Shown: positions 1 to 64,000 of the stretch, one piece after another
How the letters are laid out: the number at the start of each line of letters is the position of its first letter
How positions within the stretch are numbered: the stretch's first letter is position 1
Assembly: GCA_021324975.1 (NCBI GenBank)
Contig: JAJPIA010000141.1
Coordinates: 1-64,000, forward strand
DNA length: 64,000 bases
DNA from: Bacillota bacterium
Lineage (GTDB): Bacteria; Sysuimicrobiota; Sysuimicrobiia; Sysuimicrobiales; Segetimicrobiaceae
Direction of reading: 5' to 3'
The notes under the pieces: generated by a model
The model's database searches: none
What the model saw: the letters and a program-made list of their open reading frames with translations, nothing else
What the model was told of the DNA's origin: nothing
Translations under genes and position numbers: made by a program

Positions 1-408
1 AGCCAGGTCGGCATCAACATGCAGGCCAGGCCGCTCGAGCGCGGCACGCTCGTGCAGGAGCGGATCAAGCCGACGACCCCGGCGTCCGTGCTGGGCACGA
101 CCCTGGCCCCTGATCCTGACTTTCTCTGGTCGCTCACGTTCATCGGCAAGCAGATCCCCCCGGCCGGCCTCAACATCGCGCGCTACACGGGCATCGACCA
201 GCTCTATGACCAGCAGCACACCGCCGCGACGAAGGCCGAGCGGCAGAAGGCGCTCAAGGAGATGCAGCAAAAGGTGGCCACGGACGTGCCGGCGATCGAA
301 TTCTGGCAGCAGAACAGCATCTGGCTGGTCAACGACCGGGTGCAGAACTTCGAGGCGAGCGTGCTGTTCAACGGTGATCCGCTCGATCGGGTGTCGCTCA
401 AGCCCTAA
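1..408 (+). CDS. Peptide-type ABC transporter substrate-binding protein, C-terminal part
   Basis: The reading frame is open to the left edge, so only about the last 135 residues are present. The end has the helix-rich tail of solute-binding protein family 5 (peptide/nickel type), with DQLYDQQHTAATKAERQKAL leading into VATDVPAIEFWQQNSIW, which matches the usual 'lqeil..d.P.ipl.....' close of these proteins. It would bind a peptide or small solute outside the membrane and deliver it to an ABC permease that lies off the window. The downstream PLP enzyme begins 12 bases after the stop and is probably co-transcribed, so the ligand may be an amino acid or peptide. The family assignment is fairly secure; the substrate cannot be read. 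Confidence 0.8.
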   Translation, partial: SQVGINMQARPLERGTLVQERIKPTTPASVLGTTLAPDPDFLWSLTFIGKQIPPAGLNIARYTGIDQLYDQQHTAATKAERQKALKEMQQKVATDVPAIEFWQQNSIWLVNDRVQNFEASVLFNGDPLDRVSLKP

Positions 409-420
409 GAGGAGGCGTCC

Positions 421-1443
421 GTGACGTACAGCTTTGCGGAGCTGGAGCGACGCCTCGCCGAGGTGCCGAGGCTTTCGCTCATCCACCTCCCAACGCCCGT
501 CGACGAGTGGCCGCGCCTTTCGGCCAGGCTCGGTATTCGCGTCCTCGCGAAGCGGGAGGACCTCACGGGGTTCGCGCTCGGCGGCAACAAGGGCCGCATG
601 TTCGAGTACATCCTCGCGGACGCCGTGCGCAAGGGCGCGGATACGCTCATCGCCGGCGCCGCCGCCCAATCGAACTACTGCCGCCAGCTCGCGGCCGCGG
701 GCGCGAAGCTCGGCCTCCGCGTGATCTTGATCCTCCGGAGCGTGCGACAGGCGGTGGACCGCGAGGTGCAGGGCAATCTCCTCCTCGATCTTCTCGCCGG
801 GGCGGAGGTGCGGGTCGTGGACTGCGAGCCCGCCGCACAGTCGGCCCTGCTCGACGCCGAGGCCGACAAGGTTCGCGCGGCGGGCGGCGTCCCGTATGTC
901 CCGCAGCGCGAGAAGTGCCTGGGCGTCGTGGCCTACGTGCACTGCGGCCTCGAGCTCCTGAAGCAGCTCAAGGAGATGGGGAGATCCCCGTCGGCGATCT
1001 ATGTGGCCGCGGCGGGTGAGACGCAGGTCGGGCTGGCCTTGGCCGTGAAGGCGTTGGGGGCCGACCTGCGGGTCGTGGGCGTTGACCCCGGCGCGACGTG
1101 GATCGACGTGCCGGCCCGCATGGCGCAGATGGCGAATCTCACCGCGGAACGTCTCGGCCTGTCGGTGACCCTCGAACCCGGCGAGATCATCAACACGAGC
1201 GCGTACTACGGCGACGGATACGGGTTGCCGACGGCGGCGTCCGTGGAGGCGATCCGGCTGCTGGCCCAAACCGAAGGGGTCTACATCGATCCGGTATACT
1301 CCAGCAAAGCCATGGCCGGCCTCATCGCCGAGTGTGCCGCCGGACGCGTCGCCCCGGGCACGGAGGTCGTGTTCGTGCATACGGGCGGTACGCCCGCGCT
1401 GTTTCACTATCGAGACCAACTGGGGCTGCCGCAGACCGTCTAA
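421..1443 (+). CDS. D-cysteine desulfhydrase / ACC deaminase family PLP enzyme
   Basis: A 340-residue fold-type II PLP enzyme, the usual length for D-cysteine desulfhydrase and 1-aminocyclopropane-1-carboxylate deaminase relatives. The family signature is clear: REDLTGFALGGNKGRMFEY carries the PLP lysine (about K57), AAQSNYCRQLA (81-91) matches the GG.QSNH.RQ substrate loop but with Tyr in place of His, and HTGGTPALF near residue 322 is the cofactor-phosphate region. These enzymes release ammonia from small D-amino acids (pyruvate plus H2S from D-cysteine). The GTG start at 421 has an AGGAGG-like site (agaggaggcgtcc) just upstream. Exact substrate is not decidable, because D-cysteine desulfhydrase and ACC deaminase differ by few residues. 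Confidence 0.85.
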   Translation: MTYSFAELERRLAEVPRLSLIHLPTPVDEWPRLSARLGIRVLAKREDLTGFALGGNKGRMFEYILADAVRKGADTLIAGAAAQSNYCRQLAAAGAKLGLRVILILRSVRQAVDREVQGNLLLDLLAGAEVRVVDCEPAAQSALLDAEADKVRAAGGVPYVPQREKCLGVVAYVHCGLELLKQLKEMGRSPSAIYVAAAGETQVGLALAVKALGADLRVVGVDPGATWIDVPARMAQMANLTAERLGLSVTLEPGEIINTSAYYGDGYGLPTAASVEAIRLLAQTEGVYIDPVYSSKAMAGLIAECAAGRVAPGTEVVFVHTGGTPALFHYRDQLGLPQTV

Positions 1444-1584
1444 ATCGCTACATCTAAATCGCTACATCTGAACCGCCCCGTCGCGGCCCCTCAGCCGCGA
1501 GGGCGCCCCGCGCGGCCGGGGCCCCGAGGTCCGTGCGGACGCGTCGAGGATTAACCGCACCGCGGCGGCCCCCCTGGTTTGCCA

Positions 1585-1611
1585 TGTCAGGAATGTCCAT
1601 ACACCCGCGTC
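1585..1611 (+). promoter_or_regulatory. Promoter-like site S, upstream of the sigma/TPR/Lon-CARF operon
   Basis: TGTCAGGAA (1585-1593), exactly 14 bases, then CGTC (1608-1611). The same motif with the same spacing recurs upstream of the leader elements in the island. GGAA plus CGTC is the usual kind of -35/-10 pair for ECF sigma factors. The site is about 218 bases before the sigma gene start, which suggests autoregulation by the sigma factor it precedes. Confidence 0.7.
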
Positions 1612-1729
1612 AGCAGAGTACCATGACGCTCTTGTGGGCTTTCTCCCGGGTGACTGCGCGCTACGAAAGCAGGGGGCGCCGCTCTCGAGCGCAAAAGATG
1701 GGTCGGGTTCTAGGGATTCTGGGCCCCAT

Positions 1730-1760
1730 GGCGGCGCCGGCGAGGTGCCCCGGCGCCGCC
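1730..1760 (+). other. Perfect inverted repeat in the long 5' leader of the sigma operon
   Basis: GGCGGCGCCGG (1730-1740) pairs with CCGGCGCCGCC (1750-1760) around a 9-base loop, an 11-base-pair GC stem with no following T run. It lies between site S and the first gene of the operon, where no gene is seen (1444-1828). It could be an attenuator or a protein site; only the structure is certain. Confidence 0.5.
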
Positions 1761-1828
1761 GGACGGGCCCGGCATGCGTCCGCCCGGATTCAGGCGGTAC
1801 GCACATGCGCGCGTGACACGGGGTGTGG

Positions 1829-3034
1829 ATGGAGCGATCGGCTCACTCGTATGGCTCCACGGTGCCTGCCGGCGACACCGGCAGGACCGGACCGCACCAT
1901 GCGGATCGAGCCGACGCGCCGCACGTCGGCCCCCCGCGCGCTCATCGGTTCGACCCCGGCGACATCCAAAGCCTGGCCTCGCCGGACCCCGAGACCCGCG
2001 CATCGGCGTGGGAGCGTCTCTACACGGAGGACTATGTCCTCTCCGTATCGACCGGGAGCGCGACGCCTCGAGACACCTGGCAGGACCACGGCTCGTTCGA
2101 ATGGGCCGGGTACGCCGTGAGGGTCGCGCGCGTCCTCGAGCCGAGATTTCGGATCCGGGAGGGGGCGGCATTGCGTCCGATCGGAGACCCGGAGGATTTT
2201 GCGCAGGAAGCATGGCTGCGGCTGGGCGTCCGGGTCCGGAAAGAGCCGCTCGAGCTGCGCCCCCCCGATCTTGTTCGGGGATTTCAAGCGTATCTCGCCA
2301 GGACTGTCCGCAACGTCATCCTCGATGCGCGGCGCAAACTGAAGGGACAGCCGAGCGCGGCGGCGCAGCTTCGGCGGCTCCTCGCCCGATGCACGTCCGA
2401 CGCCGAACGGTACACGTTGCAGTCCGCGGTCGACCTGGCGCGCGAGGGCGAGCGCTGGGACGACGTGGCGGAGATCGCACGGCGTACGGGCCAAACGCAT
2501 GCTACCGTGGCCGAGATCCTGACCCGGGTCACGCGGCTTCGGTCGGCCGTGGGAACCGCGTCACAAACGGCCGGCGGCGACGACCCCCGGCGCACAGCCG
2601 AGGTCCGGCGCGCGCTCTTCGAATATGCCAAGACGTTGTTCCGGGAGGGCACGAAAGCATACTGGGTCGCCAAGGCAGTCCTCGACAGCGATTTGACCGA
2701 AGACGATCTCAAAGGGAAGGGTTCCCTCGACCACGTGAAGCTCATGGATGTTCTGGATCGATTGGGCCAGCCGTGGACCTCACAGGATTCGCGCACCCGC
2801 GCCACCGCGCACCCCGTCCACGCGCCGGGCCTCCCGGAGGCGGGCAAATGCCCGCAGTGCCGCGCGGCGCTCTACCAGCAGGCGTCCAGAGTGCTCCGGG
2901 CGATTCGTGGCCATGCCGACGCGAGGGCCTTGTGGTTGCGCCTGTCACAGGAGCGTACCCTCGCCCAAGAGGCTGCCGCGCGCGACGCCGCGGCACAGGC
3001 ACTAGACTTAGCCGACCCGTGGGAGCCGGAATGA
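1829..3034 (+). CDS. ECF-like RNA polymerase sigma factor
   Basis: A 401-residue protein with sigma-70 family features. Residues about 120-172 resemble ECF region 2: PEDFAQEAWLRL, then GFQAYLARTVRNVILDARRK, which parallels the 'DAEDLVQE.FL' and 'WL..IARN...D..R' of RpoE-type factors. Residues about 211-242 (DDVAEIARRTGQTHATVAEI) could be the region 4 helix-turn-helix. A long C-terminal extension carries a CPQC pair (341-344). ATG 1829 is chosen because GGGG lies about 7 bases upstream; GTG 1823 and GTG 1862 are alternatives. The stop overlaps the TPR gene (ATGA), so the two are translationally coupled. The promoter-like site S upstream matches the six sites in the island, making this the obvious candidate to read them. 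That link is inference. Confidence 0.75.
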   Translation: MERSAHSYGSTVPAGDTGRTGPHHADRADAPHVGPPRAHRFDPGDIQSLASPDPETRASAWERLYTEDYVLSVSTGSATPRDTWQDHGSFEWAGYAVRVARVLEPRFRIREGAALRPIGDPEDFAQEAWLRLGVRVRKEPLELRPPDLVRGFQAYLARTVRNVILDARRKLKGQPSAAAQLRRLLARCTSDAERYTLQSAVDLAREGERWDDVAEIARRTGQTHATVAEILTRVTRLRSAVGTASQTAGGDDPRRTAEVRRALFEYAKTLFREGTKAYWVAKAVLDSDLTEDDLKGKGSLDHVKLMDVLDRLGQPWTSQDSRTRATAHPVHAPGLPEAGKCPQCRAALYQQASRVLRAIRGHADARALWLRLSQERTLAQEAAARDAAAQALDLADPWEPE

Positions 3035-5301
3035 GCCGGGAGCGACGGCGACATGCCAAGCGATCCCGTGCCCGGGGGCCGGCCCAGGACCTCCCGGAGC
3101 GCCAGGCCGAGATCCAGGCCGACATTCATCGGCTCGATAGGGAGCTTGATCGGCCCCGCGCGTCGGATGCGTGGCTCGAGGATGCGGCGCTGGTGGCGAG
3201 CGAACCCATGCTCGGGCATCGGCCACGCGCCGCGGAGCAGGCCGCGCGGCAGCTGGCCGCGATCGCCGCGGTGCGTTCGCTCGACCTCGCCATCGAGGAG
3301 CTCACCGACCGTGTCGCGCTTCCGCTGGCGCGGCGGGCCACGTGGGCCGCGATTGGAGGAGCGGGTGCAGAGGCCCGCAGACGAGTGTTGGATGCGGTGG
3401 CGTCGCAGCCCGACATCGCGGGGAATCCTCTCGTGCGGCAGCACGCGGGCCTCGATCCTTTTGTTCGACCGGACGTGCCCCCGCGGGTGCTCGTGCTCGA
3501 TGAGGGGCTCGCCGCGCCGCTGCTGGAAGACCTCTTGATCGCCCCGGGGCGGCCGGTGGTGGTGCTGTCGGCCAGCGCAGCGGATTGGACGCACCCCGAT
3601 CCGCCGGTCGAGGCCCGCACGGTTCGCCTCCCCGATGACGCGCCGGGCGGGTATGCTCCGGCACCCGCCATCGACGAGATCATGAGTTCGCCCACGCTCT
3701 CCCACGCGTGCGCGCTTGCCGAGTGGGGGATCCCGGCGCCGTTGCGCGTGCTCGCTGTCGCGGCCGGAGACGGGGGGGCGATGGCGCGGTTGGAATCGGG
3801 CGGTTTGTTCGCCGTGCAAGACGCGCCGATCGGCCCCGTCGCGGTGGCGCGGAGCGACCGTTTCCTGAGCGATCTCGGGCGGCGACCGGATTGGCGCGAG
3901 CGCCGTGGCGGATTCTTGGATGCGATCTGCGCCGCGCTCGCGGTCGCCGAGGCGGGAATCGCCGTGGCGCTGTTGCACAAGCTGTTTCTCGCGGGTCAGG
4001 AACGGCTCGGCGCGATGCTCGGGAGCGCAATGGCCGCGCGCCTCATCGGGGACGAACCGACGCGCGTGCCCTCGTGGGCCCGCGTGCTCTGCCGTCTCGG
4101 GCTGGCCGAACTCGTCCGCCCGGCGCTCGAGCGCGCGGTCGCGGAGAACCCTCACGATCGCGTGCTGCGCTGCGAGCGGGCGCGGACGCTCTACGCGCTC
4201 GGCCGGGGACGCGAGGCCTGGGAGGAGACGGAGCAGCTCGTACGGGCGGGTGTCGCGGACGTGCACGTGTGGCGCGTCCGCGCGGAGCTGGAAGAAGCGC
4301 AGGGCCGTTTGGAGGATGCGGACCGGAGCCTCGGGCGCGCGTTGGCCGTTGATCCGGGGAATCCAGCCTTGCTCGTCGCTCGAGGCCGCCTTGCCGTGAG
4401 GCGGCGGATGGGCGACGATGCCGACCGCTATTTCGGGCGTGCACAGGAGGAAGCCCCGGGCGCAGCCACGATTTGGCACGCTTGGGCCGCCGCTCTTTCG
4501 GAGCAGGGGCGGTTTAGCGAAGCGCGGCCGTGCCTGGAGCGCGCCGCCGGTATCGAATGGTGGAACGAGCGGCATCGACCCGAGGGTGCGGCCGCGGCAC
4601 TCTGGGCCGGCGGGGTCGAGGTTGCCGCGGCGCCGGCCATGCCGACCTCGGACGCCCAGGACGACCCTGAAACGATGCGGCTTCGCCCGCAGTTGGCCGT
4701 TGCGCGGGAGGACCCGGCAGATGCGGCCGCGCTGGTGGAGGACGTGATCGCAGCGGCCGACAACCCGGAGGTTCTCGAGAAGGCCGCCGACGTGGCGAGG
4801 CGCGCGGGACGGTTTCACGCCGCCGTGCGCGCGCTGCGCCAGGCGCTCCGGCTCGCCCCGAGACGCGCCGAGCTGCACGCGGCATGGAGTGCTCTGCTGG
4901 GGCAGGTGGGGCGGGTCGTCGAGGTGGGCGCGCCTCGGTCATTCGCGCCTTCGAGCGGGTCAGGGCTGGGCACCGTCTTTGCTGCGGACACGCCGGTGTC
5001 CGCAACTCCCGCGCTGATGTACACCGACCGTGATCTCCGTGTTGCAGTCGTCGAGGCCGCGGAAGGCGACTACGTGGTCGTCGCCGAACGGGCTCGCCGC
5101 CCGGTGGAGGGAGCGCTCGTGACGTTGCTGCAACGTGATCCGTCAGGCCAGTGGCAGCAACGCGCGGCGGGGTTGACGGGGCAGGACGGCGAAGGCCGTG
5201 TCGAGCCGGCGGAGGCCGTCCGCGACGTGACGCGATCGCCGGCGGCCGACTACACATGGCACATCCTGCTCCCGCCCACCGATACAGATGGCCGCGGATG
5301 A
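3031..5301 (+). CDS. TPR-repeat protein, candidate inhibitor or scaffold of the sigma factor
   Basis: A 756-residue protein starting with an ATG that overlaps the sigma-factor stop. The N-terminus (1-30) is very basic, followed by a helical region and an alpha/beta stretch (about 150-310) that I do not recognise. Residues about 360-650 are tetratricopeptide-like repeats, for example LERAVAENPHDRVLRCERAR, LGRALAVDPGNPALLVARGR and LRQALRLAPRRAELHAAWSA. The last 100 residues (from about 655) look like a beta-sandwich (LRVAVVEAAEGDYVVVAERA). Its place between a sigma factor and a Lon-family protease is the place of the anti-sigma CalpT in the CalpL/T/S system, so it may hold the sigma factor until cleaved. 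No sequence similarity to CalpT is claimed. Its end overlaps the next gene by 14 bases. Confidence 0.8.
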   Translation: MSRERRRHAKRSRARGPAQDLPERQAEIQADIHRLDRELDRPRASDAWLEDAALVASEPMLGHRPRAAEQAARQLAAIAAVRSLDLAIEELTDRVALPLARRATWAAIGGAGAEARRRVLDAVASQPDIAGNPLVRQHAGLDPFVRPDVPPRVLVLDEGLAAPLLEDLLIAPGRPVVVLSASAADWTHPDPPVEARTVRLPDDAPGGYAPAPAIDEIMSSPTLSHACALAEWGIPAPLRVLAVAAGDGGAMARLESGGLFAVQDAPIGPVAVARSDRFLSDLGRRPDWRERRGGFLDAICAALAVAEAGIAVALLHKLFLAGQERLGAMLGSAMAARLIGDEPTRVPSWARVLCRLGLAELVRPALERAVAENPHDRVLRCERARTLYALGRGREAWEETEQLVRAGVADVHVWRVRAELEEAQGRLEDADRSLGRALAVDPGNPALLVARGRLAVRRRMGDDADRYFGRAQEEAPGAATIWHAWAAALSEQGRFSEARPCLERAAGIEWWNERHRPEGAAAALWAGGVEVAAAPAMPTSDAQDDPETMRLRPQLAVAREDPADAAALVEDVIAAADNPEVLEKAADVARRAGRFHAAVRALRQALRLAPRRAELHAAWSALLGQVGRVVEVGAPRSFAPSSGSGLGTVFAADTPVSATPALMYTDRDLRVAVVEAAEGDYVVVAERARRPVEGALVTLLQRDPSGQWQQRAAGLTGQDGEGRVEPAEAVRDVTRSPAADYTWHILLPPTDTDGRG

Positions 5302-6787
5302 CGGTGGCCGCTTCCTTCGTGTAATCGAACGCGCTGGGGCGCTGTTTGAAGACGGCGCGCCGGTGGTCGCGGCGCGCACGCTGGTCGGGTGCATGCCGGG
5401 GATGTCCCGGCTCGAGTGCAGGCTGTCCTGCCACGTGCTCCGCGCGGCCGTCCGGCAGGCCGGCCGGTGGACCGACTCCGAGCGCGCGGCCGTCCGTGCC
5501 GAGTTGAACCGGCTGTCTGCCCCGGGCCCGCTTGCCTCGGAGCATCGGACGCTGGTGTCCCTCCTCGATGCAACGCCGCTCCGCAAACCCGGGACGCCCG
5601 TGATCGGCCGCGCGAACGTGCTCGTCACCGCGCGCGACGACGGTGTGGGGCAGTACGGGCGCGTCGTGCATCTCGACGTCTTTGTGCGTCCGGGGGGAGG
5701 GAGCATCCGGTTCGAGCAGGCGAGCGACGACCTGGCCCAATTTCGAGGTTTCTACCAAGGGGTCTTGGCGGCCGAAGAATATCTTCTCCGGCGAACCCGG
5801 GGATCGCTCGCCGCCGCGCTGTACCTTCACGCCGGCTCCGTGCGCGGGCTCATGCCGCTGCTGCGGCGCGGATCGCGGCTGTCCGGGGCGTCACTTGGGC
5901 TGAGCACCGCGATGGCGGCGCTGTCCGCTTTTTTGAATCTCGGGCTTCCGGAGGATGTTGCATTTACTGGCGGCGTCGATCCGCGCGGCCGGGTTGACCC
6001 GGTGGGCGACGTCACCACCAAGCTGCAGGCGGCTCAGGAGCGGGGGGTCGGGCGAGTGTACATCCCGTTGGGCAACGCGGACGCGATCACGGCGCTCGTT
6101 CGCCCGGGCATGAACGTTGTGACCGTCGCGACGATCGACGATGCGGCGTCACAGGCGTGGACGTCCGATGAGATAGAGCGCTCCCTGGATCGGTTGCACA
6201 GGATCGCGCCCAGAGCGTCCGAGACCCCCGCGCTCCACAGCGAGCGCTCCGCGGGGACGCGCCGGGTCCTCCTCAGCTGGGTAGGCAGAGCCGATCCGTT
6301 CGGGGAATACATGGATGCCGCGGCCGGGGACACGTCCGTGGAAGTTGTGGAAGAGGGTCCGCTGCTCACGCTTTGCCGGATTCTCCGACCGGACGCCGTT
6401 ATGCTGTTCCACACGACAGCTCCCGACCGGCGGAACGATTACACGGACCGGGCGGCCGAAGTCGAGCGCGTGATCGGAGAGATGTTGCCGGGAGCGCCGG
6501 TCCACCTTCGACCGCTGCCGGCGGTTCGAGATCCGAGCGATTACGCCCAACTGGTGCCCGCCCTACGCCGGGACGTTTCCGGCATCGTGGCCGCGGCATC
6601 CCGAGAGGCGGATCCCACGGAGTTTGTCGTGAACCTGTCCTCCGGGTCACCCCAGATGGAAACGACCTGGCACCTGCTTAAAGCCTGGCGCGTCATCCCC
6701 GCGCGCCTCTTCCAGGTGCGGGAGGCGCGGTTCGCGGGCGCGGGCGAGGCGCGCGTCCGCGAGGTCGTGCTGCCGTCATACGTGTGA
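5288..6787 (+). CDS. Lon-type Ser-Lys protease fused to an RtcR-like CARF domain
   Basis: A 499-residue fusion. The middle part matches the Lon proteolytic domain: SGASLGLSTAMAALSAFL places the catalytic serine at S202, and TGGVDPRGRVDPVGDVTTKL places lysine at K245. The 43-residue Ser-to-Lys spacing equals that of E. coli Lon (S679/K722), so the dyad appears intact. There is no AAA+ ATPase. Residues about 325-499 form a CARF-like Rossmann domain: an opening strand VLLSWVGRADPF, a DPSDYAQLVPAL helix, and the ligand-loop motif EFVVNLSSGSPQM followed by VIPARLFQ. This order closely matches the CARF domain of RtcR (DPWDFEEVY, HITTGT, PARLLQ). CARF domains bind cyclic oligonucleotides or RNA ends, so the predicted role is a ligand-activated protease in the cytosol. 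It is translationally coupled to the TPR gene. The protease target and ligand are unknown. Confidence 0.85.
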   Translation: MAADDGGRFLRVIERAGALFEDGAPVVAARTLVGCMPGMSRLECRLSCHVLRAAVRQAGRWTDSERAAVRAELNRLSAPGPLASEHRTLVSLLDATPLRKPGTPVIGRANVLVTARDDGVGQYGRVVHLDVFVRPGGGSIRFEQASDDLAQFRGFYQGVLAAEEYLLRRTRGSLAAALYLHAGSVRGLMPLLRRGSRLSGASLGLSTAMAALSAFLNLGLPEDVAFTGGVDPRGRVDPVGDVTTKLQAAQERGVGRVYIPLGNADAITALVRPGMNVVTVATIDDAASQAWTSDEIERSLDRLHRIAPRASETPALHSERSAGTRRVLLSWVGRADPFGEYMDAAAGDTSVEVVEEGPLLTLCRILRPDAVMLFHTTAPDRRNDYTDRAAEVERVIGEMLPGAPVHLRPLPAVRDPSDYAQLVPALRRDVSGIVAAASREADPTEFVVNLSSGSPQMETTWHLLKAWRVIPARLFQVREARFAGAGEARVREVVLPSYV

Positions 6788-6844
6788 GGGGAGGGTAACA
6801 TGCCCGCCGAAGGGCAACAGGCGTAACCGGATTCGGATCAACCC

Positions 6845-6892
6845 AAGATCTTCTTCCTCGCGGGCCTCAGAGATGTCATCAGGGTGAGGTAG
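6845..6892 (+). pseudogene. Short relic resembling the start region of the CSD-HEPN gene
   Basis: Read from 6845, this stretch gives KIFFLAGLRDVIRVR and a stop. The downstream CSD-HEPN protein has [11 protein letters not shown] at residues 78-88, right after its cold-shock domain. The bases agree well too (agatcttcttcctcgcggg against agatcttcgttctcgcggg at 7131). It looks like the remnant of a partial duplication left in the gap before the intact gene. It is short, so chance similarity is not excluded. Confidence 0.35.
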
Positions 6893-6898
6893 AGCGGC

Positions 6899-9085
6899 AT
6901 GCCAGCCGGGACGGTCAAATGGTTCAGCGTGGCAAAAGGATACGGCTTCATCACTCCGCAGGACGGGGGCAACGACATCTTCGTCCACCGCACTGCGATT
7001 CTGGGCGACGGCCACAGGGCGCTCACCATGGGCGACAGGGTCGAGTACGAGATCACAGAGGGGCAAAAGGGCCCGCAGGCGGTGAGCGTCAGGATCGTCC
7101 CGAATGCCATCTCGGAGGAAGTCCAATCAAAGATCTTCGTTCTCGCGGGTGTCAAAGAGCTCGCGCTGCGGGAAGTTCAGAGCGCGCTGGCCCCGATGGT
7201 GTTACAGCAACTCGAAGCGCTGGAGAAAGCCGTCCCGGACGGTGACTGGTGGGCGGCGGGCGTTATTCCCTATCTCACCAAGCAGGATTGGCGAAATATC
7301 AGAAGCGGCGCGCGGCCGGACAATGTCCCGTCCGCTCAGGGCAAAGAGTGGTTCGCAAAGAAGCTGGAAGATGTGGGCTTCTTACTGAGATATCTGAAGA
7401 CGGAGGGGCGGCGGGAGGACGACGACACCCCGAGGCAGGAGTCCGGGCTTTCCGTCTGGTCGATCCTCAGATTTGGCGAGCGGTTCCGGAACCGACGTGG
7501 AGAGCCTCTAAACTTCCCGGGAGAGATCGAGACCCTTCACCAGTTCCGCAACGACATGTCGCACGTCAAGCCCGACAAATGGAGAAGCGACACCGATGAT
7601 GCGATCACCGCGGCGGAGCGGCTCTTTGAGAAGCTCCAGCTGCCCGATCACTTACGGGCCGTCGCCTCCCTGAGGCGGGTGAAACCCATCGTTAGGGGCG
7701 TGATCGAGCGCCTCAAGCCCGATTTGCTCACGCATCCCGGCGCGATCCTCGCTGTGCAACCATATGCCAGCATCGCGGACCTGCGGGATGCCAAGGAGAG
7801 CGGCGAACTCCAGATCTTGGAGGGGGCAACGCAAAGGGTCACGGTCAAGGGGACATTTGCTCCCCGCCTGCTCCTCGACCGTTTCCGCCTGTCGCAGAGA
7901 AAGGACGCGTCCCCGAAAAGACGCTCGGGCGCATGGCGAACCGACCTGCAACGCTGGCTCTTTCGTGGGTTTGAGCACTGGGCCCCGTCGTGGGATGCGC
8001 GAGACGCGGTGTCGGCGCCCGCCGGGGACAAGCCGGAACTGGTCGTGGGCCAACTCGTCGACGACGGCCGCGATGAAGGCGAATCCGTCTGCGTCGTCCT
8101 GCGCGGCTCGCACGCGAGAACGGCGAAGGGCATGCTCCAAAAAGGAATGCCGGACCAGCTCGCTTGTTTCACGGCGGAGCTGACCGGGCGGCTCGCTTAC
8201 CAGATTGAGGTCGCCGAGTTAGAGCAGCTCCGCGGATCCGTCTTCAGCGGCAAGGACTTCTGCATTGTGGTCGACGATAGGGACGGCGGCTTCACACCCA
8301 AGGGAGCACCAGAGTCCTATACCGGGTACCTGTGGAAGTGCATTGCGCCGGAGAAGTGGATCGACGGCAAGCGCTACCTTCACTTCCAGGATGTGATCTT
8401 CGTCTGGGAGCACATCGAATTGACCAACTCCGAATGTGTGAAGTGGGCCCTTGAGAGCATCGACACCAAGTGTGCCTGTTTCGCGAGGAGTGCGGACTAC
8501 GGCGCCTTCAAGCTCCTGGACAAATCGGACGCGATTGTCCATGGCGAGCGAGACCTGCCGTGGCGACTCTATGATCTGCGCGACGAGCCGGCACCGCCGT
8601 CATCGCCGTCGACGGCCGGCGCCCGGTGGATTGTTCCGGGGCAGGGAATCGGCAAGCTCCGGCTCGGCGCGACGATTGACGGCGCGGTCGCCGCGATGGG
8701 CAGGGACGCGGATCATCAGCGTGGGGCGAAGCAGGGCACGATCTACCAGTGGATCTTGAGCGGGCCGGGCGGCGCACCGGAGACGCCATACGTCGCGATC
8801 ATTGTGGACTCCGGGACGGGACGCGTGGACACCGTGGAGATCTGTGGGGCCCCTGAGTTTACGACGCGGGACGGCCATCGAGTTTCCGACAGCGTGGCCG
8901 CGTTCATCGAGGAGTTCGGTCAACCGGCCTCCTCGCGGCAATCCACGACCGAGCAGCTGTGGGAGTTTCGAAACGGCGCCTACGTCGCGACCAAGCCCGA
9001 TTCGGACGTCGTCGCGAAAGTGGGCGTCACCAATCGATCCCAGCAAGGCACCGTGCCGCGAAGTGGCGAGTCCCGCGATGCATGA
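6899..9085 (+). CDS. Cold-shock domain fused to a HEPN domain and a C-terminal OmlA/BLIP-like region
   Basis: A 728-residue fusion. Residues 1-66 are a cold-shock domain with both RNA-binding motifs (KGYGFITP and DIFVH). Residues about 100-250 look like a Swt1-type HEPN domain: [18 protein letters not shown] early and [10 protein letters not shown] with the RNase motif R217-x4-H222. HEPN proteins commonly cut RNA in defence and toxin systems. Residues about 260-590 are not recognised. Residues about 608-705 begin [20 protein letters not shown], a pattern typical of OmlA/BLIP-like domains. The gene follows the Lon-CARF gene by 111 bases with no leader element or site S copy between, so it may be read with that operon. 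Predicted role: an RNA-binding, possibly RNA-cleaving effector. Activity is inferred from one motif. Confidence 0.75.
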
Positions 9086-9148
9086 CCCGGCACGTGGAAG
9101 CGACGCCTTGAGACCGTTGGGTGGAGGGCCCCGTGGTCGTGTTCGAGG

Positions 9149-10672
9149 TTAGCGTCGCGCGAGCGTGTGGTTCACGCGTCTACCAAGGCTGCGCCACGCT
9201 ACCAGACCGCCGGGCATCGCGGTAATTTGGGCTCTGGCATCCGCGAACAACGGAGAGCGCTCCGGGCGCTCGATACCGTACACCGCGCGATAGATCCAGC
9301 TGAGCGCCGAGAGCAGCGCACGTTGCGGCAATTGCGGCGCCCCGTACACCCGCCCGAATTCCTTGTACATGAGGCGGAGGGCCGGGGCGTCCGCCGGGTG
9401 CGGCTCGCGCCCCGGTAGGGCGGGTTGCCGGTACGTGACCGCCGCTTCGTGAAACCCGAGTTTCCGAAAGATCCGGCCCTGCGGCCCGCGTGGGTCGCAC
9501 TCAACGTACCAGCCCGTCGCCCCCAGGCCGTCCCGGACCATTTGTTCTTCGATGCGCGCCACGAGCGCGCCGAAGCGGCCCGTGCCCCGGAGCGGAGGGC
9601 CGAAGGCGACGTAACCGCCAAACCCCGCGCCCGGCAGCGTAAAGAACGACGCCATGCCGCCCACGCTGCCTGTGGGCCTCGCGCGCAACGCCCACAGGTG
9701 GTACGCGTAGCGGCGGTCCCGCCTCGCGCGTGAGAGCAACGCGGCGAATGCATCGGACCTGATGCTGGTTGCGCCCGCCGCAAACGCACTCGTGTACAGC
9801 GTTGTGACGCGACTCAGATCGGCATCGCGCGCGCCGGTGATCTCGTGGACGTGGAGGTCCCGCCCCGGCACCCGGCCTAGGTACGCGCGCAACGACAGGA
9901 GCGGAACCGCGCGGCGGCGCGCGAGATACCGGCGCATCTGCTTGTATTCTGCCGACTGTGCGGGACGAAGCGGCATCATCGCCCACCGGATGTACTCGTG
10001 CACGGCGCGCTCGACCACGCGTGAGGGCACGTGTTCCCGGAGCGCCTGGTTGATCGGCTTGGCCGCCAGCAGCAGATGCGTGACCGGGCGCTGTACGCGG
10101 GACAACGCGGGCTGTACGTAAGGGAAGTCCAGCTTGCGAAATCCCCACCCATCCCAGATGCCGAGACGGTCGAACGGGTCCGGGTATGCGTGATCGTCCG
10201 TGAATTTGAAGGGATCTTCAAGCTCGGCCAGCATGAGATCGAGGCCGCGGCCCAAGCTGCGCCGGGCGTCCGCGGCGGCCACGCGCTCCGCCCATCGCAG
10301 CATGCGTGAACCCAGCCGGTACCGTCGCCATCCCGGGGCGGTCACGATGAACTCCACGATACCGGCGTTGGGCTGCGCCAGGTAATCCATGATGACCCCG
10401 GCGATGGGCCGGTCGCGGTGCCGTGCGATCAGGATGTGATAGTTGTTGGGACCGTAGCCGCCCCGCGCCTTGAAGGCAAGGTATCCCTCCAGCCTCTCCA
10501 CCGCTTCCTGCTCATCGGGCTGCGGGAACGCGGGCCGGTACGTTTCTTCGTAAAAGCGGCGGAGGATGCCCCGATCCTCCTGCGACACCGTGAGTTCGCG
10601 GAACGAGAGGGCGAGCGCGCGGTTCGCCGCGGCCCTGCTTCGCGATCGCTTCGTGCGCATGATTCCCGCCAT
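9149..10672 (-). CDS. Large GNAT-like acyltransferase, probably tandem domains
   Basis: A 507-residue protein on the minus strand, convergent with the CSD-HEPN gene. The N-terminal part (about 25-160) has a GNAT-like plan with VEFIVTAPGWRRYRLGSRML, where the acetyl-CoA loop is expected; the second part (about 270-425) repeats it with GFGGYVAFGPPLRGTGRFGA and ends in a 'YVECDPRGPQGRIFRKLGFH' segment typical of motif B. It would transfer an acyl group to an unknown small molecule or protein. The gene has neither a leader element nor a motif copy in its own orientation, and it points away from the tandem sites A and B, so it may not belong to the regulon. Confidence 0.6.
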   Translation of the reverse strand: MAGIMRTKRSRSRAAANRALALSFRELTVSQEDRGILRRFYEETYRPAFPQPDEQEAVERLEGYLAFKARGGYGPNNYHILIARHRDRPIAGVIMDYLAQPNAGIVEFIVTAPGWRRYRLGSRMLRWAERVAAADARRSLGRGLDLMLAELEDPFKFTDDHAYPDPFDRLGIWDGWGFRKLDFPYVQPALSRVQRPVTHLLLAAKPINQALREHVPSRVVERAVHEYIRWAMMPLRPAQSAEYKQMRRYLARRRAVPLLSLRAYLGRVPGRDLHVHEITGARDADLSRVTTLYTSAFAAGATSIRSDAFAALLSRARRDRRYAYHLWALRARPTGSVGGMASFFTLPGAGFGGYVAFGPPLRGTGRFGALVARIEEQMVRDGLGATGWYVECDPRGPQGRIFRKLGFHEAAVTYRQPALPGREPHPADAPALRLMYKEFGRVYGAPQLPQRALLSALSWIYRAVYGIERPERSPLFADARAQITAMPGGLVAWRSLGRRVNHTLARR

Positions 10673-10723
10673 CGGCCGGCTGCTAGCGTTCGACGGCGAA
10701 AATCCGGGCGCCTGTCGCGGCCA

Positions 10724-10750
10724 TGTCAGGAAATCCCCGAGTGGTGCGTC
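10724..10750 (+). promoter_or_regulatory. Promoter-like site A
   Basis: TGTCAGGAA (10724-10732), 14 bases, CGTC (10747-10750), identical in both half-sites and spacing to site S. It is the first of two tandem copies before leader element L1, whose core begins 104 bases after this CGTC. Confidence 0.7.
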
Positions 10751-10794
10751 AAGACAAGCTGTTCGAAACGGCGAGCGAAACCGGGCGGCCGGGA

Positions 10795-10821
10795 TGTCAG
10801 GAAGTCCACGGGCGGCCCGTC
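10795..10821 (+). promoter_or_regulatory. Promoter-like site B
   Basis: TGTCAGGAA (10795-10803), 14 bases, CGTC (10818-10821). Tandem with site A, with 71 bases between their starts. The L1 stem-loop starts 33 bases after the CGTC, so a transcript starting here would carry L1 close to its 5' end. Confidence 0.7.
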
Positions 10822-10853
10822 AGGTAAAGATAACGAGAGCACGGAGGCAAGGG

Positions 10854-10885
10854 CGGCGTAAGGCGCGGGACAGCCCGCGGTGCCG
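10854..10885 (+). promoter_or_regulatory. Leader stem-loop L1
   Basis: CGGCGTAAGG-CGCGGG-acag-CCCGCG-GTGCCG. The inner 6-base-pair stem (CGCGGG/CCCGCG) and outer 4-base-pair stem (CGGC/GCCG) are separated by an asymmetric internal loop GTAAGG/GT. The ATG of the next gene is 17 bases after it, with an AG-rich binding site in between. One of six copies; only the apical loop differs between copies. Confidence 0.75.
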
Positions 10886-10902
10886 AGAGAGAGGGGGAAG
10901 CT

Positions 10903-11190
10903 ATGCGGTTACGGCAACACGAGCGGCTGGCGGTCCGGCTGCGGCAGGCAAAGGCGCGAGGCGACGTCCTCGGGGTGACGCGGTTGCAGCAGGCGCTGGC
11001 GAAGCGGGCGGAGGAGGCGGCCGCGGCCCGCCGGCCGGAACGGATCAGCCTCCGGACGATAGGAGCGCCCACGGCGCGCGAGGCGCACCGGGTAAAGCGG
11101 GCAACGGTGGTCGCCGCGGGTACGGTCGACGCGGTCGCGGTGTTCCGGGTCACGCCGGGGGTGTGGGCAGATTGGGCGGCGGACTCGTGA
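10903..11190 (+). CDS. Small island protein, paralogue 1, unknown function
   Basis: A 95-residue protein just behind leader L1, with a gagagggggaag ribosome site. It starts MRLRQHERLAVRLRQAKARG, probably helical, and contains RPERISLRTIGAPTAREAHR and a hydrophobic AGTVDAVAVF stretch. It is clearly related to the 104-residue protein at 19437, which also sits behind a leader and shares the N-terminal helix and the 'ERISLR..GAP.AR.AHRVKRA' core. I recognise no known family. Its position before the AAA+ ATPase gene (44 bases to the next start) suggests an adaptor or partner, but nothing in the sequence proves it. Confidence 0.65.
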   Translation: MRLRQHERLAVRLRQAKARGDVLGVTRLQQALAKRAEEAAAARRPERISLRTIGAPTAREAHRVKRATVVAAGTVDAVAVFRVTPGVWADWAADS

Positions 11191-11234
11191 CGGAGGCCAG
11201 ACATGACGAGCGGGATGATGCGGAAGGGGGAAGC

Positions 11235-13004
11235 ATGACGAACGTGCTCACAGCGGTGCCGCCGCAGCAGACGGCGCGGGACGTCCGGGGCGTCGAGGCG
11301 CTGCCGGCGTGGCTCGCGGAGATCGAGCGGCTGCGCGCCGCGCGCGCGGCGCATTTCTTCGTCCTCCACGGGAACGTCGCCGACTACGTGTACGACGGAG
11401 CGCTCCCGCCGTACCGATTGCTGACGTACCTGGTGCGGTATCTCCGCGCTCACGGCTACGAGCGGGTGGGGACGTTCAGCATCTCGGATGGGCTCTCCTG
11501 GGCTTCACCCGAGGGCGCCGCTCCGGGCGGGAGCGCGCCCGCCCCGGCGGCAGTGTCGCGTCGCTCCGGCACGCTGATCGAGGAGTTGCGTCAACTCGAG
11601 CGGGCCCTCGTGGCCACGCGCGAGGTGCCGACCGCGGTCGTCATCGAGCACCTCGACTTCCTCGTGCCGGCAAGCGCCTCGGCGCAGGACCGGGACACGG
11701 CCGCGGCAATCGAGATCTTGCTGCGGCTCGCGCTGAACGACGGATTGCGGGCTGCCCCGGTCGCGGTTATCGGCTTGGCCCGATCGCTGGAAGCGGTGGC
11801 GCCCGCGCTGGCCGATACCATCGGCGCCGTGGCCGTCGTCGCCGCCCCCCTGCCCGACGCCGACGAGCGGCGGGGGTTTCTGACATACCTGGCCGCGCCC
11901 GCCAACGTGGTAGGGCTGGCGCCTCTGGCGCCGGAGCTGTCGCTCGACACTGTGGTCAACCTCACGCAGGGCATGACCCTCGGCGGGCTCGACGCCCTGA
12001 ACCGTCTGGCGCGGATGTCGGGGGAACCGATCACGTCCGAGGGCGTACGCGCGCACAAGACGGAGGCGGTCGAGCGCCAGAGCCACGGGTTGCTGGAGGA
12101 GCTCGAGCCCCGGTACGGGTTCGATTCGGTCGGCGGGCTGGCGTACGTCATCGATTACCTGCGCACCGTGGTCGCGCACGTTCGGGACCGGCGCCTGGAG
12201 GCGGTACCGAAAGGCATCCTGCTCGCGGGACCGCCCGGCACCGGCAAAACCTTGGTCGCGGAGGCGCTCGCGACCGAAGCCGGTTTCAACCTCGTCCGCC
12301 TGGGCGACGTCCGGAGCAAGTGGGTCGGCGAGACCGAACGCAACCTGTCGCAGGTGCTCCGGCTCCTGCTGGAATTGGCGCCGGTCGTGGTGTTCGTCGA
12401 CGAGGTCGACCAGGCGGTGGGCCGCCGGAACGAGGGGTGGGACGGCGACAGCGGTGTATCCGCGCGCATGTTCGCGCGTATTCTCAACTTCATGGGCAAG
12501 AACGAGCATCGCGGCCGCGTCGTGTGGATCGCCGCGACGAACCGGCCCGACCTGCTGGACGAGGCCATGATCCGGCGCTTCGATCGGGTATTCCCATTCT
12601 TTGTGCCCGGGCCGCAGGAGCGCGAGCGCATCTTGAGGGTGATGCCCAAGATCACCGGTGCCGCCTACGCTCCGGGGCTGGAACTGACACGGGTCGTGGA
12701 AGCGACGGAGGGGCTTACGGGCAGCGCGCTGGAGACCCTGGTGCGGCGCGCCGTGGAACTGGCGGACGGGTCGCCGCTGACCGAGGCGCACCTGCTGCTT
12801 GCCGCGGACGACTACAAGCCCAATCACGACCCCGCGACGTATGAGCGCCAGAGCCTGCTGGCGCTCAACGCCGCCAACCTGTTCTCGGCGTTGCCGGCCG
12901 AGCCGGACCTGCCGCCGGACCTCCGTGCCTTGGTGGAAGCGATGCGCCAGTCGCGTTCGGCGGCGCCGCTGCTGGAACGCCTGCGCCAATTACGGTGCTC
13001 GTGA
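11235..13004 (+). CDS. AAA+ ATPase of the CDC48/FtsH class with a degenerate N-terminal ATPase-like half
   Basis: A 589-residue protein. The C-terminal half is a canonical AAA+ module: a GFDSVGGL entry, Walker A GPPGTGKT (332-339), Walker B VVVFVDEVDQ (about 384-393), sensor 1 AATN (433-436) and arginine fingers in MIRRFDR (about 447-450). The N-terminal half (about 20-260) has an ATPase-like layout (FFVLHGNVADYVYDG, AVVIEHLDFLVP) without a Walker A motif and is probably inactive. Such enzymes unfold or remodel proteins using ATP, and in ubiquitin systems CDC48-class ATPases act on modified substrates. Start ATG 11235 has a ggaagggggaag site. The gene is followed after a few bases by the coiled-coil protein at 13019. 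Location with UBL/E1/E2 genes supports a remodelling role, which is inferred. Confidence 0.85.
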   Translation: MTNVLTAVPPQQTARDVRGVEALPAWLAEIERLRAARAAHFFVLHGNVADYVYDGALPPYRLLTYLVRYLRAHGYERVGTFSISDGLSWASPEGAAPGGSAPAPAAVSRRSGTLIEELRQLERALVATREVPTAVVIEHLDFLVPASASAQDRDTAAAIEILLRLALNDGLRAAPVAVIGLARSLEAVAPALADTIGAVAVVAAPLPDADERRGFLTYLAAPANVVGLAPLAPELSLDTVVNLTQGMTLGGLDALNRLARMSGEPITSEGVRAHKTEAVERQSHGLLEELEPRYGFDSVGGLAYVIDYLRTVVAHVRDRRLEAVPKGILLAGPPGTGKTLVAEALATEAGFNLVRLGDVRSKWVGETERNLSQVLRLLLELAPVVVFVDEVDQAVGRRNEGWDGDSGVSARMFARILNFMGKNEHRGRVVWIAATNRPDLLDEAMIRRFDRVFPFFVPGPQERERILRVMPKITGAAYAPGLELTRVVEATEGLTGSALETLVRRAVELADGSPLTEAHLLLAADDYKPNHDPATYERQSLLALNAANLFSALPAEPDLPPDLRALVEAMRQSRSAAPLLERLRQLRCS

Positions 13005-13018
13005 GGAGGATGGCATCC

Positions 13019-13408
13019 ATGACGCCGTTGACCATCATTCCCCGCGGGTTCATGCCTGCGGGCCGGGCGCGCCGGACCCCCGACCCTACGTGCGAGCAGT
13101 GCCCGCAACGCCTCGCGCTCGCCCAGCGGATGGAGATCCAGGAGCGCCAGCTGGCTGAGCAGTGCCGCCTGGCGCATGCGCGGCTGCAAGATGCGGCCGA
13201 CCTCCGGCGGCGCCTGGCGGCCCTGGAGCAACGTAATCGCGAGCTGGAGGCGGCGCTCGCCGCACACGGGTCCGCGGGCGGCACGCCCGGCGCTGCCGGC
13301 GCCGCGGATGCGTCCCGCGTGGCGGTGCTCTTGCGCACGCCGTCCGTCGGCGAGATCCCCATCGTGCGACCACGGTCGCAGCAGCGCGGTTCCGAGGACA
13401 CTCGTTGA
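13019..13408 (+). CDS. Small coiled-coil protein with a Cys pair, unknown function
   Basis: A 129-residue protein that starts 14 bases after the AAA+ stop behind GAGGAGG; ATG 13010 is an alternative start. A CEQCP pair near residue 24 is followed by a predicted coiled coil (RMEIQERQLAEQCRLAHARL, then RRRLAALEQRNRELEAALAA), a Gly/Ala linker, and a basic tail containing VAVLLRTPSVGEIPIVRP. Coupling to the AAA+ gene suggests an adaptor or oligomerisation partner. No family is recognised. Confidence 0.55.
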   Translation: MTPLTIIPRGFMPAGRARRTPDPTCEQCPQRLALAQRMEIQERQLAEQCRLAHARLQDAADLRRRLAALEQRNRELEAALAAHGSAGGTPGAAGAADASRVAVLLRTPSVGEIPIVRPRSQQRGSEDTR

Positions 13409-13466
13409 ACGTGCGCGACATCGAGCAGACCGCTCGCGGCAACCTGCGCGCGGAAGGGTGGTGACG

Positions 13467-13634
13467 ATGCTGCGTCTCCTGCTGGCGATGCTGCTGTTCG
13501 GGGCCATGGCGCGGGTACTTCGCCTGTTCGTCTGGATGGTGATGGCGCTGCTCGCCGCCTCGGCATTCGGAGGCCCTCTGTTCGGCTTGAGCCCGGAGCG
13601 GTGGCTCTGGATGATCCTGCGCGGCTTTAATTGA
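13467..13634 (+). CDS. Small membrane protein, unknown function
   Basis: A 55-residue peptide, too short for most gene callers: MLRLLLAMLLFGAMARVLRL followed by a second hydrophobic run (FVWMVMALLAASAFGG). It probably crosses the membrane once or twice. A gaagggtgg site precedes ATG 13467. It follows the coiled-coil gene by 58 bases in the same direction and is probably the last gene of the L1 transcript. Confidence 0.45.
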   Translation: MLRLLLAMLLFGAMARVLRLFVWMVMALLAASAFGGPLFGLSPERWLWMILRGFN

Positions 13635-13682
13635 GGCATAAGGCGTCGCTGGGTCCTGCTCTACCGCAGCACTCGCTAAGAT

Positions 13683-13709
13683 TGTCAGGAAGCCCCGCCG
13701 CCACACGTT
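13683..13709 (+). promoter_or_regulatory. Promoter-like site C
   Basis: TGTCAGGAA (13683-13691), 14 bases, CGTT (13706-13709). The -10 half differs by one base from the consensus CGTC. Leader L2 begins 54 bases later. Confidence 0.6.
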
Positions 13710-13763
13710 GGAGAGGTGCAGCGGGAAGCAAGCATCCCATGCCACGAACGGTGGCGTGAGGGA

Positions 13764-13795
13764 CGGCGTAAGGCGCGGGGCAGCCCGCGGTGCCG
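13764..13795 (+). promoter_or_regulatory. Leader stem-loop L2
   Basis: Same core as L1 with apical loop gcag. The following GAGAGGAG serves as ribosome site for the kinase-like gene, whose ATG is 15 bases after the element. Confidence 0.75.
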
Positions 13796-13809
13796 AGAGA
13801 GGAGCAGAT

Positions 13810-14514
13810 ATGCACGTTGTTGCGGGGCGGGAAGCATACGCGCCGTGGATCGTCATCACGGGGCTCGATGGGTCGGGCAAGAGCACCCTCGTCGCCCGCC
13901 TCGCCCGGACCGATGGTGCCTGCCGGTTCCGGTTGCCGTACCACGGGTTCGTGAAGGAGGAGCTGGCGCGATCCGGCGACGGCCGGCCGTTCGGCGATGT
14001 CCGCACCGACCGCTTGCTTTTCGCCGCCGACGCGCGCCTTACGAACTACCGCATCCGCGAGTGGCGCCGGACCCATCGCCTGCTCGTCTCCCAGCGCGGA
14101 TGGATGGACAACTATGTCTTCGGAGCGGTGCAGGGCGTCTCGTATGAGGAGACGGCGGCGCTGCTGGGCACGACCGAGCTGGAGCGCCCCTCCGCCATCG
14201 TGCATCTGGTCGCAGACCCACGCGTAGCGTACGAGCGTATCCGAACCGACCCCCACGCCGACAAGTTCGAGACGATGGCGTTCATGCGGCGTCAGCATCG
14301 CGAGACGCTCCGCTTGTTCGAGGGCGTGCGGCAGGGATTGCCGTCGCTGGGCGTGTTTGCCGGCATCCCGGCCGTTTTGATCGACAGCACGGACATGACC
14401 CGGGATGCGGTCGAGCGGGCCGCCCGGGCGTTCTTGCGACACGCGGGCCTCGACCCGGCGTGTTCGGCCATCGTCGTTGCGGCGCGTAAAACGAGAAGCG
14501 AGGTGTGCGCATGA
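13810..14514 (+). CDS. dTMP-kinase-like P-loop nucleotide kinase
   Basis: A 234-residue protein, close to the length of thymidylate kinases. The P-loop is GLDGSGKST (18-26), the form typical of the dTMP kinase family. It also has a LLVSQRGWMDNYVFG segment corresponding to the 'DRY..S' region and a lid-like DPRVAYERIRTDPHADKFE. The family phosphorylates dTMP or related nucleotides; members in mobile or defence contexts may act on other targets. It is the first gene behind leader L2 and its stop overlaps the next start (ATGA). Specificity is unknown. Confidence 0.75.
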   Translation: MHVVAGREAYAPWIVITGLDGSGKSTLVARLARTDGACRFRLPYHGFVKEELARSGDGRPFGDVRTDRLLFAADARLTNYRIREWRRTHRLLVSQRGWMDNYVFGAVQGVSYEETAALLGTTELERPSAIVHLVADPRVAYERIRTDPHADKFETMAFMRRQHRETLRLFEGVRQGLPSLGVFAGIPAVLIDSTDMTRDAVERAARAFLRHAGLDPACSAIVVAARKTRSEVCA

Positions 14515-14924
14515 TGGTTACCTGTCCCGCGTGCGGATTCAGGCATTGGATGTTTGACACCGCGTGCCCGGCGTGCAAGCTTCCGTGGACGCTCGCCTGG
14601 GCGTTCGGCCCGAGCCGGCGTAGCGGCACCGCCGTGGCGGGCGCGGGTTCCGGCGCGGCCGTCGCCGCGGCGGCGGCAGCGGGAGTCCTCCGCTGCGTGC
14701 TGCTGGTGGGGGGCGTCGTGGTTGGCGCCGTCGTCCTAGCGATCGTCAGCATCATGGGACAGGCGCTCCGCGGCGGGGCCCGAGGCTTGGGAGCGGGACG
14801 GGGCCTCGGCCTGGGTGCCGGCTCGGGATTTGGCCTCCCGTACGGGAGTGGGCTGCAGTCCTCGTGGCTGTCTTCTGGAGGCGGCTTCGCTCAGGCGGCC
14901 GGGCGCCGGCTTCTCGGCCGGTGA
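14511..14924 (+). CDS. Zinc-ribbon membrane protein, unknown function
   Basis: A 137-residue protein translationally coupled to the kinase gene (ATGA overlap at 14511-14514). It begins with two CPAC knuckles (TCPACGF and ACPACKLPW), then an Ala/Gly stretch, a transmembrane segment (LLVGGVVVGAVVLAIVSIM), and a Gly/Leu/Ser-rich low-complexity tail. The zinc ribbon would face the cytosol. No enzyme domain is visible; it could be a membrane anchor or receptor for the neighbouring ubiquitin-like system. Confidence 0.6.
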   Translation: MMVTCPACGFRHWMFDTACPACKLPWTLAWAFGPSRRSGTAVAGAGSGAAVAAAAAAGVLRCVLLVGGVVVGAVVLAIVSIMGQALRGGARGLGAGRGLGLGAGSGFGLPYGSGLQSSWLSSGGGFAQAAGRRLLGR

Positions 14925-14966
14925 TGATAGGCGGCGTGCTCTCTTTTGCACCCAAGCGCCGGGCGA

Positions 14967-14992
14967 TGTCAGGACCCGGACGATGGCGCGTC
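14967..14992 (+). promoter_or_regulatory. Promoter-like site D
   Basis: TGTCAGGAC (14967-14975), 13 bases, CGTC (14989-14992). One base differs in the -35 half and the spacer is one base shorter than in the other copies. L3 starts 46 bases later. Confidence 0.55.
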
Positions 14993-15038
14993 GACATTGA
15001 CGTAAGCCCGGCCCGGGCGACGACGGAGACATGAGCGA

Positions 15039-15070
15039 CGGCGTAAGGCGCGGGAGAGCCCGCGGTGCCG
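15039..15070 (+). promoter_or_regulatory. Leader stem-loop L3
   Basis: Same core as the other leaders with apical loop agag. It lies 17 bases before the ATG of the ubiquitin-like gene; AGGAGGAAG between them is the ribosome site. Confidence 0.75.
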
Positions 15071-15087
15071 CATAGGAGGAAGCGTGT

Positions 15088-15483
15088 ATGGAAGAGATGA
15101 TGAGCAAGATGGCGACATCGGTTGCGAGTGACGCCGGGGGAGAGGGCGGCAGCGCTTCGAGCGTACCCGACGCTGCGGCGACGCTCCGGCTCACCGTTGT
15201 GAACCCGGCGGACAACCTGACCCTTGATTTGCCGGAGGTGCCCGCCGAGATGACCCCGGCACAGCTGATCGAGGAGCTCATGCGGCAGGGGCATCTGCCG
15301 GCGGCGCCGGGCGGACGCGGGTACCTCGTGTCGGTCCGTGGCGGTCATGACCTGGATCCCGGGCAAAGCCTTGCGGCCGGGCACGTGACCGACGGGGCGA
15401 CGCTCCAGCTGTTCACCCACACGCCGGGCGCCGCCGCGACGGCGGTCCCCCGCGAGCGGCTCCGGAGCGTCCACGGTGAGTGA
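15088..15483 (+). CDS. Ubiquitin-like beta-grasp protein
   Basis: A 131-residue protein. After a 30-residue flexible Gly/Ser/Ala lead comes a beta-grasp domain: LRLTVVNPADNLTLDLPEVP (strands 1-2), TPAQLIEELMRQGHLP (helix), then GYLVSVRGGHDLDPGQSLAA and TDGATLQLFTHTP, matching the 'G..L..g..L.D...l.l' end of ubiquitin/YukD folds. About 77 of 87 residues match the N-terminal domain of the UBL-E2 fusion at 22989. The protein does not end in Gly-Gly; it ends in HGE. If it is conjugated, it must use another C-terminus or be trimmed. The E1-like gene overlaps its end by 8 bases, the strongest sign that it is the E1 substrate. Confidence 0.8.
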   Translation: MEEMMSKMATSVASDAGGEGGSASSVPDAAATLRLTVVNPADNLTLDLPEVPAEMTPAQLIEELMRQGHLPAAPGGRGYLVSVRGGHDLDPGQSLAAGHVTDGATLQLFTHTPGAAATAVPRERLRSVHGE

Positions 15484-16774
15484 TCGTCACCGTGAGGCGA
15501 TGGCGACTCGCCCCGCCGCGCTGGACGCCGAGCGCCCCGGTGCGCGGCCACGCATTACCGTTGCGCTGCCGGCGACCTCGCCGTTCTCGCGGCAGATGCT
15601 CGTCCCCGGTTGGGACCAGGGCCGCCTCGAGCGGGCACGGGTGCTTATCGCAGGGGCCGGGGCGCTCGGCAACGCCGCCGCGGCGAACCTCGCGTTGATC
15701 GGGGCGGGACACCTGGCGGTGGCGGACTTCGACCGGATCGAAGTCTCGAACCTCAGCCGCACGGTGCTGTTCCGGCGCGGCGACGAGGGGCGCTCAAAGG
15801 CCGCCGTCGCCGCGGAGCGCGTCCGCCCGTTGATGCTCGCCCGGGACCCGATCGTTTTGCCGCTGGAAGGCGACATCGTATGGGAGCTCGGTTGGGGAGT
15901 CTACCGCCGCATGGATCTGATCCTGGGCTGCGTCGACTCGTCGGAAGCGCGCGCGGCAATCGGGACCCCGGCATGGGCGCTCGGCGTGCCCGCGGTGTTC
16001 GGCGGTCTGTACGCCCACAACGGCGGGGTCCTCACCCAAGGCGTGGGCACGGGGCCGTGTGTTGCGTGCGGCTTCAGCGCGGCGGAGTGGGATGACTGGT
16101 CGCGCCGCTACTCATGCGATCAGGTGCGTCGCACGGCGGCGGCGGAGGCCAAGGTGCCGGCGACCCAAATCATCGCCAGCCTCATCGGGGCGCTCATGGT
16201 GCAGGAGGGGCTTGCGTTCCTGCACGGCGACAGCCGCAATGCCGGGACACGGGTCTTTGTCGCGGCGCAGCGGCCGGTGATCGAGCGCGTCCGGCTCACC
16301 CGCAAGGCGCGCTGCCCCTTTCACGCGCACATCGCACCCGTCGAGGAATCCCCGGCACTGTCCAATCAGCTGACGGCCGGCGAGCTGTTAGAAGCACTCG
16401 GGGTACGCGACCGGGGGGTCACCGTCCGGCTGGGGCGCGAGTTCCTCCTGGGCTGCCGCTGCAAGGGGTGCGGCCGACCCCTGCCGCTGTGCAAGCCTCG
16501 TCATCGCACGCACGCGACCGAGCTCGTCTGCGAGGCGTGCCGCAGCACCGGCCGCCCACTCACGAACGACCCGCAGATCGCGTCGATTGACGCGCTGTCG
16601 CGCGGGACGGACGCGGCGGTGCTTGCGCTTTCCCTGGAGACCCTGGGAATCCCCGCGCTGCATCTTCTGGAGGTGGAGCGCGACGGACGGACGGGGTGGA
16701 TCGAGTTGACGGGAGACCTTGCTCGGGTCCTGCCGGGGTGGCCGGGGGAGGTGTCGCAGGAGGCATCGTCATGA
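15476..16774 (+). CDS. E1-like ThiF/HesA adenylyltransferase
   Basis: A 432-residue protein with the E1/ThiF fold. ATP-binding GAGALGN is at 60-66, followed by ADFDRIEVSNLSR (83-95) with the adenylation Asp and Arg, the SKAAVA lysine (K108), and the GCVDSSEAR strand (151-159). C214 in RRYSCDQVRR is a candidate thioester cysteine. Zinc cysteines are CVAC (195/198) and C280, and a separate C-terminal domain has a second cluster (CRCKGC at 327-332, C339, CEAC at 352-355). It would activate the UBL encoded by the overlapping gene and pass it to the E2. The GTG start at 15476 lies inside the UBL gene. The extra zinc-binding C-terminal domain could recruit the UBL-E2 or a substrate. Confidence 0.85.
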   Translation: MSDRHREAMATRPAALDAERPGARPRITVALPATSPFSRQMLVPGWDQGRLERARVLIAGAGALGNAAAANLALIGAGHLAVADFDRIEVSNLSRTVLFRRGDEGRSKAAVAAERVRPLMLARDPIVLPLEGDIVWELGWGVYRRMDLILGCVDSSEARAAIGTPAWALGVPAVFGGLYAHNGGVLTQGVGTGPCVACGFSAAEWDDWSRRYSCDQVRRTAAAEAKVPATQIIASLIGALMVQEGLAFLHGDSRNAGTRVFVAAQRPVIERVRLTRKARCPFHAHIAPVEESPALSNQLTAGELLEALGVRDRGVTVRLGREFLLGCRCKGCGRPLPLCKPRHRTHATELVCEACRSTGRPLTNDPQIASIDALSRGTDAAVLALSLETLGIPALHLLEVERDGRTGWIELTGDLARVLPGWPGEVSQEASS

Positions 16775-16843
16775 CGGCGCGTCCAATCGCAGCTCGCCCG
16801 CTCCTGATTGTGGGCCGTGCGCGCGATCGTAGACCATCATGAA

Positions 16844-17269
16844 TCAGGCGGGTTGGATCTTGCGGAGCGCTCGTTGGGCGAACGTTTGGAGCAGCGGATC
16901 CGACGCGCGCTCTAACGCGCGGAGCGGCGGGATAGCTGCCGCCGCGAGCGTCCCGATCATTCGGAGCGCCGTGCAGGCGCGGAGCCGGATCCGCTCGTCA
17001 GGATCGCCGAGCGCCTGGATCAGAACAGGAACTCCTACCGCGGTCAGGGCGGTTCCCTCCGCGCCGGGATCGGCCATGCTCGGTATGTCGCGCCGGCCCG
17101 TGCGCATGGCGGCGCCGAACTCGCCGAGCAGCTCGACCGCTCTGAGGCGCCGGTCCGTGTCGTCGGAATGTCTGATGATGCGGTCGAGGCGCTCGACCGC
17201 TTCCCGCGGGGAACCCCTGCTCCACGCGCGATCTGCCGCTTCGAGATCCTCGTACCGTGGTGATGTCAT
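16844..17269 (-). CDS. HEAT-repeat-like protein
   Basis: A 141-residue helical protein on the minus strand, convergent with the E1 gene. At least two HEAT-like repeats are visible: RRLRAVELLGEFG and VPVLIQALGDPDERIRLRAC followed by AIPPLRALERASDPLL. Repeats of this kind bind proteins. It is the second minus-strand gene in the island and carries no leader or promoter-like site. Function unknown. Confidence 0.6.
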   Translation of the reverse strand: MTSPRYEDLEAADRAWSRGSPREAVERLDRIIRHSDDTDRRLRAVELLGEFGAAMRTGRRDIPSMADPGAEGTALTAVGVPVLIQALGDPDERIRLRACTALRMIGTLAAAAIPPLRALERASDPLLQTFAQRALRKIQPA

Positions 17270-17506
17270 GGTCCGGTTGGCCCGGCATCGGGCGCGATCG
17301 ACTTCCGTTCACGGCGTGCCGCCACGCCCACCTCGACGGTGTTCGTCAGCGTGCGTGCGGCAATCCTATCTCCGGGGCGGCCCTCGCGCGCCGCAGCCCG
17401 CGCCATCGGTGGCGTATCCTTGAAGGGAGGGACAGGTTGAATCTGCCTCCGCCGTTTGCTCGCGCGCCCATTCCCGTCTACAGGGCGTCACAAGCTGGAG
17501 CCGAGG

Positions 17507-17791
17507 GTGGGAAAGGCAGGCAAGCCGGCTGCACATTCACCGGCTCGCCGCCCGCGGGCCCAGTGGATGCAGGCCTGGCTCGAATCGCAGGCGCACCTCG
17601 CCCGCGATACCGTCAGGTGGAGGCACATCCTCGGCGCGTGCCACGTCATGGCCGAGGCGGACGGTCTCTGTCACGACTTGTACAAAACGCTGGCCGGCGT
17701 GCGCGAAACCCGCGCGTGCGAATTCCCCCGAGAGCCGGCCGAGGATTGCCGGGTGATGAGTTGCGCTGCCGGCGCGTCGAGGTGCGCGTGA
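17507..17791 (+). CDS. Possible small protein, unknown function
   Basis: A 94-residue reading frame whose middle looks protein-like (AWLESQAHLARDTVRWRHIL, then MAEADGLCHDLYKTLAGVRE) and has six cysteines in the second half. The GTG at 17507 has a GGAG site upstream; TTG 17456 and ATG 17567 are alternatives. There is no recognised family, and the overlapping frame running 17257-17907 is arginine-rich and probably not coding. This could also be a decayed gene. Confidence 0.3.
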   Translation: MGKAGKPAAHSPARRPRAQWMQAWLESQAHLARDTVRWRHILGACHVMAEADGLCHDLYKTLAGVRETRACEFPREPAEDCRVMSCAAGASRCA

Positions 17792-18018
17792 TGGGCCGTA
17801 AGGGAATTCGCAGGGTTGTAGGGAACCAACGGAGGCCAGAACGTCGACTCGCGCAGGCGGCGCGGCATGCCCCGGGGTCGAGGTCCCGGCTGATCCCGGG
17901 AAGATAGCCGCCGAAGAACGGCTGGAGAACGTTCCGCAACAAGACGCACTTACCGGTCAGCGTGCCCGGTTTGGTCGTGCCCTGGAGCGGTCGAGTGTAT
18001 CGGGCGTGGGGGGGAGAG

Positions 18019-18981
18019 ATGACGTTCGAAAGGATCATCCTGCTGAGGGGCCAGGTCGGCGTGCGCGAGACCGTGCACACGGAGACGCTCGAGCCCCCGG
18101 GTCTGTCCGGCGCACGCAATATGCTCAGCGCGCTGCGTGAGCTCCTGCGCGGCGGCCATACGCAGGGACTCACGCGCGCGTCCGTGCGGAGCGGGATCAT
18201 CTGCACGATCAAGCTCGGCTTCCTGCACTGCTTCAAGGAGCCGCCGGTGCCGTACGTCGACTACACGCGCCGCTACCCGGATCACACGTTCACGATCGAC
18301 GCGGCGGCGCTACTGCTATGCACGATGGTGCTGCCGCCGCGCGAACTGGAGGAGACCGAGCTCGCGCTGCTGCTCAACCTCGTCCAGATTACCGCAGCGG
18401 GCGACGGCAAGGCGGCCCAACCGTCGCAGATCGTCGAAACCGCATCGCGTGTGGTACAGGCTCGCCCGGCGGTGGTCTCGGCGTTCCTGTCCGTTCCCGA
18501 AAATAAGGAGCTCTTGGCGGAAGTCGAAGGACTCGCGACGTATCTCGGGGCCTGCGTCCTGCAAAGCGCCCAGGGCTCCGTCGCGGAAGCACCCGCGCAG
18601 GCCGCACCGCCCGACGCGGCGTCGATCCCCGTGCAGCAGATTTCCCTCGCGCAGATCGTGGAATTGAACCGCCGGTCGGCCTTGATCTTGATGGGCCTCG
18701 CGCGAGGCTCGCGCGCGCAAGCGCAGCGGTGGGACGATTGGGTTGAGGCCCACCGCGTCGCCGAAGCCAAGGCGCTGGCCGCCCTCACACCTCACGTCGC
18801 GACGGCGCAGACGCTGGCGACACAGGTTGGGATGGCCGAAGCGCGTTGGTGGCTGCTGCCGCCGGGCGCCCGCCACCGGTTCGTGTCCACGCATGACGGC
18901 CTGTCATTCTACGCGATCCCGGCGGATGCGGCGCCCATCCCAAACATTACGGAGTTCGACGAGAAGCCGCCGGCAGACTGA
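18019..18981 (+). CDS. Island protein of unknown function
   Basis: A 320-residue soluble protein. ATG 18019 is chosen for the GGGGGGAGAG just before it; the frame opens earlier at GTG 17962. It starts MTFERIILLRGQVGVRETVH and has helical regions (IDAAALLLCTMVLPPRELEE, AQIVELNRRSALILMGLARG) joined by an Ala/Pro-rich linker near 200. The C-terminal part is WWLLPPGARHRFVSTHDGLS. No motif that I can assign. It sits between the E1/HEAT genes and the second leader cluster, with no leader of its own. Confidence 0.65.
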   Translation: MTFERIILLRGQVGVRETVHTETLEPPGLSGARNMLSALRELLRGGHTQGLTRASVRSGIICTIKLGFLHCFKEPPVPYVDYTRRYPDHTFTIDAAALLLCTMVLPPRELEETELALLLNLVQITAAGDGKAAQPSQIVETASRVVQARPAVVSAFLSVPENKELLAEVEGLATYLGACVLQSAQGSVAEAPAQAAPPDAASIPVQQISLAQIVELNRRSALILMGLARGSRAQAQRWDDWVEAHRVAEAKALAALTPHVATAQTLATQVGMAEARWWLLPPGARHRFVSTHDGLSFYAIPADAAPIPNITEFDEKPPAD

Positions 18982-19086
18982 CGCGGAGACGCGTCGGTGA
19001 TTCGGTAGCGTGGAAAACCGCTACAATTGCTCGGGCGCCGTCGTGGGATCCACGGGGCGGGGCGATCGACTTCGTCGGGCCCGCGT

Positions 19087-19125
19087 GATCGTACACCGGC
19101 TACCTGTGGAAGTGCGTCGCGCCGG
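19087..19125 (+). pseudogene. Relic of a CSD-HEPN-type gene
   Basis: ACCGGCTACCTGTGGAAGTG followed by CGTCGCGCCGGATAG closely matches the CSD-HEPN gene at 8321-8355 (ACCGGGTACCTGTGGAAGTG, CATTGCGCCGGAGAA). No open frame of the parent survives around it. The surrounding gap (18982-19311) holds no credible gene. It implies a second, now lost, copy of the CSD-HEPN gene inside the island. Confidence 0.45.
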
Positions 19126-19311
19126 ATAGCCATTATCTCCGCCGTGCTCAGCGTCGCGCCGCGCATAGCCGCCCAGCGCGGCGATTTGCGCTTGGGCGTC
19201 GATGAAGGCCGGCGACCGGACTCCGTACCCGACCTGGATCCACGCCGCCGCGCCTGATCCCCACCCTTCGGAAGATTGCTGCTTGCCGCGGCCCGCTCGG
19301 CGCCCCGCCGA

Positions 19312-19338
19312 TGTCAGGAAGTGGCGTCGTCGTGCGTC
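19312..19338 (+). promoter_or_regulatory. Promoter-like site E
   Basis: TGTCAGGAA (19312-19320), 14 bases, CGTC (19335-19338); a full consensus copy. L4 starts 52 bases later. Confidence 0.7.
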
Positions 19339-19390
19339 GAGAGAGTGAAAGCCGAAGTAGTCGCGACAAGGAGCTGCAGAGACTGGACGA

Positions 19391-19422
19391 CGGCGTAAGG
19401 CGCGGGACGGCCCGCGGTGCCG
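19391..19422 (+). promoter_or_regulatory. Leader stem-loop L4
   Basis: Same core with apical loop acgg. GGGAGGGGGGAAGG follows, and the ATG of the next gene is 14 bases after the element. Confidence 0.75.
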
Positions 19423-19436
19423 GGAGGGGGGAAGGC

Positions 19437-19751
19437 ATGCGGTTGCGGCAACACGAGCGGCTGGCGGCGCGGCTGCGGGAGGCGAAGGGGCGGGGTGATG
19501 TGCTGGAGATAGCGCGGCTCCAGCAGGCGCTGGCGGCGCGAACCGCGGCAACCGCGGCCGCGGTCGCGGCGAGGCGGGGGGAACGGATCAGCCTGCGGGC
19601 GACGGGGGCGCCGGCGGCGCGGGCGGCGCACCGGGTGAAGCGGGCGGCGGTGGTCGCGGCGGGCACGGTGCGGGCGGTGGCGGTGTTCGCGGCGCGCACG
19701 CCGGGGCGCTGGGCGGATCCGGCAAGTTTCTCAGGAGGACGGGAGGGGTGA
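19437..19751 (+). CDS. Small island protein, paralogue 2, unknown function
   Basis: A 104-residue paralogue of the protein at 10903. It shares the start MRLRQHERLAARLREAKGRG, the GDVLEIARLQQAL helix and the GERISLRATGAPAARAAHR core. Here the middle has an extra Ala/Thr run (ARTAATAAAVAARR). Like its paralogue it is the first gene behind a leader element, so leader and gene seem to have been copied together. The stop overlaps the next gene (GTGA at 19748), which differs from the other copy, where an AAA+ gene follows. This suggests a reusable first gene placed in front of different cargoes. Confidence 0.65.
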   Translation: MRLRQHERLAARLREAKGRGDVLEIARLQQALAARTAATAAAVAARRGERISLRATGAPAARAAHRVKRAAVVAAGTVRAVAVFAARTPGRWADPASFSGGREG

Positions 19752-20086
19752 GCTTGCCACAGGTGCTGCGCGTCAGCTTCCGCGCCATCGGCGGGTTCGT
19801 GCCGCGGTTTCAGGAGTGCCGGCTGGACCTCGCGACGCTCCCTGCCGGCGAGGCGGAGATCCTCGCGGGGCTCGTCTTCGCGAGCGGAATCCTAGCGCAT
19901 CCGTCGGGCAAGGTAACGCGCGTCCGCGGGGCGGCGGATGTCGTTACGTATACGTTCACCGTCGAAACAGGTCCGGACGGGCCGCCACACACCGTCACGT
20001 TCGACAGCCTGAGCGTGCCGGAAGCGGTGCGACCCCTGCTTCGATATCTTCTGTCGCGGTCGCACAACATGCTGGACAATGTCTAG
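19748..20086 (+). CDS. Emfourin-like protein (M4 metalloprotease inhibitor family)
   Basis: A 112-residue protein matching the emfourin family: VSFRAIGGFVPRFQECRLDL (strand pair around the conserved GGF), LPAGEAEILAGLV (helix), DVVTYTFTVE and PHTVTFDSLSVPEAVRPLL, which parallels 'y.l.v..g...h.v.f.....p..l..L'. Emfourin inhibits protealysin-type M4 peptidases. No M4 peptidase is encoded in the window, so its target is elsewhere or different. It is translationally coupled to the small paralogue gene upstream and followed 19 bases later by a second small protein. Confidence 0.65.
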   Translation: MSLPQVLRVSFRAIGGFVPRFQECRLDLATLPAGEAEILAGLVFASGILAHPSGKVTRVRGAADVVTYTFTVETGPDGPPHTVTFDSLSVPEAVRPLLRYLLSRSHNMLDNV

Positions 20087-20105
20087 CATCGGAGGGGACG
20101 GTTCG

Positions 20106-20516
20106 ATGACAGATGAGCCGGCCGCGGTGGCGACGATCGTGATCGTCAACAGCGGCAGCACCAATCGCCCGGGCTACGAGATCACGGTGCATGAATCGGG
20201 CACGCTCGTCTGCCGGGAGACGCCGCCCCGCGGCGGAACCGATCGCGAGGCCGGCGGCCGCTCCCGCGCGGTGCCGCGGGAGGTCCTCACCCGGATCTTC
20301 GACGACGTACGGGCGGCGCTGCCGTTTTCGCAGTACGCTGATCCGGGGTGCCCAAAGAGCAAGTCGTTCGGGGTTGTGATTCGCATTCACTACGGTCGCG
20401 AACAGAGCCCGGACCTGGCGTGTCCGGTGCACGACTCGAGGCTGGAAGCGCTGGTGAGGGACGTGCGCGACATCGAGCGGATCGCGACGCGGGGGCTGCA
20501 ATCGGACGAGATCTGA
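20106..20516 (+). CDS. Small conserved-looking protein paired with the emfourin-like gene
   Basis: A 136-residue protein. ATIVIVNSGSTNRPGYEITV begins a beta-rich domain, followed by VPREVLTRIFDDVRAALPFS and SKSFGVVIRIHYGREQSPDL, then CPVHDSRLEALVRDVRDIER. The 'S.SFG....I.Y.g..SPDL.CP' pattern recalls a widespread uncharacterised bacterial family often found as small stand-alone proteins. A gaggggacgg site precedes ATG 20106. It is probably co-expressed with the emfourin-like gene. Confidence 0.6.
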   Translation: MTDEPAAVATIVIVNSGSTNRPGYEITVHESGTLVCRETPPRGGTDREAGGRSRAVPREVLTRIFDDVRAALPFSQYADPGCPKSKSFGVVIRIHYGREQSPDLACPVHDSRLEALVRDVRDIERIATRGLQSDEI

Positions 20517-20660
20517 CCCGGCCCGGTCGCCCGCGCGCTACGCACCAATCTTCTCGGTCAGCTGGTTAGGCCTACTCAGCGTCCTCGCGAACCTTCGGAT
20601 CCATACTTTGGTCCGCTGCACATCAAGCTTCTAGACCCGCTGGCGGCGTTCAAGGCGGCT

Positions 20661-20687
20661 TGTCAGAGACACCGGATTGCACACGTC
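20661..20687 (+). promoter_or_regulatory. Promoter-like site F
   Basis: TGTCAGAGA (20661-20669), 14 bases, CGTC (20684-20687). Two bases of the -35 half differ, but spacing and distance to leader L5 (55 bases) match the other copies. The rest of the gap 20517-20742 shows nothing else. Confidence 0.55.
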
Positions 20688-20742
20688 AGAACGGTAGCAA
20701 GCGGAACTCGGACCCGCCGCCTACCGGCGGCGACGTGACAAG

Positions 20743-20774
20743 CGGCGTAAGGCGCGGGGCGGCCCGCGGTGCCG
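20743..20774 (+). promoter_or_regulatory. Leader stem-loop L5
   Basis: Same core with apical loop gcgg. Unlike the others, the likely start codon is not 14-18 bases away: an in-frame ATG at 20781 is too close, and the best ribosome site is about 75 bases further on. Confidence 0.7.
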
Positions 20775-20858
20775 CGGAGGATGGGGAGGAGTCTACGCGG
20801 ACACGGATCGGCGACGGTGTCAGGCTCGCTGGACATCACCGCGGCCAGGAGGTCCATG

Positions 20859-21287
20859 ATGGGTGAAGCTGTTTCACAGGCCGATCTAAATATGGTCTTG
20901 ATGCAGGCGCGGCGGGTTGCCGCCGGATTGGGGCAGGCGGTGGGCCCCAGGGAGATGCTGCTTGCCGCGGTGACGGTGTGTCCGGAGACCGTCATTGCCT
21001 GTGCCCGCCGGCGCGGCATCGACATGCGCCGCCTCCATTGGGCGCTCCATGAGTGGGGGCCGATCCGAGCCGTCAGCGACGCCGCGGCAGCCACATCCTC
21101 GGTCACCGCGGCCGCGCGTGCGATCCTGACGGGCATTGCCGAGGGAGCTCGGGAGCGGGCGTGCTCGGCCCTTGTCGACCGGTTGCTCGACCCGGCCGCG
21201 CTCGGCCCGGAGCCGGGGCCTGAGCCTGAAACCGGGTCTACGGCCGACGCGACGAGCAAGGTGTTGAGCCGGCTTCGATTGATCTGA
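20859..21287 (+). CDS. Clp-N-like repeat protein
   Basis: A 142-residue protein; ATG 20859 is chosen for the AGGAGG six bases before it, with 20781 and 20856 as in-frame alternatives. MVLMQARRVAAGLGQAVGPR followed by EMLLAAVTVCPETVIACARR and GIDMRRLHWAL resembles one repeat of the ClpA/ClpC N-terminal domain ('A...A......vg.eHLLLALL....a...L...gvd...L'). In Clp proteins this domain receives adaptors or substrates. As a stand-alone protein it might be an adaptor for the AAA+ ATPase. The similarity is judged by eye. Confidence 0.5.
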   Translation: MGEAVSQADLNMVLMQARRVAAGLGQAVGPREMLLAAVTVCPETVIACARRRGIDMRRLHWALHEWGPIRAVSDAAAATSSVTAAARAILTGIAEGARERACSALVDRLLDPAALGPEPGPEPETGSTADATSKVLSRLRLI

Positions 21288-21348
21288 CGCAGCCCGCGGG
21301 AGCGGGCACCAGGGTGTCATAGACCAGGGATACGAGGGGAGGATTGAC

Positions 21349-21897
21349 ATGACCGAAGTAACGCTCGAGCAGCTCGCGGGATACTGCACGGAGCTCGGCC
21401 TGATGAACAGGGTCGACGCCGAGAGGCAGCTCGTCGAAACCATGATCACGACGAAGCAGCGGACGTATCTGGTCTACTTGAAGGTCGATGCGGCGCGCGA
21501 TGTCATGCAGGTGCGGATCTGGGGGGTCGTGATGACCCCGCCGGCGCGGCGGGCGGTGATGGCCCGCGTGGTGGCGCATGTGAACTACAATCTCTTGCTC
21601 AAGGGATTCGTGTTCGACTGGACCGATGGGGAGGTCGCCTACGATCTTCCGGTGCCGTTTCGTGGGACCGGCATCTCGGCGGCTCAGCTCGCTCAATGCC
21701 TGCACGCGGCGACATGGACGCTGGACACCCACGGGCCGACCCTGCTGCGGGCGAGCTGGGGAACGGCGTCCGTGGAGGAGCTGCTCGGGTTGCCGATGCC
21801 GGATCCGGCGGACGCGCTCACACGGGCGCTCGCCGACGTCGCCGGGCAGGCGCCTCCGGCTGCTGAGAGCGGTTCGGCCGGCACCGGCCACCCGTGA
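21349..21897 (+). CDS. YbjN-like (type III secretion chaperone fold) protein
   Basis: A 182-residue protein. RTYLVYLKVDAARDVMQVRI, then VNYNLLLKGFVFDWTDGEVA and YDLPVPFRGTGISAAQLAQC match the YbjN pattern of 'N..L..G.f.ld..dGev.y...lp..g..lt...l...l'. YbjN-like proteins are small protein-binding folds, often chaperone-like. GAGGGGAGGATTGAC precedes ATG 21349. It lies 61 bases after the Clp-N-like gene and is probably in the same transcript. Its partner is unknown. Confidence 0.6.
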   Translation: MTEVTLEQLAGYCTELGLMNRVDAERQLVETMITTKQRTYLVYLKVDAARDVMQVRIWGVVMTPPARRAVMARVVAHVNYNLLLKGFVFDWTDGEVAYDLPVPFRGTGISAAQLAQCLHAATWTLDTHGPTLLRASWGTASVEELLGLPMPDPADALTRALADVAGQAPPAAESGSAGTGHP

Positions 21898-21938
21898 CCG
21901 GCCGCGACGCATGGCCCAACCGGAACGCCGATGCGGAG

Positions 21939-21963
21939 GTTACCCCGTCGCTGGCGGTAACCG
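21939..21963 (+). other. Inverted repeat between the YbjN-like gene and the next gene
   Basis: GGTTACC and GGTAACC flank 11 bases (ccgtcgctggc), a 7-base-pair perfect repeat within the 114-base gap. It is followed by an A/T-richer stretch but no T run. It may be an operator or weak terminator. Confidence 0.35.
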
Positions 21964-22011
21964 CATTGACCCCCGCTATTAGCTGATGCCGGGAGATAGG
22001 GAGGGCGTGAC

Positions 22012-22881
22012 ATGGTGAGCTCGGGGCACGGAGCGTCGTTTGCCGACCTGTTTGCCGGGGTGGAGTTAGCCGGCAGTCTCAGTGGGCACGGCCCCAGCCT
22101 CGCCGATGCCGCCGCTCTGGCCATTGCGATCGACGTGGCTCAGGCTCACGGGGGGCCGGCGGAGCTCCACGGGCACGAGACGGGTTACTGGCACGACGTG
22201 CCGGCGCTTGGTGGATCAGGTTGGTCGGCTCCGGAGCCTTCCTACGTCGAACATCCGGGCCGGCTTCTTACGCTGCCCGGAATGGCGCGGGACGCAACCA
22301 GTGTCGAGGTGCTCGTCTGGCCGCACGGCGACTGCGAAAACTCCGTACGCTGGCACGTCCGGGAGCTTACGCGGCGAGTGGGCTTGGTGCCGCTCCGCTT
22401 CCACGAGCACAATGTGACGGGCCTCCAAGACATCGATATGACGAAGGCCGGCATCCTACCCGTCGGGCCGGAGGGGCGCTCGGAGGCGCGCCAGGGTCTT
22501 CCAAGCGGATGGTACCGCAATGCCCGCGGCACCACGTGCCTCTGGCGGGAGTGTTTCCGGAAAAGGCCGGGACTGTTCCAGCGAGACGATTTCGAGTGCC
22601 GGCGCACATTTCTGGTCGTCACCGGAACGACCTGGGCGTACAGAGAGACGGCGGATTACGAGACGAGGGTGGCATTTTCCATGTTCTCGAGCCCCCTCGT
22701 TCTAAACCGCCGCTGGACGTATCGGTACGAGCAGATCAAGGAATACCGTGGGCTTGCCGAACGATTGGCAAACGGGCTCAAAGGCTTGCTGGCGAAATAT
22801 CCGGCCTCACCCGAGTCGATCGAGCAGAGACGTCGAATGGGCCCGCACGCCACCGTCCCGGCCGGGTCATCCCGTTACTGA
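22012..22881 (+). CDS. Island protein of unknown function
   Basis: A 289-residue soluble protein. It has a His/Gly-rich first 70 residues, then EVLVWPHGDCENSVRWHVRE, LPSGWYRNARGTTCLWRECF and RRTFLVVTGTTWAYRETADY, and a basic helical end (YRGLAERLANGLKGLLAKYP). Cysteines at roughly 108, 179 and 184, together with several histidines, could bind metal. No family is recognised. A gagatagggagggcgtgac site lies before ATG 22012. It has no leader element and ends 59 bases before L6. Confidence 0.6.
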   Translation: MVSSGHGASFADLFAGVELAGSLSGHGPSLADAAALAIAIDVAQAHGGPAELHGHETGYWHDVPALGGSGWSAPEPSYVEHPGRLLTLPGMARDATSVEVLVWPHGDCENSVRWHVRELTRRVGLVPLRFHEHNVTGLQDIDMTKAGILPVGPEGRSEARQGLPSGWYRNARGTTCLWRECFRKRPGLFQRDDFECRRTFLVVTGTTWAYRETADYETRVAFSMFSSPLVLNRRWTYRYEQIKEYRGLAERLANGLKGLLAKYPASPESIEQRRRMGPHATVPAGSSRY

Positions 22882-22890
22882 ACGCGGGTG

Positions 22891-22894
22891 CGTC
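22891..22894 (+). promoter_or_regulatory. Possible degenerate promoter-like site before L6
   Basis: GTGCGTCAAGA around 22889-22899 is the same as the -10 region of site A, and the CGTC is 46 bases before L6, the distance seen at site D. No good TGTCAGGAA lies 14 bases upstream; the nearest candidate is GGTCA at 22865. It is therefore a weak or derived copy. Confidence 0.3.
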
Positions 22895-22940
22895 AAGATG
22901 AGTGGAGCTCAAACATGGGTCATGAGGCGATGTAGAACGA

Positions 22941-22973
22941 CGGCGTAAGGCGCGGGCGCAGCCCGCGGTGCCG
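22941..22973 (+). promoter_or_regulatory. Leader stem-loop L6
   Basis: Same core with a 5-base apical loop (cgcag), making it one base longer than the others. GGAGGAGAAGG follows and the UBL-E2 start is 15 bases after the element. Confidence 0.75.
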
Positions 22974-22988
22974 CGTGGAGGAGAAGGT

Positions 22989-23879
22989 ATGGGTGGAACA
23001 GCACAGGAGGCGATGATGCCGGTGGCGAGCCGGGCGGGAGAAGGAGAGCCGGCTTCCGGCACGCCCGGGGCGGCGACGCTCCGCCTCACGGTTGTCAATC
23101 CGGCCGACAACATGACATTCGATCTGCCGGAGGTCCCGGCCGAGGTGACGCCGGCTCAGCTGGTCGAGGAGTTGATCCGGCAGGGGCACCTGCCGCCCGG
23201 GCCGGACGGACGCGGGTACCTGGTGTCGGTGCGGGGCGGCCACGACCTCGATCCCGGGCAAAGTCTGGCCGCCGGACGCGTGGCAGACGGCGCCACCCTC
23301 CAGTTGTTCACCCACACCCCGGGTGCAGCCATCCAGGCCGTGCATCGTGAGCGTCTGCACGGGGATCATGTCGAGATGGGCAACATCCGGTGCCGGTGGA
23401 TCGACTGGGTTGGCGACGCCAAGACGCCGCCCGAAAGCTACGTGGTGACGTACCGGCTGCCGAGCTACGTGGACGGCGCGTTTACGAAGCGCGACGAGCA
23501 CCGGGTGCAGTTCGCCTTGCCCGCGACATACCCGACGGTCCCGCCGGTGGTGCGCATGCTGGATCAGCCGGCGGTATATCACCCGAACATCTACGCGGAC
23601 GGCCGCATCTGCACCGGGCTGTGGCATCCCGAGGAAGGATTGGCGTTCATGGCGATACGGGTCGCGAGGATGCTTCTCTACCAGCCGTCGGTGACCAACC
23701 CCACGAGCGCGGCCTGCCTCGAGGCCGCCCGGTGGTATGGGATGCACCCGCAGCGATTCCCGCTCTTGAGGCACGCCACGTTTCCGGATCCGCTGACGGG
23801 CATCCATGTTGCCGATCCACGACGGGTCACCGTTACCGTGAAGATGCCCGTGCGACGAAGGGCATCTGCGAGCACGTAA
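22989..23879 (+). CDS. UBL-E2 fusion: ubiquitin-like domain plus ubiquitin-conjugating enzyme domain
   Basis: A 296-residue fusion. Residues about 28-113 are a UBL domain nearly the same as the protein at 15088. Residues about 130-250 are an E2 domain: FALPATYPTVPPVVRMLDQP, then YHPNIYADGRICTG with HPN at 198-200 and the catalytic cysteine at C208, then helices including MLLYQPSVTNPTSAACLEAA. The Pro-rich strand, HPN and active-site Cys with 7 residues between are classical E2 features, so it should be active. A fused UBL could make it self-modified or recruit the E1 in cis. It is the first gene behind L6 and is followed 31 bases later by the RING-like gene. Confidence 0.85.
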   Translation: MGGTAQEAMMPVASRAGEGEPASGTPGAATLRLTVVNPADNMTFDLPEVPAEVTPAQLVEELIRQGHLPPGPDGRGYLVSVRGGHDLDPGQSLAAGRVADGATLQLFTHTPGAAIQAVHRERLHGDHVEMGNIRCRWIDWVGDAKTPPESYVVTYRLPSYVDGAFTKRDEHRVQFALPATYPTVPPVVRMLDQPAVYHPNIYADGRICTGLWHPEEGLAFMAIRVARMLLYQPSVTNPTSAACLEAARWYGMHPQRFPLLRHATFPDPLTGIHVADPRRVTVTVKMPVRRRASAST

Positions 23880-23910
23880 GGGCCGCGAGAGCAGGACCGG
23901 GGGGCGTCCG

Positions 23911-24438
23911 ATGAGAGCGCTGCTGTGGGTCGGGGCCATTGTCGCGATTCTGGCTCTCAGCCACCACTTGTTGGATGTGCTGCAGGCATGTGTCGGGATC
24001 GCTCTCGGCGTGGGCGTGTTGTATTGCGTGCTGACGATAGGGGCGTCCGCCGGCAGAGCGGCCCCGCGCACGGTGACGCCGCGCCAAGCGGCGACGGCAG
24101 GGACGCCCGGGGCCGGTCGTCCGAGGACGGGGGAGCCGGCCTCCCGATCGTCCATTACCTCGTCCGTTACGGATCCTCCGACGGCGCGGCCCGCCCAAGT
24201 CTGCGGCGAGCGCCTGGTGATCGGGCCCGATTGCGCCGCGCTCCAAGACCGTATTGATCCGTACACCCGCACGCGCTTCGCGATGGGAGAAGAGGTCATC
24301 CGGTGCGGCGGCGCGTGCGGCCGCGTGTACAAGCGGGCGACCGCCGAAGCGTTGCAATACGTGTGCCCCGTCGATGGGGCGTCACTCAAGCCCAGGGCGG
24401 CGCCGCTCCGAGTGCGTATCGCCACCCCGAGATCCTGA
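23911..24438 (+). CDS. Membrane protein with a possible RING-like or zinc-binding domain
   Basis: A 175-residue protein. Two hydrophobic segments lie in residues 1-45 (LLWVGAIVAILALSHHLLDV, ACVGIALGVGVLYCVLTIGA), followed by a 50-residue Ser/Thr/Pro linker. The end carries a Cys-rich domain: VCGERLVIGPDCAA, then GEEVIRCGGACGRVYKR and QYVCPVDGASL (Cys at about 98, 108, 132, 136 and 152). The spacing recalls prokaryotic RING or treble-clef domains found with bacterial E1/E2 genes. Next to the UBL-E2 gene it could be an E3-like membrane ligase. With only five cysteines and no clear full ligand set, a plain zinc ribbon is equally possible. Confidence 0.5.
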   Translation: MRALLWVGAIVAILALSHHLLDVLQACVGIALGVGVLYCVLTIGASAGRAAPRTVTPRQAATAGTPGAGRPRTGEPASRSSITSSVTDPPTARPAQVCGERLVIGPDCAALQDRIDPYTRTRFAMGEEVIRCGGACGRVYKRATAEALQYVCPVDGASLKPRAAPLRVRIATPRS

Positions 24439-24529
24439 CGGATCGATGTCGCCCGATGCGATGGGAGCGCGGCGCGGGTCGCGCGTCCTTCTCATCGCAA
24501 TCTGCACTTTGAAGGGAGAGAACAGGACT

Positions 24530-24676
24530 GTGGAGACACCAACCGCACAGGATACGCTACGCAGGGTGGCGCGCGGCGGCGTTACGGCTTCGCCCCTCGA
24601 CTCATCGCCGTTTTCGCCGAGGGTTATCCCTGGCTGGCGCGACGGCGTGGCGGCGGCGTGGGGGGTGGCGCCGTGA
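24530..24676 (+). CDS. Small protein upstream of the JAMM gene, unknown function
   Basis: A 48-residue peptide starting with GTG nine bases after GAAGGGAGAG: VETPTAQDTLRRVARGGVTA, then SPLDSSPFSPRVIPGWRDG. The stop overlaps the JAMM gene start (GTGA), so the two would be translationally coupled. It could be a short UBL-like tail, inhibitor or leader peptide; nothing decides. Confidence 0.45.
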   Translation: METPTAQDTLRRVARGGVTASPLDSSPFSPRVIPGWRDGVAAAWGVAP

Positions 24677-25533
24677 GCGCTGGGCTCTCCACGCATCCGC
24701 GACTCATCGTGCGCCGCGTCCCCGATGCGGTGCCCTTAGTCGACACGGAGCCGCAGGCGGCCCTGATTGAGCGCTCTCGGCGCTCAGCCGCCGTGCGCGT
24801 CTACATCGCCGAGCGCGCCATGGACGAGGTCTGGCGGTCGGTGGGACGATGCCCGCGCTGCGGCGCGACCCCCGGGCGCACCTGGGTGGAACGCGGTGGC
24901 GCGCTCGCCGGGCGCTACGCCGTGAGCCCGACGGGTCAGCGATTCGTGACGATCAGCGAGGCGATCCCCGCCGACGAGGCGCCCGCGTCGCGGGCGCATA
25001 TCGATATTCGGGCGGACGACTGGCGGGAGATCTACCGGCGCATCGCGGACACGCCCGGTTGCCGCCTGCTGGGGTGGTACCATTCGCAGCCGGGATTCGG
25101 CATTCGCATGTCCCCCACGGACCTGTACACACAGCGGTTGTTCGGGGCCGAGTGGCAGGTCGCGCTTGTCGTCGACCCGTGGGACGGCGCCTACCGGTTC
25201 TATCGAGGGCGGTGGGCGCAGCGGGTCCGCTGGGTGGGGTTTGTCGGGGACGCCGGCACTCCTGAGCCCAGAGTGGCTTCGGGGCCTGCCGGCGCTGCCG
25301 TCGCCGGTTGCTCTTGCACGCCGGGCCAACGGGTCCCCGTGCGGCGAGGACTCCCGTGGTTGAGGCAAACCGGCGGAGGAATGTTCTACCCATCCGGCCG
25401 GAGCGGGAGGTCACCTCAGGGTGTCGAGCGCCCGGTTGAGCTCGAGGACGTGGACCCGCGGCTCACCGAGGATCCCAAACTGCCTCCCCTCCGAGTGCTG
25501 CGCCACGAGCCGGCGGACGGTCTCGACCGGTAG
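24673..25533 (+). CDS. JAMM/MPN-family protein with an altered zinc motif
   Basis: A 286-residue protein; GTG 24673 overlaps the preceding stop. The MPN fold is clear: [18 protein letters not shown], then [14 protein letters not shown] (the usual 'vEtGGvL.G', with E73 as catalytic Glu), [10 protein letters not shown], and [18 protein letters not shown]. The JAMM motif is E-x(n)-H-x-H-x7-S-x2-D; here H137, S147 and D150 stand at the right spacing, but the second His is Gln (Q139). Such enzymes remove or process ubiquitin-like proteins, and losing a zinc ligand would weaken or abolish activity. An extra CPRC pair (60-63) is inserted before the Glu. Past about residue 200 the sequence loses family character, and the last 41 codons run antisense over a kdpC relic, so the natural end has probably been replaced. 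Confidence 0.75.
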
Positions 25534-25764
25534 CCCGCGGGCGCCGGCGACGCGGGGCGCCTGGTAGAGCCCGGCCGCTACGCTGATGTCGGGGTCGAGC
25601 CCGCTGCCGGCGTTCGTCACGAGGTCGATGGGCAGCAGCCCCGTGTTTAATAGGGCGCCGGCGACGCTGATCCCGCGCCTCGCCGCGAACGTCCCGTGGC
25701 CGACGGTTAAAAGAGCCTGTGCGCTCCGCGGGCAGCGGGGACGGCCGCGCGCCCGCTCCGGCAT
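25411..25764 (-). pseudogene. kdpC: Truncated kdpC (potassium-transporting ATPase C subunit)
   Basis: A minus-strand frame whose last 75 residues match the KdpC C-terminus: [20 protein letters not shown], then [20 protein letters not shown] and [20 protein letters not shown]. Full KdpC is about 190 residues with an N-terminal membrane helix and an internal NxxPS region; both are missing here, and the first 40 residues of the frame are unrelated. No kdpA, kdpB or kdpD is seen. The 3' end overlaps the JAMM gene by 123 bases. It looks like chromosomal backbone cut by the arrival or rearrangement of the island. Confidence 0.75.
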
Positions 25765-25842
25765 CTATGCTACAGTAGCCGTGGAGATGGCCGCGCGCCC
25801 GAGGACGCGAGGGTCTGGGCTTCGGGGACCGATGAGGGCGGG

Positions 25843-26691
25843 ATGAGCGATCGGCCCCTGAGACGAACGGCGTGGAGAGCTCCCGCCGGGGGGCGAACGT
25901 TGGCTGAGGACCGGACCCTGCACATTCAGCAAGAGGACTGGGGCCCCGAGATCGTGCTCATTCACCTCGGCGGCGACCTGGATCTCAGCACCGTCACCCG
26001 GCTCGTGGAGCTCGTCGAGGCCCGGATCCCGGGCCGGGACGTCATCGTCGACCTCAGCGGGCTCCAGTATATCGACAGCACGGCGATCGCCACCTTGGCT
26101 CAGCTGCACAACCGCGCCGTGCGGTTGGGCCGCCGGTTCATCCTCGCGCAGCCGTCGCTGTTCGTGCAGCGCATCCTCGACCTCACGAGCCTGCGGCACG
26201 CCGTGATCGTCTACCCGGAGGTGGCCGTGGCGCTGGACGCCTTGCGTGAGCAGAGCGCCATGCGGGAAGCATTCCGCCGGTTGGAGCCGGCGACCGTGGG
26301 CGACTTCGCGCGAGAGATGGCGGCGCTGGTGCGCGCGTGCCGGGAGTGGGCACGGCTCGCGGAGGCGCCTGCGGTGCTGGACGCGCTCGTCGATACCCTC
26401 GTGGAGCGATTGACGGCGCGGGCCGATCGCAAGGGCGCGACCTACGTGACCGAGGAGCAGTTTTACGACATGCTCTTCGGGGCGATCGAGCCGGAGGGCG
26501 AGGGGGACGTGGCGCAGTGCCACGCGGTCGCCGCGGTGCGATCGCTGTTTACGAACGTGATCGCGCCGCAGCTCGCCCAGCGGCTCGCCGACCGCAACCA
26601 CCCGCGGGTCTCGGTGACGAAGCACCGGTGGATCCGCGCCGGGCACTGGGACGTTGCGGTCACGCCGCGAGGCACGCCGAGCGCGCCGTAG
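25843..26691 (+). CDS. STAS-domain (anti-sigma factor antagonist-like) protein
   Basis: A 282-residue protein. Residues about 25-125 form a STAS domain: VLIHLGGDLDLSTVTRLVEL, DVIVDLSGLQYIDSTAIATL (with the D-S motif that is phosphorylated in SpoIIAA-type proteins), and FILAQPSLFVQRILDLTSLR. The remaining 150 residues are helical with no clear motif. STAS proteins bind anti-sigma factors or are parts of stressosomes. It stands alone between the kdpC relic and the ABC operon. A link to the island sigma factor is possible but not supported by spacing or motif. Confidence 0.8.
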   Translation: MSDRPLRRTAWRAPAGGRTLAEDRTLHIQQEDWGPEIVLIHLGGDLDLSTVTRLVELVEARIPGRDVIVDLSGLQYIDSTAIATLAQLHNRAVRLGRRFILAQPSLFVQRILDLTSLRHAVIVYPEVAVALDALREQSAMREAFRRLEPATVGDFAREMAALVRACREWARLAEAPAVLDALVDTLVERLTARADRKGATYVTEEQFYDMLFGAIEPEGEGDVAQCHAVAAVRSLFTNVIAPQLAQRLADRNHPRVSVTKHRWIRAGHWDVAVTPRGTPSAP

Positions 26692-26724
26692 CGCCCACCT
26701 CCGGCCACTCGCGGCGGGCCACGG

Positions 26725-27570
26725 TCAACCCCTGATCGCGCCTTTGGTCAACCCTTCGATGAGATAGCGCTGAACCAGGAAGAATCCGACGACGACCGGC
26801 ACGGTGGTCACGGTCGCGGCGGCCATCATGCCGGCCCAGTCGGCCTTGAACTGTCCCGTAAACGCCAGCAGCAGCCCCGGCGGGAGCGTCTTCATGTCCA
26901 GGCTGCTCGTCAAGGTCAACGGGAACAACAGGTTGTTCCACGCATTGAGAAACGCAAACACCGCGGTGGTCACGATGCCCGGGAGTGAGACCGGCAGGAC
27001 CACCCGGGCGAGGGCCTGGAGCTTTGTGCAGCCGTCCACCCACGCCGCGGCCTCGAGCTCGCGCGGCACCGTGTCGATGAACTCCTTCATCAGCCACGCG
27101 CCAAACGGCACGGAAAACGAGCAGTAGGAGAGCACCAAGCCGGCGTAGCTGTCGAGCAGGTGCGCGCGCAGGTACACGAGGTACAGCGGGATGAGGAGGA
27201 CGACCAGCGGGAACATCTGCGTCGCCAGGGTGCCGTAGAGCAGCGCCGGCCTGAGCCGGTACCGCCCGCGGGAAAAGCTGTACCCGGCCAGCGCCGCGAG
27301 CGCCACCGTTACGACCGCGGTCGCGGCGGACGTGATGGCGCTGTTGACAAACAGCCGCCCGACCGGAGAGGCGCCGGTGGCAAGGCCGGCATAGTTCTCG
27401 ACCGTCGGCGGAGCGGGCCATAGGCGCGGGACCGACCGGAACATTTCCAGATCGGTCTTGAGCGACGTCACGAGCATCCAGTACACGGGGAAGAACGTCC
27501 AGCCGAGCGCCGCGACCAGCGCGGTCCCGCCAACCCATCGCGCCCACCGCCTCCGGACGGCGTCACGCAT
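26725..27570 (-). CDS. Carbohydrate ABC transporter permease (MalG type)
   Basis: A 281-residue inner-membrane protein with about six helices. The EAA loop that contacts the ATPase is ELEAAAWVDGCTKLQALARV, in the family form. ATG 27570 is preferred because it overlaps the stop of the upstream permease by 8 bases, and the longer frame adds only a basic lead. With the MalF-type permease and binding protein it forms a CUT1 sugar importer. No ATP-binding subunit is encoded nearby, so a shared ATPase is likely. Confidence 0.85.
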   Translation of the reverse strand: MRDAVRRRWARWVGGTALVAALGWTFFPVYWMLVTSLKTDLEMFRSVPRLWPAPPTVENYAGLATGASPVGRLFVNSAITSAATAVVTVALAALAGYSFSRGRYRLRPALLYGTLATQMFPLVVLLIPLYLVYLRAHLLDSYAGLVLSYCSFSVPFGAWLMKEFIDTVPRELEAAAWVDGCTKLQALARVVLPVSLPGIVTTAVFAFLNAWNNLLFPLTLTSSLDMKTLPPGLLLAFTGQFKADWAGMMAAATVTTVPVVVGFFLVQRYLIEGLTKGAIRG

Positions 27571-28534
27571 CGCCGGTTGCCTCGAGCGGGGCGCGGCCGA
27601 GGGCACGGATGTAGAGGACCGTCAACCCCAGCAGCACCGCCAGCCAGACCGTCCCGACGGCCGCGGCATAGCCGATGTTGAACTGGGCGAACGCGAGCTG
27701 ATAGATGTACAGCACCAGCGTCGTCGTCGCGTAGACGGGGCCGCCGCCCGTCAGCGCCCAGATCAACGGGAAGTTGTTGAAGTTGGCGATCACCATCAAC
27801 AGCGACGCCACGACCATCGCGTTCCGAAGGTGCGGGACGGTGATCCACAGGAACTCCTGGACGGGTCCGGCGCCATCGATGCGCGCGGCATCGCGTACCT
27901 CGTCCGGGATGCCTTTGAGCGCGGCCATGAACATCAGCAGAAAGAACGGCGTCTGGCTCCAGACGTTCGCCAGCACAGTGGCGGCCATGGCCCAACGCGG
28001 CGACGCGACCCAGGGAAGCGCGCTGCGGAGCACCCCGAGGTGGACCAGCAGGAAGTTGACGATGCCGACCTGCTGATCCAGCATGTACCGGAACAAAAAG
28101 GCCACGACGATCACCGGAATCGCCCAGGGCGTGAGCAGCGCCCCGCGGATCCATCGCAGGGCGGGCGGAACCCGATCGGTCGCCACCGCGAGCCCAAGGC
28201 CGATGAGAAACCCCAGCGAGACCGACGCGACGGTGAAGACCACGGTGTTGCGCGCCGCGACCCAGAAGACCGCGTCGTCGAGGAGCCGTCCGTAGTTCGC
28301 GGCGCCGATGAGGCGCGTCGCCCCGGGATCGAGCAGGTCGTCATGATAGGCGGAGAGGATGATCGCACGGACCGTCGGGTACAGTACGACGGCGACGAGC
28401 ACCGCGATGGCCGGGAGGACCATCGCGTCCGCGAGCGCGGCCCGCCGTGGCGCGCGCGCGGCGCGCGTCACGCCCGAGGGGATGTCCCGGGTCGGCGGAT
28501 GCGGTCCACGGGCCGCATCCTCAGTGCGCTCCAC
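27563..28534 (-). CDS. Carbohydrate ABC transporter permease (MalF type)
   Basis: A 323-residue inner-membrane protein. LADAMVLPAIAVLVAVVLYP is the first helix, and the EAA loop reads EVRDAARIDGAGPVQEFLWI, diagnostic of CUT1 permeases. It is the middle gene of the binding protein-MalF-MalG operon, starting 13 bases after the binding-protein stop. The N-terminal 35 residues are basic and Pro-rich. The sugar cannot be told from the sequence. Confidence 0.85.
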   Translation of the reverse strand: MERTEDAARGPHPPTRDIPSGVTRAARAPRRAALADAMVLPAIAVLVAVVLYPTVRAIILSAYHDDLLDPGATRLIGAANYGRLLDDAVFWVAARNTVVFTVASVSLGFLIGLGLAVATDRVPPALRWIRGALLTPWAIPVIVVAFLFRYMLDQQVGIVNFLLVHLGVLRSALPWVASPRWAMAATVLANVWSQTPFFLLMFMAALKGIPDEVRDAARIDGAGPVQEFLWITVPHLRNAMVVASLLMVIANFNNFPLIWALTGGGPVYATTTLVLYIYQLAFAQFNIGYAAAVGTVWLAVLLGLTVLYIRALGRAPLEATGDA

Positions 28535-28547
28535 GGGAGGGGCGTCG

Positions 28548-29834
28548 TTAATGGATACCCTGTAACTGCGATTGCATCTGCCCCGCGATGGCCCCGATTG
28601 CGTCGCTGCCGGTGGCCGCCTGCTGGATGCCCGTCATGATGACAGGGTACGCCTTGCTGTACAGCGGCCCCCACGCCGGACGTACGACCGTCGGGATGAC
28701 CTCGCGGACAAAGGCGCGCATGATCGGGGTGTCCATCTGCTGCTGGAACAGCGACGCCGCGTTCGCCAGCGGCGGCAGTACTCTCGAGACAAACGTATAG
28801 TCCAGAATGGCCTCCCGGTTGGCGATGAGATACGCCATGAATTCCCAGGCGGCACGCTTGTCCCGCGCCGCCTTGAACATCACGAGTTGATGATCGGTCG
28901 GCACCGTGTAGTGGCGGCCGTCCGGTCCCGCGGGCAACGCGGTCACGCCCCACGTCGTGAACAACTGCTGCGGCGTCAGCGCCGTGTTGAGGCTGAGGAT
29001 GACGCCCTGCAGATATGGGCCGTCGAATGCGAACGCCAGTTGGTCCCGCGCGGCAAGCGGCCGGAACTCGCCGAGGAGCTTGCCGGAGACTGTGTACCCG
29101 TGTTGCATCATCGTGCGGACCCAGGTGAGATACGCGCGCATTTGCGGCGTGTCGGCAGCGGGCCCTTGCGCGCCGAGCGGGTGCGCGCCGAAGTTCAGCA
29201 GAAACGGCCAGTTGACGTCCAGGCCGAAGCTTCGATTGGTGATGTCCAGCCCAAACGGCGTCACGTCCGGTTCCTTGGCCTTGATCGCCTTCATGTCGTC
29301 CATCCACGCCTGCATCGTGGCGGGGGGCTTCGACGGATCGAGCCCGGCCTGCTTCATGAGCGGCTTGTTGTACCAAAACCCGAGCGGTGCCACGATCCAC
29401 GGGAGCGCGTAGAGGCTCCCTTGGAACCGCCCCAAAGCGACTTCGGAGGGGTACAGGCTGGCGACGAACGAGGAAGGCACCAGCCCCTCGAGAGGCTGGA
29501 GCGCGCCGGTGGCCGTCAACGCCACCGTGTCGTTGCCCGCGATCTGCGCCACATCGGGCGGGTTGCCGGCGGTCGTCTGCACGATCAGTTGATGCAGGAT
29601 GTCGCTGAACGACACCGGGACGCTTTTGATCTCCACGCCGGGGTGGTCGCGCTGGAACGTGGCGATGACCTTCTGAATGGCCGGACGTGTAGCGGGTTCG
29701 GCGGAGGCCCAGTTGACGAACGTGACCGTAACCGACCCAAGCGCGACAGCACCGGGCCAGCCACAGCCGATCACGGCGGCTACCGCCCCGCAGAGCGCGC
29801 CACGCCACGCAGCCCGACGGCGGCACTTCGGCAT
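28548..29834 (-). CDS. Extracellular solute-binding protein, family 1 (sugar)
   Basis: A 428-residue secreted protein. ATG 29834 is chosen for the GGGAGGTG eight bases before it; a longer frame to 29939 lacks a site. A signal peptide (AAWRGALCGAVAAVIGCGWP) is followed by VTVTFVNWASAEPATRPAIQ and by the family 1 features ALPWIVAPLGFWYNKPLMKQ and RAAWEFMAYLIANREAILDY. The Cys near the cleavage region might be lipidated, but no perfect lipobox is seen. It feeds the two permeases downstream. Confidence 0.85.
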   Translation of the reverse strand: MPKCRRRAAWRGALCGAVAAVIGCGWPGAVALGSVTVTFVNWASAEPATRPAIQKVIATFQRDHPGVEIKSVPVSFSDILHQLIVQTTAGNPPDVAQIAGNDTVALTATGALQPLEGLVPSSFVASLYPSEVALGRFQGSLYALPWIVAPLGFWYNKPLMKQAGLDPSKPPATMQAWMDDMKAIKAKEPDVTPFGLDITNRSFGLDVNWPFLLNFGAHPLGAQGPAADTPQMRAYLTWVRTMMQHGYTVSGKLLGEFRPLAARDQLAFAFDGPYLQGVILSLNTALTPQQLFTTWGVTALPAGPDGRHYTVPTDHQLVMFKAARDKRAAWEFMAYLIANREAILDYTFVSRVLPPLANAASLFQQQMDTPIMRAFVREVIPTVVRPAWGPLYSKAYPVIMTGIQQAATGSDAIGAIAGQMQSQLQGIH

Positions 29835-30063
29835 GCTCGCACCTCCCACGAGCGTTGATCCCGGCCGCGTACCGCGCCCGATGCCGCGGACCCCTGCACC
29901 CGTCGTGGCGCGCCGCATCGCCTCTTGCCCTGCCATCATAGGGTCCGCGGCCGAACAGCGTCAAGGAATCCAGGGAAGGCCGCATGCGGGGCCGTGTGAG
30001 CTCCCGCTGTGGGGAGCTGCCTGAGATGCTATGCTGGTTACCGCAATGCGGCGGAATGGGGGG

Positions 30064-30321
30064 ATGGCGGTGGAGCTGGACGCAAAAGCGCAGCAGCGGC
30101 TCATGACCAATCCGCTGTGGCGATGGCGCATCGCAAACCGGCGCGACGCGCGGGAAGTCGAGGGCGCGCTCGGCCTCCCGCCGGGTCGCCTCGAGGCGTG
30201 GGAGTGGGGGACGGCGATGCCACGCCGCGACGAGTTCAGGAAGCTCGCCAGGTTGACCGGGGTCGGCGACCTGGCCGCGCAGTGGGTGGAGTGGGCTAAC
30301 TCACCACGATCATCGTCTTGA
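30064..30321 (+). CDS. Small XRE-like helix-turn-helix protein
   Basis: An 85-residue protein. RREVEGALGL-type helices are visible as REVEGALGLPPGRLEAWEWG, then RRDEFRKLARLTGVGDL, the pattern of a lambda-repressor-type HTH (GLPPGRLEAWEWG as the turn and recognition helix). ATG 30064 is used; 30031 is an earlier in-frame ATG. It lies divergently from the sugar-binding protein gene and could regulate that operon. Its 3' end overlaps the dehydrogenase gene on the other strand by 26 bases. Confidence 0.6.
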   Translation: MAVELDAKAQQRLMTNPLWRWRIANRRDAREVEGALGLPPGRLEAWEWGTAMPRRDEFRKLARLTGVGDLAAQWVEWANSPRSSS

Positions 30322-31315
30322 TCGCGCCGTCGCGGCGCGCGGACTGAAGCGCGAAGGCCTCCGGGGTGCGGTCGAGGGGAAACCGGTGCGTCATGAGCGG
30401 TCCGAGACGCACCCGCGCCGTGCGCACGAGCTCGATCGCCCGAGGGTACACGCGCCCCATCCGCCGCTGAAACTTCAGCGTCAGCCCTTTGCGCCGGGCC
30501 ACCGAGGCTTTGAGGGACACGGCGTCTCCTGAGGGGATGCCGATCAGCACGACGCGGCCGCCGGGGCGCGCCAGCTCGACCGCGGCGTCGGCGCCTGAAG
30601 GTGCATCGGTCGCCTCCAGCACGACGTCAACCCCACGGCCGCCGGTCCAGCGGACCACGTCGGCGGGTGCTTCCGCGACGCCGTCCACCTCGAACCGGCG
30701 CGCCGCATCCAGCCGGTATCGCAGCGGGTCGATCACGAACACCCTGCCGGCGCCGGACGCCCGCGCCACCTGCGCGGTCATGAGCCCGATCGGACCGGCT
30801 CCCACCACGGCGACGGAGTCCAGCGGCCGCAGGTGAGCGAGGTCTAGGGCGTGGACCGCGACGCCCAGAGGTTCGAGCAGGGCGGCCGTGGCCGCGTCGA
30901 ACTCCGGCGGCACCGGGATGATGGTGTCGACCGGTGCGGCGTGGTACTCCGCGAGCGCACCGGGGACGCCGCCGGGCGTCCCGGCAAACTTCTGGACTTG
31001 GCAGAGGTTGGGATCGCCGCCGAGGCACCACTCGCACCGCCCGCAGGGGCGTGCCGGTTCCACGGCGACCACGCGCCCCGGAGCCAGGTCCGGTGCCCCG
31101 CCGCCCTCGATGACCTCCGCGGAAAACTCGTGGCCCAGGATGAGGGGCGACGACGCGTCGATGGTGGTGCCGCCGTCCTGGTGGTAGAAGTGAAGGTCGC
31201 TGCCGCAGATCCCGACCTCTCGGACGCGCAGCACGATCTCGCCGGGCCCCGGAACCGGATCGGGCATTGTCTCGACGCGCAGATCGCCGGCGCCGCGTAG
31301 GACTACCGCCTTCAT
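30296..31315 (-). CDS. Zinc-dependent medium-chain alcohol/polyol dehydrogenase
   Basis: A 339-residue protein of the MDR superfamily. ATG 31315 starts the usual MKAVVLRGAGDLRVE. The catalytic zinc region is EVGICGSDLHFYHQDGG with GHEFSAEV; four structural-zinc cysteines are in RPCGRCEWCLGGDPNLCQ, and the NAD-binding GAGPIGLMTAQVARASGAGR is present. Closest in style to sorbitol/xylitol or threonine dehydrogenases. Placement beside a sugar importer fits polyol oxidation. The longer frame reaching 31384 lacks family similarity in its lead. Confidence 0.85.
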   Translation of the reverse strand: MKAVVLRGAGDLRVETMPDPVPGPGEIVLRVREVGICGSDLHFYHQDGGTTIDASSPLILGHEFSAEVIEGGGAPDLAPGRVVAVEPARPCGRCEWCLGGDPNLCQVQKFAGTPGGVPGALAEYHAAPVDTIIPVPPEFDAATAALLEPLGVAVHALDLAHLRPLDSVAVVGAGPIGLMTAQVARASGAGRVFVIDPLRYRLDAARRFEVDGVAEAPADVVRWTGGRGVDVVLEATDAPSGADAAVELARPGGRVVLIGIPSGDAVSLKASVARRKGLTLKFQRRMGRVYPRAIELVRTARVRLGPLMTHRFPLDRTPEAFALQSARRDGAIKTMIVVS

Positions 31316-31383
31316 CGAGTGGGGTCTTCGCGATGGAGGCGGCCGCTTCCCGTCTACCCTCGTCGCCCCGACGAGATGAGCCA

Positions 31384-31515
31384 CTAGACGTGAAAGAGCC
31401 GGAGCAGGACTTGGGTCGAGAGGAATGCCAGCGTCGGGATGACAATCACGAGCACGACGATGAGCCAGAACGCCGGGCGCCGCAGGAGCGGCGTCTTGTG
31501 CTCAGTCAGCGTCAC
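31384..31515 (-). CDS. Small single-pass membrane protein, unknown
   Basis: A 43-residue peptide on the minus strand: TEHKTPLLRRPAFWLIVVLV followed by VIPTLAFLSTQVLLRLFHV. It has a positively charged lead and one clear membrane helix. GTG 31515 or 31521 could start it; the ribosome site is weak. It ends 68 bases before the dehydrogenase start in the same direction. The composition is far more protein-like than the overlapping plus-strand frames. Confidence 0.4.
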   Translation of the reverse strand: MTLTEHKTPLLRRPAFWLIVVLVIVIPTLAFLSTQVLLRLFHV

Positions 31516-31672
31516 AGCCACACCCGGCGTCGACCGACCATGTCATCAGCATAGCTCGGCGTTCGCGGCGCCGGCAGGGCGCTCCTCGATCGGAGCAGGA
31601 GCGACTTTGAGCCGCCTGGAAGACCCAAGTACCCCGATTGTCACACGATCTCTTTCCGGCGAGGTGTACGTG

Positions 31673-33946
31673 ATGGCATCCAGCGCTATCGGACAATCGA
31701 TCCGCCGCGTGGACGGTGAGGAAAAGGTCACCGGCCGGGCGAAATTCGCGGACGATGTCGGCGTGCGCGGCGCCCTATACGGCCGCATCTTGCTGAGCCC
31801 CCACGCGCACGCCCGGATCCGGCGCATCTCGAAGGACGCGGCGCGCGGCGTCGCCGGGGTGGCGGGCGTCTTCGTGGCCGACGATCTTCCGGGCGCCGGT
31901 GTGGCGCCGTCGTCCAGGTCGAGCGCGCTGCTCGCGCGCGGTGAGGTGCGCTACGCGGGCGAGCCGGTCGCCGTGGTCGTCGCGGAGACCGAGGCGGCCG
32001 CGCAGGACGGGTTGGAGCGGCTCGCGGCCTCGGTCGAGTACGAGCCGCTCGATGCGCTCGTGGATCCGGTGGCGGCGGCGGCGCCGGGCGCCCCCCTGGT
32101 GCAACCCGACCTCTCGGGTAAGAGCGCGGAAGCGCTGCTGCACGCCGCGCTGCGGACCGAGGAAGAGGATGCGCACGGGCCCAGCAACGTGGCGAGCCGC
32201 GTCCGGTTCTCGCGCGGCAACGTCGAGCGCGGGTTCGCGGACGCGGCGACCGTCATCAGCCGGCGCTTCCAGACATCCGTCGTCCATCAATCCTACATCG
32301 AGCCGCACGCGACGGTCGCCGAGTACGATCCGTACGCACGCCGGCTCACCGTGTGGACGGCGACGCAGGGCATCTTCTACGCGCGGGAAAGCATCGCGGC
32401 GACCCTGGGCTTGCCCGAGGCATCAGTCCGCGTGGTGCCCATGACGGTCGGCGGTGGATTTGGCGCCAAGATCGTGCTGCTCGAGCCGCTGGCGGGCGCG
32501 CTAGCGATGGCGTTGCAACGTCCGGTCCGCCTGACGCTGACCCGGATGGATGAGTTTCGCACCGGCACGCCGGCGCCGCAATCGATCCTGGACGTGAAGC
32601 TCGGAGCACGCCGCGACGGCAGGCTCACCGCGCTCCAGGCGCGGCTCCTCTTCGATGCCGGGGCATTCCCCGGGGCCCCGGTGAGCATCGCCGCTCTATT
32701 AGTCGCCGGGGCGTATCGTCTGGATCATCTGGACGTCCGGGGCCAGGAAGTGCTGACGCACAAGGCGCCGGTCGGCGCGTACCGGGCCCCAGGCGCGCCG
32801 CAGGCGACGTTTGCGATCGAGTCCGTCGTCGACGATCTCGCCCGGGCCCTCGGGCACGACCCCGTCGAGTTTCGGTTGCGCAACATTGCGAAGACCGGCG
32901 ACCCGATGCCGAACGGGGAGCCGTGGCCGAAGATCGGGCTGCGCGACGCGGTGGAGGCGTTGCGGGAGGACCCGCTCGTTCGGTCGCGCCGCCGCGCGCA
33001 CGGCGACGAAGGGGTCGGCGTCGCGATCGGGGGTTGGCTGGGCGGTCTGGAGCCGGCGAGCGCCTGTATTCGGATGAACACGGACGGAAGCGTGCACGTG
33101 CTCGTGGGATCCGTTGACATCAGCGGAACGTCGACGGCGCTGTCGCAGATCGCGTCGCAGGCGCTGGGCATCCCGGTGGAGCAGGTCCGCATCGTGAGCG
33201 CCGATACCGACGGCGCGCCGGCGGCCGGGATGGCCGGCGGCAGCAAGATCATTTACACGGTCGGCGCCGCCGTTCAGGCCGCGGGAGAGGATGCACGGCG
33301 TCAACTCATGCGGCTGGCGGCCTCGCGGCTGGAGGCGGCAGAACGGGACGTCCAGATCGCCGACGGCAAGGCGCAGGTGCGGGGCGCGCCGTCCCGCGCG
33401 GTGGCGATCGCCGACCTCGTCAAGATGACCTCGGGATTCGGCGCGGCGCATCCGCCGGTGTTTGGCGTGGCGTCGCAAGCCATCACGCACCGCGCACCCG
33501 CGTTCGGCGCCCACGCCGCGCGCGTGCGTGTGGACGCGGAGTCGGGTCGCGTGCGCGTCGCGGAATACGCCGTGGCCCAGGATGTGGGCCGGGCGATCAA
33601 CCCCGCCGCGGTGCGGGCCCAGATTCACGGTGGGGTCGCCCAGGGCATCGGGTGGGCGTTGCTCGAGCAGATGGATTACGACGAGGCGGGGACGCTGTCC
33701 ACGGGCAGCTTCGCCGACTATGCGCTGCCGCGGGCGGCGGATGTGCCGATGATGCGCGACAGGCTCGTCGAGGTCGCGGCGGAGCACGGGCCCTACGGTG
33801 CCAAGGGCGTCGGTGAGCCGCCCGTCGTGCCCGTGGCTGCCGCCATCGGGAACGCGATTGCGGACGCGACGGGGGCGCGCGTCGATCGGCTCCCCATGAC
33901 GCCGGCCGTGGTCGCGGCCGCGCTGAGGGCCTCCACGGGCAGGTGA
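31673..33946 (+). CDS. Xanthine dehydrogenase/CO dehydrogenase family molybdopterin-binding subunit
   Basis: A 757-residue large subunit; ATG 31673 with GGCGAGGTG upstream starts MASSAIGQSIRRVDGEEKVT, the classic opening. Family marks include SPHAHARIRRI, the VVPMTVGGGFGAKI cofactor loop, GAYRAPGAPQATFAIESVVD, and GAKGVGEPPVVPVAAAIGNA with the catalytic Glu in GVGEPP. It oxidises a heterocycle or aldehyde using a molybdopterin cofactor. The usual FAD and 2Fe-2S subunit genes are absent; two flavoprotein genes follow instead, with a 4-base overlap. The substrate is unknown. Confidence 0.85.
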   Translation: MASSAIGQSIRRVDGEEKVTGRAKFADDVGVRGALYGRILLSPHAHARIRRISKDAARGVAGVAGVFVADDLPGAGVAPSSRSSALLARGEVRYAGEPVAVVVAETEAAAQDGLERLAASVEYEPLDALVDPVAAAAPGAPLVQPDLSGKSAEALLHAALRTEEEDAHGPSNVASRVRFSRGNVERGFADAATVISRRFQTSVVHQSYIEPHATVAEYDPYARRLTVWTATQGIFYARESIAATLGLPEASVRVVPMTVGGGFGAKIVLLEPLAGALAMALQRPVRLTLTRMDEFRTGTPAPQSILDVKLGARRDGRLTALQARLLFDAGAFPGAPVSIAALLVAGAYRLDHLDVRGQEVLTHKAPVGAYRAPGAPQATFAIESVVDDLARALGHDPVEFRLRNIAKTGDPMPNGEPWPKIGLRDAVEALREDPLVRSRRRAHGDEGVGVAIGGWLGGLEPASACIRMNTDGSVHVLVGSVDISGTSTALSQIASQALGIPVEQVRIVSADTDGAPAAGMAGGSKIIYTVGAAVQAAGEDARRQLMRLAASRLEAAERDVQIADGKAQVRGAPSRAVAIADLVKMTSGFGAAHPPVFGVASQAITHRAPAFGAHAARVRVDAESGRVRVAEYAVAQDVGRAINPAAVRAQIHGGVAQGIGWALLEQMDYDEAGTLSTGSFADYALPRAADVPMMRDRLVEVAAEHGPYGAKGVGEPPVVPVAAAIGNAIADATGARVDRLPMTPAVVAAALRASTGR

Positions 33947-35208
33947 CCGGCACGTCGGCGCAACTCGCCGTGGTGGGCGCCGGCCCGGCCGGCCTGGCCG
34001 CGGCCGGCGAGGCGGGTGCGGCCGGCGTCCGGGTGCTCCTGATCGAAGAGCGCCCGGCGCTCGGAGGACGCGCCATGATCGTCCCCGGCGCACGGGGTCT
34101 CACCGAGGGGTTGATGCGCGACCTCCGCGGCGTCGAGGTGTGGCGGCACAGCGCGGTCTGGGACCTCTGCCGCCGCACGCTCATGGTCCTGCGCGGAGAT
34201 CGCGTCGAATGTGTGCACGCGGACGCGGTCGTGCTCGCCACGGGCGCGCGCGAGACGATGCTGCCGTTTCCGGGGTGGACGCTCCGAGGCGTGACGACCC
34301 TGGAAGGCGGGTGGGAGGCGGTGCGCGCGGGGCGCCTGGGTGCCGGTCCCGCTGCTGTCACGGGCGGCACCGACGCCGCGATGCTGGCGAACCGATTGCA
34401 GGAGCGCGGCGTACCCGTGATCCTGGTTGCGCCGGAGCGTCCCGCCGCGTTGATCGCGGCGGTGGGCTACGCCGGCGGGACCCTTGTGGGCGCGCGGGGC
34501 GCCGAGGATATCGAGTCCGTCGAGACGAGCCGCGGCGCGCGCCACCCGTGCACAATGCTGTGCGTCGAGTCTCCCCGCTGCCCCGTGACCGGCCTAGCCC
34601 GGCGCGCCGGGTGCCCGGAAGTCTACGAGGGCCGGTTGGGCGGGTTCGTGCCGCGGTACGACCCGCTGCTGATGCTCCACGGCCCGGCGCCGCGTCTGTT
34701 CGTCGCCGGGGACGCCGCCGGGCTGGATGCCCCCCGTGCCGCGGCGGAATCCGGGCGTCTCGCCGCGCGGGCGGCGCTGGCCGCGCTCGGCCTGCTCCCG
34801 GACGCGGAAGAGAAGATCGCGGACGCCAGGCGCCGGCTGCGCGCGGCCTCGATCCCGCTTCATGCGCGGGCCAGGGAAGCGTTGATGGCGGGGGCCGTGC
34901 CGGACGAGGTCGTGGAGGCGTGGGACGGTGATCCGGATACCGTTGTCTGCCCGTGTGAGGGCGTGGCCATCGCCGATCTGCGGGACGCGGTCGACGAGGG
35001 CGCGCAGACACCGGATGACGTGCGCCGGCTCACCGGATGTACCGGCGGGGACTGCGCCGGGCGTCGCTGCGAGGTGGCGCTCCTGCGCTGGTTGAGCGGG
35101 GCCCGCGCGATCCCCATCGGACGGCTGGCGCCGCCGCGCCCACGCGCTCCTCTCCACGCCGTGCCGCTTTCCGCGGCGGTCCCGTCCCCCGCCACCGCCG
35201 ATGCCTGA
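33943..35208 (+). CDS. FAD/NAD(P)-dependent oxidoreductase with a BFD-like 2Fe-2S domain (HcnB/SoxA type)
   Basis: A 421-residue flavoprotein. An N-terminal Rossmann motif VVGAGPAGLAAAGEAGAAG binds FAD, ADAVVLATGARETMLPFPGW is the usual mid-domain, and LFVAGDAAGLDAPRAAAESG is the second FAD loop. The end has a bacterioferritin-associated-ferredoxin-type cluster: VVCPCEGVAIADL and TGCTGGDCAGRRC, with four Cys for a 2Fe-2S centre. Subunits like this act with DAO-type oxidases in opine, hydrogen cyanide or amino-acid dehydrogenase complexes. The GTG start overlaps the molybdopterin gene, and the end overlaps the next gene by 8 bases. Confidence 0.8.
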   Translation: MTGTSAQLAVVGAGPAGLAAAGEAGAAGVRVLLIEERPALGGRAMIVPGARGLTEGLMRDLRGVEVWRHSAVWDLCRRTLMVLRGDRVECVHADAVVLATGARETMLPFPGWTLRGVTTLEGGWEAVRAGRLGAGPAAVTGGTDAAMLANRLQERGVPVILVAPERPAALIAAVGYAGGTLVGARGAEDIESVETSRGARHPCTMLCVESPRCPVTGLARRAGCPEVYEGRLGGFVPRYDPLLMLHGPAPRLFVAGDAAGLDAPRAAAESGRLAARAALAALGLLPDAEEKIADARRRLRAASIPLHARAREALMAGAVPDEVVEAWDGDPDTVVCPCEGVAIADLRDAVDEGAQTPDDVRRLTGCTGGDCAGRRCEVALLRWLSGARAIPIGRLAPPRPRAPLHAVPLSAAVPSPATADA

Positions 35209-36295
35209 GCGGCTGCGTGGTAACGAGATCGTGGTGCTCGGCGCGGGGCCCACCGGGTGCGCGATCGCCCACGCCCTCGCCCGCCGAAAACTCCCGCCGT
35301 TCGTGCTGGAGCACGGCGGCCCGGGCGGTGAGGTCCCCGGGCCGTTTCTCGCGGGCCTCTGGGATCACACCGAGCGCGCGTCGACCGCGCGGTTCGCGCT
35401 CAGGGGTGCGGGACAATTTCCGGCGCTCCAGGATCAAGTCGGCCCGATCGGTTACCTCCGGAGCGGCGCCATGGTGCCGGCGCACACCGACACGGAGGCG
35501 GACGCCGGCCGCGCGCTGGCAGATGTGCAGGCTGCGGCGGGTCTGCCGGTGCGGTGGCTGTCGCGCGAGGAAGCGCGGCAGCGTGAGCCGGCGCTGGCCC
35601 CCGATATTCGGGGAGCCACGTATTCGGCGCACGGGGGCCTCGTCGACGTCGCGTTGATGACGCGGCGCTTGGCCGCGGCGGCGCGGCGGGCCGGGACGAC
35701 GTTTTCGTACCACGCGGGGCACGTGAACATCACCAGGCAGGGCCGCGCGATCGTGATCAGCGCCGCACGGGCTCGCTTCGAGGCGCGCCGGCTGATCGTC
35801 ACCTCCGGAGCGTGGCTCGCTGTGCTGGCACGGCAGCTCGCCGTCGCCGTCCCCACGCGCGTCGTGCACGGCCTCGTGATCGCCACGGAGCCGTACCCGT
35901 CCCTTCTCCGCCACCGTCTCGCCTCGATCTGCCAGCAGCCGCGCGGCGATATCCTCGTGGACTGCGAAGACGTCCGCGATTCCGGGTGCACGACCGTAGC
36001 GAGCGCGATGGGTGACGCGACAGCCAAAGCCGCGAGCCTCATACCGGCCGTGCGCGACGCCCGGATCACACGCGCGTGGCCGTGGACGGCGGTTCTGCCG
36101 TCGCGTCGCGTACCCCTGCTCGGCGCGATAGACGACGGCGTTATCGTGGCCGTTTCGCACACTCGGGACGTCGCGCTGACGCCGTTCCTCGCGCAGGCGG
36201 CGGCTCTGTTCGTGACCGATGAACGTCTCCCCGAAGGCTTGGAAGCGTGGGTTCCGGAACGCGCGTCGGCAGCCCCGCTGCCCCCCGCGGGCTAG
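35201..36295 (+). CDS. FAD-dependent DAO-family oxidoreductase (HcnC/SoxB type)
   Basis: A 364-residue flavoenzyme. The opening EIVVLGAGPTGCAIAHALAR is the FAD-binding motif of D-amino-acid oxidase-like enzymes. WLSREEARQREPALAPDIRG and GLVDVALMTRRLAAAARRAG are typical of the glycine/sarcosine/opine oxidase group, and ARRLIVTSGAWLAVLARQL completes the fold. It probably oxidises a secondary amine and passes electrons to the upstream flavoprotein. The expected third small 2Fe-2S subunit was not found. Overlaps the upstream stop by 8 bases. Confidence 0.8.
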   Translation: MPERLRGNEIVVLGAGPTGCAIAHALARRKLPPFVLEHGGPGGEVPGPFLAGLWDHTERASTARFALRGAGQFPALQDQVGPIGYLRSGAMVPAHTDTEADAGRALADVQAAAGLPVRWLSREEARQREPALAPDIRGATYSAHGGLVDVALMTRRLAAAARRAGTTFSYHAGHVNITRQGRAIVISAARARFEARRLIVTSGAWLAVLARQLAVAVPTRVVHGLVIATEPYPSLLRHRLASICQQPRGDILVDCEDVRDSGCTTVASAMGDATAKAASLIPAVRDARITRAWPWTAVLPSRRVPLLGAIDDGVIVAVSHTRDVALTPFLAQAAALFVTDERLPEGLEAWVPERASAAPLPPAG

Positions 36296-36382
36296 CGCAT
36301 AGGGAGGATTCGCCGGAGGGTCCATAGTAATAGGGGGTACTTTGATGCGGGCAACTGGCCCCAGGGGAGGAAGGAACCGAGT

Positions 36383-36586
36383 ATGCCGAAGGGCACCGTG
36401 AAGTGGTTTAACCGGGAGAAAGGCTATGGTTTTATCACCCCGGAGGAAGGCAAGGATGTGTTCGTGCACTATACCGGCATCGCAGGCGAGGGATTTCGCA
36501 ACCTGGAAGAGGGGCAAATCGTCGAGTTCGAGATCACCCAGGGTCAGAAGGGACCGCAGGCCCAGAACGTGAGGGTGGTCGGTTAG
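36383..36586 (+). CDS. Cold-shock protein, CspA family
   Basis: A 67-residue single cold-shock domain. [20 protein letters not shown] contains RNP1, and DVFVHYTGI is RNP2; the end [13 protein letters not shown] is typical. It binds single-stranded RNA and DNA. It has a strong GGGGAGGAAGG site and a hairpin terminator downstream. It is close to the cold-shock part of the island CSD-HEPN protein (shared [22 protein letters not shown]), which could have drawn its domain from such a gene. Confidence 0.95.
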
Positions 36587-36622
36587 CCAACCTCCAATTG
36601 ACGCAGACGACTCGTTATAGCT

Positions 36623-36653
36623 AGGGCGTCAGGCTCGTCCTGCTTGACGCCCT
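36623..36653 (+). terminator. Probable terminator of the CspA gene
   Basis: AGGGCGTCA (36623-36631) pairs perfectly with TGACGCCCT (36645-36653) around a 13-base loop, followed by tctaattg. It begins 36 bases after the CspA stop. The rest of 36654-36887 shows no gene or structure I can support. Confidence 0.6.
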
Positions 36654-36887
36654 TCTAATTGAGGAACTCCCAAGATACGCTCCTTATCTCCGTCAAATCC
36701 GCAACAGCGCATGGATCTAGCGAACCCGTGTGCGTGCTATTGTGATCCGATGGATGAGGCGATGCTCATCATGATCCGTTGAGCATAGGTTTGTGACCAT
36801 TTCCCTATGGCCTGCACCCCGGCGGTGTTGCGCGAGGCTCTATGGCCGTGCTAGATTACATCGAGGGGGCGGGGAGATGGCGCGCAC

Positions 36888-37142
36888 GTGACACCGCGGC
36901 GGACTTCTTCGAGGAAACCGGGCAAATCGCGGACCGCCGCCGCGAGACGTAAGTCGGTCTCCCGAGCCAAGCGGACGGTGGGAGCACGCGTCAAAGTTGT
37001 GCGCTCGAGGTCCACCCGCGCGCGACGTCCGGCGCGACCTCTTCCATCGCCGGACCCCATCAACGAACGAGTGTTCACGTCCAGCCTCGAGCGAAGCCTC
37101 CGGGATTATCGCGTATTGTGGGAGGCTCTCGCGAAGCGGTGA
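36888..37142 (+). CDS. Putative antitoxin paired with the Doc-like protein
   Basis: An 84-residue very basic protein (GTG start). The first 50 residues are Lys/Arg/Ser/Ala-rich like a nucleic-acid-binding tail; the end INERVFTSSLERSLRDYRVL is an amphipathic helix of the kind antitoxins use to cover a toxin. Its stop overlaps the Doc-like start (GTGA), the usual antitoxin-toxin arrangement. No antitoxin family is recognised, so the role is deduced from position. Confidence 0.5.
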   Translation: MTPRRTSSRKPGKSRTAAARRKSVSRAKRTVGARVKVVRSRSTRARRPARPLPSPDPINERVFTSSLERSLRDYRVLWEALAKR

Positions 37143-37552
37143 AATACCTCACGGCGGAGCAGGTCAAGACCGTCAATCAGCGGATGATTCGAGCGACCGG
37201 GGGATTGTATCTCGCCGGTGAACAAAACGTTGTATACCCTCCGAGCCTCGACTCGCTGGTTGGCTTTGTGCAGACGCGGATCGGTCTTCGCCCGCAACCG
37301 ACCGTCTGGGAAATGGCAGCCTTCTATATCGACCGTTTGGTGCGGGATCAGGTTTTTCACGACGGCAACAAGCGGACCGCGCTCGAGGTGACCCGCTTGT
37401 TCCTGGAGGGTGCGGGCTATCGCCTCGTTCTGCACCCCCCGTCGGACGTCGTGGAGTTCATCACCGCCGTGGCGCGCGGCGGGATGACGCGTGATAACAT
37501 CGCCGTGTGGCTTCGGACGCACGCCAAGCGTAAGCTTAACGGCAAAAAGTAA
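37139..37552 (+). CDS. Doc/Fic-family protein with Gln in place of the active-site His
   Basis: A 137-residue protein of the Doc type. GTG 37139 starts VKYLTAEQVKTVNQRMI, close to the usual 'YLT.e.v..in..l' start. The Fic motif H-x-F-x-D/A-x-N-K-R appears as DQVFHDGNKRTALEVTRLFL: phenylalanine, DGNKR and spacing are present, but the catalytic His position is Gln. A His now follows the Phe (FHDGNKR). Doc toxins phosphorylate EF-Tu and need this His. The protein may be inactive, shifted in register, or altered in chemistry. Confidence 0.75.
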   Translation: MKYLTAEQVKTVNQRMIRATGGLYLAGEQNVVYPPSLDSLVGFVQTRIGLRPQPTVWEMAAFYIDRLVRDQVFHDGNKRTALEVTRLFLEGAGYRLVLHPPSDVVEFITAVARGGMTRDNIAVWLRTHAKRKLNGKK

Positions 37553-37675
37553 ACGCGACCTTCCCCAAAAGACACAGGATTCATCCCACCGATGGAATTG
37601 CCTGGATTCGCCCTGGCTTGACACACGTCGGACTGGGAGCGATGATGTGTCTAGTCGTGAAAGGAGGTGATGCGG

Positions 37676-37753
37676 ATGGATGATAGCAGACGCTCCACGT
37701 TGCACTGTCCGACCTGCCGCCAGTATCCGCGAATCGAGGTGATGGCCGGGTAG
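37676..37753 (+). CDS. Possible 25-residue Cys-containing micropeptide
   Basis: A very short frame behind an unusually strong ribosome site, AAAGGAGGTG (37660-37669), complementary to the 16S rRNA tail. The peptide MDDSRRSTLHCPTCRQYPRI continues for five residues and has one CPTC knuckle. ATG 37670 is an alternative start. Nothing else explains the strong site in the gap 37553-37946. It may be a real microprotein or leader peptide. Confidence 0.35.
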   Translation: MDDSRRSTLHCPTCRQYPRIEVMAG

Positions 37754-37895
37754 AGCAACATGCGTCCGGCCATCGTCGTTTTGTGGCTCAGCTGGCCGAC
37801 GACGGTGTGACGGGAGAGTTAGGCTGTGCGGTGCTTCCTCGTGCTCGCAGGTCCCGGGAGTGCCGTGTGAGGTAAGTTACCGGGAAATCCACTAT

Positions 37896-37930
37896 GGAGG
37901 CCCCGCCCGGCATTGCCGGGCGGGGCCTCC
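37896..37930. terminator. Bidirectional GC-rich terminator-like hairpin
   Basis: GGAGGCCCCGCCCGG (37896-37910) pairs perfectly with CCGGGCGGGGCCTCC (37916-37930) around cattg. It stands between the toxin-antitoxin region and the 3' end of the glycosidase gene. There is no T run, but such hairpins are common gene ends in GC-rich genomes. Confidence 0.6.
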
Positions 37931-37946
37931 CCGCATCACCGCCCAC

Positions 37947-39560
37947 TTAGGGTTTAGGCACCGCGCCCCAGAGGTGGTCCGCGTTCAGGTAGACCAGATC
38001 GAATAGCATGGTGCCCCGGGTGAGGCCCTGGGACATGCGGATCGCCTGCGTGAGACGCGCCGGATCGTCGGCGTACAGCGGGGTCAGGAGCGCGCCGACG
38101 ACGGGCGTGTCACCGTTGACGACGGAGAGCCCGAGCATCGCGGCGCCCTGCACGCTGATCTCGGCGTGATCGCGCCGGCGGTAGGCGTCCCAAATCGTCA
38201 CCGGCCGGTAATAGAGGCCGATCATGAGGAAGTCGAGCCACGGGGCCAACCCCGAGCGAACCCACGTGTCCCCGATCCAATTGTATGGGGGGTGGACGTG
38301 CGGGCTGCCCCAGTTCGATCCTTCCTCGTAATATACGGGGTACCATGCCCCCACGTACATGGACAGCGTCGCCGCGGGCCGAACCGTCCGCTCCAGGTGC
38401 GCAACCGCCCGGGTATAGGCCATAATCGTGCGCGCGCGATACCCCAGCCACTCCCGGTACAGCGGTCCGGGCCGGCGGGCGACCCAGTAGCCCTGCGGTA
38501 CGTACGTGTAGATATCGTCCGGCCAGTGTGCCACCGGGTGGCCGATGAAACGCTCGAACGCCGCCCGGGCGCCCGGCGAAAAATCCTCGGAGACGTCCTG
38601 GTAGCGCGTGCGGTCGAGGACGATGCCGTCTACATCGTACCGGCTCAGGATCTCGTGGACAGCGGCCAGTTCGTAGTTCCAGACCTCGGGATTGGTCGGA
38701 CTCAAGAACGCAAAGATGCTGTGCGACCACGACGGCGCCATGCGCGTTTCCACCGGCCCGATCGACACCGCGGCCCCGAGCGGCAGGGCCGATCGTAGCC
38801 ACGCCGCGGCGTCCCCATGTCCCGAGAGCACGTACCCGTCGCGGGGAATCGCCGGTGCCCCGGGATCCTGCGGTCCGGCGCCGCGGTCGACCGCGCCGAC
38901 GACCGTGCCGCCGCGCACGGCGACCTCGACCCCCCACCGCGATGTCGGCGTGTGGGCACCCGCCGCCGCCGTATACAGCACCAAGGCATTGGGATCCCGC
39001 GGAACATTCACGCCGGTCAGCGCGTAAGATTGATCGTTCGGGGCGAGGACGCGACGGGTGGCAAGATAGGCAACGGCCTGCCACTCCGGATGGGTGAACG
39101 CCGGCCCCGCGCGCAGCGGGGAGAACCCCTCGCCGAATGTATTGACCGCCGCGTCCACGCGCAGGCCCCGAGCGTGTGCTTCGCTGATGATCGTGGCCAG
39201 CATGTCGTAGTCCCGCGGATACCATTGCGCGGGCGGCGGATAGGAATCGCCGGGGTCGCCGTGCGGGATTGGCGAGTCGGCAATCGACGGCGCAAAGCTG
39301 CTCAGGTACGTGACGTACCCCCAGGCATTCTTCGCCTCGGGCATTACGACGTCCACGCCGGCGGCACGCGCACGGTCGAGTGCCCGCGCGACGCCTTCCC
39401 GCGTACTGAGCAGGGTGAGATTGGCGCCGGGCTCCATCCACAGCGCCAGGCGCGGCACACGGCCTTGCCGGGGCGGACCGGCGGCCGAGAGGGGAGGCGT
39501 GGACACGAGCGGCAGGGCGAGGAGCAAGGCGATGGTGCCGAGCAACCGCATGATCGACAC
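37947..39560 (-). CDS. GHL10-type (DUF187) glycoside hydrolase-like secreted protein
   Basis: A 537-residue secreted protein. MRLLGTIALLLALPLVSTPP is the signal peptide (ATG 39551 may be the true start; GTG 39560 is used). VPRLALWMEPGANLTL opens the TIM barrel, and MPEAKNAWGYVTYLSSF, SRYDVDGIVLDRTRYQDVSE and LDFLMIGLYYRPVTIWDAYR are the core segments of glycosyl-hydrolase-like family 10 proteins, with DRTRYQD in the active-site strand. The family is thought to act on cell-wall or extracellular glycans. It is a single gene divergent from the ABC exporter. Confidence 0.75.
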   Translation of the reverse strand: MSIMRLLGTIALLLALPLVSTPPLSAAGPPRQGRVPRLALWMEPGANLTLLSTREGVARALDRARAAGVDVVMPEAKNAWGYVTYLSSFAPSIADSPIPHGDPGDSYPPPAQWYPRDYDMLATIISEAHARGLRVDAAVNTFGEGFSPLRAGPAFTHPEWQAVAYLATRRVLAPNDQSYALTGVNVPRDPNALVLYTAAAGAHTPTSRWGVEVAVRGGTVVGAVDRGAGPQDPGAPAIPRDGYVLSGHGDAAAWLRSALPLGAAVSIGPVETRMAPSWSHSIFAFLSPTNPEVWNYELAAVHEILSRYDVDGIVLDRTRYQDVSEDFSPGARAAFERFIGHPVAHWPDDIYTYVPQGYWVARRPGPLYREWLGYRARTIMAYTRAVAHLERTVRPAATLSMYVGAWYPVYYEEGSNWGSPHVHPPYNWIGDTWVRSGLAPWLDFLMIGLYYRPVTIWDAYRRRDHAEISVQGAAMLGLSVVNGDTPVVGALLTPLYADDPARLTQAIRMSQGLTRGTMLFDLVYLNADHLWGAVPKP

Positions 39561-39654
39561 TTCGGGTCATGCCCGGCGCCTCCCTTCGCGGCTTGCATCG
39601 GTAGGCGCTCCCCATTAGGATAAAGGCTGTCTGCGCGGAAGGGAGTGGTGCTGC

Positions 39655-40620
39655 GTGATCCAGGCCGATTCGCTCTCGCGGAGTTATGGAGAGCGCTGGG
39701 CCATACGGGACGTGTCGTTCCAAGCCCGCGAGGGCGAGATCCTCGGGTTTCTCGGCCCCAACGGGGCCGGCAAGACGACGACGATGCGCATTCTCACGGG
39801 ATTCCTGGCGCCGACCTCGGGCCGGGCGTCCGTGGCGGGCTTCGACATCGTGGACAATCCGATGGAAGCAAAACGGCGCCTCGGGTACCTTCCCGAGACG
39901 CCGCCGCTGTACGACGACTTCACGACGCGCGAGTACCTGAGCTTCGTGGCCCGGTTGAAGCGCGTCGACCGTCGCAAGGTCGACGACGCCGTCGACCGCG
40001 CGATGTCGATGTGCGGCGTGGAGGACGTCGCCGACCGGTTGATCCGCAATTTGTCGCGAGGGTATCGGCAGCGGGTGGGCCTGGCGCACGCGATCGTCCA
40101 TGATCCGCAGGTCCTGATCCTGGACGAGCCGACGTCGGCGATGGACCCGCGGCAGATCGTGGAGATCCGCAAAGTCATCCGGGGGCTTCGCGGCAGCCAC
40201 ACCATCATCCTGAGCACCCATATCCTCCCCGAGGCGACGGCCCTCTGCGACCGCGTCATCATTATTAATGAAGGGGCGATCGTGGCCGTCGACACCTACG
40301 AGCAACTGGCGGCGCGGTTGCGCAGCTCGGAGAAGACCCTGGTGCGCACCGCGCGCGCCCTGGGCGACCTCGCGGCGCGGGTCGGCCGGGTGCCCGGGGT
40401 GCTCCATGTCGCCCCGGGCCCAGGCCGCGGCGAATGGGTCGTGGAAGCGGCGCTCGGGCGGGACGTGCGCGAGCACGTGGCGCGGGCCGTGGTCGAGGCG
40501 GACGCGGGGCTGCTCGAGCTGCGGCCGCTGGCCATGAGCCTCGAGGAAGTGTTCCTCAAGCTGGTCACCCACGAGGACGAAGCGGCAGCGGACGGCGAGC
40601 GGGAGGGGGCTCGGGCATGA
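39655..40620 (+). CDS. ABC-2 exporter ATP-binding protein (GldA-like)
   Basis: A 321-residue ATPase. Walker A GPNGAGKTT, signature LSRGYRQRVGLAHAI, Walker B VLILDEPTSAMDP and a switch His in ILSTHILPEA are all intact. A C-terminal 90-residue regulatory part follows (VARAVVEADAGLLELRPLAM). It pairs with the permease that overlaps its end (ATGA) and with the GldG-like and DUF4340 proteins. This four-gene set is typical of GldA/GldF/GldG-type export systems. Substrate unknown. GTG start at 39655. Confidence 0.9.
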   Translation: MIQADSLSRSYGERWAIRDVSFQAREGEILGFLGPNGAGKTTTMRILTGFLAPTSGRASVAGFDIVDNPMEAKRRLGYLPETPPLYDDFTTREYLSFVARLKRVDRRKVDDAVDRAMSMCGVEDVADRLIRNLSRGYRQRVGLAHAIVHDPQVLILDEPTSAMDPRQIVEIRKVIRGLRGSHTIILSTHILPEATALCDRVIIINEGAIVAVDTYEQLAARLRSSEKTLVRTARALGDLAARVGRVPGVLHVAPGPGRGEWVVEAALGRDVREHVARAVVEADAGLLELRPLAMSLEEVFLKLVTHEDEAAADGEREGARA

Positions 40621-41378
40621 GCGGGGTCCTGGTCATCGCCCGCAAAGAACTGAAGCAGCTGTTCACCTCCCCGATCGCCTACGTCGCGCTGGCCATGTTT
40701 TTCCTGATCACGGGGTTCCTGTTTTTCTCCCTCATCGGAGTGTACACGTCGCAGGTGCTGCAGCTCCAGGGCCCGCCGCCCTCGGACTTCGATCCCACGC
40801 GGATCATCTTCTCGCCGCTGTTCCAGGACGTGAGCTTCGTGCTGATCCTGCTCGTGCCGATCCTCACCATGCGGCTCGTCTCGGAGGAGGACCGCGCGCG
40901 CACCATGGAGCTGCTCGCGACGTCCCCCCTGACGAGCACCGCGATCGTCGTGGGGAAGTACGTGGCGAGCCTCGTGTTGTTCGCGGTGCTGCTGGCGATC
41001 AGCGCCTACATGCCGCTCTCGCTCGCCGTCATGGGCCGCCTGGACTGGGGCCTGCTCGCCGCATCGTACCTCGGCCTGTTGCTGCTCGGCGGGGCGTTCC
41101 TCGCCGTCGGCCTGTTCGCGTCCACGCTCAACGAGAACCAGATCGTGTCCGCGGCGATCGGGTTCGCGCTGCTGCTGCTGTTCTGGGTGCTCGGGTTCGC
41201 CCAGCAGGCGTCGGGATCCGCGGTGCAGCAGGTCCTGTCGTCGTTGTCGTTCTCGACGCACTTCTCCAGCCTCGCCAGCGGCGTGGTGGACACACAGGAC
41301 ATCGTGTTCTTCCTCAGCCTGGCCGGCTTCTTCGTGTTCCTGGGCGTGCTCGCGCTCGAGTCCCGCAAGTGGAGGTAG
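40617..41378 (+). CDS. ABC-2 exporter permease (GldF-like)
   Basis: A 253-residue inner-membrane protein with about six helices, for example PIAYVALAMFFLITGFLFFS and FVLILLVPILTMRLVSEEDR. The LTMRLVSEEDRARTMELLAT loop, with its E-E-R and T-ELL, is characteristic of GldF/NosY-type permeases. It overlaps the ATPase gene by 4 bases and is followed 4 bases later by the GldG-like gene. Confidence 0.9.
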   Translation: MSGVLVIARKELKQLFTSPIAYVALAMFFLITGFLFFSLIGVYTSQVLQLQGPPPSDFDPTRIIFSPLFQDVSFVLILLVPILTMRLVSEEDRARTMELLATSPLTSTAIVVGKYVASLVLFAVLLAISAYMPLSLAVMGRLDWGLLAASYLGLLLLGGAFLAVGLFASTLNENQIVSAAIGFALLLLFWVLGFAQQASGSAVQQVLSSLSFSTHFSSLASGVVDTQDIVFFLSLAGFFVFLGVLALESRKWR

Positions 41379-41382
41379 CCTG

Positions 41383-42774
41383 ATGAAGCGCCGGAACGCC
41401 CTGCTCACGACCAATGCCCTCGTCTCCGCGGCGCTCGTCGCCGCCCTCCTCGTGGGCCTCAACTACCTGGTGACCGAGCACCACGTGCGGTGGGACCTCA
41501 CCGCCACCCGCGAGCACTCGCTGTCGCCGCAGACGATCAAGGTGCTGCGGACGTTACCGGGCCCGATCCAAGCCGTCGCGTTCCCCGGGTCGGATTCGAC
41601 GCAGACGTACCGGCAGTTGCTCGCGACGTACCAGTATTACAGCAAGGACTTTCAATACCGGATCGTCGATCCGGACCGCGACCCCGCGCAGGCGCAGAAG
41701 TTCAAGGTGACGTCGTACGGGCAGATCGTGCTCCAGCACGGCGCGGCGTCCTACACCGTCGACGACGGGTCCGAGGAGGCGCTGACGAACGGCATCCTCC
41801 ACGTGCTGGCCACGTCGAAGAAGACGGTGTACGTGCTGCAGGGCGAGGGCGAGCCCGGGCTCGACGACTTTACGCGGAACGGGATGGGGTCCGCCAAGCA
41901 GGCGCTGACGAACAAGGGCTTCGATGTCAAGGCCCTCGCGCTGATCCAGACGGGGCAGATCCCGGCGGACGCGGCCGCGGTCATCGTCCCCGCGCCGAGC
42001 ACCGACCTGCTGCCGCAGGAGACGGCGGCGCTCACCCGCTACTACGAGGGCGGCGGCAAGTTGCTGCTGATGGTGGACCCGCAGACGCCGGCGGGCGTGC
42101 GCGCGTGGCTCGCCACGGCGTTTCACGTCGGGGCGCCGGGTGGGGTCGTGATCGACCCGGTGTCGCGGCTGCTGGGCGGCGACGTTCGGGTGCCGATCGC
42201 CACCCAGTATCCACCGAGCGACATTACCCAGAACTTCTCGCTGGCGACCGCGTTTCCGCTGGCGACGCCGCTTGTGCCGAACGTCAAAACGCCCGGGGTG
42301 ACCGTGACCCCGATGGTGAAGAGCTCGGACGCCAGCTACGTCAAGGTGAACACCGCGACCGAAGACCTCCGGTTCCAGCGGGGCACGGACGTCAAGGGCC
42401 CCGCCGTCCTCGCGGTGGAAGTTGCGCCGAACCCGTCCTCAGGTTCCTCCACGGCTCCCGCCCCCGGCAGGGGGGCGTCCCCCAACAAGGGCGCGCCGGC
42501 GCCAAAGGGGTCCGCGGCAATCTTCGGCAACAGCGCGTTCATTCGCAACACCTACATCGGCCTCGTCGGCAACCGCGATCTGTTCACGAGCGCCGTGGCC
42601 TGGCTGACGCAGTCCGGCGATCTCGTGAGCATCGCGCCGCGCGCCACCCCGTTCGATCCGTTCCTGATCACCGGGGCGCAGGGGCGCTACCTGTTCGTGG
42701 GCAGCGTGATCGCCCTGCCGCTGCTGCTCCTCGTCGCCGGCGGCTCGATCTACCTGCAGAGGCGCGCGCTGTGA
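41383..42774 (+). CDS. GldG-like ABC-associated extracytoplasmic protein
   Basis: A 463-residue protein with one helix at each end (ALVSAALVAALLVGLNYLVT and VGSVIALPLLLLVAGGSIYL) and a large outer domain. WDLTATREHSLSPQTIKVLR and YRQLLATYQYYSKDFQYRIV are the usual GldG start, and ETAALTRYYEGGGKLLLMVD is the conserved middle ('l..yl..GG.ll...dp'). An Ala/Pro/Gly linker near 350-370 is low complexity. It probably works as the periplasm-facing part of the exporter. Confidence 0.85.
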   Translation: MKRRNALLTTNALVSAALVAALLVGLNYLVTEHHVRWDLTATREHSLSPQTIKVLRTLPGPIQAVAFPGSDSTQTYRQLLATYQYYSKDFQYRIVDPDRDPAQAQKFKVTSYGQIVLQHGAASYTVDDGSEEALTNGILHVLATSKKTVYVLQGEGEPGLDDFTRNGMGSAKQALTNKGFDVKALALIQTGQIPADAAAVIVPAPSTDLLPQETAALTRYYEGGGKLLLMVDPQTPAGVRAWLATAFHVGAPGGVVIDPVSRLLGGDVRVPIATQYPPSDITQNFSLATAFPLATPLVPNVKTPGVTVTPMVKSSDASYVKVNTATEDLRFQRGTDVKGPAVLAVEVAPNPSSGSSTAPAPGRGASPNKGAPAPKGSAAIFGNSAFIRNTYIGLVGNRDLFTSAVAWLTQSGDLVSIAPRATPFDPFLITGAQGRYLFVGSVIALPLLLLVAGGSIYLQRRAL

Positions 42775-44150
42775 ACCCGCGCGTCACGATCGTTCTCGCC
42801 GTTCTCGTCGCCGCGGTCGCGGGGTACATTTTCGCCGTCGACCGGCCTCAGGCGCAGCGCGCCGAGGAAGCGAAGCACCTCGTGCAGCTGCAGAAAGCCG
42901 ACATCACCGGGGTGTCGCTGACATCGTCCAAGGGGACGGTGGATCTCCAGCGGACCGACGCGACGCACTGGCAGATCACCCGCCCGTTCGACGCGCCGGC
43001 CGCGTCGTTCGCCGTGGGCGATCTCCTGGACGCGGTCACGGGCATCGTGCCCCAGCGCACGCTCGCCGGCGCGGGGGATGATGCTAAGGCGTACGGCTTC
43101 AACGCGCCGAGCCTGACGCTCGCGCTGCGCGCGTCCGGCGGCCGGTCCGTCACGGTCGTCTTCGGCAAGGCCGATCCGGTCGGCTCTGCCATGTACGCCC
43201 GCCTCGCATCGGGCCAGACCGTCTACCTCGTCGACTCATCGCTCAAGGATTCGCTCTCCAAGACGGGCGCCGATCTGCGCCAGAAGACGCTCGCCGACTT
43301 TGCGAACGCGGACGTGCAGCAGGTCCGAATCACCGCGCCAGACCGCACGCTGGTCGTCGACCGGACGGGTCCCGATCGCTGGCGCATCGAGGGGGCGCCG
43401 GCGCCGCATGCGCGGCCAGCGTGGCCGGCGGACGACTTCAAGGTGACCGATATGTTCTTCCCGTTGACGACGTCCGAGGCCAAGCGCTTCCACGACGGGG
43501 TCACGGATCTCGCGCTGTACGGCCTGGACCACCCGGCGGTGACGATGGATCTCACGATGAAAGGCCGCACGGAGCCGCTGCGGATCATCGCGGCGCAACG
43601 CGGCAAGGTCGCCTACGGGATGGTCGCGGGCGCGCACACCGTGCTGGAGCTGGACCCGTCCATCGTGGGGAAGCTCACGCCGACGCCGATCGCGCTCGTG
43701 AGCACGCGCATCCTGCCCTATGACCCGCAGAATCTCGTCGCGTTCACGTGGCGGCGAAACGGGCAAACGCTCCAGGTGCGCCGCCAGGGGCCGGGGTTCA
43801 CCGGCAGCCATCTGAGCGATCAGGACGTGTCGGACATGTTCTCGGCGATGAACCTGCTGGACGCCGACAAAGTCCAGGAGCTGGGGGCGGCGCCGGGGGG
43901 CGCGCCCGCGTTCGAGATCCAGACGGACGGCGGCGAGGGTGCCCGGTACGTCGTGCAGTTCTACACGCAGCCCCGGGGCGGCTGGCTCGTCACCGACCGC
44001 GCGCTCGGGCTGCAATACGTCCTGGCGTCGAACGCGCTCGACGCGCTGCCGAAGTCCATCAAGGGGTTCTTGGGCGTGCCGGCCCCGGCCGCGCCCGCTC
44101 CCACGGGCCGGACGCCGAAGCCGAAGCCCGCGGCGCCTCACAAACCCTAG
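42771..44150 (+). CDS. DUF4340-domain membrane-anchored protein
   Basis: A 459-residue protein; GTG 42771 overlaps the GldG-like stop. TIVLAVLVAAVAGYIFAVDR is the single N-terminal anchor. Repeated units of the type VDLQRTDATHWQITRPFDAP, LVVDRTGPDRWRIEGAPAPH and DALPKSIKGFLGVPA match DUF4340, which nearly always follows GldG-like genes. The end is Pro/Lys-rich. It probably forms part of the exporter complex; biochemical role is not known. Confidence 0.8.
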   Translation: MNPRVTIVLAVLVAAVAGYIFAVDRPQAQRAEEAKHLVQLQKADITGVSLTSSKGTVDLQRTDATHWQITRPFDAPAASFAVGDLLDAVTGIVPQRTLAGAGDDAKAYGFNAPSLTLALRASGGRSVTVVFGKADPVGSAMYARLASGQTVYLVDSSLKDSLSKTGADLRQKTLADFANADVQQVRITAPDRTLVVDRTGPDRWRIEGAPAPHARPAWPADDFKVTDMFFPLTTSEAKRFHDGVTDLALYGLDHPAVTMDLTMKGRTEPLRIIAAQRGKVAYGMVAGAHTVLELDPSIVGKLTPTPIALVSTRILPYDPQNLVAFTWRRNGQTLQVRRQGPGFTGSHLSDQDVSDMFSAMNLLDADKVQELGAAPGGAPAFEIQTDGGEGARYVVQFYTQPRGGWLVTDRALGLQYVLASNALDALPKSIKGFLGVPAPAAPAPTGRTPKPKPAAPHKP

Positions 44151-44282
44151 TGCGCCAGCGCATTACTTCGGCCCCTCGTCGCAGGTACGACACGAGGCAC
44201 TAGGCGGTCCGGCAGGGTCGCGCGCGCCGATCGACGAAACGTATGCGGCGTCCTGAACGTCGCACCCACGGACGGACCCTGC

Positions 44283-46568
44283 ATGCCGCACCGCCCGAAC
44301 GCACGTCGCGCCATCGGATGGTGTCTGGTGGCGCTTGTCTCGCTTGCGCTCGCCGCCCCGATCGTCTCCGCCGTCCCGTCGCCGAATGTGTGGCCCGCGG
44401 TGCTCGCGGCCGACACCCTCGACCTGCCCGTCGCGACCGGCATTCAGTATCACCGGGCGACGCTCGCGACCGCGGACGGGCCGCTCGTCGTGCATCAGAT
44501 GCAGGTGGACCTAGGGAACCCCACGATCCGGCTCGGCGTCGGGCTCGCCCGCGATCGGCTGATGAGCGACGACGAGCCCGTGTCCTCCATGGTGCTGCGC
44601 ACGGGCGCGATCGCGGGCGTCAACGCCGACTACTTCGATATTCACCAGTCCGGGATACCGCTCAACATCGTCGTGCAGCACGGCCAGCTGCTGCGCAGTC
44701 CATGGCGCTGGGTGGCGTTCGTCGTCGGCAAGGACGGCGCGGCGCGCATCATCCGGTACCGCTGGATCGGCAGCATCACGGTGCCGGAGACCGGCGAGAC
44801 GCGGGCGCTCGACGGGTTCAACACCGGGTTGATCCCGAACGGCATCGTGCTCATGTCGAACACCCGCGGGTACGGGGCGCCGCCGCCCGATCCCGGGACG
44901 CGCCAGATGGTCGTGGAACTGACGGCGCCCGACGAAACCGGGCACGCGTTCGTCAAGCAGTTGTGGCCGCAGCAGGCGTTCTACGTGCCGTTTCCCAACA
45001 ACGACGTCATCCTGGTCGGCCTCGGAACCGGAGCGGACTGGCTCGGACGGCTCACGGCCGGCACCCCGGTGCAGCTCAATCTGACGACCGATCCGGATTG
45101 GCACGACGCTCAGATGGCGATCGGCGGGGGGCCGATCCTCGTGCAGAACAGCCAGATCGTCGACGATCCGGACGCGCCGTCGCCCAAGGAGCGGGACTAC
45201 CGCTACCCGGTGATCGCGGTCGGCATCGGCCGCGATGCGCACACCCTCACGTTCGTCGAGGTGGACGGCCGGCAGCCGGCCCTCAGCATCGGGCTGACGC
45301 GCCCCCAACTGGCGCAGTACATGCTGCGGCTCGGCGCGGCCCAGGCCATGGCGTTCGACAGCGGTGGCTCAGCGACCATGGTCGTGCACCTGCCCGGAGC
45401 GCCCGCGCCGGCCGTGGTGAACTCTCCGTCGGACGGCCAGGAACGCCCCGTGGGGGACGCGATCCTCGTGTACAGCTCGGCCGTGCCCGGCCCGCCCGCG
45501 CGCGTCCTCGTCAACGGCGGGCACCCGCTGGAGCTGTTCGCGGGCGCGAGCGCGACGCTGCCGCTGATCGGCGTGGACGCTCAAGGTAATCCCGTGGCGC
45601 TCGGCGCGCCGGTCTCGACCACCGTATCGCCGCCTACCCTCGTCACGGTCGCCGCCGCGGCGACCGCGGTGTCGGCGCGCGCGCCGGCGTCCGGCGACTC
45701 CCAGGCCCAGGCCGCTCCGCCGGCGGGACCCGCGCCGTCCCTCAGCGTCACCGCCGGCCCGTCCGCGGGAAGCGGGACGCTCGAGGTGCAGAGCGGGGAC
45801 GCGAGCGGATCGATCCCGGTCTCGGTCGTTACGCAGCTGAGCCGGCTCGTCGTCAGCCCGGCGTCGGTGGCGGTGGCGCCGGGCGCGGGCGCGCAATTCA
45901 CGGTGAGCGCCCAGGATGCCGAGGGCCGGACCGTCGGCCTGTCCGGCGCGCCGGTGGCGTGGAGCGTGACGCCGAGCATTCTCGGCGCGATCACACCGGG
46001 CGGCGCGTTCGTGGCCGGTGATGCATTCGGTGCGGGCAGCGTCACGGTGCGGGCTGGCGGCGCGGTCGGGCACGCGCAGGTCGCGATCGGCAGCACCGCC
46101 CGGTACCTGAGCGCCTTCGATCGTGGCGCGTGGTCGTTTCGCGGGTATCCCGCGACGGTCTCGGGATCGGTCGGGCTCGTGAGGGATCCGCAGCACGACG
46201 GTCACCCCTCGGCGCGGCTGGCCTTTGCGCTCGACGGCGCCGGTACGCGCGCCGCATATCTCATCACGCAACTGCCGTTGCCGGGCGCGCCCACCGGCAT
46301 CAGCGTTTGGGTGTACGGCGACGGAAGCGGCGTCTGGCTGCGCGGCGCGTACGACCAAGCGAACGGCGATCGTGGGACGGTCACCCTGGCGCGCCGTGTG
46401 GATTGGACCGGCTGGCGCTCGATCACCGTCCAGCTGCCCCCGGGTTTGGCGCTACCGATCAACTGGGCGACCTTCTATGTGGTGGAGACGGATCCGTCGA
46501 GGACGCCGCACGGGGTGATCTACCTGAGCGACCTGCGGGCGATCTACCCGGCGGGCGGCGCCAAGTAG
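44283..46568 (+). CDS. Secreted phosphodiester glycosidase-family protein with Ig-like domains
   Basis: A 761-residue secreted protein. A signal peptide (RAIGWCLVALVSLALAAPIV) is followed by the phosphodiester glycosidase (NAGPA) domain, about 30-400: VSSMVLRTGAIAGVNADYFD, NPTIRLGVGLARDRL, IAVGIGRDAHTLTFVEVDGR and QAMAFDSGGSATMVVHLPG, the last being the typical end. The second half has Ig-like repeats (VSVVTQLSRLVVSPASVAVA) and a C-terminal lectin-like sandwich. It probably works on exopolysaccharide or wall polymers outside the cell. Confidence 0.8.
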   Translation: MPHRPNARRAIGWCLVALVSLALAAPIVSAVPSPNVWPAVLAADTLDLPVATGIQYHRATLATADGPLVVHQMQVDLGNPTIRLGVGLARDRLMSDDEPVSSMVLRTGAIAGVNADYFDIHQSGIPLNIVVQHGQLLRSPWRWVAFVVGKDGAARIIRYRWIGSITVPETGETRALDGFNTGLIPNGIVLMSNTRGYGAPPPDPGTRQMVVELTAPDETGHAFVKQLWPQQAFYVPFPNNDVILVGLGTGADWLGRLTAGTPVQLNLTTDPDWHDAQMAIGGGPILVQNSQIVDDPDAPSPKERDYRYPVIAVGIGRDAHTLTFVEVDGRQPALSIGLTRPQLAQYMLRLGAAQAMAFDSGGSATMVVHLPGAPAPAVVNSPSDGQERPVGDAILVYSSAVPGPPARVLVNGGHPLELFAGASATLPLIGVDAQGNPVALGAPVSTTVSPPTLVTVAAAATAVSARAPASGDSQAQAAPPAGPAPSLSVTAGPSAGSGTLEVQSGDASGSIPVSVVTQLSRLVVSPASVAVAPGAGAQFTVSAQDAEGRTVGLSGAPVAWSVTPSILGAITPGGAFVAGDAFGAGSVTVRAGGAVGHAQVAIGSTARYLSAFDRGAWSFRGYPATVSGSVGLVRDPQHDGHPSARLAFALDGAGTRAAYLITQLPLPGAPTGISVWVYGDGSGVWLRGAYDQANGDRGTVTLARRVDWTGWRSITVQLPPGLALPINWATFYVVETDPSRTPHGVIYLSDLRAIYPAGGAK

Positions 46569-46652
46569 TGCACCATTGACACGAGGCAGTAGCGGCGCGG
46601 CGCAGGGGACGCCTCGCCGGACGTCGAACACACGCGCGTTCCGGGACGCCTC

Positions 46653-48803
46653 ATGATCTACGCCGTGCGATCCCTCTTAAGCCTCGTGCTCATCGTCGGG
46701 CTGCTCGTCAGCACCGCGGGGCCCGTGCTGCCTCAATCACCGCCCACGCTCGCCGACGCGGTCGCGGCCTACGCCCGCGGCGACATGCCCGGAGCCAGGA
46801 TGATGTTGACCGCGCTGGCCCAGGACACCACCGCCGACGGCGGACGGGCTTCGTACCTGCTCGGCGTCACGGAGCTGGCCGCGCGGCACTACGCCCCGGC
46901 CGCGCAGCTGTTTGTCCGCGCCGAGCAGGCAGTTCCCGTGCTCGGCGACTACGCTGTCTACAACGGCGCGGTCGCCGCGTTCAAGATGGGACAGTACGCC
47001 GCCGCCGCGCAGGGATTCCAGGACCTCCTGCAGCGATTCCCCGATAGCACGCTCCGGAAATCCGCGGCGTTTCAGCGCGCGGAAAGCCTGCGCGACCTCG
47101 GCGCACCGGACGCGCCTGACGCGTACCATGCATACTTGGAGATCGCCGGCGACGATCCCCATGCCGCGCAGGCATGGTACGAGATGGCCGGCGCGCTGGA
47201 GCGTCAGAATCGATGGGGAGACGCGGCGCAGGCCTACCGCCGGGTCCTCTGGGTATTTCCGGCGACGCCCTACGCCCAACCGGCCGCGCAACGCCTCCGC
47301 GCGCTGGCGGCCGTGCATCCGTTGCCGCCGGATGCCACGCCGCCGGCGGCCGTGTACGAGCGGGGCGCGGAGGACTTCGCGGCGGGCCAATACGCGGCCG
47401 CGCGCGCCGAGCTCACGCACGTGCTCCAGATGCCGGGCGGCTGGGTCGTGGCCGATCAAGCATTGTACAGGCTCGGCGTAATCGCCTACCGCAGCGGGCG
47501 GCTCAGCGACGCCGCGGCGCTGTTCCGGCGGGACGTGGCGCTCGCGCAGACCCATGCCGACGACGCCTCCTATTATCTCGTGCGCATCGCCGTGGCCCGC
47601 GGGGCCGAGGCTACCGCCGTGGCCCTTGCGCGCACGCTGGCCCAGTCGTTCCCGCGGTCGTCGCTGGCTCCGCGCGGCCTGTACACGGTGGCCGCGTTCC
47701 GCGAAACTCGGGGCGCCGTTGAGGCGGCGGCCGCGCTCTTCAACGAGGCGGCGGCCGGCTTCCCCGGGACCTACTGGGGCGACCGCGCCGGCTGGGAGGC
47801 CGGCTGGATTCGTTACCGCATGCACGCGTGGCAGGACGCGCTCGCGGCGTGGCGGCGGCTCGCCGGAGTCGCGGATGATGCGGACATGGCCGCCGCGGGA
47901 TCGTACTGGGCGGCGCGGGCTGCCGCCGCGGTCGGCGACGGCGCGGGCGCCCAGAACGGCTACCTCGTCACGGCCGCGAAGTATCCGGAGACGTTCTACG
48001 GCCAGCTCGCGGCGGCGCGGACGGGCGTCCCGATGCGCCTTGCGGTCGCGCAGCCGATGCCGGATCCGCCCGCCGGCGAGATCGCCTCGCTCGATCGCTT
48101 CCGGGAACTGGACACGCTGGCGCAGACGGCCGACGCGACCCGAGAGCTCGAGGCCGCGGCCGCCACCGCGCCGGCCCAAGATCGCGCCGCCGTGACGCTG
48201 CTGCTCGGTCAATACTACGAGCGGCAGCAGCAGGTCGCGCGCGGGATTCTCGAAGCCGAACAGGCGCGGACGCTCAGCGGCGGCGGACCCGGGACCGAGC
48301 CGCTGGCCGTCTGGGAAGCGCTCTATCCCCGCCCGGCGTGGTCCACGATCTCGCAGGCCGCGGGGCGGGCGGGGGTCGATCCATATCTCGTGGCCGCGGT
48401 GGTGCGCGAGGAGAGCCGCTTTGACCCGGCGGCCGTCTCGCCGGCCGGCGCCTACGGGCTCATGCAGCTGATGCCGGGCACGGCCAAGAGCGTCGCTCGG
48501 AGCGCCGGCGTCGCGCCGCCAGACCTACGCGCGTTGACCGATTCGCGCACCAACGTGCAATTGGGCACGACGGTGCTCGCCGAGCTGCTCCGGCAATTTG
48601 GGCGACCGGACCTGGCGCTCGCCGCCTACAATGCGGGGCCCGGCGCCGTGCGGCGCTGGCAGTCCCAGTACGACTGGAGCGATCCCGCGGCGTTCGACGA
48701 GTCGATCCCCTACGACGAGACGCGGGGCTACGTCAAGACCGTACTGCGCTCCGCCGCGATCTACCGCTGGCTCTACCGGGACGGGCATCCCTCGCCGCAG
48801 TAA
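46653..48803 (+). CDS. Soluble lytic murein transglycosylase (Slt type)
   Basis: A 716-residue periplasmic protein. A signal peptide (SLVLIVGLLVSTAGPVLPQS) is followed by a long run of TPR-like helices, the ring of Slt70. The catalytic domain (about 560-700) has VDPYLVAAVVREESRFDPAA with the catalytic Glu in REES, AGAYGLMQLMPGTAKSVARS, and LALAAYNAGPGAVRRWQ. It cleaves peptidoglycan to anhydro-muropeptides. It stands alone, downstream of the glycosidase by 84 bases. Confidence 0.9.
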   Translation: MIYAVRSLLSLVLIVGLLVSTAGPVLPQSPPTLADAVAAYARGDMPGARMMLTALAQDTTADGGRASYLLGVTELAARHYAPAAQLFVRAEQAVPVLGDYAVYNGAVAAFKMGQYAAAAQGFQDLLQRFPDSTLRKSAAFQRAESLRDLGAPDAPDAYHAYLEIAGDDPHAAQAWYEMAGALERQNRWGDAAQAYRRVLWVFPATPYAQPAAQRLRALAAVHPLPPDATPPAAVYERGAEDFAAGQYAAARAELTHVLQMPGGWVVADQALYRLGVIAYRSGRLSDAAALFRRDVALAQTHADDASYYLVRIAVARGAEATAVALARTLAQSFPRSSLAPRGLYTVAAFRETRGAVEAAAALFNEAAAGFPGTYWGDRAGWEAGWIRYRMHAWQDALAAWRRLAGVADDADMAAAGSYWAARAAAAVGDGAGAQNGYLVTAAKYPETFYGQLAAARTGVPMRLAVAQPMPDPPAGEIASLDRFRELDTLAQTADATRELEAAAATAPAQDRAAVTLLLGQYYERQQQVARGILEAEQARTLSGGGPGTEPLAVWEALYPRPAWSTISQAAGRAGVDPYLVAAVVREESRFDPAAVSPAGAYGLMQLMPGTAKSVARSAGVAPPDLRALTDSRTNVQLGTTVLAELLRQFGRPDLALAAYNAGPGAVRRWQSQYDWSDPAAFDESIPYDETRGYVKTVLRSAAIYRWLYRDGHPSPQ

Positions 48804-49060
48804 CGCCGCCCATTCCTGCCGTAAACCTAGCGCAAGGGTTATCCAAACTTCCCGAGAACTTCTCTGGACCGCATCGTGGTCGCGCGGGCCCGCGATGGTC
48901 ATGACCGCGCGGAATCGATCGGGGGAGCATACGATTGCAGGAGCCGGGGGAATCATCCTCTCGGCGTATGCTGCCGAGTGCCGGGCTCATGCTATTGATC
49001 GAGATGTCATAGTCTACGCCGACGCAGACGCCGGGCAATCCGCGCCAAAGGACGAGCGCC

Positions 49061-50350
49061 ATGACCGCAGCACACGCACGCGCAGCACTCATCGCCGTTG
49101 CAATCGCCGCCGGGATCGCCGCGGGTAGCGGCGCGGCGTTCGACCCGCCGGCCGCGCAGGGCGCGGCCGGTTGGACTCGCGTGAGCATCGCGGGCATGCT
49201 CGTGTCGGTCGATGCGGGGCACCAGATGCTTACGTTGGAGACCGCGCGCGGCCGGCTCCGGGTGCGCACCACCGGGTTCACGGCGTTGATGCTGGCGACG
49301 ACGCACGATGCTCCGGTCCGTCTCCCGGTGCCGTCGGTCGTGGAGGGCGTCCGGTTGTCGGACGGCTCCGTGATCGCCGGCGTCGTGATCTTGGGCGGCG
49401 TCGGATCGGCACACGAGGGCGGCCGCCTGTCGGCGGTTCCCATCGGCACCTGGCTTGGCCGGTTCGGGCCGAGCGGCGGCACCATCCAGCAGACGGCCGC
49501 CGCGTCATCGCAGGGTGAAGACGGGACGCCGGCCGCGGTTCACCCCGGCGTGGATCCACCGGTAAGGGATTTTTCGTCTCCGATCGGCGCGGGTGGCAGC
49601 GGCGGCGCGGGCGGCCCCGGCGGAAGCCGGAACTCGATGGACGGGCTTGGCAACGGCGGCAAGGGCGGCAACGGCGGCGACGGCGGCGCCCCATTCGGGC
49701 AGTTCAACGGGGGAAACGGGGGTGCCGGTGGTGCCGGGGGTGCCGGCGGCAGCGATAACGGCGGCAACGGCGGCCGAGGCGGTAACGGAGGGGACGGCGG
49801 CGCGGCGGGAGCCAGGATCGACGGCGGCAACGGCGGCGACGGCGGCCAGGGCGGCAGCGGCGGTAACGGTGCGGTCGGGCCGAGCGGCGGCAACGGTGGG
49901 CGCGGCGGCAGCGGTGGCAACGGAGGCTCGTGCGATGGGGCAGGATGTTCGGCCGGCAACGGCGGTAAGGGTGGCAATGGCGGCAACGGCGGCATGGGCG
50001 CCGCGGGCGGTGCCAACGGCGGCGGAGGAGCCGGCGGGAACGGCGGCAACGGTGGAGGATGCGTCGGCGACGGATGCTCGGCCGGCAACGGCGGAAACGG
50101 CGGGCTCGGCGGCAGTGCGGGAATGTCGACGGGTAGCCGCAGCGGTCGGGATGGACAAAATGGCCAGAACGGTCAAAACGGAGGGCCGGGGTTGGGCGGC
50201 AACGGCGGGAACGGCGGGAACGGAGGAAACGGTGGCAGCGTCTCCTCGAACGGCGGCGGCGTGGGTGGCACGTCGGGGCCAGACGGCGTGGGCGGCAGGG
50301 GCGGCGGCTGCGCCGGCAACGGTTGCTCGCCGGGCCGCGACGGCCACTGA
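49061..50350 (+). CDS. Secreted glycine-rich repeat protein (PGRS-like)
   Basis: A 429-residue protein. [20 protein letters not shown] looks like a signal peptide; residues 30-150 are a small beta-rich domain ([20 protein letters not shown]). From about 170 to the end the protein is nearly all GGNGGxGG units ([16 protein letters not shown] and variants), with two internal copies of [16 protein letters not shown] Cys pairs. The pattern resembles mycobacterial PE-PGRS tails, but no PE domain is present. It is likely an extracellular or surface protein. The Gly-rich tract also gives long proline-rich frames on the other strand, which are not genes. Confidence 0.75.
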
Positions 50351-50360
50351 ATCGGCGTCG

Positions 50361-51158
50361 CTACGGCGCTATCGAGGTCGCGCCGCGGTCCGGGCGGTCA
50401 GGTCCGTCCGGCGCCCCGGGTGTGCCGACGAGGCGGTAGCCCGACGGCGTCAGCGTCGCGATGCTGAGCCGTCCGCCGACCAGCGGGTGAATGTGGCGGT
50501 CGCGCCGGCCCCGCATGAAGCGGGCCACGCCGAGCGTGAGCGTTCCCAGGAAGCGCGCGAGATCGACGCCGTCGGTGAGGCTCATCTCCTGCAGCGGTAC
50601 GACGAATTTCAGGTTTGCGATCTGCTCCCGGGTGTTCGCATCGAACGCCGAAAGGTCAATCAACGGATCGATGCCCTCGTAGAGCCGGCTGATCGCGAGG
50701 CCCTGGCCGCGCCAGTGAAAGTTCGGCGCGTCGGTGGTGGATAGCAGGCACCGCTCGCCGGCGGGCCACACGGCCTCGTAGATCCGGCCGACTCCGTCGG
50801 GGCCGTACGCGCCGATCAGAAAGCCGAGCGCTTCGCGCGGCGGCGCCCCCTCCCGGGCGGGCTCGTCCGCGCCGAGGAAGGCGAGGAACTCGTCGGCCAC
50901 GGTCGCCGCGTCTTGCGCCGCGCCGGCGGACCGGCCGGAAGCGTATTGCCCTGCGAGCGCCGCAATCGTGCGGCCGCGGACGTGGCTGCGGCCGTGCGTG
51001 ACCGCCGCGGCGTGCCGTCCGAGCGGAAACACCTTGTGCGCGCCGTCGGTCACGACCTCGACCCACCGGTGATCTCCGGCGTCGCGCCAGCGCGTCGTGC
51101 GGCTGTCCGCCGCCAGCACGATGCCCTCGGACAGCGAGATCGCGATCGCAATCGTCAT
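50361..51158 (-). CDS. Proteasome-like Ntn-hydrolase
   Basis: A 265-residue protein. After Met removal, Thr would be residue 1: TIAIAISLSEGIVLAADSRT places Asp exactly at position 17, as in proteasome beta subunits, and DGAHKVFPLGRHAAAVTHG supplies the lysine (K33 equivalent, displaced by an 8-residue insertion). The fold is therefore that of a threonine protease. It is a single gene with no proteasome ATPase, alpha subunit or Pup system beside it. It is distinct from the HslV family, judging by the insertion and the long C-terminal part (LVGGRLSIATLTPSGYRLVG). Substrate unknown. Confidence 0.7.
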   Translation of the reverse strand: MTIAIAISLSEGIVLAADSRTTRWRDAGDHRWVEVVTDGAHKVFPLGRHAAAVTHGRSHVRGRTIAALAGQYASGRSAGAAQDAATVADEFLAFLGADEPAREGAPPREALGFLIGAYGPDGVGRIYEAVWPAGERCLLSTTDAPNFHWRGQGLAISRLYEGIDPLIDLSAFDANTREQIANLKFVVPLQEMSLTDGVDLARFLGTLTLGVARFMRGRRDRHIHPLVGGRLSIATLTPSGYRLVGTPGAPDGPDRPDRGATSIAP

Positions 51159-51277
51159 GCACGAGCCTCCTCGTCCCGGGTCGCTTCAAGGAATTCTGGC
51201 CGCGGGCCAGAATCCTTGTCAGCCGTACAGGCACGCGTGACGCGCCACACAGTCGCTCCAGGAGACGTCGTTCCTAC

Positions 51278-53122
51278 GTGGATCGCATCGGCATGGTGAG
51301 ACGTGCGTCACGGCACGTGTGGCTCGCGAGCATTCTGATCCTGGCGTGCGCGGGCGCCGGCGGACCCGCGGCGGCGCAACCCTTCTCGGACCGCGCCGCC
51401 CCGGCCTGGGTCTCGGCCGCGGTCGCCACGCTGGTCCGTGACGGTGTTGCGGCGGGCCCTTCGGCCGATGCACGAGTCGCGCCGCTCCTCCGCAATGGTC
51501 GCGCCCATGTTACCCGCGCGGAGGCCGCGGTGTGGCTCGCGCGCGTGCTTCCGTTGATTGCGAACCGGCTGCAGGCATCTTCTCCCGCGGGTCAAATCTC
51601 GCGTGCCGATCTCGTGGTGTTGCGCCGCCTCGTGGACGAGTTTCAGGCCGAGCTGGCCTCGCTGGACGTCTTGACGGACGTGCTGCAGCGGCAGGTGACG
51701 GAGCTCAAGCCGCTCCCGAGGCAGGTCAGGGTCAGCGGCGACGTCCGCCTCCGGTACGAGCTCGGCCGGACGGCGCTGAACAACCCCGGGCTGGGGCCGA
51801 TCGCGCCGTCGAGCAGCGAGCCGCTGCTCAACCTGGCAAGCCTGAGGGCCCGCCTGGAGTTCGACGGCGGCCTGACGGATGACGCCCAGTTCCGCCTGCG
51901 GCTCACGACGTTCAACCAGCTCGGGACGACCGTCGGTACCTTCAGCATCGTCAATACGCCGCCGGCCGGCCAGCTCAACTCCATGTTCATCCCATTCAAC
52001 AGCGGGCAGCAGGCGTCGATGACGATCATTGACATGTTCGAGTTCGACTGGCAGCGCGCGTTCGGGCTCCCGCTCGAGCTCCAAGCCGGCCGCCTCGGCG
52101 GCGATACGTGGTTGCCGCGTAACGGTGATCCCTTGTACCCGGTGTCGCCGCCACCCGGCCGCATCTCGACGCTGCGGCTCGGCCCGATCGGGCTCCTGCT
52201 CGATACCGCGAAGGACGTTGTCGGCGAGCGCAGCCTCGAGACCTACGGGGTCGACGCGTTCGTGGCGAGCTACCGTCCCGAGGGCTTCCAGGTGCAGGCC
52301 CTGCTCGGCGGGACGGGCGGCGTGACGTTCGCGGGCGGCAGGATTCAGGCCGCGGTGGCGCCCGGTGTGACCGTGGGTGCCAACTTCCTCACCGATGCCT
52401 GCGACCCGGGCGGCGGCGTGAACAACGCGGAGCTCGTGTCCGACCTGACGCTTCTGGGAGCCGGCAGAGGCGTCGCTCAATGCTCCTTTGTGTGGTGGGG
52501 CGCGCAAAATGGATGGGTACCCACGGCCAACGCCGGGACGACGAGCCCGATCACAAACATTCCGGGGACCGGCTACGGCGCCGATGTCGACGCGGCGCTC
52601 GCGCCCGACCTGCACCTCCAGGGTGAGGTGGCCTGGTGGTACGATCCCACGGCCCAGACGACGGGGCTCGGCTGGCAGTTGCAGGTGGTCCTGGGACACG
52701 CGGGCGGCCGAACGCCTGCGGTGGCGCTCGGCTATCAATCGTTCGACTCGGCATTCTACCCGGCGTACGGCGGGGCCGAGGATCCCGTCGTCGGCTTCAT
52801 CTGGCCCGGCGGTTTCCGGGACGCCTTCGGGATCGTCGAGATGCCGCCGATGGCGGGGTGGACCCTGTCCGCGGGGTACGAGACGGGCACGTCGCTCGGC
52901 GTCGGCCCGCAGCCCGGAGCGGTCGGATTCGGCGGCCCGACGTTTGCGAACGCCGTATGCGAGAGCTGCCTCGGCTCGGGCCAGCCGTTCTCGGGCTGGC
53001 TCGCCGCGGCGGCGCACGCGGTCGGCCAGAACGCGACGGTGCGCCTCTACTACTACTCGTGGCAGCTGAACGGTGCCTCGCAGGACGACACGTATCGCGT
53101 GGAAGTCGACTACCGCTTCTAA
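51278..53122 (+). CDS. Outer-membrane porin with an N-terminal SLH domain
   Basis: A 614-residue secreted protein. VWLASILILACAGAGGPAAA is the signal peptide. An SLH-like module follows (FSDRAAPAWVSAAVATLVRD, then AHVTRAEAAVWLARVLPLI). A short coiled coil (LVVLRRLVDEFQAELASLDV) leads to a beta-barrel rich in alternating strands (VRVSGDVRLRYELG, NATVRLYYYSWQLNGASQDD) that ends in an aromatic residue, YRF, as outer-membrane barrels do. This SLH-porin design is typical of diderm Terrabacteria, where it tethers the outer membrane to the cell wall. Confidence 0.8.
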   Translation: MDRIGMVRRASRHVWLASILILACAGAGGPAAAQPFSDRAAPAWVSAAVATLVRDGVAAGPSADARVAPLLRNGRAHVTRAEAAVWLARVLPLIANRLQASSPAGQISRADLVVLRRLVDEFQAELASLDVLTDVLQRQVTELKPLPRQVRVSGDVRLRYELGRTALNNPGLGPIAPSSSEPLLNLASLRARLEFDGGLTDDAQFRLRLTTFNQLGTTVGTFSIVNTPPAGQLNSMFIPFNSGQQASMTIIDMFEFDWQRAFGLPLELQAGRLGGDTWLPRNGDPLYPVSPPPGRISTLRLGPIGLLLDTAKDVVGERSLETYGVDAFVASYRPEGFQVQALLGGTGGVTFAGGRIQAAVAPGVTVGANFLTDACDPGGGVNNAELVSDLTLLGAGRGVAQCSFVWWGAQNGWVPTANAGTTSPITNIPGTGYGADVDAALAPDLHLQGEVAWWYDPTAQTTGLGWQLQVVLGHAGGRTPAVALGYQSFDSAFYPAYGGAEDPVVGFIWPGGFRDAFGIVEMPPMAGWTLSAGYETGTSLGVGPQPGAVGFGGPTFANAVCESCLGSGQPFSGWLAAAAHAVGQNATVRLYYYSWQLNGASQDDTYRVEVDYRF

Positions 53123-53266
53123 GCCGCACCGCATTCGCGCGGCCCGTCGGACGCGACCCCTTGCGAACTCGAGCGATCGCGCCTCGGGCTTTGCGTATAC
53201 TGGTATCGGCGTCACGAACGCACCCTCGGCTCGGCCGCATGCCAGGCCACACGGAGGTGAGCACCG

Positions 53267-55213
53267 TTGCCAGCGCTCCGCACCGCGCCGTACGGCTCGT
53301 GGAAGTCTCCGATCACGGCGGACCTTATCGTGTCGGGGACGATCGGGCTGGACCAGGTCCGGCTCGATGGGGACGACGTGTATTGGATCGAAGCGCGGCC
53401 GGCGGAGGCAGGACGCCACGTGATCGTGAGACACCAACCCGGCGGGCGGACCGCGGACGTCACACCCTCCGGCATGAACGCGCGCACCCGCGTCCACGAG
53501 TACGGCGGCGGCGCGTACACGGTCCATCGAGGCGTCGTGTATTTTTCCAACTTCGCGGATCAACGGTTGTTCCGGCAGGAGCCGGGCTCTCCACCCCATC
53601 CACTCACGCCCGCGGCGGACATGCGGTACGCCGACGCGATCGTGGACGCCCGTCGCGGACGGTTGGTGTGCGTGCGTGAGGATCACACGACGGGGTCGGC
53701 GGAGGCGGTCAACACGATCGTGAGCGTTCCGTGGGACGGCGACGAGCGCGCCGGGGGGCGCGTGCTGGCCGGGGGCAACGCCTTCTACTCGTCGCCGCGC
53801 CTTGCCCCGGACGGGTCCCGGCTCGCGTGGCTGACGTGGAACCATCCGAACATGCCCTGGGACGGGACCGAGTTGTGGGTCGGCGATCTGGCGCCCGACG
53901 GCTCGCTCGCGCGCGCGGCGCGCGTCGCCGGCGGCGTGGCGGAGTCGATATTTCAGCCCGAGTGGACGGCGGACGGCGCGCTCGTGTACGTGTCGGACCG
54001 CACAGGCTGGTGGAACCTGTACCGGTGGCGCGACGGCCGCGACGAGCCGCTGTGCCCGATGGCGGCGGAATTCGGCGGGCCGCAGTGGCTCTTCGGCATG
54101 TCGCGATACGCCGTCCTGTCCGACGGGCGGCTGATCAGCGCCTACCGGGCGCCGTCGGGCGGCGGCCTCGGGGTGCTGGATCCGGCGACGCGCCGCCTCG
54201 AGACGCTCGATACGCCGTACGCGGCCATCGAGAGCCTCCGGTGCTCCGCCACGCACGCCGTCTTCGTCGGCGCCAGCCCGGACGCGTTCCCCGAGGTGGT
54301 GCGGCTCGATCTGCGCACGGGGCGGACCGAGACGCTGCGCCGCGCGGCGGAGGGCCGGCCGGATCCCGGGTATCTCTCGCGGCCGGAAACGCTCGAGTTC
54401 CCGACGACCGGCGGGCGCACGGCGTACGCCTATTTCTACCCGCCGCGCAATCGGGACGCGGCGGCCCCGGCGGACGAGCGGCCGCCCCTGCTCGTGACGA
54501 GCCACGGCGGTCCGACGGGCGCGGCGTCGCCGGTGCTCAACCTGTCGGTGCAGTACTGGACGAGTCGAGGGTTCGCCTATCTCGACGTGAACTATGGCGG
54601 CAGCACCGGCTACGGCCGGGAGTACCGCGAGCGGCTGTACGGCCAGTGGGGCGTGGTGGACGTCGACGACTGCGCGAACGGCGCGGCCCATGTGATGCGG
54701 CAGGGGCGCGCCGACGGCGGCCGCCTCGTCATTCGCGGCGGCAGCGCCGGCGGGTACACCACGCTGTGCGCACTCGTGTTCCGCGACGTCTTTCACGCCG
54801 GCGCCAGCCACTTCGGGATCGCCGACCTCGAAGTGTTTCGTCGGGACACGCACAAGTTCGAGTCCCGCTATGATCAGCACCTGATCGGGCCGTATCCGGA
54901 GCGCCGGGACCTCTACCGGGAGCGCTCGCCAATCCACTTCCTCGACCGCCTGGCGCGGCCGCTGATCCTCTTCCAAGGGTTGGAGGACAAGATCGTGCCG
55001 CCGAACCAGGCCGAGATGATGTTCGAAGCGGTTCGAGCCAAGGGGTTGCCCGTGGCGTACCTGGCGTATCCGGGCGAGCAGCACGGGTTCCGGAGGGCCG
55101 AGAATATCAAGCGGACGCTGGAGGCGGAGCTGTACTTCTACGCGCAGATCTTTGGGTTCACGCTCGCCGCTCCCGTCGCGCCGGTGCGAATCGAGAACCT
55201 TTCGGGCTCGTAA
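53267..55213 (+). CDS. Serine peptidase, S9 family (prolyl oligopeptidase/acylaminoacyl peptidase)
   Basis: A 648-residue cytosolic peptidase. The beta-propeller half contains [20 protein letters not shown] and [20 protein letters not shown]. The hydrolase half has the nucleophile in [16 protein letters not shown], the Asp in [18 protein letters not shown] and the His in [13 protein letters not shown]. These enzymes trim small peptides. TTG 53267 is chosen for the CGGAGGTGAG ahead of it. Confidence 0.9.
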
Positions 55214-55335
55214 CGCGTCCTTTGCCCATTCCTTTACGCGGCCACAACAGAGGAACGCAGGTGTCCCCCCGCGCGTGCAGCGAACATGGTGGGCGGCGTG
55301 CCGGCGGGTGAGACGCCGGCACGGCGGAGGGGCGG

Positions 55336-56100
55336 GTGGCAACGAACGACGCTCGCGGACGCCGGTGGTGGCGCGACCGCGGCGCGCTGGCGATCGCCCA
55401 CCGGGGCGGAGCCCGTTACGCGCCGGAGAACACGCTCGCGGCGTTTCGGCTGGCGCTCGCCGACGGCGTGCCGGCGGTGGAATGCGACGTCCAGCAGACC
55501 GGGGATGGGCGCGTGGTTGTGATCCACGACCAGACGGTCGACCGCACGACGAACGGCCGGGGGCGCGTCGCGTCGTTTGCGCTTGATGCGCTGCGACAGC
55601 TGGACGCGGGCGCCTGGTTCGGCGCCGGGTTTGCGGGCACACCGATCCCGACGCTGGACGAGGTCCTCGACCTGGTTCGGGGCCGCGCACTGCTGCAGAT
55701 CGAGATCAAGAACGCGCCCACCTTCTACGAGGGGATCGAGCGGAGGGTCGTCGATGCGGTGCGGCGGCGCGGCATGCAGGAGGACGTGCTGCTGATGTCC
55801 TTCGACCACGCGAGCGTGCGGACGATGCGCGAGCTGTCCCCCGAAAGCCCGTGCGGCATCATCTACGCCGCCCGGTTGGTGGACGGGATCGCCGCGGCGC
55901 GCGCGGCCGGCGCGGACGCGCTGTGCCTCCACTGGGCGTTCGCGACCGCCGACGTGATCGCCGCGGCGCACGGCGCGGGCCTGCGCGTTCTGGCCTGGAC
56001 CGTCGACGACGAGGCGGACGCCCAGGCGTGCCTCGCGGCGGGCGTGGACGGGCTGACGTCAAACGATACCCGCCTGCTTCGGCGGCTGCTGCCGGCGTGA
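55336..56100 (+). CDS. Glycerophosphodiester phosphodiesterase
   Basis: A 254-residue GDPD. AIAHRGGARYAPENTLAAFR holds the HR...E/N catalytic start, AVECDVQQTGDGRVVVIHDQ the E-D metal site and general base His, and VDRTTNGRGRVASF the conserved third segment. It splits glycerophosphodiesters to glycerol-3-phosphate and an alcohol. It leads a cluster with an ABC importer and glycerol kinase, overlapping the first permease (GTGA), so the system probably handles glycerophosphodiesters or glycerol. Confidence 0.9.
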   Translation: MATNDARGRRWWRDRGALAIAHRGGARYAPENTLAAFRLALADGVPAVECDVQQTGDGRVVVIHDQTVDRTTNGRGRVASFALDALRQLDAGAWFGAGFAGTPIPTLDEVLDLVRGRALLQIEIKNAPTFYEGIERRVVDAVRRRGMQEDVLLMSFDHASVRTMRELSPESPCGIIYAARLVDGIAAARAAGADALCLHWAFATADVIAAAHGAGLRVLAWTVDDEADAQACLAAGVDGLTSNDTRLLRRLLPA

Positions 56101-56996
56101 GTGGGCGGACCCGCGCGGGCCTGGCGTCCGCGCGTGCGCTCGTGCAGGCCCTCGCGTATCTCGCGCCGTCGCTCCTGGTGTTCGCGGTGTTCGTGTTCTA
56201 CCCGCTCGTGCGCAACGCCCAGCTCAGCCTGTACGACACGACCCCGTTCGGCGACCTCAGCCGGTTCGCCGGCGCTGGGAACTACGCGGAATTACTCCGG
56301 TCCGGGGAGTTCCTCGGCAGCCTCCGCGTCACGGTCCTCTTTGCCGTCTATACCGTCCCCGCGGGCCTCGTACTCGGGTTGCCGCTCGCGCTGCTCGCCA
56401 ACCGGCGCATGCGCGGCATCGCGGCGTTTCGCACGGCGTACTCGTTTACGATCGCGGTCAGCATCGCGGCCGCGGCCCTCATTTGGGAGTGGATGTTCGA
56501 CCCGAACGTCGGCATCCTGAACTACCTGTTGTCGCTCGCGCACGGGCCGCGCATCGGGTGGCTGACGGACCCGCATTGGGCCCTGCCGGCGGTGGCGGCG
56601 ACGACGGTGTGGCAGAGCCTGGGGTTCAACGTCGTGGTGCTCCTCGCCGCGCTCCAGGGTGTGCCCGACGAGTTGGTGGAGGCCGCGCGCATCGACGGTA
56701 GCGGCCAGTGGGCCGTGTTCCGGCACGTGATCGTCCCCGCGATCTCACCGGCGCTGTTTTTCGTCGGGGTCGTCGCCACGTTGGGGGTGCTGCAGTCGTT
56801 CGGCCAGATCCACATTCTCACGCAGGGCGGCCCGGTCGGCGCCACTAATGCCATCGTGTACTCGATCTACCGCAACGCCTTCTTCAACTTCCGCTTCGGC
56901 CTGGCCGCCGCGCAGGCGATGGTGCTGTTCGTGCTCGTGCTCGCGTTCACGACCCTGCAGTTCGCCGTGTTCGAGCGGTGGGTGAGCTACGGATGA
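56097..56996 (+). CDS. ABC transporter permease, UgpA/MalF type
   Basis: A 299-residue inner-membrane protein; GTG 56097 overlaps the GDPD stop. Its EAA loop is ELVEAARIDGSGQWAVFRHV. YLAPSLLVFAVFVFYPLVRN is the first helix. The next permease overlaps by 4 bases. With GDPD and glycerol kinase around it, a glycerol-3-phosphate or glycerophosphodiester substrate is likely, but sugar uptake cannot be excluded. Confidence 0.85.
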   Translation: MSGRTRAGLASARALVQALAYLAPSLLVFAVFVFYPLVRNAQLSLYDTTPFGDLSRFAGAGNYAELLRSGEFLGSLRVTVLFAVYTVPAGLVLGLPLALLANRRMRGIAAFRTAYSFTIAVSIAAAALIWEWMFDPNVGILNYLLSLAHGPRIGWLTDPHWALPAVAATTVWQSLGFNVVVLLAALQGVPDELVEAARIDGSGQWAVFRHVIVPAISPALFFVGVVATLGVLQSFGQIHILTQGGPVGATNAIVYSIYRNAFFNFRFGLAAAQAMVLFVLVLAFTTLQFAVFERWVSYG

Positions 56997-57886
56997 TGCC
57001 CGCCTCCGCCACGTCCGCGTACGAGGTCGCCGCGGCCGGCCGGCGGCCGGCGCGTGCCCGAGCCCTCCGCCGCGCCGCCCCGGGCGCGGGGCTCGGCCTG
57101 CTGATGGTGCTCGTGGCGCTCATCGTGCTGTTTCCGCTGCTGTTCGCGCTGTCGACGAGCCTCAAGGGCGGTGCCGAGGTCAACCTGTATCCGCCGACGC
57201 TGTGGCCGCGGTCGTTGGATCTCGGCAACTACGCGGCGGCCCTGCAACAGGCGCCGCTGGCGCGGTTTTTGCTCAACTCGCTGATCCAATCGGGCGCGAT
57301 CACGCTGGGCCAGCTAATCACGGCCTCGCTCGCCGCGTTCGCGTTCAGCTTCATCGAGTTTCCGGGCCGGCGGTGGCTGTTTTTCCTGTTTCTCTCCACG
57401 CTGATGATCCCGGCCGAGGTGACGCTCATCCCCAACTACCTCACCGTGCGGTCGTTCGGATGGCTGGACACGTACCCCGGGTTGATCGCGCCCTACCTGG
57501 CCACGGCGTTCGGGACGTTCTTGCTCCGGCAGTTCTTCCTGACGATTCCGCGTGAGCTCGCGGACGCGGCGCGGATCGACGGCGCGTCGCGCCGGCGGTT
57601 CTTGTGGACCATCGTCGTGCCGCTGTCGCGGCCGGCGCTGGCCACGCTCGCGATCTACGCGTTCCTCTCGTCCTGGAACCAATACCTGTGGCCGTTGCTC
57701 GTCATCAATTCGACGGAGATGCGGACGGTCCAGATCGGGCTCGCGCTGCTGCAATCGCAGGAGATCCTGTCGTGGAGCCTGGTCATGGCCGGCGTGATCC
57801 TGATCATCCTGCCGACCGTCGTCCTGTTCGTCTTCGGGTACCGCCACGTGGTGCGCGGGCTGACGGCCGGCGCCGTCAAGGGCTGA
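56993..57886 (+). CDS. ABC transporter permease, UgpE/MalG type
   Basis: A 297-residue inner-membrane protein; ATG 56993 overlaps the upstream stop. LLMVLVALIVLFPLLFALST is helix 1, and ELADAARIDGASRRRFLWTI is the EAA loop. It partners the preceding permease and the binding protein at 58016. No ATPase gene follows, as in the other importer in this window. Confidence 0.85.
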   Translation: MMPASATSAYEVAAAGRRPARARALRRAAPGAGLGLLMVLVALIVLFPLLFALSTSLKGGAEVNLYPPTLWPRSLDLGNYAAALQQAPLARFLLNSLIQSGAITLGQLITASLAAFAFSFIEFPGRRWLFFLFLSTLMIPAEVTLIPNYLTVRSFGWLDTYPGLIAPYLATAFGTFLLRQFFLTIPRELADAARIDGASRRRFLWTIVVPLSRPALATLAIYAFLSSWNQYLWPLLVINSTEMRTVQIGLALLQSQEILSWSLVMAGVILIILPTVVLFVFGYRHVVRGLTAGAVKG

Positions 57887-58015
57887 TGCGTACCAACGCC
57901 CGCTTCGGGCAGGCCCGTCCGGCTCACGCCCATCGCGCTTCGATCCGACAACGTATCGCCGGCAGGGCGAACGGCGCGCCGGTCGGCGCGCGTAATCATG
58001 GGGGAGAGGTGAGGC

Positions 58016-59368
58016 ATGGGGATAAAGGTCACACGGCGGCAGCTCTTGCGGGCGGCGGGCGCTGCGGGACTCGGGGCCGCGGCGGGACAGATGCGGGTGC
58101 CGAGCGTCTCGGCGCAGACCCCGGTCCGTATCGCGTTCTGGCACGCAATGGGCGGCAACCTTGGGGAGACCGTGATTCGAGCGTTCGTCAACGCGTTCAA
58201 CGCCTCGCGCAAGGACATCCAGGTCACGGCGCAGTTCCAGGGCAGCTACGACGATCTCGTCAACAAGCTGCGCGCTTCGATCGGATCCTCGTCCGTTCCG
58301 GCCGTGAGCCAGGTCTACGACATCGGCACCCGGTTCATGATCGACAGCAAGGCCGTGGTCCCGGTTCAGAACTTCATCGACCGCGAGAAATTCGACCTCG
58401 CGCAATTCGAGCCGAACATCCTCGCCTACTACCGCGTCGGCGGGCGCTTGTACTCGATGCCGTTCAACACGTCGACGGCGATCCTGTACTACAACAAGGA
58501 CATGTTCAAGCAGGCCGGGCTCGATCCCAACCGGCCGCCGCGGACGTTTGACGAGATCGAGGCGTCGGCCACGAAGCTGGTGCGCAGCGGCGCCACGCGG
58601 TCGGGCATCACCATCGCGATCTACGGATGGTTCTTCGAGCAGCTGCTCGCCCGCCAGGGGGCGCTCTACGCCAACAACGGCAACGGCCGCGACGCCGCCG
58701 CCACCGCCGTCGCGTACGACCACGAGGAGGAGGGCGCGCGGATCCTGGAGTGGTGGGCCCGTATGGTCAAGAGCGGCGCGGCCACGAACCCGGGCCGGCC
58801 CACGGCGGCGAGCCAGCGTGCGTTTGCCGCGGGCCAAACCGCGATGACCATGGACTCCACCGCCGTCCTTAAGAGCCTCCTCACGCAGTCCGGCGGCCGG
58901 TTCCAGATCGGCACGGGCTACTTCCCCAAGCCGCCCGCGGCCGCGACGGGGGGCAGCATCGTCGGCGGCGCGTCCGCCTGGATTCTGAGCGGGCGGCCGT
59001 CCGTCGAGCAGCAGGCGGCGTGGGAGTTCGTGAAGTTCGTCAGCGCGCCCGCGCAGCAGGCGGCGTGGTACGTCGGCACCGGGTACTTCCCGGTCCGGCG
59101 GGACGCGTATCATGAGGCCGTGGCGCAGCAGACCCTGGCGCAGTATCCGCAGTTTCTGACCGCGATCAGCGAGCTGCGCAGCAGCCCCATCAACCGCGCC
59201 ACCCAAGGGGCGCTCTTGGGCGTATTCCCCGAGGCGCGGCAGAAATCCGAGGACGCGATCGAGGCCACGGTGCTCGGCCGCAAGACGCCGCAGCAGGCCC
59301 TGGCAGACGCCGCGCGCGACGTCAACCAGGCCATCGCCGTCTACAACCGGACGATGGGAGCGAAATAG
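58016..59368 (+). CDS. Extracellular solute-binding protein with a Tat-like signal
   Basis: A 450-residue binding protein of family 1. The N-terminus [20 protein letters not shown] has the twin-arginine and following hydrophobic run of a Tat signal. The mature part has [40 protein letters not shown] and [20 protein letters not shown], the usual landmarks of UgpB-like proteins. GGAGAGGTGAGGC precedes ATG 58016. It delivers the substrate to the two permeases upstream. Confidence 0.85.
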
Positions 59369-60888
59369 TGGGACGCCGCGGCCCCCACGTCGCGGCGATC
59401 GATCAGGGCACGACCGGGACCCGCTGCATGGTGGTCGACGCGGCGGGGCAGCCGGTAGCGTCCGCCTACGCAGAGCACGCGCAGATCACGCCGCAGCCGG
59501 GGTGGGTCGAGCACGATCCGGACGAGCTCTGGCGCGCGACCTGCGGGGTCGCACGGGAGGCGCTCGGCCGGGCCGGCCTCACCGGCGCGGCCGAGCTCGC
59601 CGGCCTCGGCGTGACCAATCAACGCGAGACCGCCATCGTGTGGGACCGGCGCACGGGAGCGCCCCTCTACAACGCGATCGTGTGGCAGGACACCCGCACG
59701 CGGGGCGCGTGCGACCGCCTGCTCCGGGAGGGAGCCGAGCCGTTCGTCCGCGCGCGCACCGGCCTCCCCGTCGCCACGTACTTCTCCGCGCTCAAGGCGG
59801 CGTGGATCCTCGACCACGTGCCGGGTGGGCGGGCGCGCGCGGAGCGCGGTGAGATCTGCTTCGGCACCGTCGACTCATGGCTGATCTGGCGGCTTACCGG
59901 CGGTGTGGACGGCGGGGTGCACGTGACCGACGTCACGAACGCATCGCGCACGCACCTCATGAACCTGCGCGCCGGCGCGTGGGATCCTGAGCTCCTGTCG
60001 CTGTTTCAGATCCCGGCCGCGGTGCTCCCCGAGATTCGGGGCAGCAGCGGGCGCTACGGCGCGACGCAGGCGGCCGGCCCCCTGGGCGGCCGCGTCGAGA
60101 TCTGCGCCGACCTCGGGGACCAGCAGGCGGCGCTGCTGGGCCAGGCGTGCCATCGCCCGGGCGACGCCAAGAACACCTATGGGACCGGGTGCTTCGTCCT
60201 CCAACATGTCGGGGCGGAGCCGGTGGCCAGCCGGAGCGGCCTCATCGCGACGGCCGCCTACGCCCCGCCCGGCGCGGCCGCATTTGCCCTCGAAGGGTCG
60301 ATCGCGGTCGCCGGCGCCGCCGTGCAGTGGCTGCGCGACAACCTGGGCGTGATCCGCGCGGCCACGGAGACCGACGACCTCGCGGCGTCCGTGCCGGATT
60401 CGGGCGGGGTGTACTTCGTCCCCGCGTTCTCCGGTTTGTTTGCGCCGCATTGGGACATGACGGCACGCGGCGTGATCGTCGGGCTCACGCGGTACACGAC
60501 GCGCGCCCACCTCGTGCGCGCGACGCTGGAAGCCATCTGCTACCAGACGCGCGAGGTGGTCGAGGCGATGGCGCGGGACGCCGGGCGCAGCCTCTCCGCG
60601 TTGCGCGTCGACGGCGGGGCCACGCGCAACGACACGTTGATGCAGCTGCAGGCCGACATCCTCGGCGTCCCCGTGGTGCGCCCAAGGGTGAGCGAGACGA
60701 CCGCGTTGGGCGCCGCGTACGCCGCGGGACTCGCGCAGGACGTGTGGGCGTCGCTCGAGGCCGTGGCGGACCACTGGGCGGCGGATCGCATCTTCGAGCC
60801 GCGCGGCCCGGCATCCGAGCGCGATCGGGGATACGAGGAGTGGAAGCGGGCGGTCGAGCGTGCCCGCGGCTGGCTCGCGGGCCCGTGA
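59368..60888 (+). CDS. glpK: Glycerol kinase
   Basis: A 506-residue FGGY kinase, the normal length of Glp[17 protein letters not shown] is the phosphate-binding start, [20 protein letters not shown] and [13 protein letters not shown] are glycerol-kinase hallmarks, [20 protein letters not shown] and YGTGCFVLQ form the second signature, and [20 protein letters not shown] is the third. It converts glycerol to glycerol-3-phosphate. The GTG start overlaps the binding-protein stop, tying glycerol use to the transporter. Confidence 0.95.
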
Positions 60889-60932
60889 GCCAAATTGACG
60901 CCCGCGCCGTCGCGGGCGCTGGAGGTTGAACC

Positions 60933-61844
60933 GTGGCGCGGTCTCTCAATCCGTTCACGATGCCGGGGCAGTGGTACCGGGGCATGTTCCACTGTCACAC
61001 GACCAACTCCGACGGGGCGCGGTCCGTCGTGGACGCGGTGCGATGGTATGCGGACCGCGACTATGACGTGCTGGCGATCACGGATCACAATCAGCTGACG
61101 CAGGCCGCCCCGGCACCGGGAGCCCGGATGCTCGTCGTCCCGGGCACGGAAGTCGATGCCGGACAGTCGCGTCTGGGTGAGCCCTATCACCTGGTCGGCA
61201 TCGGGCTCGCGGAGATGATCGACGTGCCCCGCGAGGTGGCGGCGCGTCACGGGCTGCCCGCGCAGACCGTGATCGACCGCCTGCGGCGCGCCGGCGCCGT
61301 GGTCTTCGTCGCCCACCCCTACTGGAGCGGGCTGATCGTCGACGACCTCGTGGCGCTCGACGGCATTGCCGGGCTGGAGGTCTACAACACCAACACCGAG
61401 GTGGACGTCGCGAAGGGCGACGGGAGCGTGCAGTGGGACGATTGCCTCAGCGCGCGCAAGCCGATGTACGGCGTGGCGAACGACGACACGCACTGGCGCA
61501 TGGGCGACGCCGGCCGGGCCTGGACGATGCTTCGCGCCGACGGCCTGTCCCGCGCGTCGGTGACCGCGGCGCTTGCGTCCGGCGCGTTCTACGCCTCGAC
61601 CGGCGCCGTCCTCGAGGACGTGGCCTTCGACGGCGAGACGGTGGTGGTCCGGATCGCCGAGCCCGGCGCCGCGGAGATCCGTTTTGTGTGCGACCGGCGC
61701 TGGGGCCGGCGGATCGCCGCCAACGGCGCACCGCTGCGCGAGGCGACGTTTGCGCTGCGGGGCCCCGAACGCTACCTGCGCGTTCAGGTCGTCGGTCCGG
61801 CCGGCGAGCGGGCCTGGACCAACCCGTTGTTCGTGGAGCAATAA
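60933..61844 (+). CDS. PHP-domain phosphoesterase
   Basis: A 303-residue protein. GMFHCHTTNSDGARSVVDAV contains the HxH metal site of PHP domains, VLAITDHNQLTQ the second D-H, VVPGTEVDAG the Glu site, and GAVVFVAHPYWSG the later His. MYGVANDDTHWRMGDAGRAW carries further conserved D/H residues. PHP enzymes hydrolyse phosphomono- or diesters; in this cluster it could act on glycerol phosphate compounds. GTG 60933 has a GGAGG site. Confidence 0.8.
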   Translation: MARSLNPFTMPGQWYRGMFHCHTTNSDGARSVVDAVRWYADRDYDVLAITDHNQLTQAAPAPGARMLVVPGTEVDAGQSRLGEPYHLVGIGLAEMIDVPREVAARHGLPAQTVIDRLRRAGAVVFVAHPYWSGLIVDDLVALDGIAGLEVYNTNTEVDVAKGDGSVQWDDCLSARKPMYGVANDDTHWRMGDAGRAWTMLRADGLSRASVTAALASGAFYASTGAVLEDVAFDGETVVVRIAEPGAAEIRFVCDRRWGRRIAANGAPLREATFALRGPERYLRVQVVGPAGERAWTNPLFVEQ

Positions 61845-61897
61845 GCCCGGCGCCCCGACCCAGGACCGTCTCGCGGGCGGGCGAACGGAGAGACCGG

Positions 61898-63574
61898 ATG
61901 CGGTTCGCCACCTGGCTCGTCGACCTCGCGTACGATGCCCTCGCGCTCGCGGGCAACGCCTTGGCGCTCAGCCGCGGGCGGCCCGTGTACGTCCTCGTCG
62001 ACCTCTCCGGCGAGTACCCGGAGTACCGGCCGCGCACTCCATGGTGGGTGCGGCGGCGGCCCGAGAGCCTGGAGGATCTTCGCGGCAGGTTGCGCGTGCT
62101 GGCCGCGGATCCCGCCGTGGCCGGCCTCGTCGTGACCGTCTCGGACCTGCGCGCGGGGCTGGCGACCGTGCAGAGCCTCCGGCGCGCGCTCGCGGGCGTG
62201 CGCGCCGCGGGCAAGCGGGTGATCGCGTACCTGCCGGAGGCGTCCACGCACATCTACTACACGGCCAGCGTCGCGGATGCGGTGATCATGCCGGAGAGCG
62301 GCACCTTGAACCTCGTTGGCCTCGCGCTCGAGGCCACGTTTCTCGGCGACGCGCTCGCGCGGCTCGGCGTCACCGGCGAGTTTGAGCAGATTGCCGAGTA
62401 CAAGACCGCCGTGGAGCCGCTGGTTCGCGAGGCGATGCCGGCGCCGATGCGCGAAGCCCTGAACGCCGTGTTGGACTCCGTCTACGACGACATGACGGCC
62501 CGCATCGCCGAAGCGCGGCGGCTCACGCCTGCCGATCTCCGGCGCGCGGTGTGCGACGCGCCGCTCCCCGCGCGCGCGGCCCGCGACGCCGGGCTCATCG
62601 ACGCGACGCTGTACGAGGACGAGCTCCCCGATTACCTGGCGGAAGGCAACCGGGTCCCCGCGCTCGTCCCGTGGGGGCTCGTGCGCCGTCGCCTGCGGCG
62701 GCCGCTTCGCCGGCTCGGCGCGGCCCCGGCGATTGGGGTGATCACCGTCCGCGGCCCGATCCACATGGGCGAAAGCCGTGTGCGGCCGCTCAGCCTGCCG
62801 CTGCCGTTTGGTGCCGGGGAGACCGCCGGGCACGCCACCGTCATCCGCGCCATTCGGGCGGCGGAGCACGATCGCCGGTTCGGCGCCATCGTGCTCGCCG
62901 TCGACTCGCCCGGAGGATCCGCGCTGGCGTCGGATCTGATCTGGCGGGCGGTCGCGCGCGCGAACCGCGTCAAGCCGGTCGTTGCGTTCCTGGGCAACGT
63001 CGCCGCCTCCGGCGGTTACTACGTGGCCGCGGCGGCGCGCCGGATCGTCTGCCTGCCCGGCACGCTGACCGGCTCGATCGGCGTCATCGGGGGCAAGTTC
63101 AACATCCGTCATCTAGCGGAGCGCGCCGGCGTCCACCGTGAGCTGCTGGCGCGCGGCGAGGCCGCGGCGCTGTTCTCGCCGTTCATGCCGTTCTCGGCGG
63201 CCGACCGGCGGCGTCTGCGCGCGCTGATGGAAGACATCTATGAGCGATTCGTGGCCCGGGTCGCCGAGGGACGGGCTCTCGCACCGGAGGCCGTGCGCGC
63301 CGTCGCCAGAGGCCGCGTGTGGACCGGCCGCCAGGCCCACGGCCACGGCCTCGTGGATCAACTCGGCGACTTCACCGACGCCCTGGACGCCGCCAAGCAC
63401 CTGATGGGCGTCGCAGCCCCGCGCCGCGTGGCGGTGGTCCACGTCCGGGCCCCGAACGCCGTCTCCATCTCACGTCCCATGGCCTCCGTGCGGCATCTCC
63501 TGACGCCCGGCCTCGCCGCGCTCCTCGAAGAGCCGATCCTGACGCTCCTTCCCTGGGAGATATCGATCCGGTAG
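61898..63574 (+). CDS. sppA: Signal peptide peptidase SppA (protease IV)
   Basis: A 558-residue double-domain S49 peptidase, the length of E. coli protease IV. The catalytic lysine is in FEQIAEYKTAVEPLVREAMP and the serine in LGNVAASGGYYVAAAARRIV, with AIVLAVDSPGGSALASDLIW as the preceding conserved loop and GTLTGSIGVIGGKFNIRHLA after it. There is only a weak hydrophobic N-terminal segment, so membrane anchoring is uncertain. It degrades leftover signal peptides or membrane fragments. It follows the PHP gene by 53 bases. Confidence 0.85.
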   Translation: MRFATWLVDLAYDALALAGNALALSRGRPVYVLVDLSGEYPEYRPRTPWWVRRRPESLEDLRGRLRVLAADPAVAGLVVTVSDLRAGLATVQSLRRALAGVRAAGKRVIAYLPEASTHIYYTASVADAVIMPESGTLNLVGLALEATFLGDALARLGVTGEFEQIAEYKTAVEPLVREAMPAPMREALNAVLDSVYDDMTARIAEARRLTPADLRRAVCDAPLPARAARDAGLIDATLYEDELPDYLAEGNRVPALVPWGLVRRRLRRPLRRLGAAPAIGVITVRGPIHMGESRVRPLSLPLPFGAGETAGHATVIRAIRAAEHDRRFGAIVLAVDSPGGSALASDLIWRAVARANRVKPVVAFLGNVAASGGYYVAAAARRIVCLPGTLTGSIGVIGGKFNIRHLAERAGVHRELLARGEAAALFSPFMPFSAADRRRLRALMEDIYERFVARVAEGRALAPEAVRAVARGRVWTGRQAHGHGLVDQLGDFTDALDAAKHLMGVAAPRRVAVVHVRAPNAVSISRPMASVRHLLTPGLAALLEEPILTLLPWEISIR

Positions 63575-63649
63575 CGTCGGGCGCTGTGCGCGTCATGCCC
63601 CCAGTCGACCATCCCAACGGCGCGATTCGCGGACAAGTCGAGCCGCGCA

Positions 63650-64000
63650 TTATGCCTCGCCGGCCGCGCGCGCGATCGCGTGGACGAACCGTTCCGTGAT
63701 CGCCTCGGGCATGGTGATGGCCCGGCCCACGACCACCGCCCACGCGCCGGCCCGGAGCGCCGCCACGGCCTCCTCGGGATTCGTGATGCGGCCCTCGGCG
63801 ACGACCGGCACCGCCACGTCGCGCACGAGCGCCCTCACAACGTCGAGGTCGGGGCCCGCCGTCTGGGCGCTGTGCGGCGTGTAGCCCGCCATCGTCGTTG
63901 CGACGAGGTCGGCGCCGCCGGCCGCCGCCGCGCGGCCTTCGTCCGGCGTCGATACGTCCGCCATGACCGGGAGGCGGCACTCGATGTGGACACGCTCGAT
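63650..64000 (-). CDS. nanE: N-acetylmannosamine-6-phosphate 2-epimerase, C-terminal part
   Basis: The frame is open past the right edge; the last 116 residues are seen. VMADVSTPDEGRAAAAGGAD, VATTMAGYTPHSA, and VPVVAEGRITNPEEAVAALR with GAWAVVVGRAITMPE are diagnostic of NanE, a TIM-barrel epimerase of sialic acid use (ManNAc-6-P to GlcNAc-6-P). The frame runs through the ATG at 63964 (residues CRLPVMAD read through it), so that ATG is internal. Convergent with sppA. Confidence 0.85.
   Translation of the reverse strand: MERVHIECRLPVMADVSTPDEGRAAAAGGADLVATTMAGYTPHSAQTAGPDLDVVRALVRDVAVPVVAEGRITNPEEAVAALRAGAWAVVVGRAITMPEAITERFVHAIARAAGEA

Follow-up and report, generated by a model that had tools for sequence, protein, structure and literature searches.

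Does the three-gene operon near the start of the 64,000-nucleotide stretch of bacterial DNA analysed here (the window) encode a ligand-gated proteolytic switch for transcription? Precedents for such control exist in the CalpL/CalpT/CalpS system, in which a protease governs a sigma factor (PMC11417357), and in the Csx29/Csx30/CASP-sigma system, in which a protease cuts the inhibitor of an ECF sigma factor (PMC10028731). A sequence-only reading of the window had proposed that its genes encode the same three roles, with a CARF domain as the ligand sensor in place of SAVED.

The genes are plus-strand open reading frames (ORFs) whose ends overlap: gene 1 (P0001, about 401-403 aa, sigma-like) spans 1823..3034, with a start at GTG 1823 or ATG 1829; gene 2 (P0002, 756 aa) spans 3031..5301; and gene 3 (P0003, 499 aa) spans 5288..6787. 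An ATGA overlap at 3031-3034 joins genes 1 and 2, and a 14-base overlap (5288-5301) joins genes 2 and 3. The trio is kept as a unit in a sister genome (G002, locus L044), where identity is 85, 80 and 87% for genes 1, 2 and 3, respectively. The proposed coupling of the three genes is thus upheld, although the operon begins with gene 1 and not at position 1585 as had been suggested. Between the genome of the window (G000, 96% complete) and G002, dN/dS is 0.24, 0.31 and 0.24 for genes 1 to 3, and an excess at codon position 3 is seen as well. As judged from these comparisons, purifying selection acts on all three genes.

The operon has a narrow distribution. It is missing from another sister genome (G001), and full-length gene 3 occurs in only two of 43 genomes examined from the phylum. 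Searches of viral, plasmid and phage collections returned nothing beyond ordinary Lon matches. The use of conserved flanks as an insertion-site test was dropped, because among ten genomes the neighbouring GNAT gene is itself present only in G000 and G002.

The product of gene 3 consists of an N-terminal region, a Lon protease domain and a CARF domain. Its Lon S16 protease core (residues 195-290; 5870..6157) matches Pfam Lon_C (PF05362) above the cut-off (E 6.9e-10), and the domain also matches the LonB-like structure PDB 1xhk (E 2.5e-9, or 3.7e-23 with a profile). The predicted catalytic residues Ser202 (codon at 5891..5893) and Lys245 (6020..6022) align with the Lon active-site serine and lysine of LonB relatives, and correspond to S190 and K233 of the homologous protein at locus L045. 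The CARF domain (residues 325-493; 6260..6766) matches PADLOC CARF1 with an E of 1.4e-23 and carries the motifs DPSDY at residue 415 (6530..6544), NLSSGSPQM at residue 449 (6632..6658) and PARLFQ at residue 471. All six Lon-CARF proteins share the first two motifs in the forms DP-[TS]-DY and SSG-[TS]-PQM, and most RtcR_PspF relatives have the DPTDY form of the former. By sequence, gene 3 therefore encodes a Lon-CARF fusion with an intact Ser-Lys pair. The sequence-only reading had named this pair, its spacing of 43 residues and all three CARF motifs correctly, and the presence of both families in the third protein, which it had proposed to check, was confirmed by sequence profiles.

A search for other Lon-CARF fusions and their neighbours, also proposed earlier, revealed relatives in four deltaproteobacterial genomes (loci L045, L046, L047 and L126). 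The window protein is collinear with these over a 275-residue stretch comprising Lon, linker and CARF (E 2e-37), and the N-terminal regions differ between the window-type and L045-type groups. In all four loci, a sigma-70/ECF-type gene and a zinc-finger anti-sigma-like gene immediately precede the Lon-CARF gene. The upstream sigma gene of L045 matches TIGR02937 above the cut-off (E 2.7e-14), Sigma70_r4_2 is recognized in those of L045 (E 6e-9) and L047 (E 4e-9), and zf-HC2 matches in the anti-sigma-like genes have E values of 1.7e-4 and 6.7e-7. Just downstream, L045, L046 and L126 carry a Cas10 gene with an intact GGDD cyclase motif, which is followed by RAMP genes in L045 and L046. The L047 locus is cut by a contig end near an 8-repeat CRISPR array and a CARF nuclease. 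At the level of sequence, a trio of this kind thus recurs beside Cas10, and this recurrence supports the proposed logic of sigma factor, inhibitor and Lon-linked sensor with CARF replacing SAVED. However, the relatives are parts of type III CRISPR loci, and therefore the trio is better viewed as a branch of CRISPR-type signalling than as the clearly independent form that had been suggested, even though the search of the window's genome detected neither Cas10 nor RAMP genes.

This gene context also bears on an alternative in which the CARF-Lon protein is a toxic effector that breaks down host proteins or releases a toxin encoded by gene 2, with gene 1 merely regulating the operon. Host killing by protein cleavage is the published speculation for CARF-Lon fusions (PMC9704534). 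The weak sigma match of gene 1 and an N-terminal domain of gene 2 that matches no known family would also suit a toxic module. However, such a role does not account for the sigma and zinc-finger anti-sigma-like genes directly upstream of all four relatives. Furthermore, in a homologous Cas10 locus (L051) the place of the trio is taken by one CARF-AAA-HTH transcription activator, which speaks for transcription as the output of this slot. We therefore regard a toxic effector as unlikely.

If the trio does control transcription, the next issue is which ligand its CARF domain would sense. A scan of the window for CRISPR-like arrays gave no hit, in agreement with the sequence-only reading, and searches of both G000 and G002 yielded no match to Cas10 (palm2) or RAMP genes and no SMODS synthase gene. 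One reading compatible with these results is that the signal sensed by the CARF domain is an RNA damage end or a partner protein, as has been proposed for RtcR, such that the trio regulates RNA repair or translation stress and is unrelated to oligoadenylate signalling; the sequence-only reading had likewise suggested RNA damage ends. The CARF domain does match the RtcR_PspF models (RtcR_PspF2, E 1.7e-10), and RtcR of Escherichia coli is unresponsive to oligoadenylates, its CARF domain binding tRNA fragments instead (PMC9650030). RtcB is encoded in the genome as well, but it is present in all six genomes tested, including G001, which lacks the operon, and is therefore uninformative regarding an RNA-repair role. 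In addition, the other four Lon-CARF loci sit in type III CRISPR contexts, and the window CARF matches the NCBIfam csm6 model (TIGR02672) with an E of 8.5e-14. A CARF tree places it in the Csm6/RtcR_PspF part, grouped with Csm6-like CARFs with modest support (88/76), and it has the PQME motif form common to these domains. The same tree neither supports nor rejects Lon-CARF monophyly (p-AU 0.27). Because this placement does not favour an RtcR-type ligand, we consider the RNA-damage explanation doubtful.

The lack of Cas10 and RAMP matches in both genomes, together with the restriction of full-length gene 3 to two genomes, might instead mean that the trio is left over from a type III CRISPR accessory module, now decayed or dormant, whose signalling ended with the loss of Cas10. 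This is quite improbable given that the three genes are intact, that their dN/dS values are low and that the catalytic and CARF motifs are kept.

The assignments of genes 1 and 2 are less certain than that of gene 3. In gene 1, residues 122-174 (2186..2344) resemble sigma region 2, and this segment matches Pfam PF04542 (Sigma70_r2) in both orthologs, with an E of 1.3e-4 (22.1 bits, under the cut-off of 24) for the window copy and 5.8e-5 for the G002 copy. TIGR02937 also matches (E 1.5e-4), and all sigma matches fall short of curated cut-offs. Profile searches of this protein recognized no region 4, finding only a faint HTH (MarR_2). Thus, region 2 offers partial backing for the ECF-like sigma factor that had been claimed, region 4 offers none, and the protein is only weakly identified as a sigma factor. 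Profile comparison gave no match to the sigma factors of L045-L047 (hhalign E 0.3, no HMM match). AlphaFold2 models built with a single ortholog reached a pLDDT of 43 for the gene 1 product, which makes that model unusable, and 42 for the gene 2 product; modelling yielded no confident structure or complex for the trio.

Gene 2 encodes an N-terminal domain with no recognized family, TPR repeats and a C-terminal domain. The TPR region (residues about 382-616; 4174..4878) matches Pfam TPR_2 (E 5.9e-14), TPR_19 and TPR_14, and the middle gene does encode a TPR protein as first described. Among 373 genomes, relatives of the N-terminal domain were found only in G002, and no anti-sigma domain was recognized in the protein. 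A C-terminal segment (5026..5235) weakly resembles the anti-sigma proteins of L045-L047, with shuffle-test z scores of 4.7 for the window copy and 6.6 for the G002 copy. However, a few unrelated ORF ends about equal the window copy in the same scoring, so this resemblance is suggestive only and is not claimed, and profile comparison gave no match to those anti-sigma proteins (hhalign E 0.49, no HMM match). The gene does occupy the inhibitor slot, as had been noted; the role of its product as sigma inhibitor and protease substrate is our proposal, based on this position and the weak C-terminal resemblance.

Taken together, we favour, with a probability of about 0.6, a ligand-gated proteolytic transcription switch of the Calp kind with a CARF sensor. 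In this switch, the TPR protein would keep the sigma-like protein inactive. The signal would be a ligand derived from RNA, most likely an oligonucleotide, whether cyclic or linear, that the gene 3 product binds through its CARF domain. Ligand binding would activate the Lon Ser-Lys protease, which would then cut the TPR protein, perhaps near its C-terminal domain, and the freed sigma-like protein would turn on a stress or antiviral regulon. The switch is supported by the Lon_C and CARF matches, the S202/K245 pair, the operon overlaps, purifying selection and the sigma linkage of the relatives. It is weakened by the poor sigma likeness of gene 1, by profiles of genes 1 and 2 unlike the sigma and anti-sigma proteins of L045-L047, by the many roles that TPR proteins serve, by the failure to find a gene in G000 or G002 for making cyclic oligoadenylate, by the difference between the two Lon-CARF groups in their N-terminal regions and by the lack of a confident model. 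A narrower version, which we advance tentatively as one possibility, is a CARF-gated sigma switch that operates without Cas10 as a type III transcription branch that has become free-standing, using a TPR inhibitor and an endogenous or phage-derived RNA signal that no known oligoadenylate synthase makes.

In both CalpL and the gene 3 product, a Lon protease carries a sensor of the CARF/SAVED superfamily at its C-terminus. CalpL, which cuts its anti-sigma partner when triggered by cA4, is encoded with a sigma factor and the inhibitor of that factor; gene 3 lies beside a putative sigma factor and a putative inhibitor, whose cleavage would likewise free the sigma factor. However, the sensor of CalpL is SAVED, whereas gene 3 encodes a single CARF domain, SAVED_LON models match only its Lon part (197-254), and its Lon profile matches CalpL (E 1e-3) less closely than LonB (E 4e-23). 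A 23-kDa part of CalpT is reported to be MazF-like (PMC9704534), whereas the corresponding position holds a TPR protein in the window and a zinc-finger protein in L045-L047. The linkage of the Calp genes to a type III locus with active Cas10 recurs in L045, L046 and L126 but not in the window genome, where no Cas10 was found. The PADLOC model CARF_m2--CARF_LON (PDLC01981) also describes Lon and CARF in one protein, but matches only the Lon part of the gene 3 product (206-274), whose CARF belongs to the CARF1/Csm6/RtcR_PspF group. RtcR and RtcR_PspF proteins, which are CARF-AAA-HTH activators of sigma-54, have a related CARF with DP-T/S-DY and SGTPQM motifs and a transcription output. They act directly through an AAA+ domain, whereas the trio has a protease and a sigma-70-like protein, and in gene 3 the C-terminal CARF is followed by the stop codon with no AAA+ or HTH domain. 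In the type III-E CASP system (Csx29 TPR-CHAT, Csx30 and CASP-sigma), a protease likewise cuts an ECF sigma inhibitor, but the enzyme is of the CHAT type and is activated through Cas7-11 together with target RNA, not through a CARF ligand (PMC10028731).

CARF-Lon fusions have previously been listed as predicted host-killing proteases, and in the literature on them that we searched we found no description of sigma linkage. The sigma and anti-sigma-like genes that directly precede Lon-CARF in another four genomes point instead to a transcription response. The Calp logic would then exist with a second type of sensor and with at least one, and probably two, other kinds of inhibitor. That L051 fills the slot of the trio with a CARF sigma-54 activator suggests that interchangeable routes may lead from the same messenger to transcription. 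Finally, the window trio, in a genome with no detectable Cas10, would make CARF signalling outside CRISPR with a different ligand directly testable.

Three overlapping forward-strand open reading frames form an operon in the window, as the sequence-only reading had proposed. Gene 1, which encodes a sigma-like protein, runs from a GTG at 1823 or an ATG at 1829 to 3034, gene 2 (a TPR protein; 3031-5301) overlaps both of its neighbours, and gene 3 (a Lon-CARF protein; 5288-6787) overlaps gene 2. The order is kept in a sister genome, G002, with protein identities of 85, 80 and 87%. Because the nucleotide changes are concentrated in third codon positions, with dN/dS values of 0.24, 0.31 and 0.24 for genes 1, 2 and 3, all three are evidently genuine genes under selection. 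No full-length relative of gene 3 was found in the third genome of the genus or in the other genomes of the phylum that were examined (43 in total). The operon flank is variable too, since a GNAT-family gene (9149-10672) shared with G002 has no relative at E<=1e-30 in 8 further genomes of the genus and family. A protein of 728 aa whose N terminus carries a cold-shock domain (6899-9085) is encoded between gene 3 and the GNAT gene; it is missing from the corresponding place in G002.

By sequence, gene 3 encodes a protein in which Lon and CARF are fused. The match to the Lon proteolytic domain spans residues 200-290 and is above cut-off (E 6.9e-10), and the region also matches Lon proteases in the PDB; the proposed catalytic pair, S202 and K245, aligns with the active-site serine and lysine of LonB-type enzymes. 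Residues 325-493 match the CARF1 (E 1.4e-23), Csm6 (E 8.5e-14) and RtcR_PspF2 (E 1.7e-10) models. A CARF1 search of 386 genomes retrieved CARF-AAA-HTH proteins whose DPTDY and SGTPQM motifs correspond to DPSDY and SGSPQM of gene 3, and the RtcR-like motif order noticed earlier is therefore correct. In a tree of 60 CARF domains, gene 3 falls within the Csm6/RtcR_PspF part, closest to Csm6-like domains with modest support (88/76); a single grouping of all Lon-CARF domains is neither established nor rejected by this tree.

Beyond the genus, a scan of 84,980 species genomes yielded three full Lon-CARF fusions (L045, L046 and L047). They come from Syntrophorhabdaceae and related deltaproteobacteria, and a fourth (L126, in genome G393) emerged when their class was searched with a profile. 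A profile of these four aligns to the gene 3 protein without a break over some 275 model positions, starting in Lon, crossing the linker and reaching the end of CARF (126.8 bits, E 2e-37), a score far exceeding those of Lon-only or CARF-only proteins; the N-terminal regions are dissimilar. All four loci have the order sigma, anti-sigma-like, Lon-CARF and TraT-like lipoprotein. The L045 sigma gene exceeds the sigma70-ECF cut-off (E 2.7e-14), region 4 is present in those of L045 and L047, and the following gene in these two loci carries a zf-HC2 anti-sigma-type zinc finger, with which the L046 and L126 copies can be aligned. A Cas10 of about 530 residues with a GGDD motif is encoded downstream in L045, L046 and L126, accompanied by RAMP genes in L045 and L046. 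In L047 the lipoprotein gene is the last before the contig end, and an eight-repeat array and a CARF nuclease lie upstream. Gene order and context thus place the Lon-CARF protein of these relatives as the protease of a sigma/anti-sigma module inside a type III CRISPR locus.

The L047 nuclease (L047:664-2664) is a 666-aa CARF protein of Csx1/CARF4-PDDEXK type that adjoins the array as a second effector of the locus. The RAMP genes of L045 (6750-9372) belong to a compact type III system of an unusual kind; one encodes a 648-aa RAMP protein, the neighbouring RAMP gene shows weak similarity to the type III-E gRAMP model, and the L045 sigma likewise weakly matches the III-E sigma model. Upstream of the module, a conserved protein of roughly 280 aa carries the DHH-like motif NFDHHDPE (L045:157-1008, L046:2118-2954, L047:3510-4346 and L051:9165-9998). 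It may be a phosphoesterase that removes the messenger; it had no match in Pfam (L045 and L047 copies), PADLOC (L045) or NCBIfam (L047).

The Desulfonauticus type III locus L051 (9165-16191) has homologues of the L045 and L046 genes for the DHH-like protein, for Cas10 (39% identity) and for RAMP proteins, and a single CARF-AAA-HTH activator of sigma-54 type stands where the trio would be. This replacement speaks for transcription as the output of the slot.

In the window, the anti-sigma slot is occupied by the TPR protein. Its N-terminal domain, some 370 residues long, has no relative among 373 genomes apart from G002; the TPR repeats follow at roughly residues 382-616, and then a C-terminal domain. 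The match of gene 1 to sigma region 2 has an E of 1.3e-4, under the curated cut-off (5.8e-5 for the G002 ortholog), and profile searches recognised no region 4, so its proposed identity as a sigma factor is likely but not firm. Profile comparison gave no match between gene 1 and the L045-L047 sigma group, and the AlphaFold2 models of genes 1 and 2 were of too low quality for use. Searches for a Cas10 palm domain, RAMP genes and SMODS synthases came back empty in the assembled sequence of the window genome (96% complete) and of G002 (94%), while the same RAMP search was positive in the genomes of L045-L047. Synthases of other families, or genes in the few per cent absent from the assemblies, may still be present.

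CARF-Lon fusions have been predicted previously, with host killing suggested as their role (PMC9704534). The match of the gene 3 protein to the listed CARF_m2--CARF_LON model is confined to Lon. In the literature searched, Lon-CARF was nowhere described together with sigma and anti-sigma genes; because the main CARF-classification and Calp papers were outside it, priority for this linkage is not established.

The best-supported reading of the trio is a switch resembling CalpL/CalpT/CalpS, with CARF in place of SAVED in the window protease. In the Calp system SAVED binds cA4 and so activates Lon, which then cuts the anti-sigma CalpT and frees CalpS (PMC11417357). Candidate ligands are a cyclic oligoadenylate-like molecule made by an unrecognised source, and RNA ends, which have been proposed for RtcR; oligoadenylates do not activate E. 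coli RtcR (PMC9650030). RtcB is found in the window genome but also in a sister genome that lacks the operon, and its presence thus does not decide the ligand. The protease, the sensor family and the operon are clear from sequence comparison, and from these we infer the remaining steps: the CARF domain would serve as sensor and Lon as cutter, the TPR protein would be both inhibitor and protease substrate, and its cleavage would free the gene 1 product.
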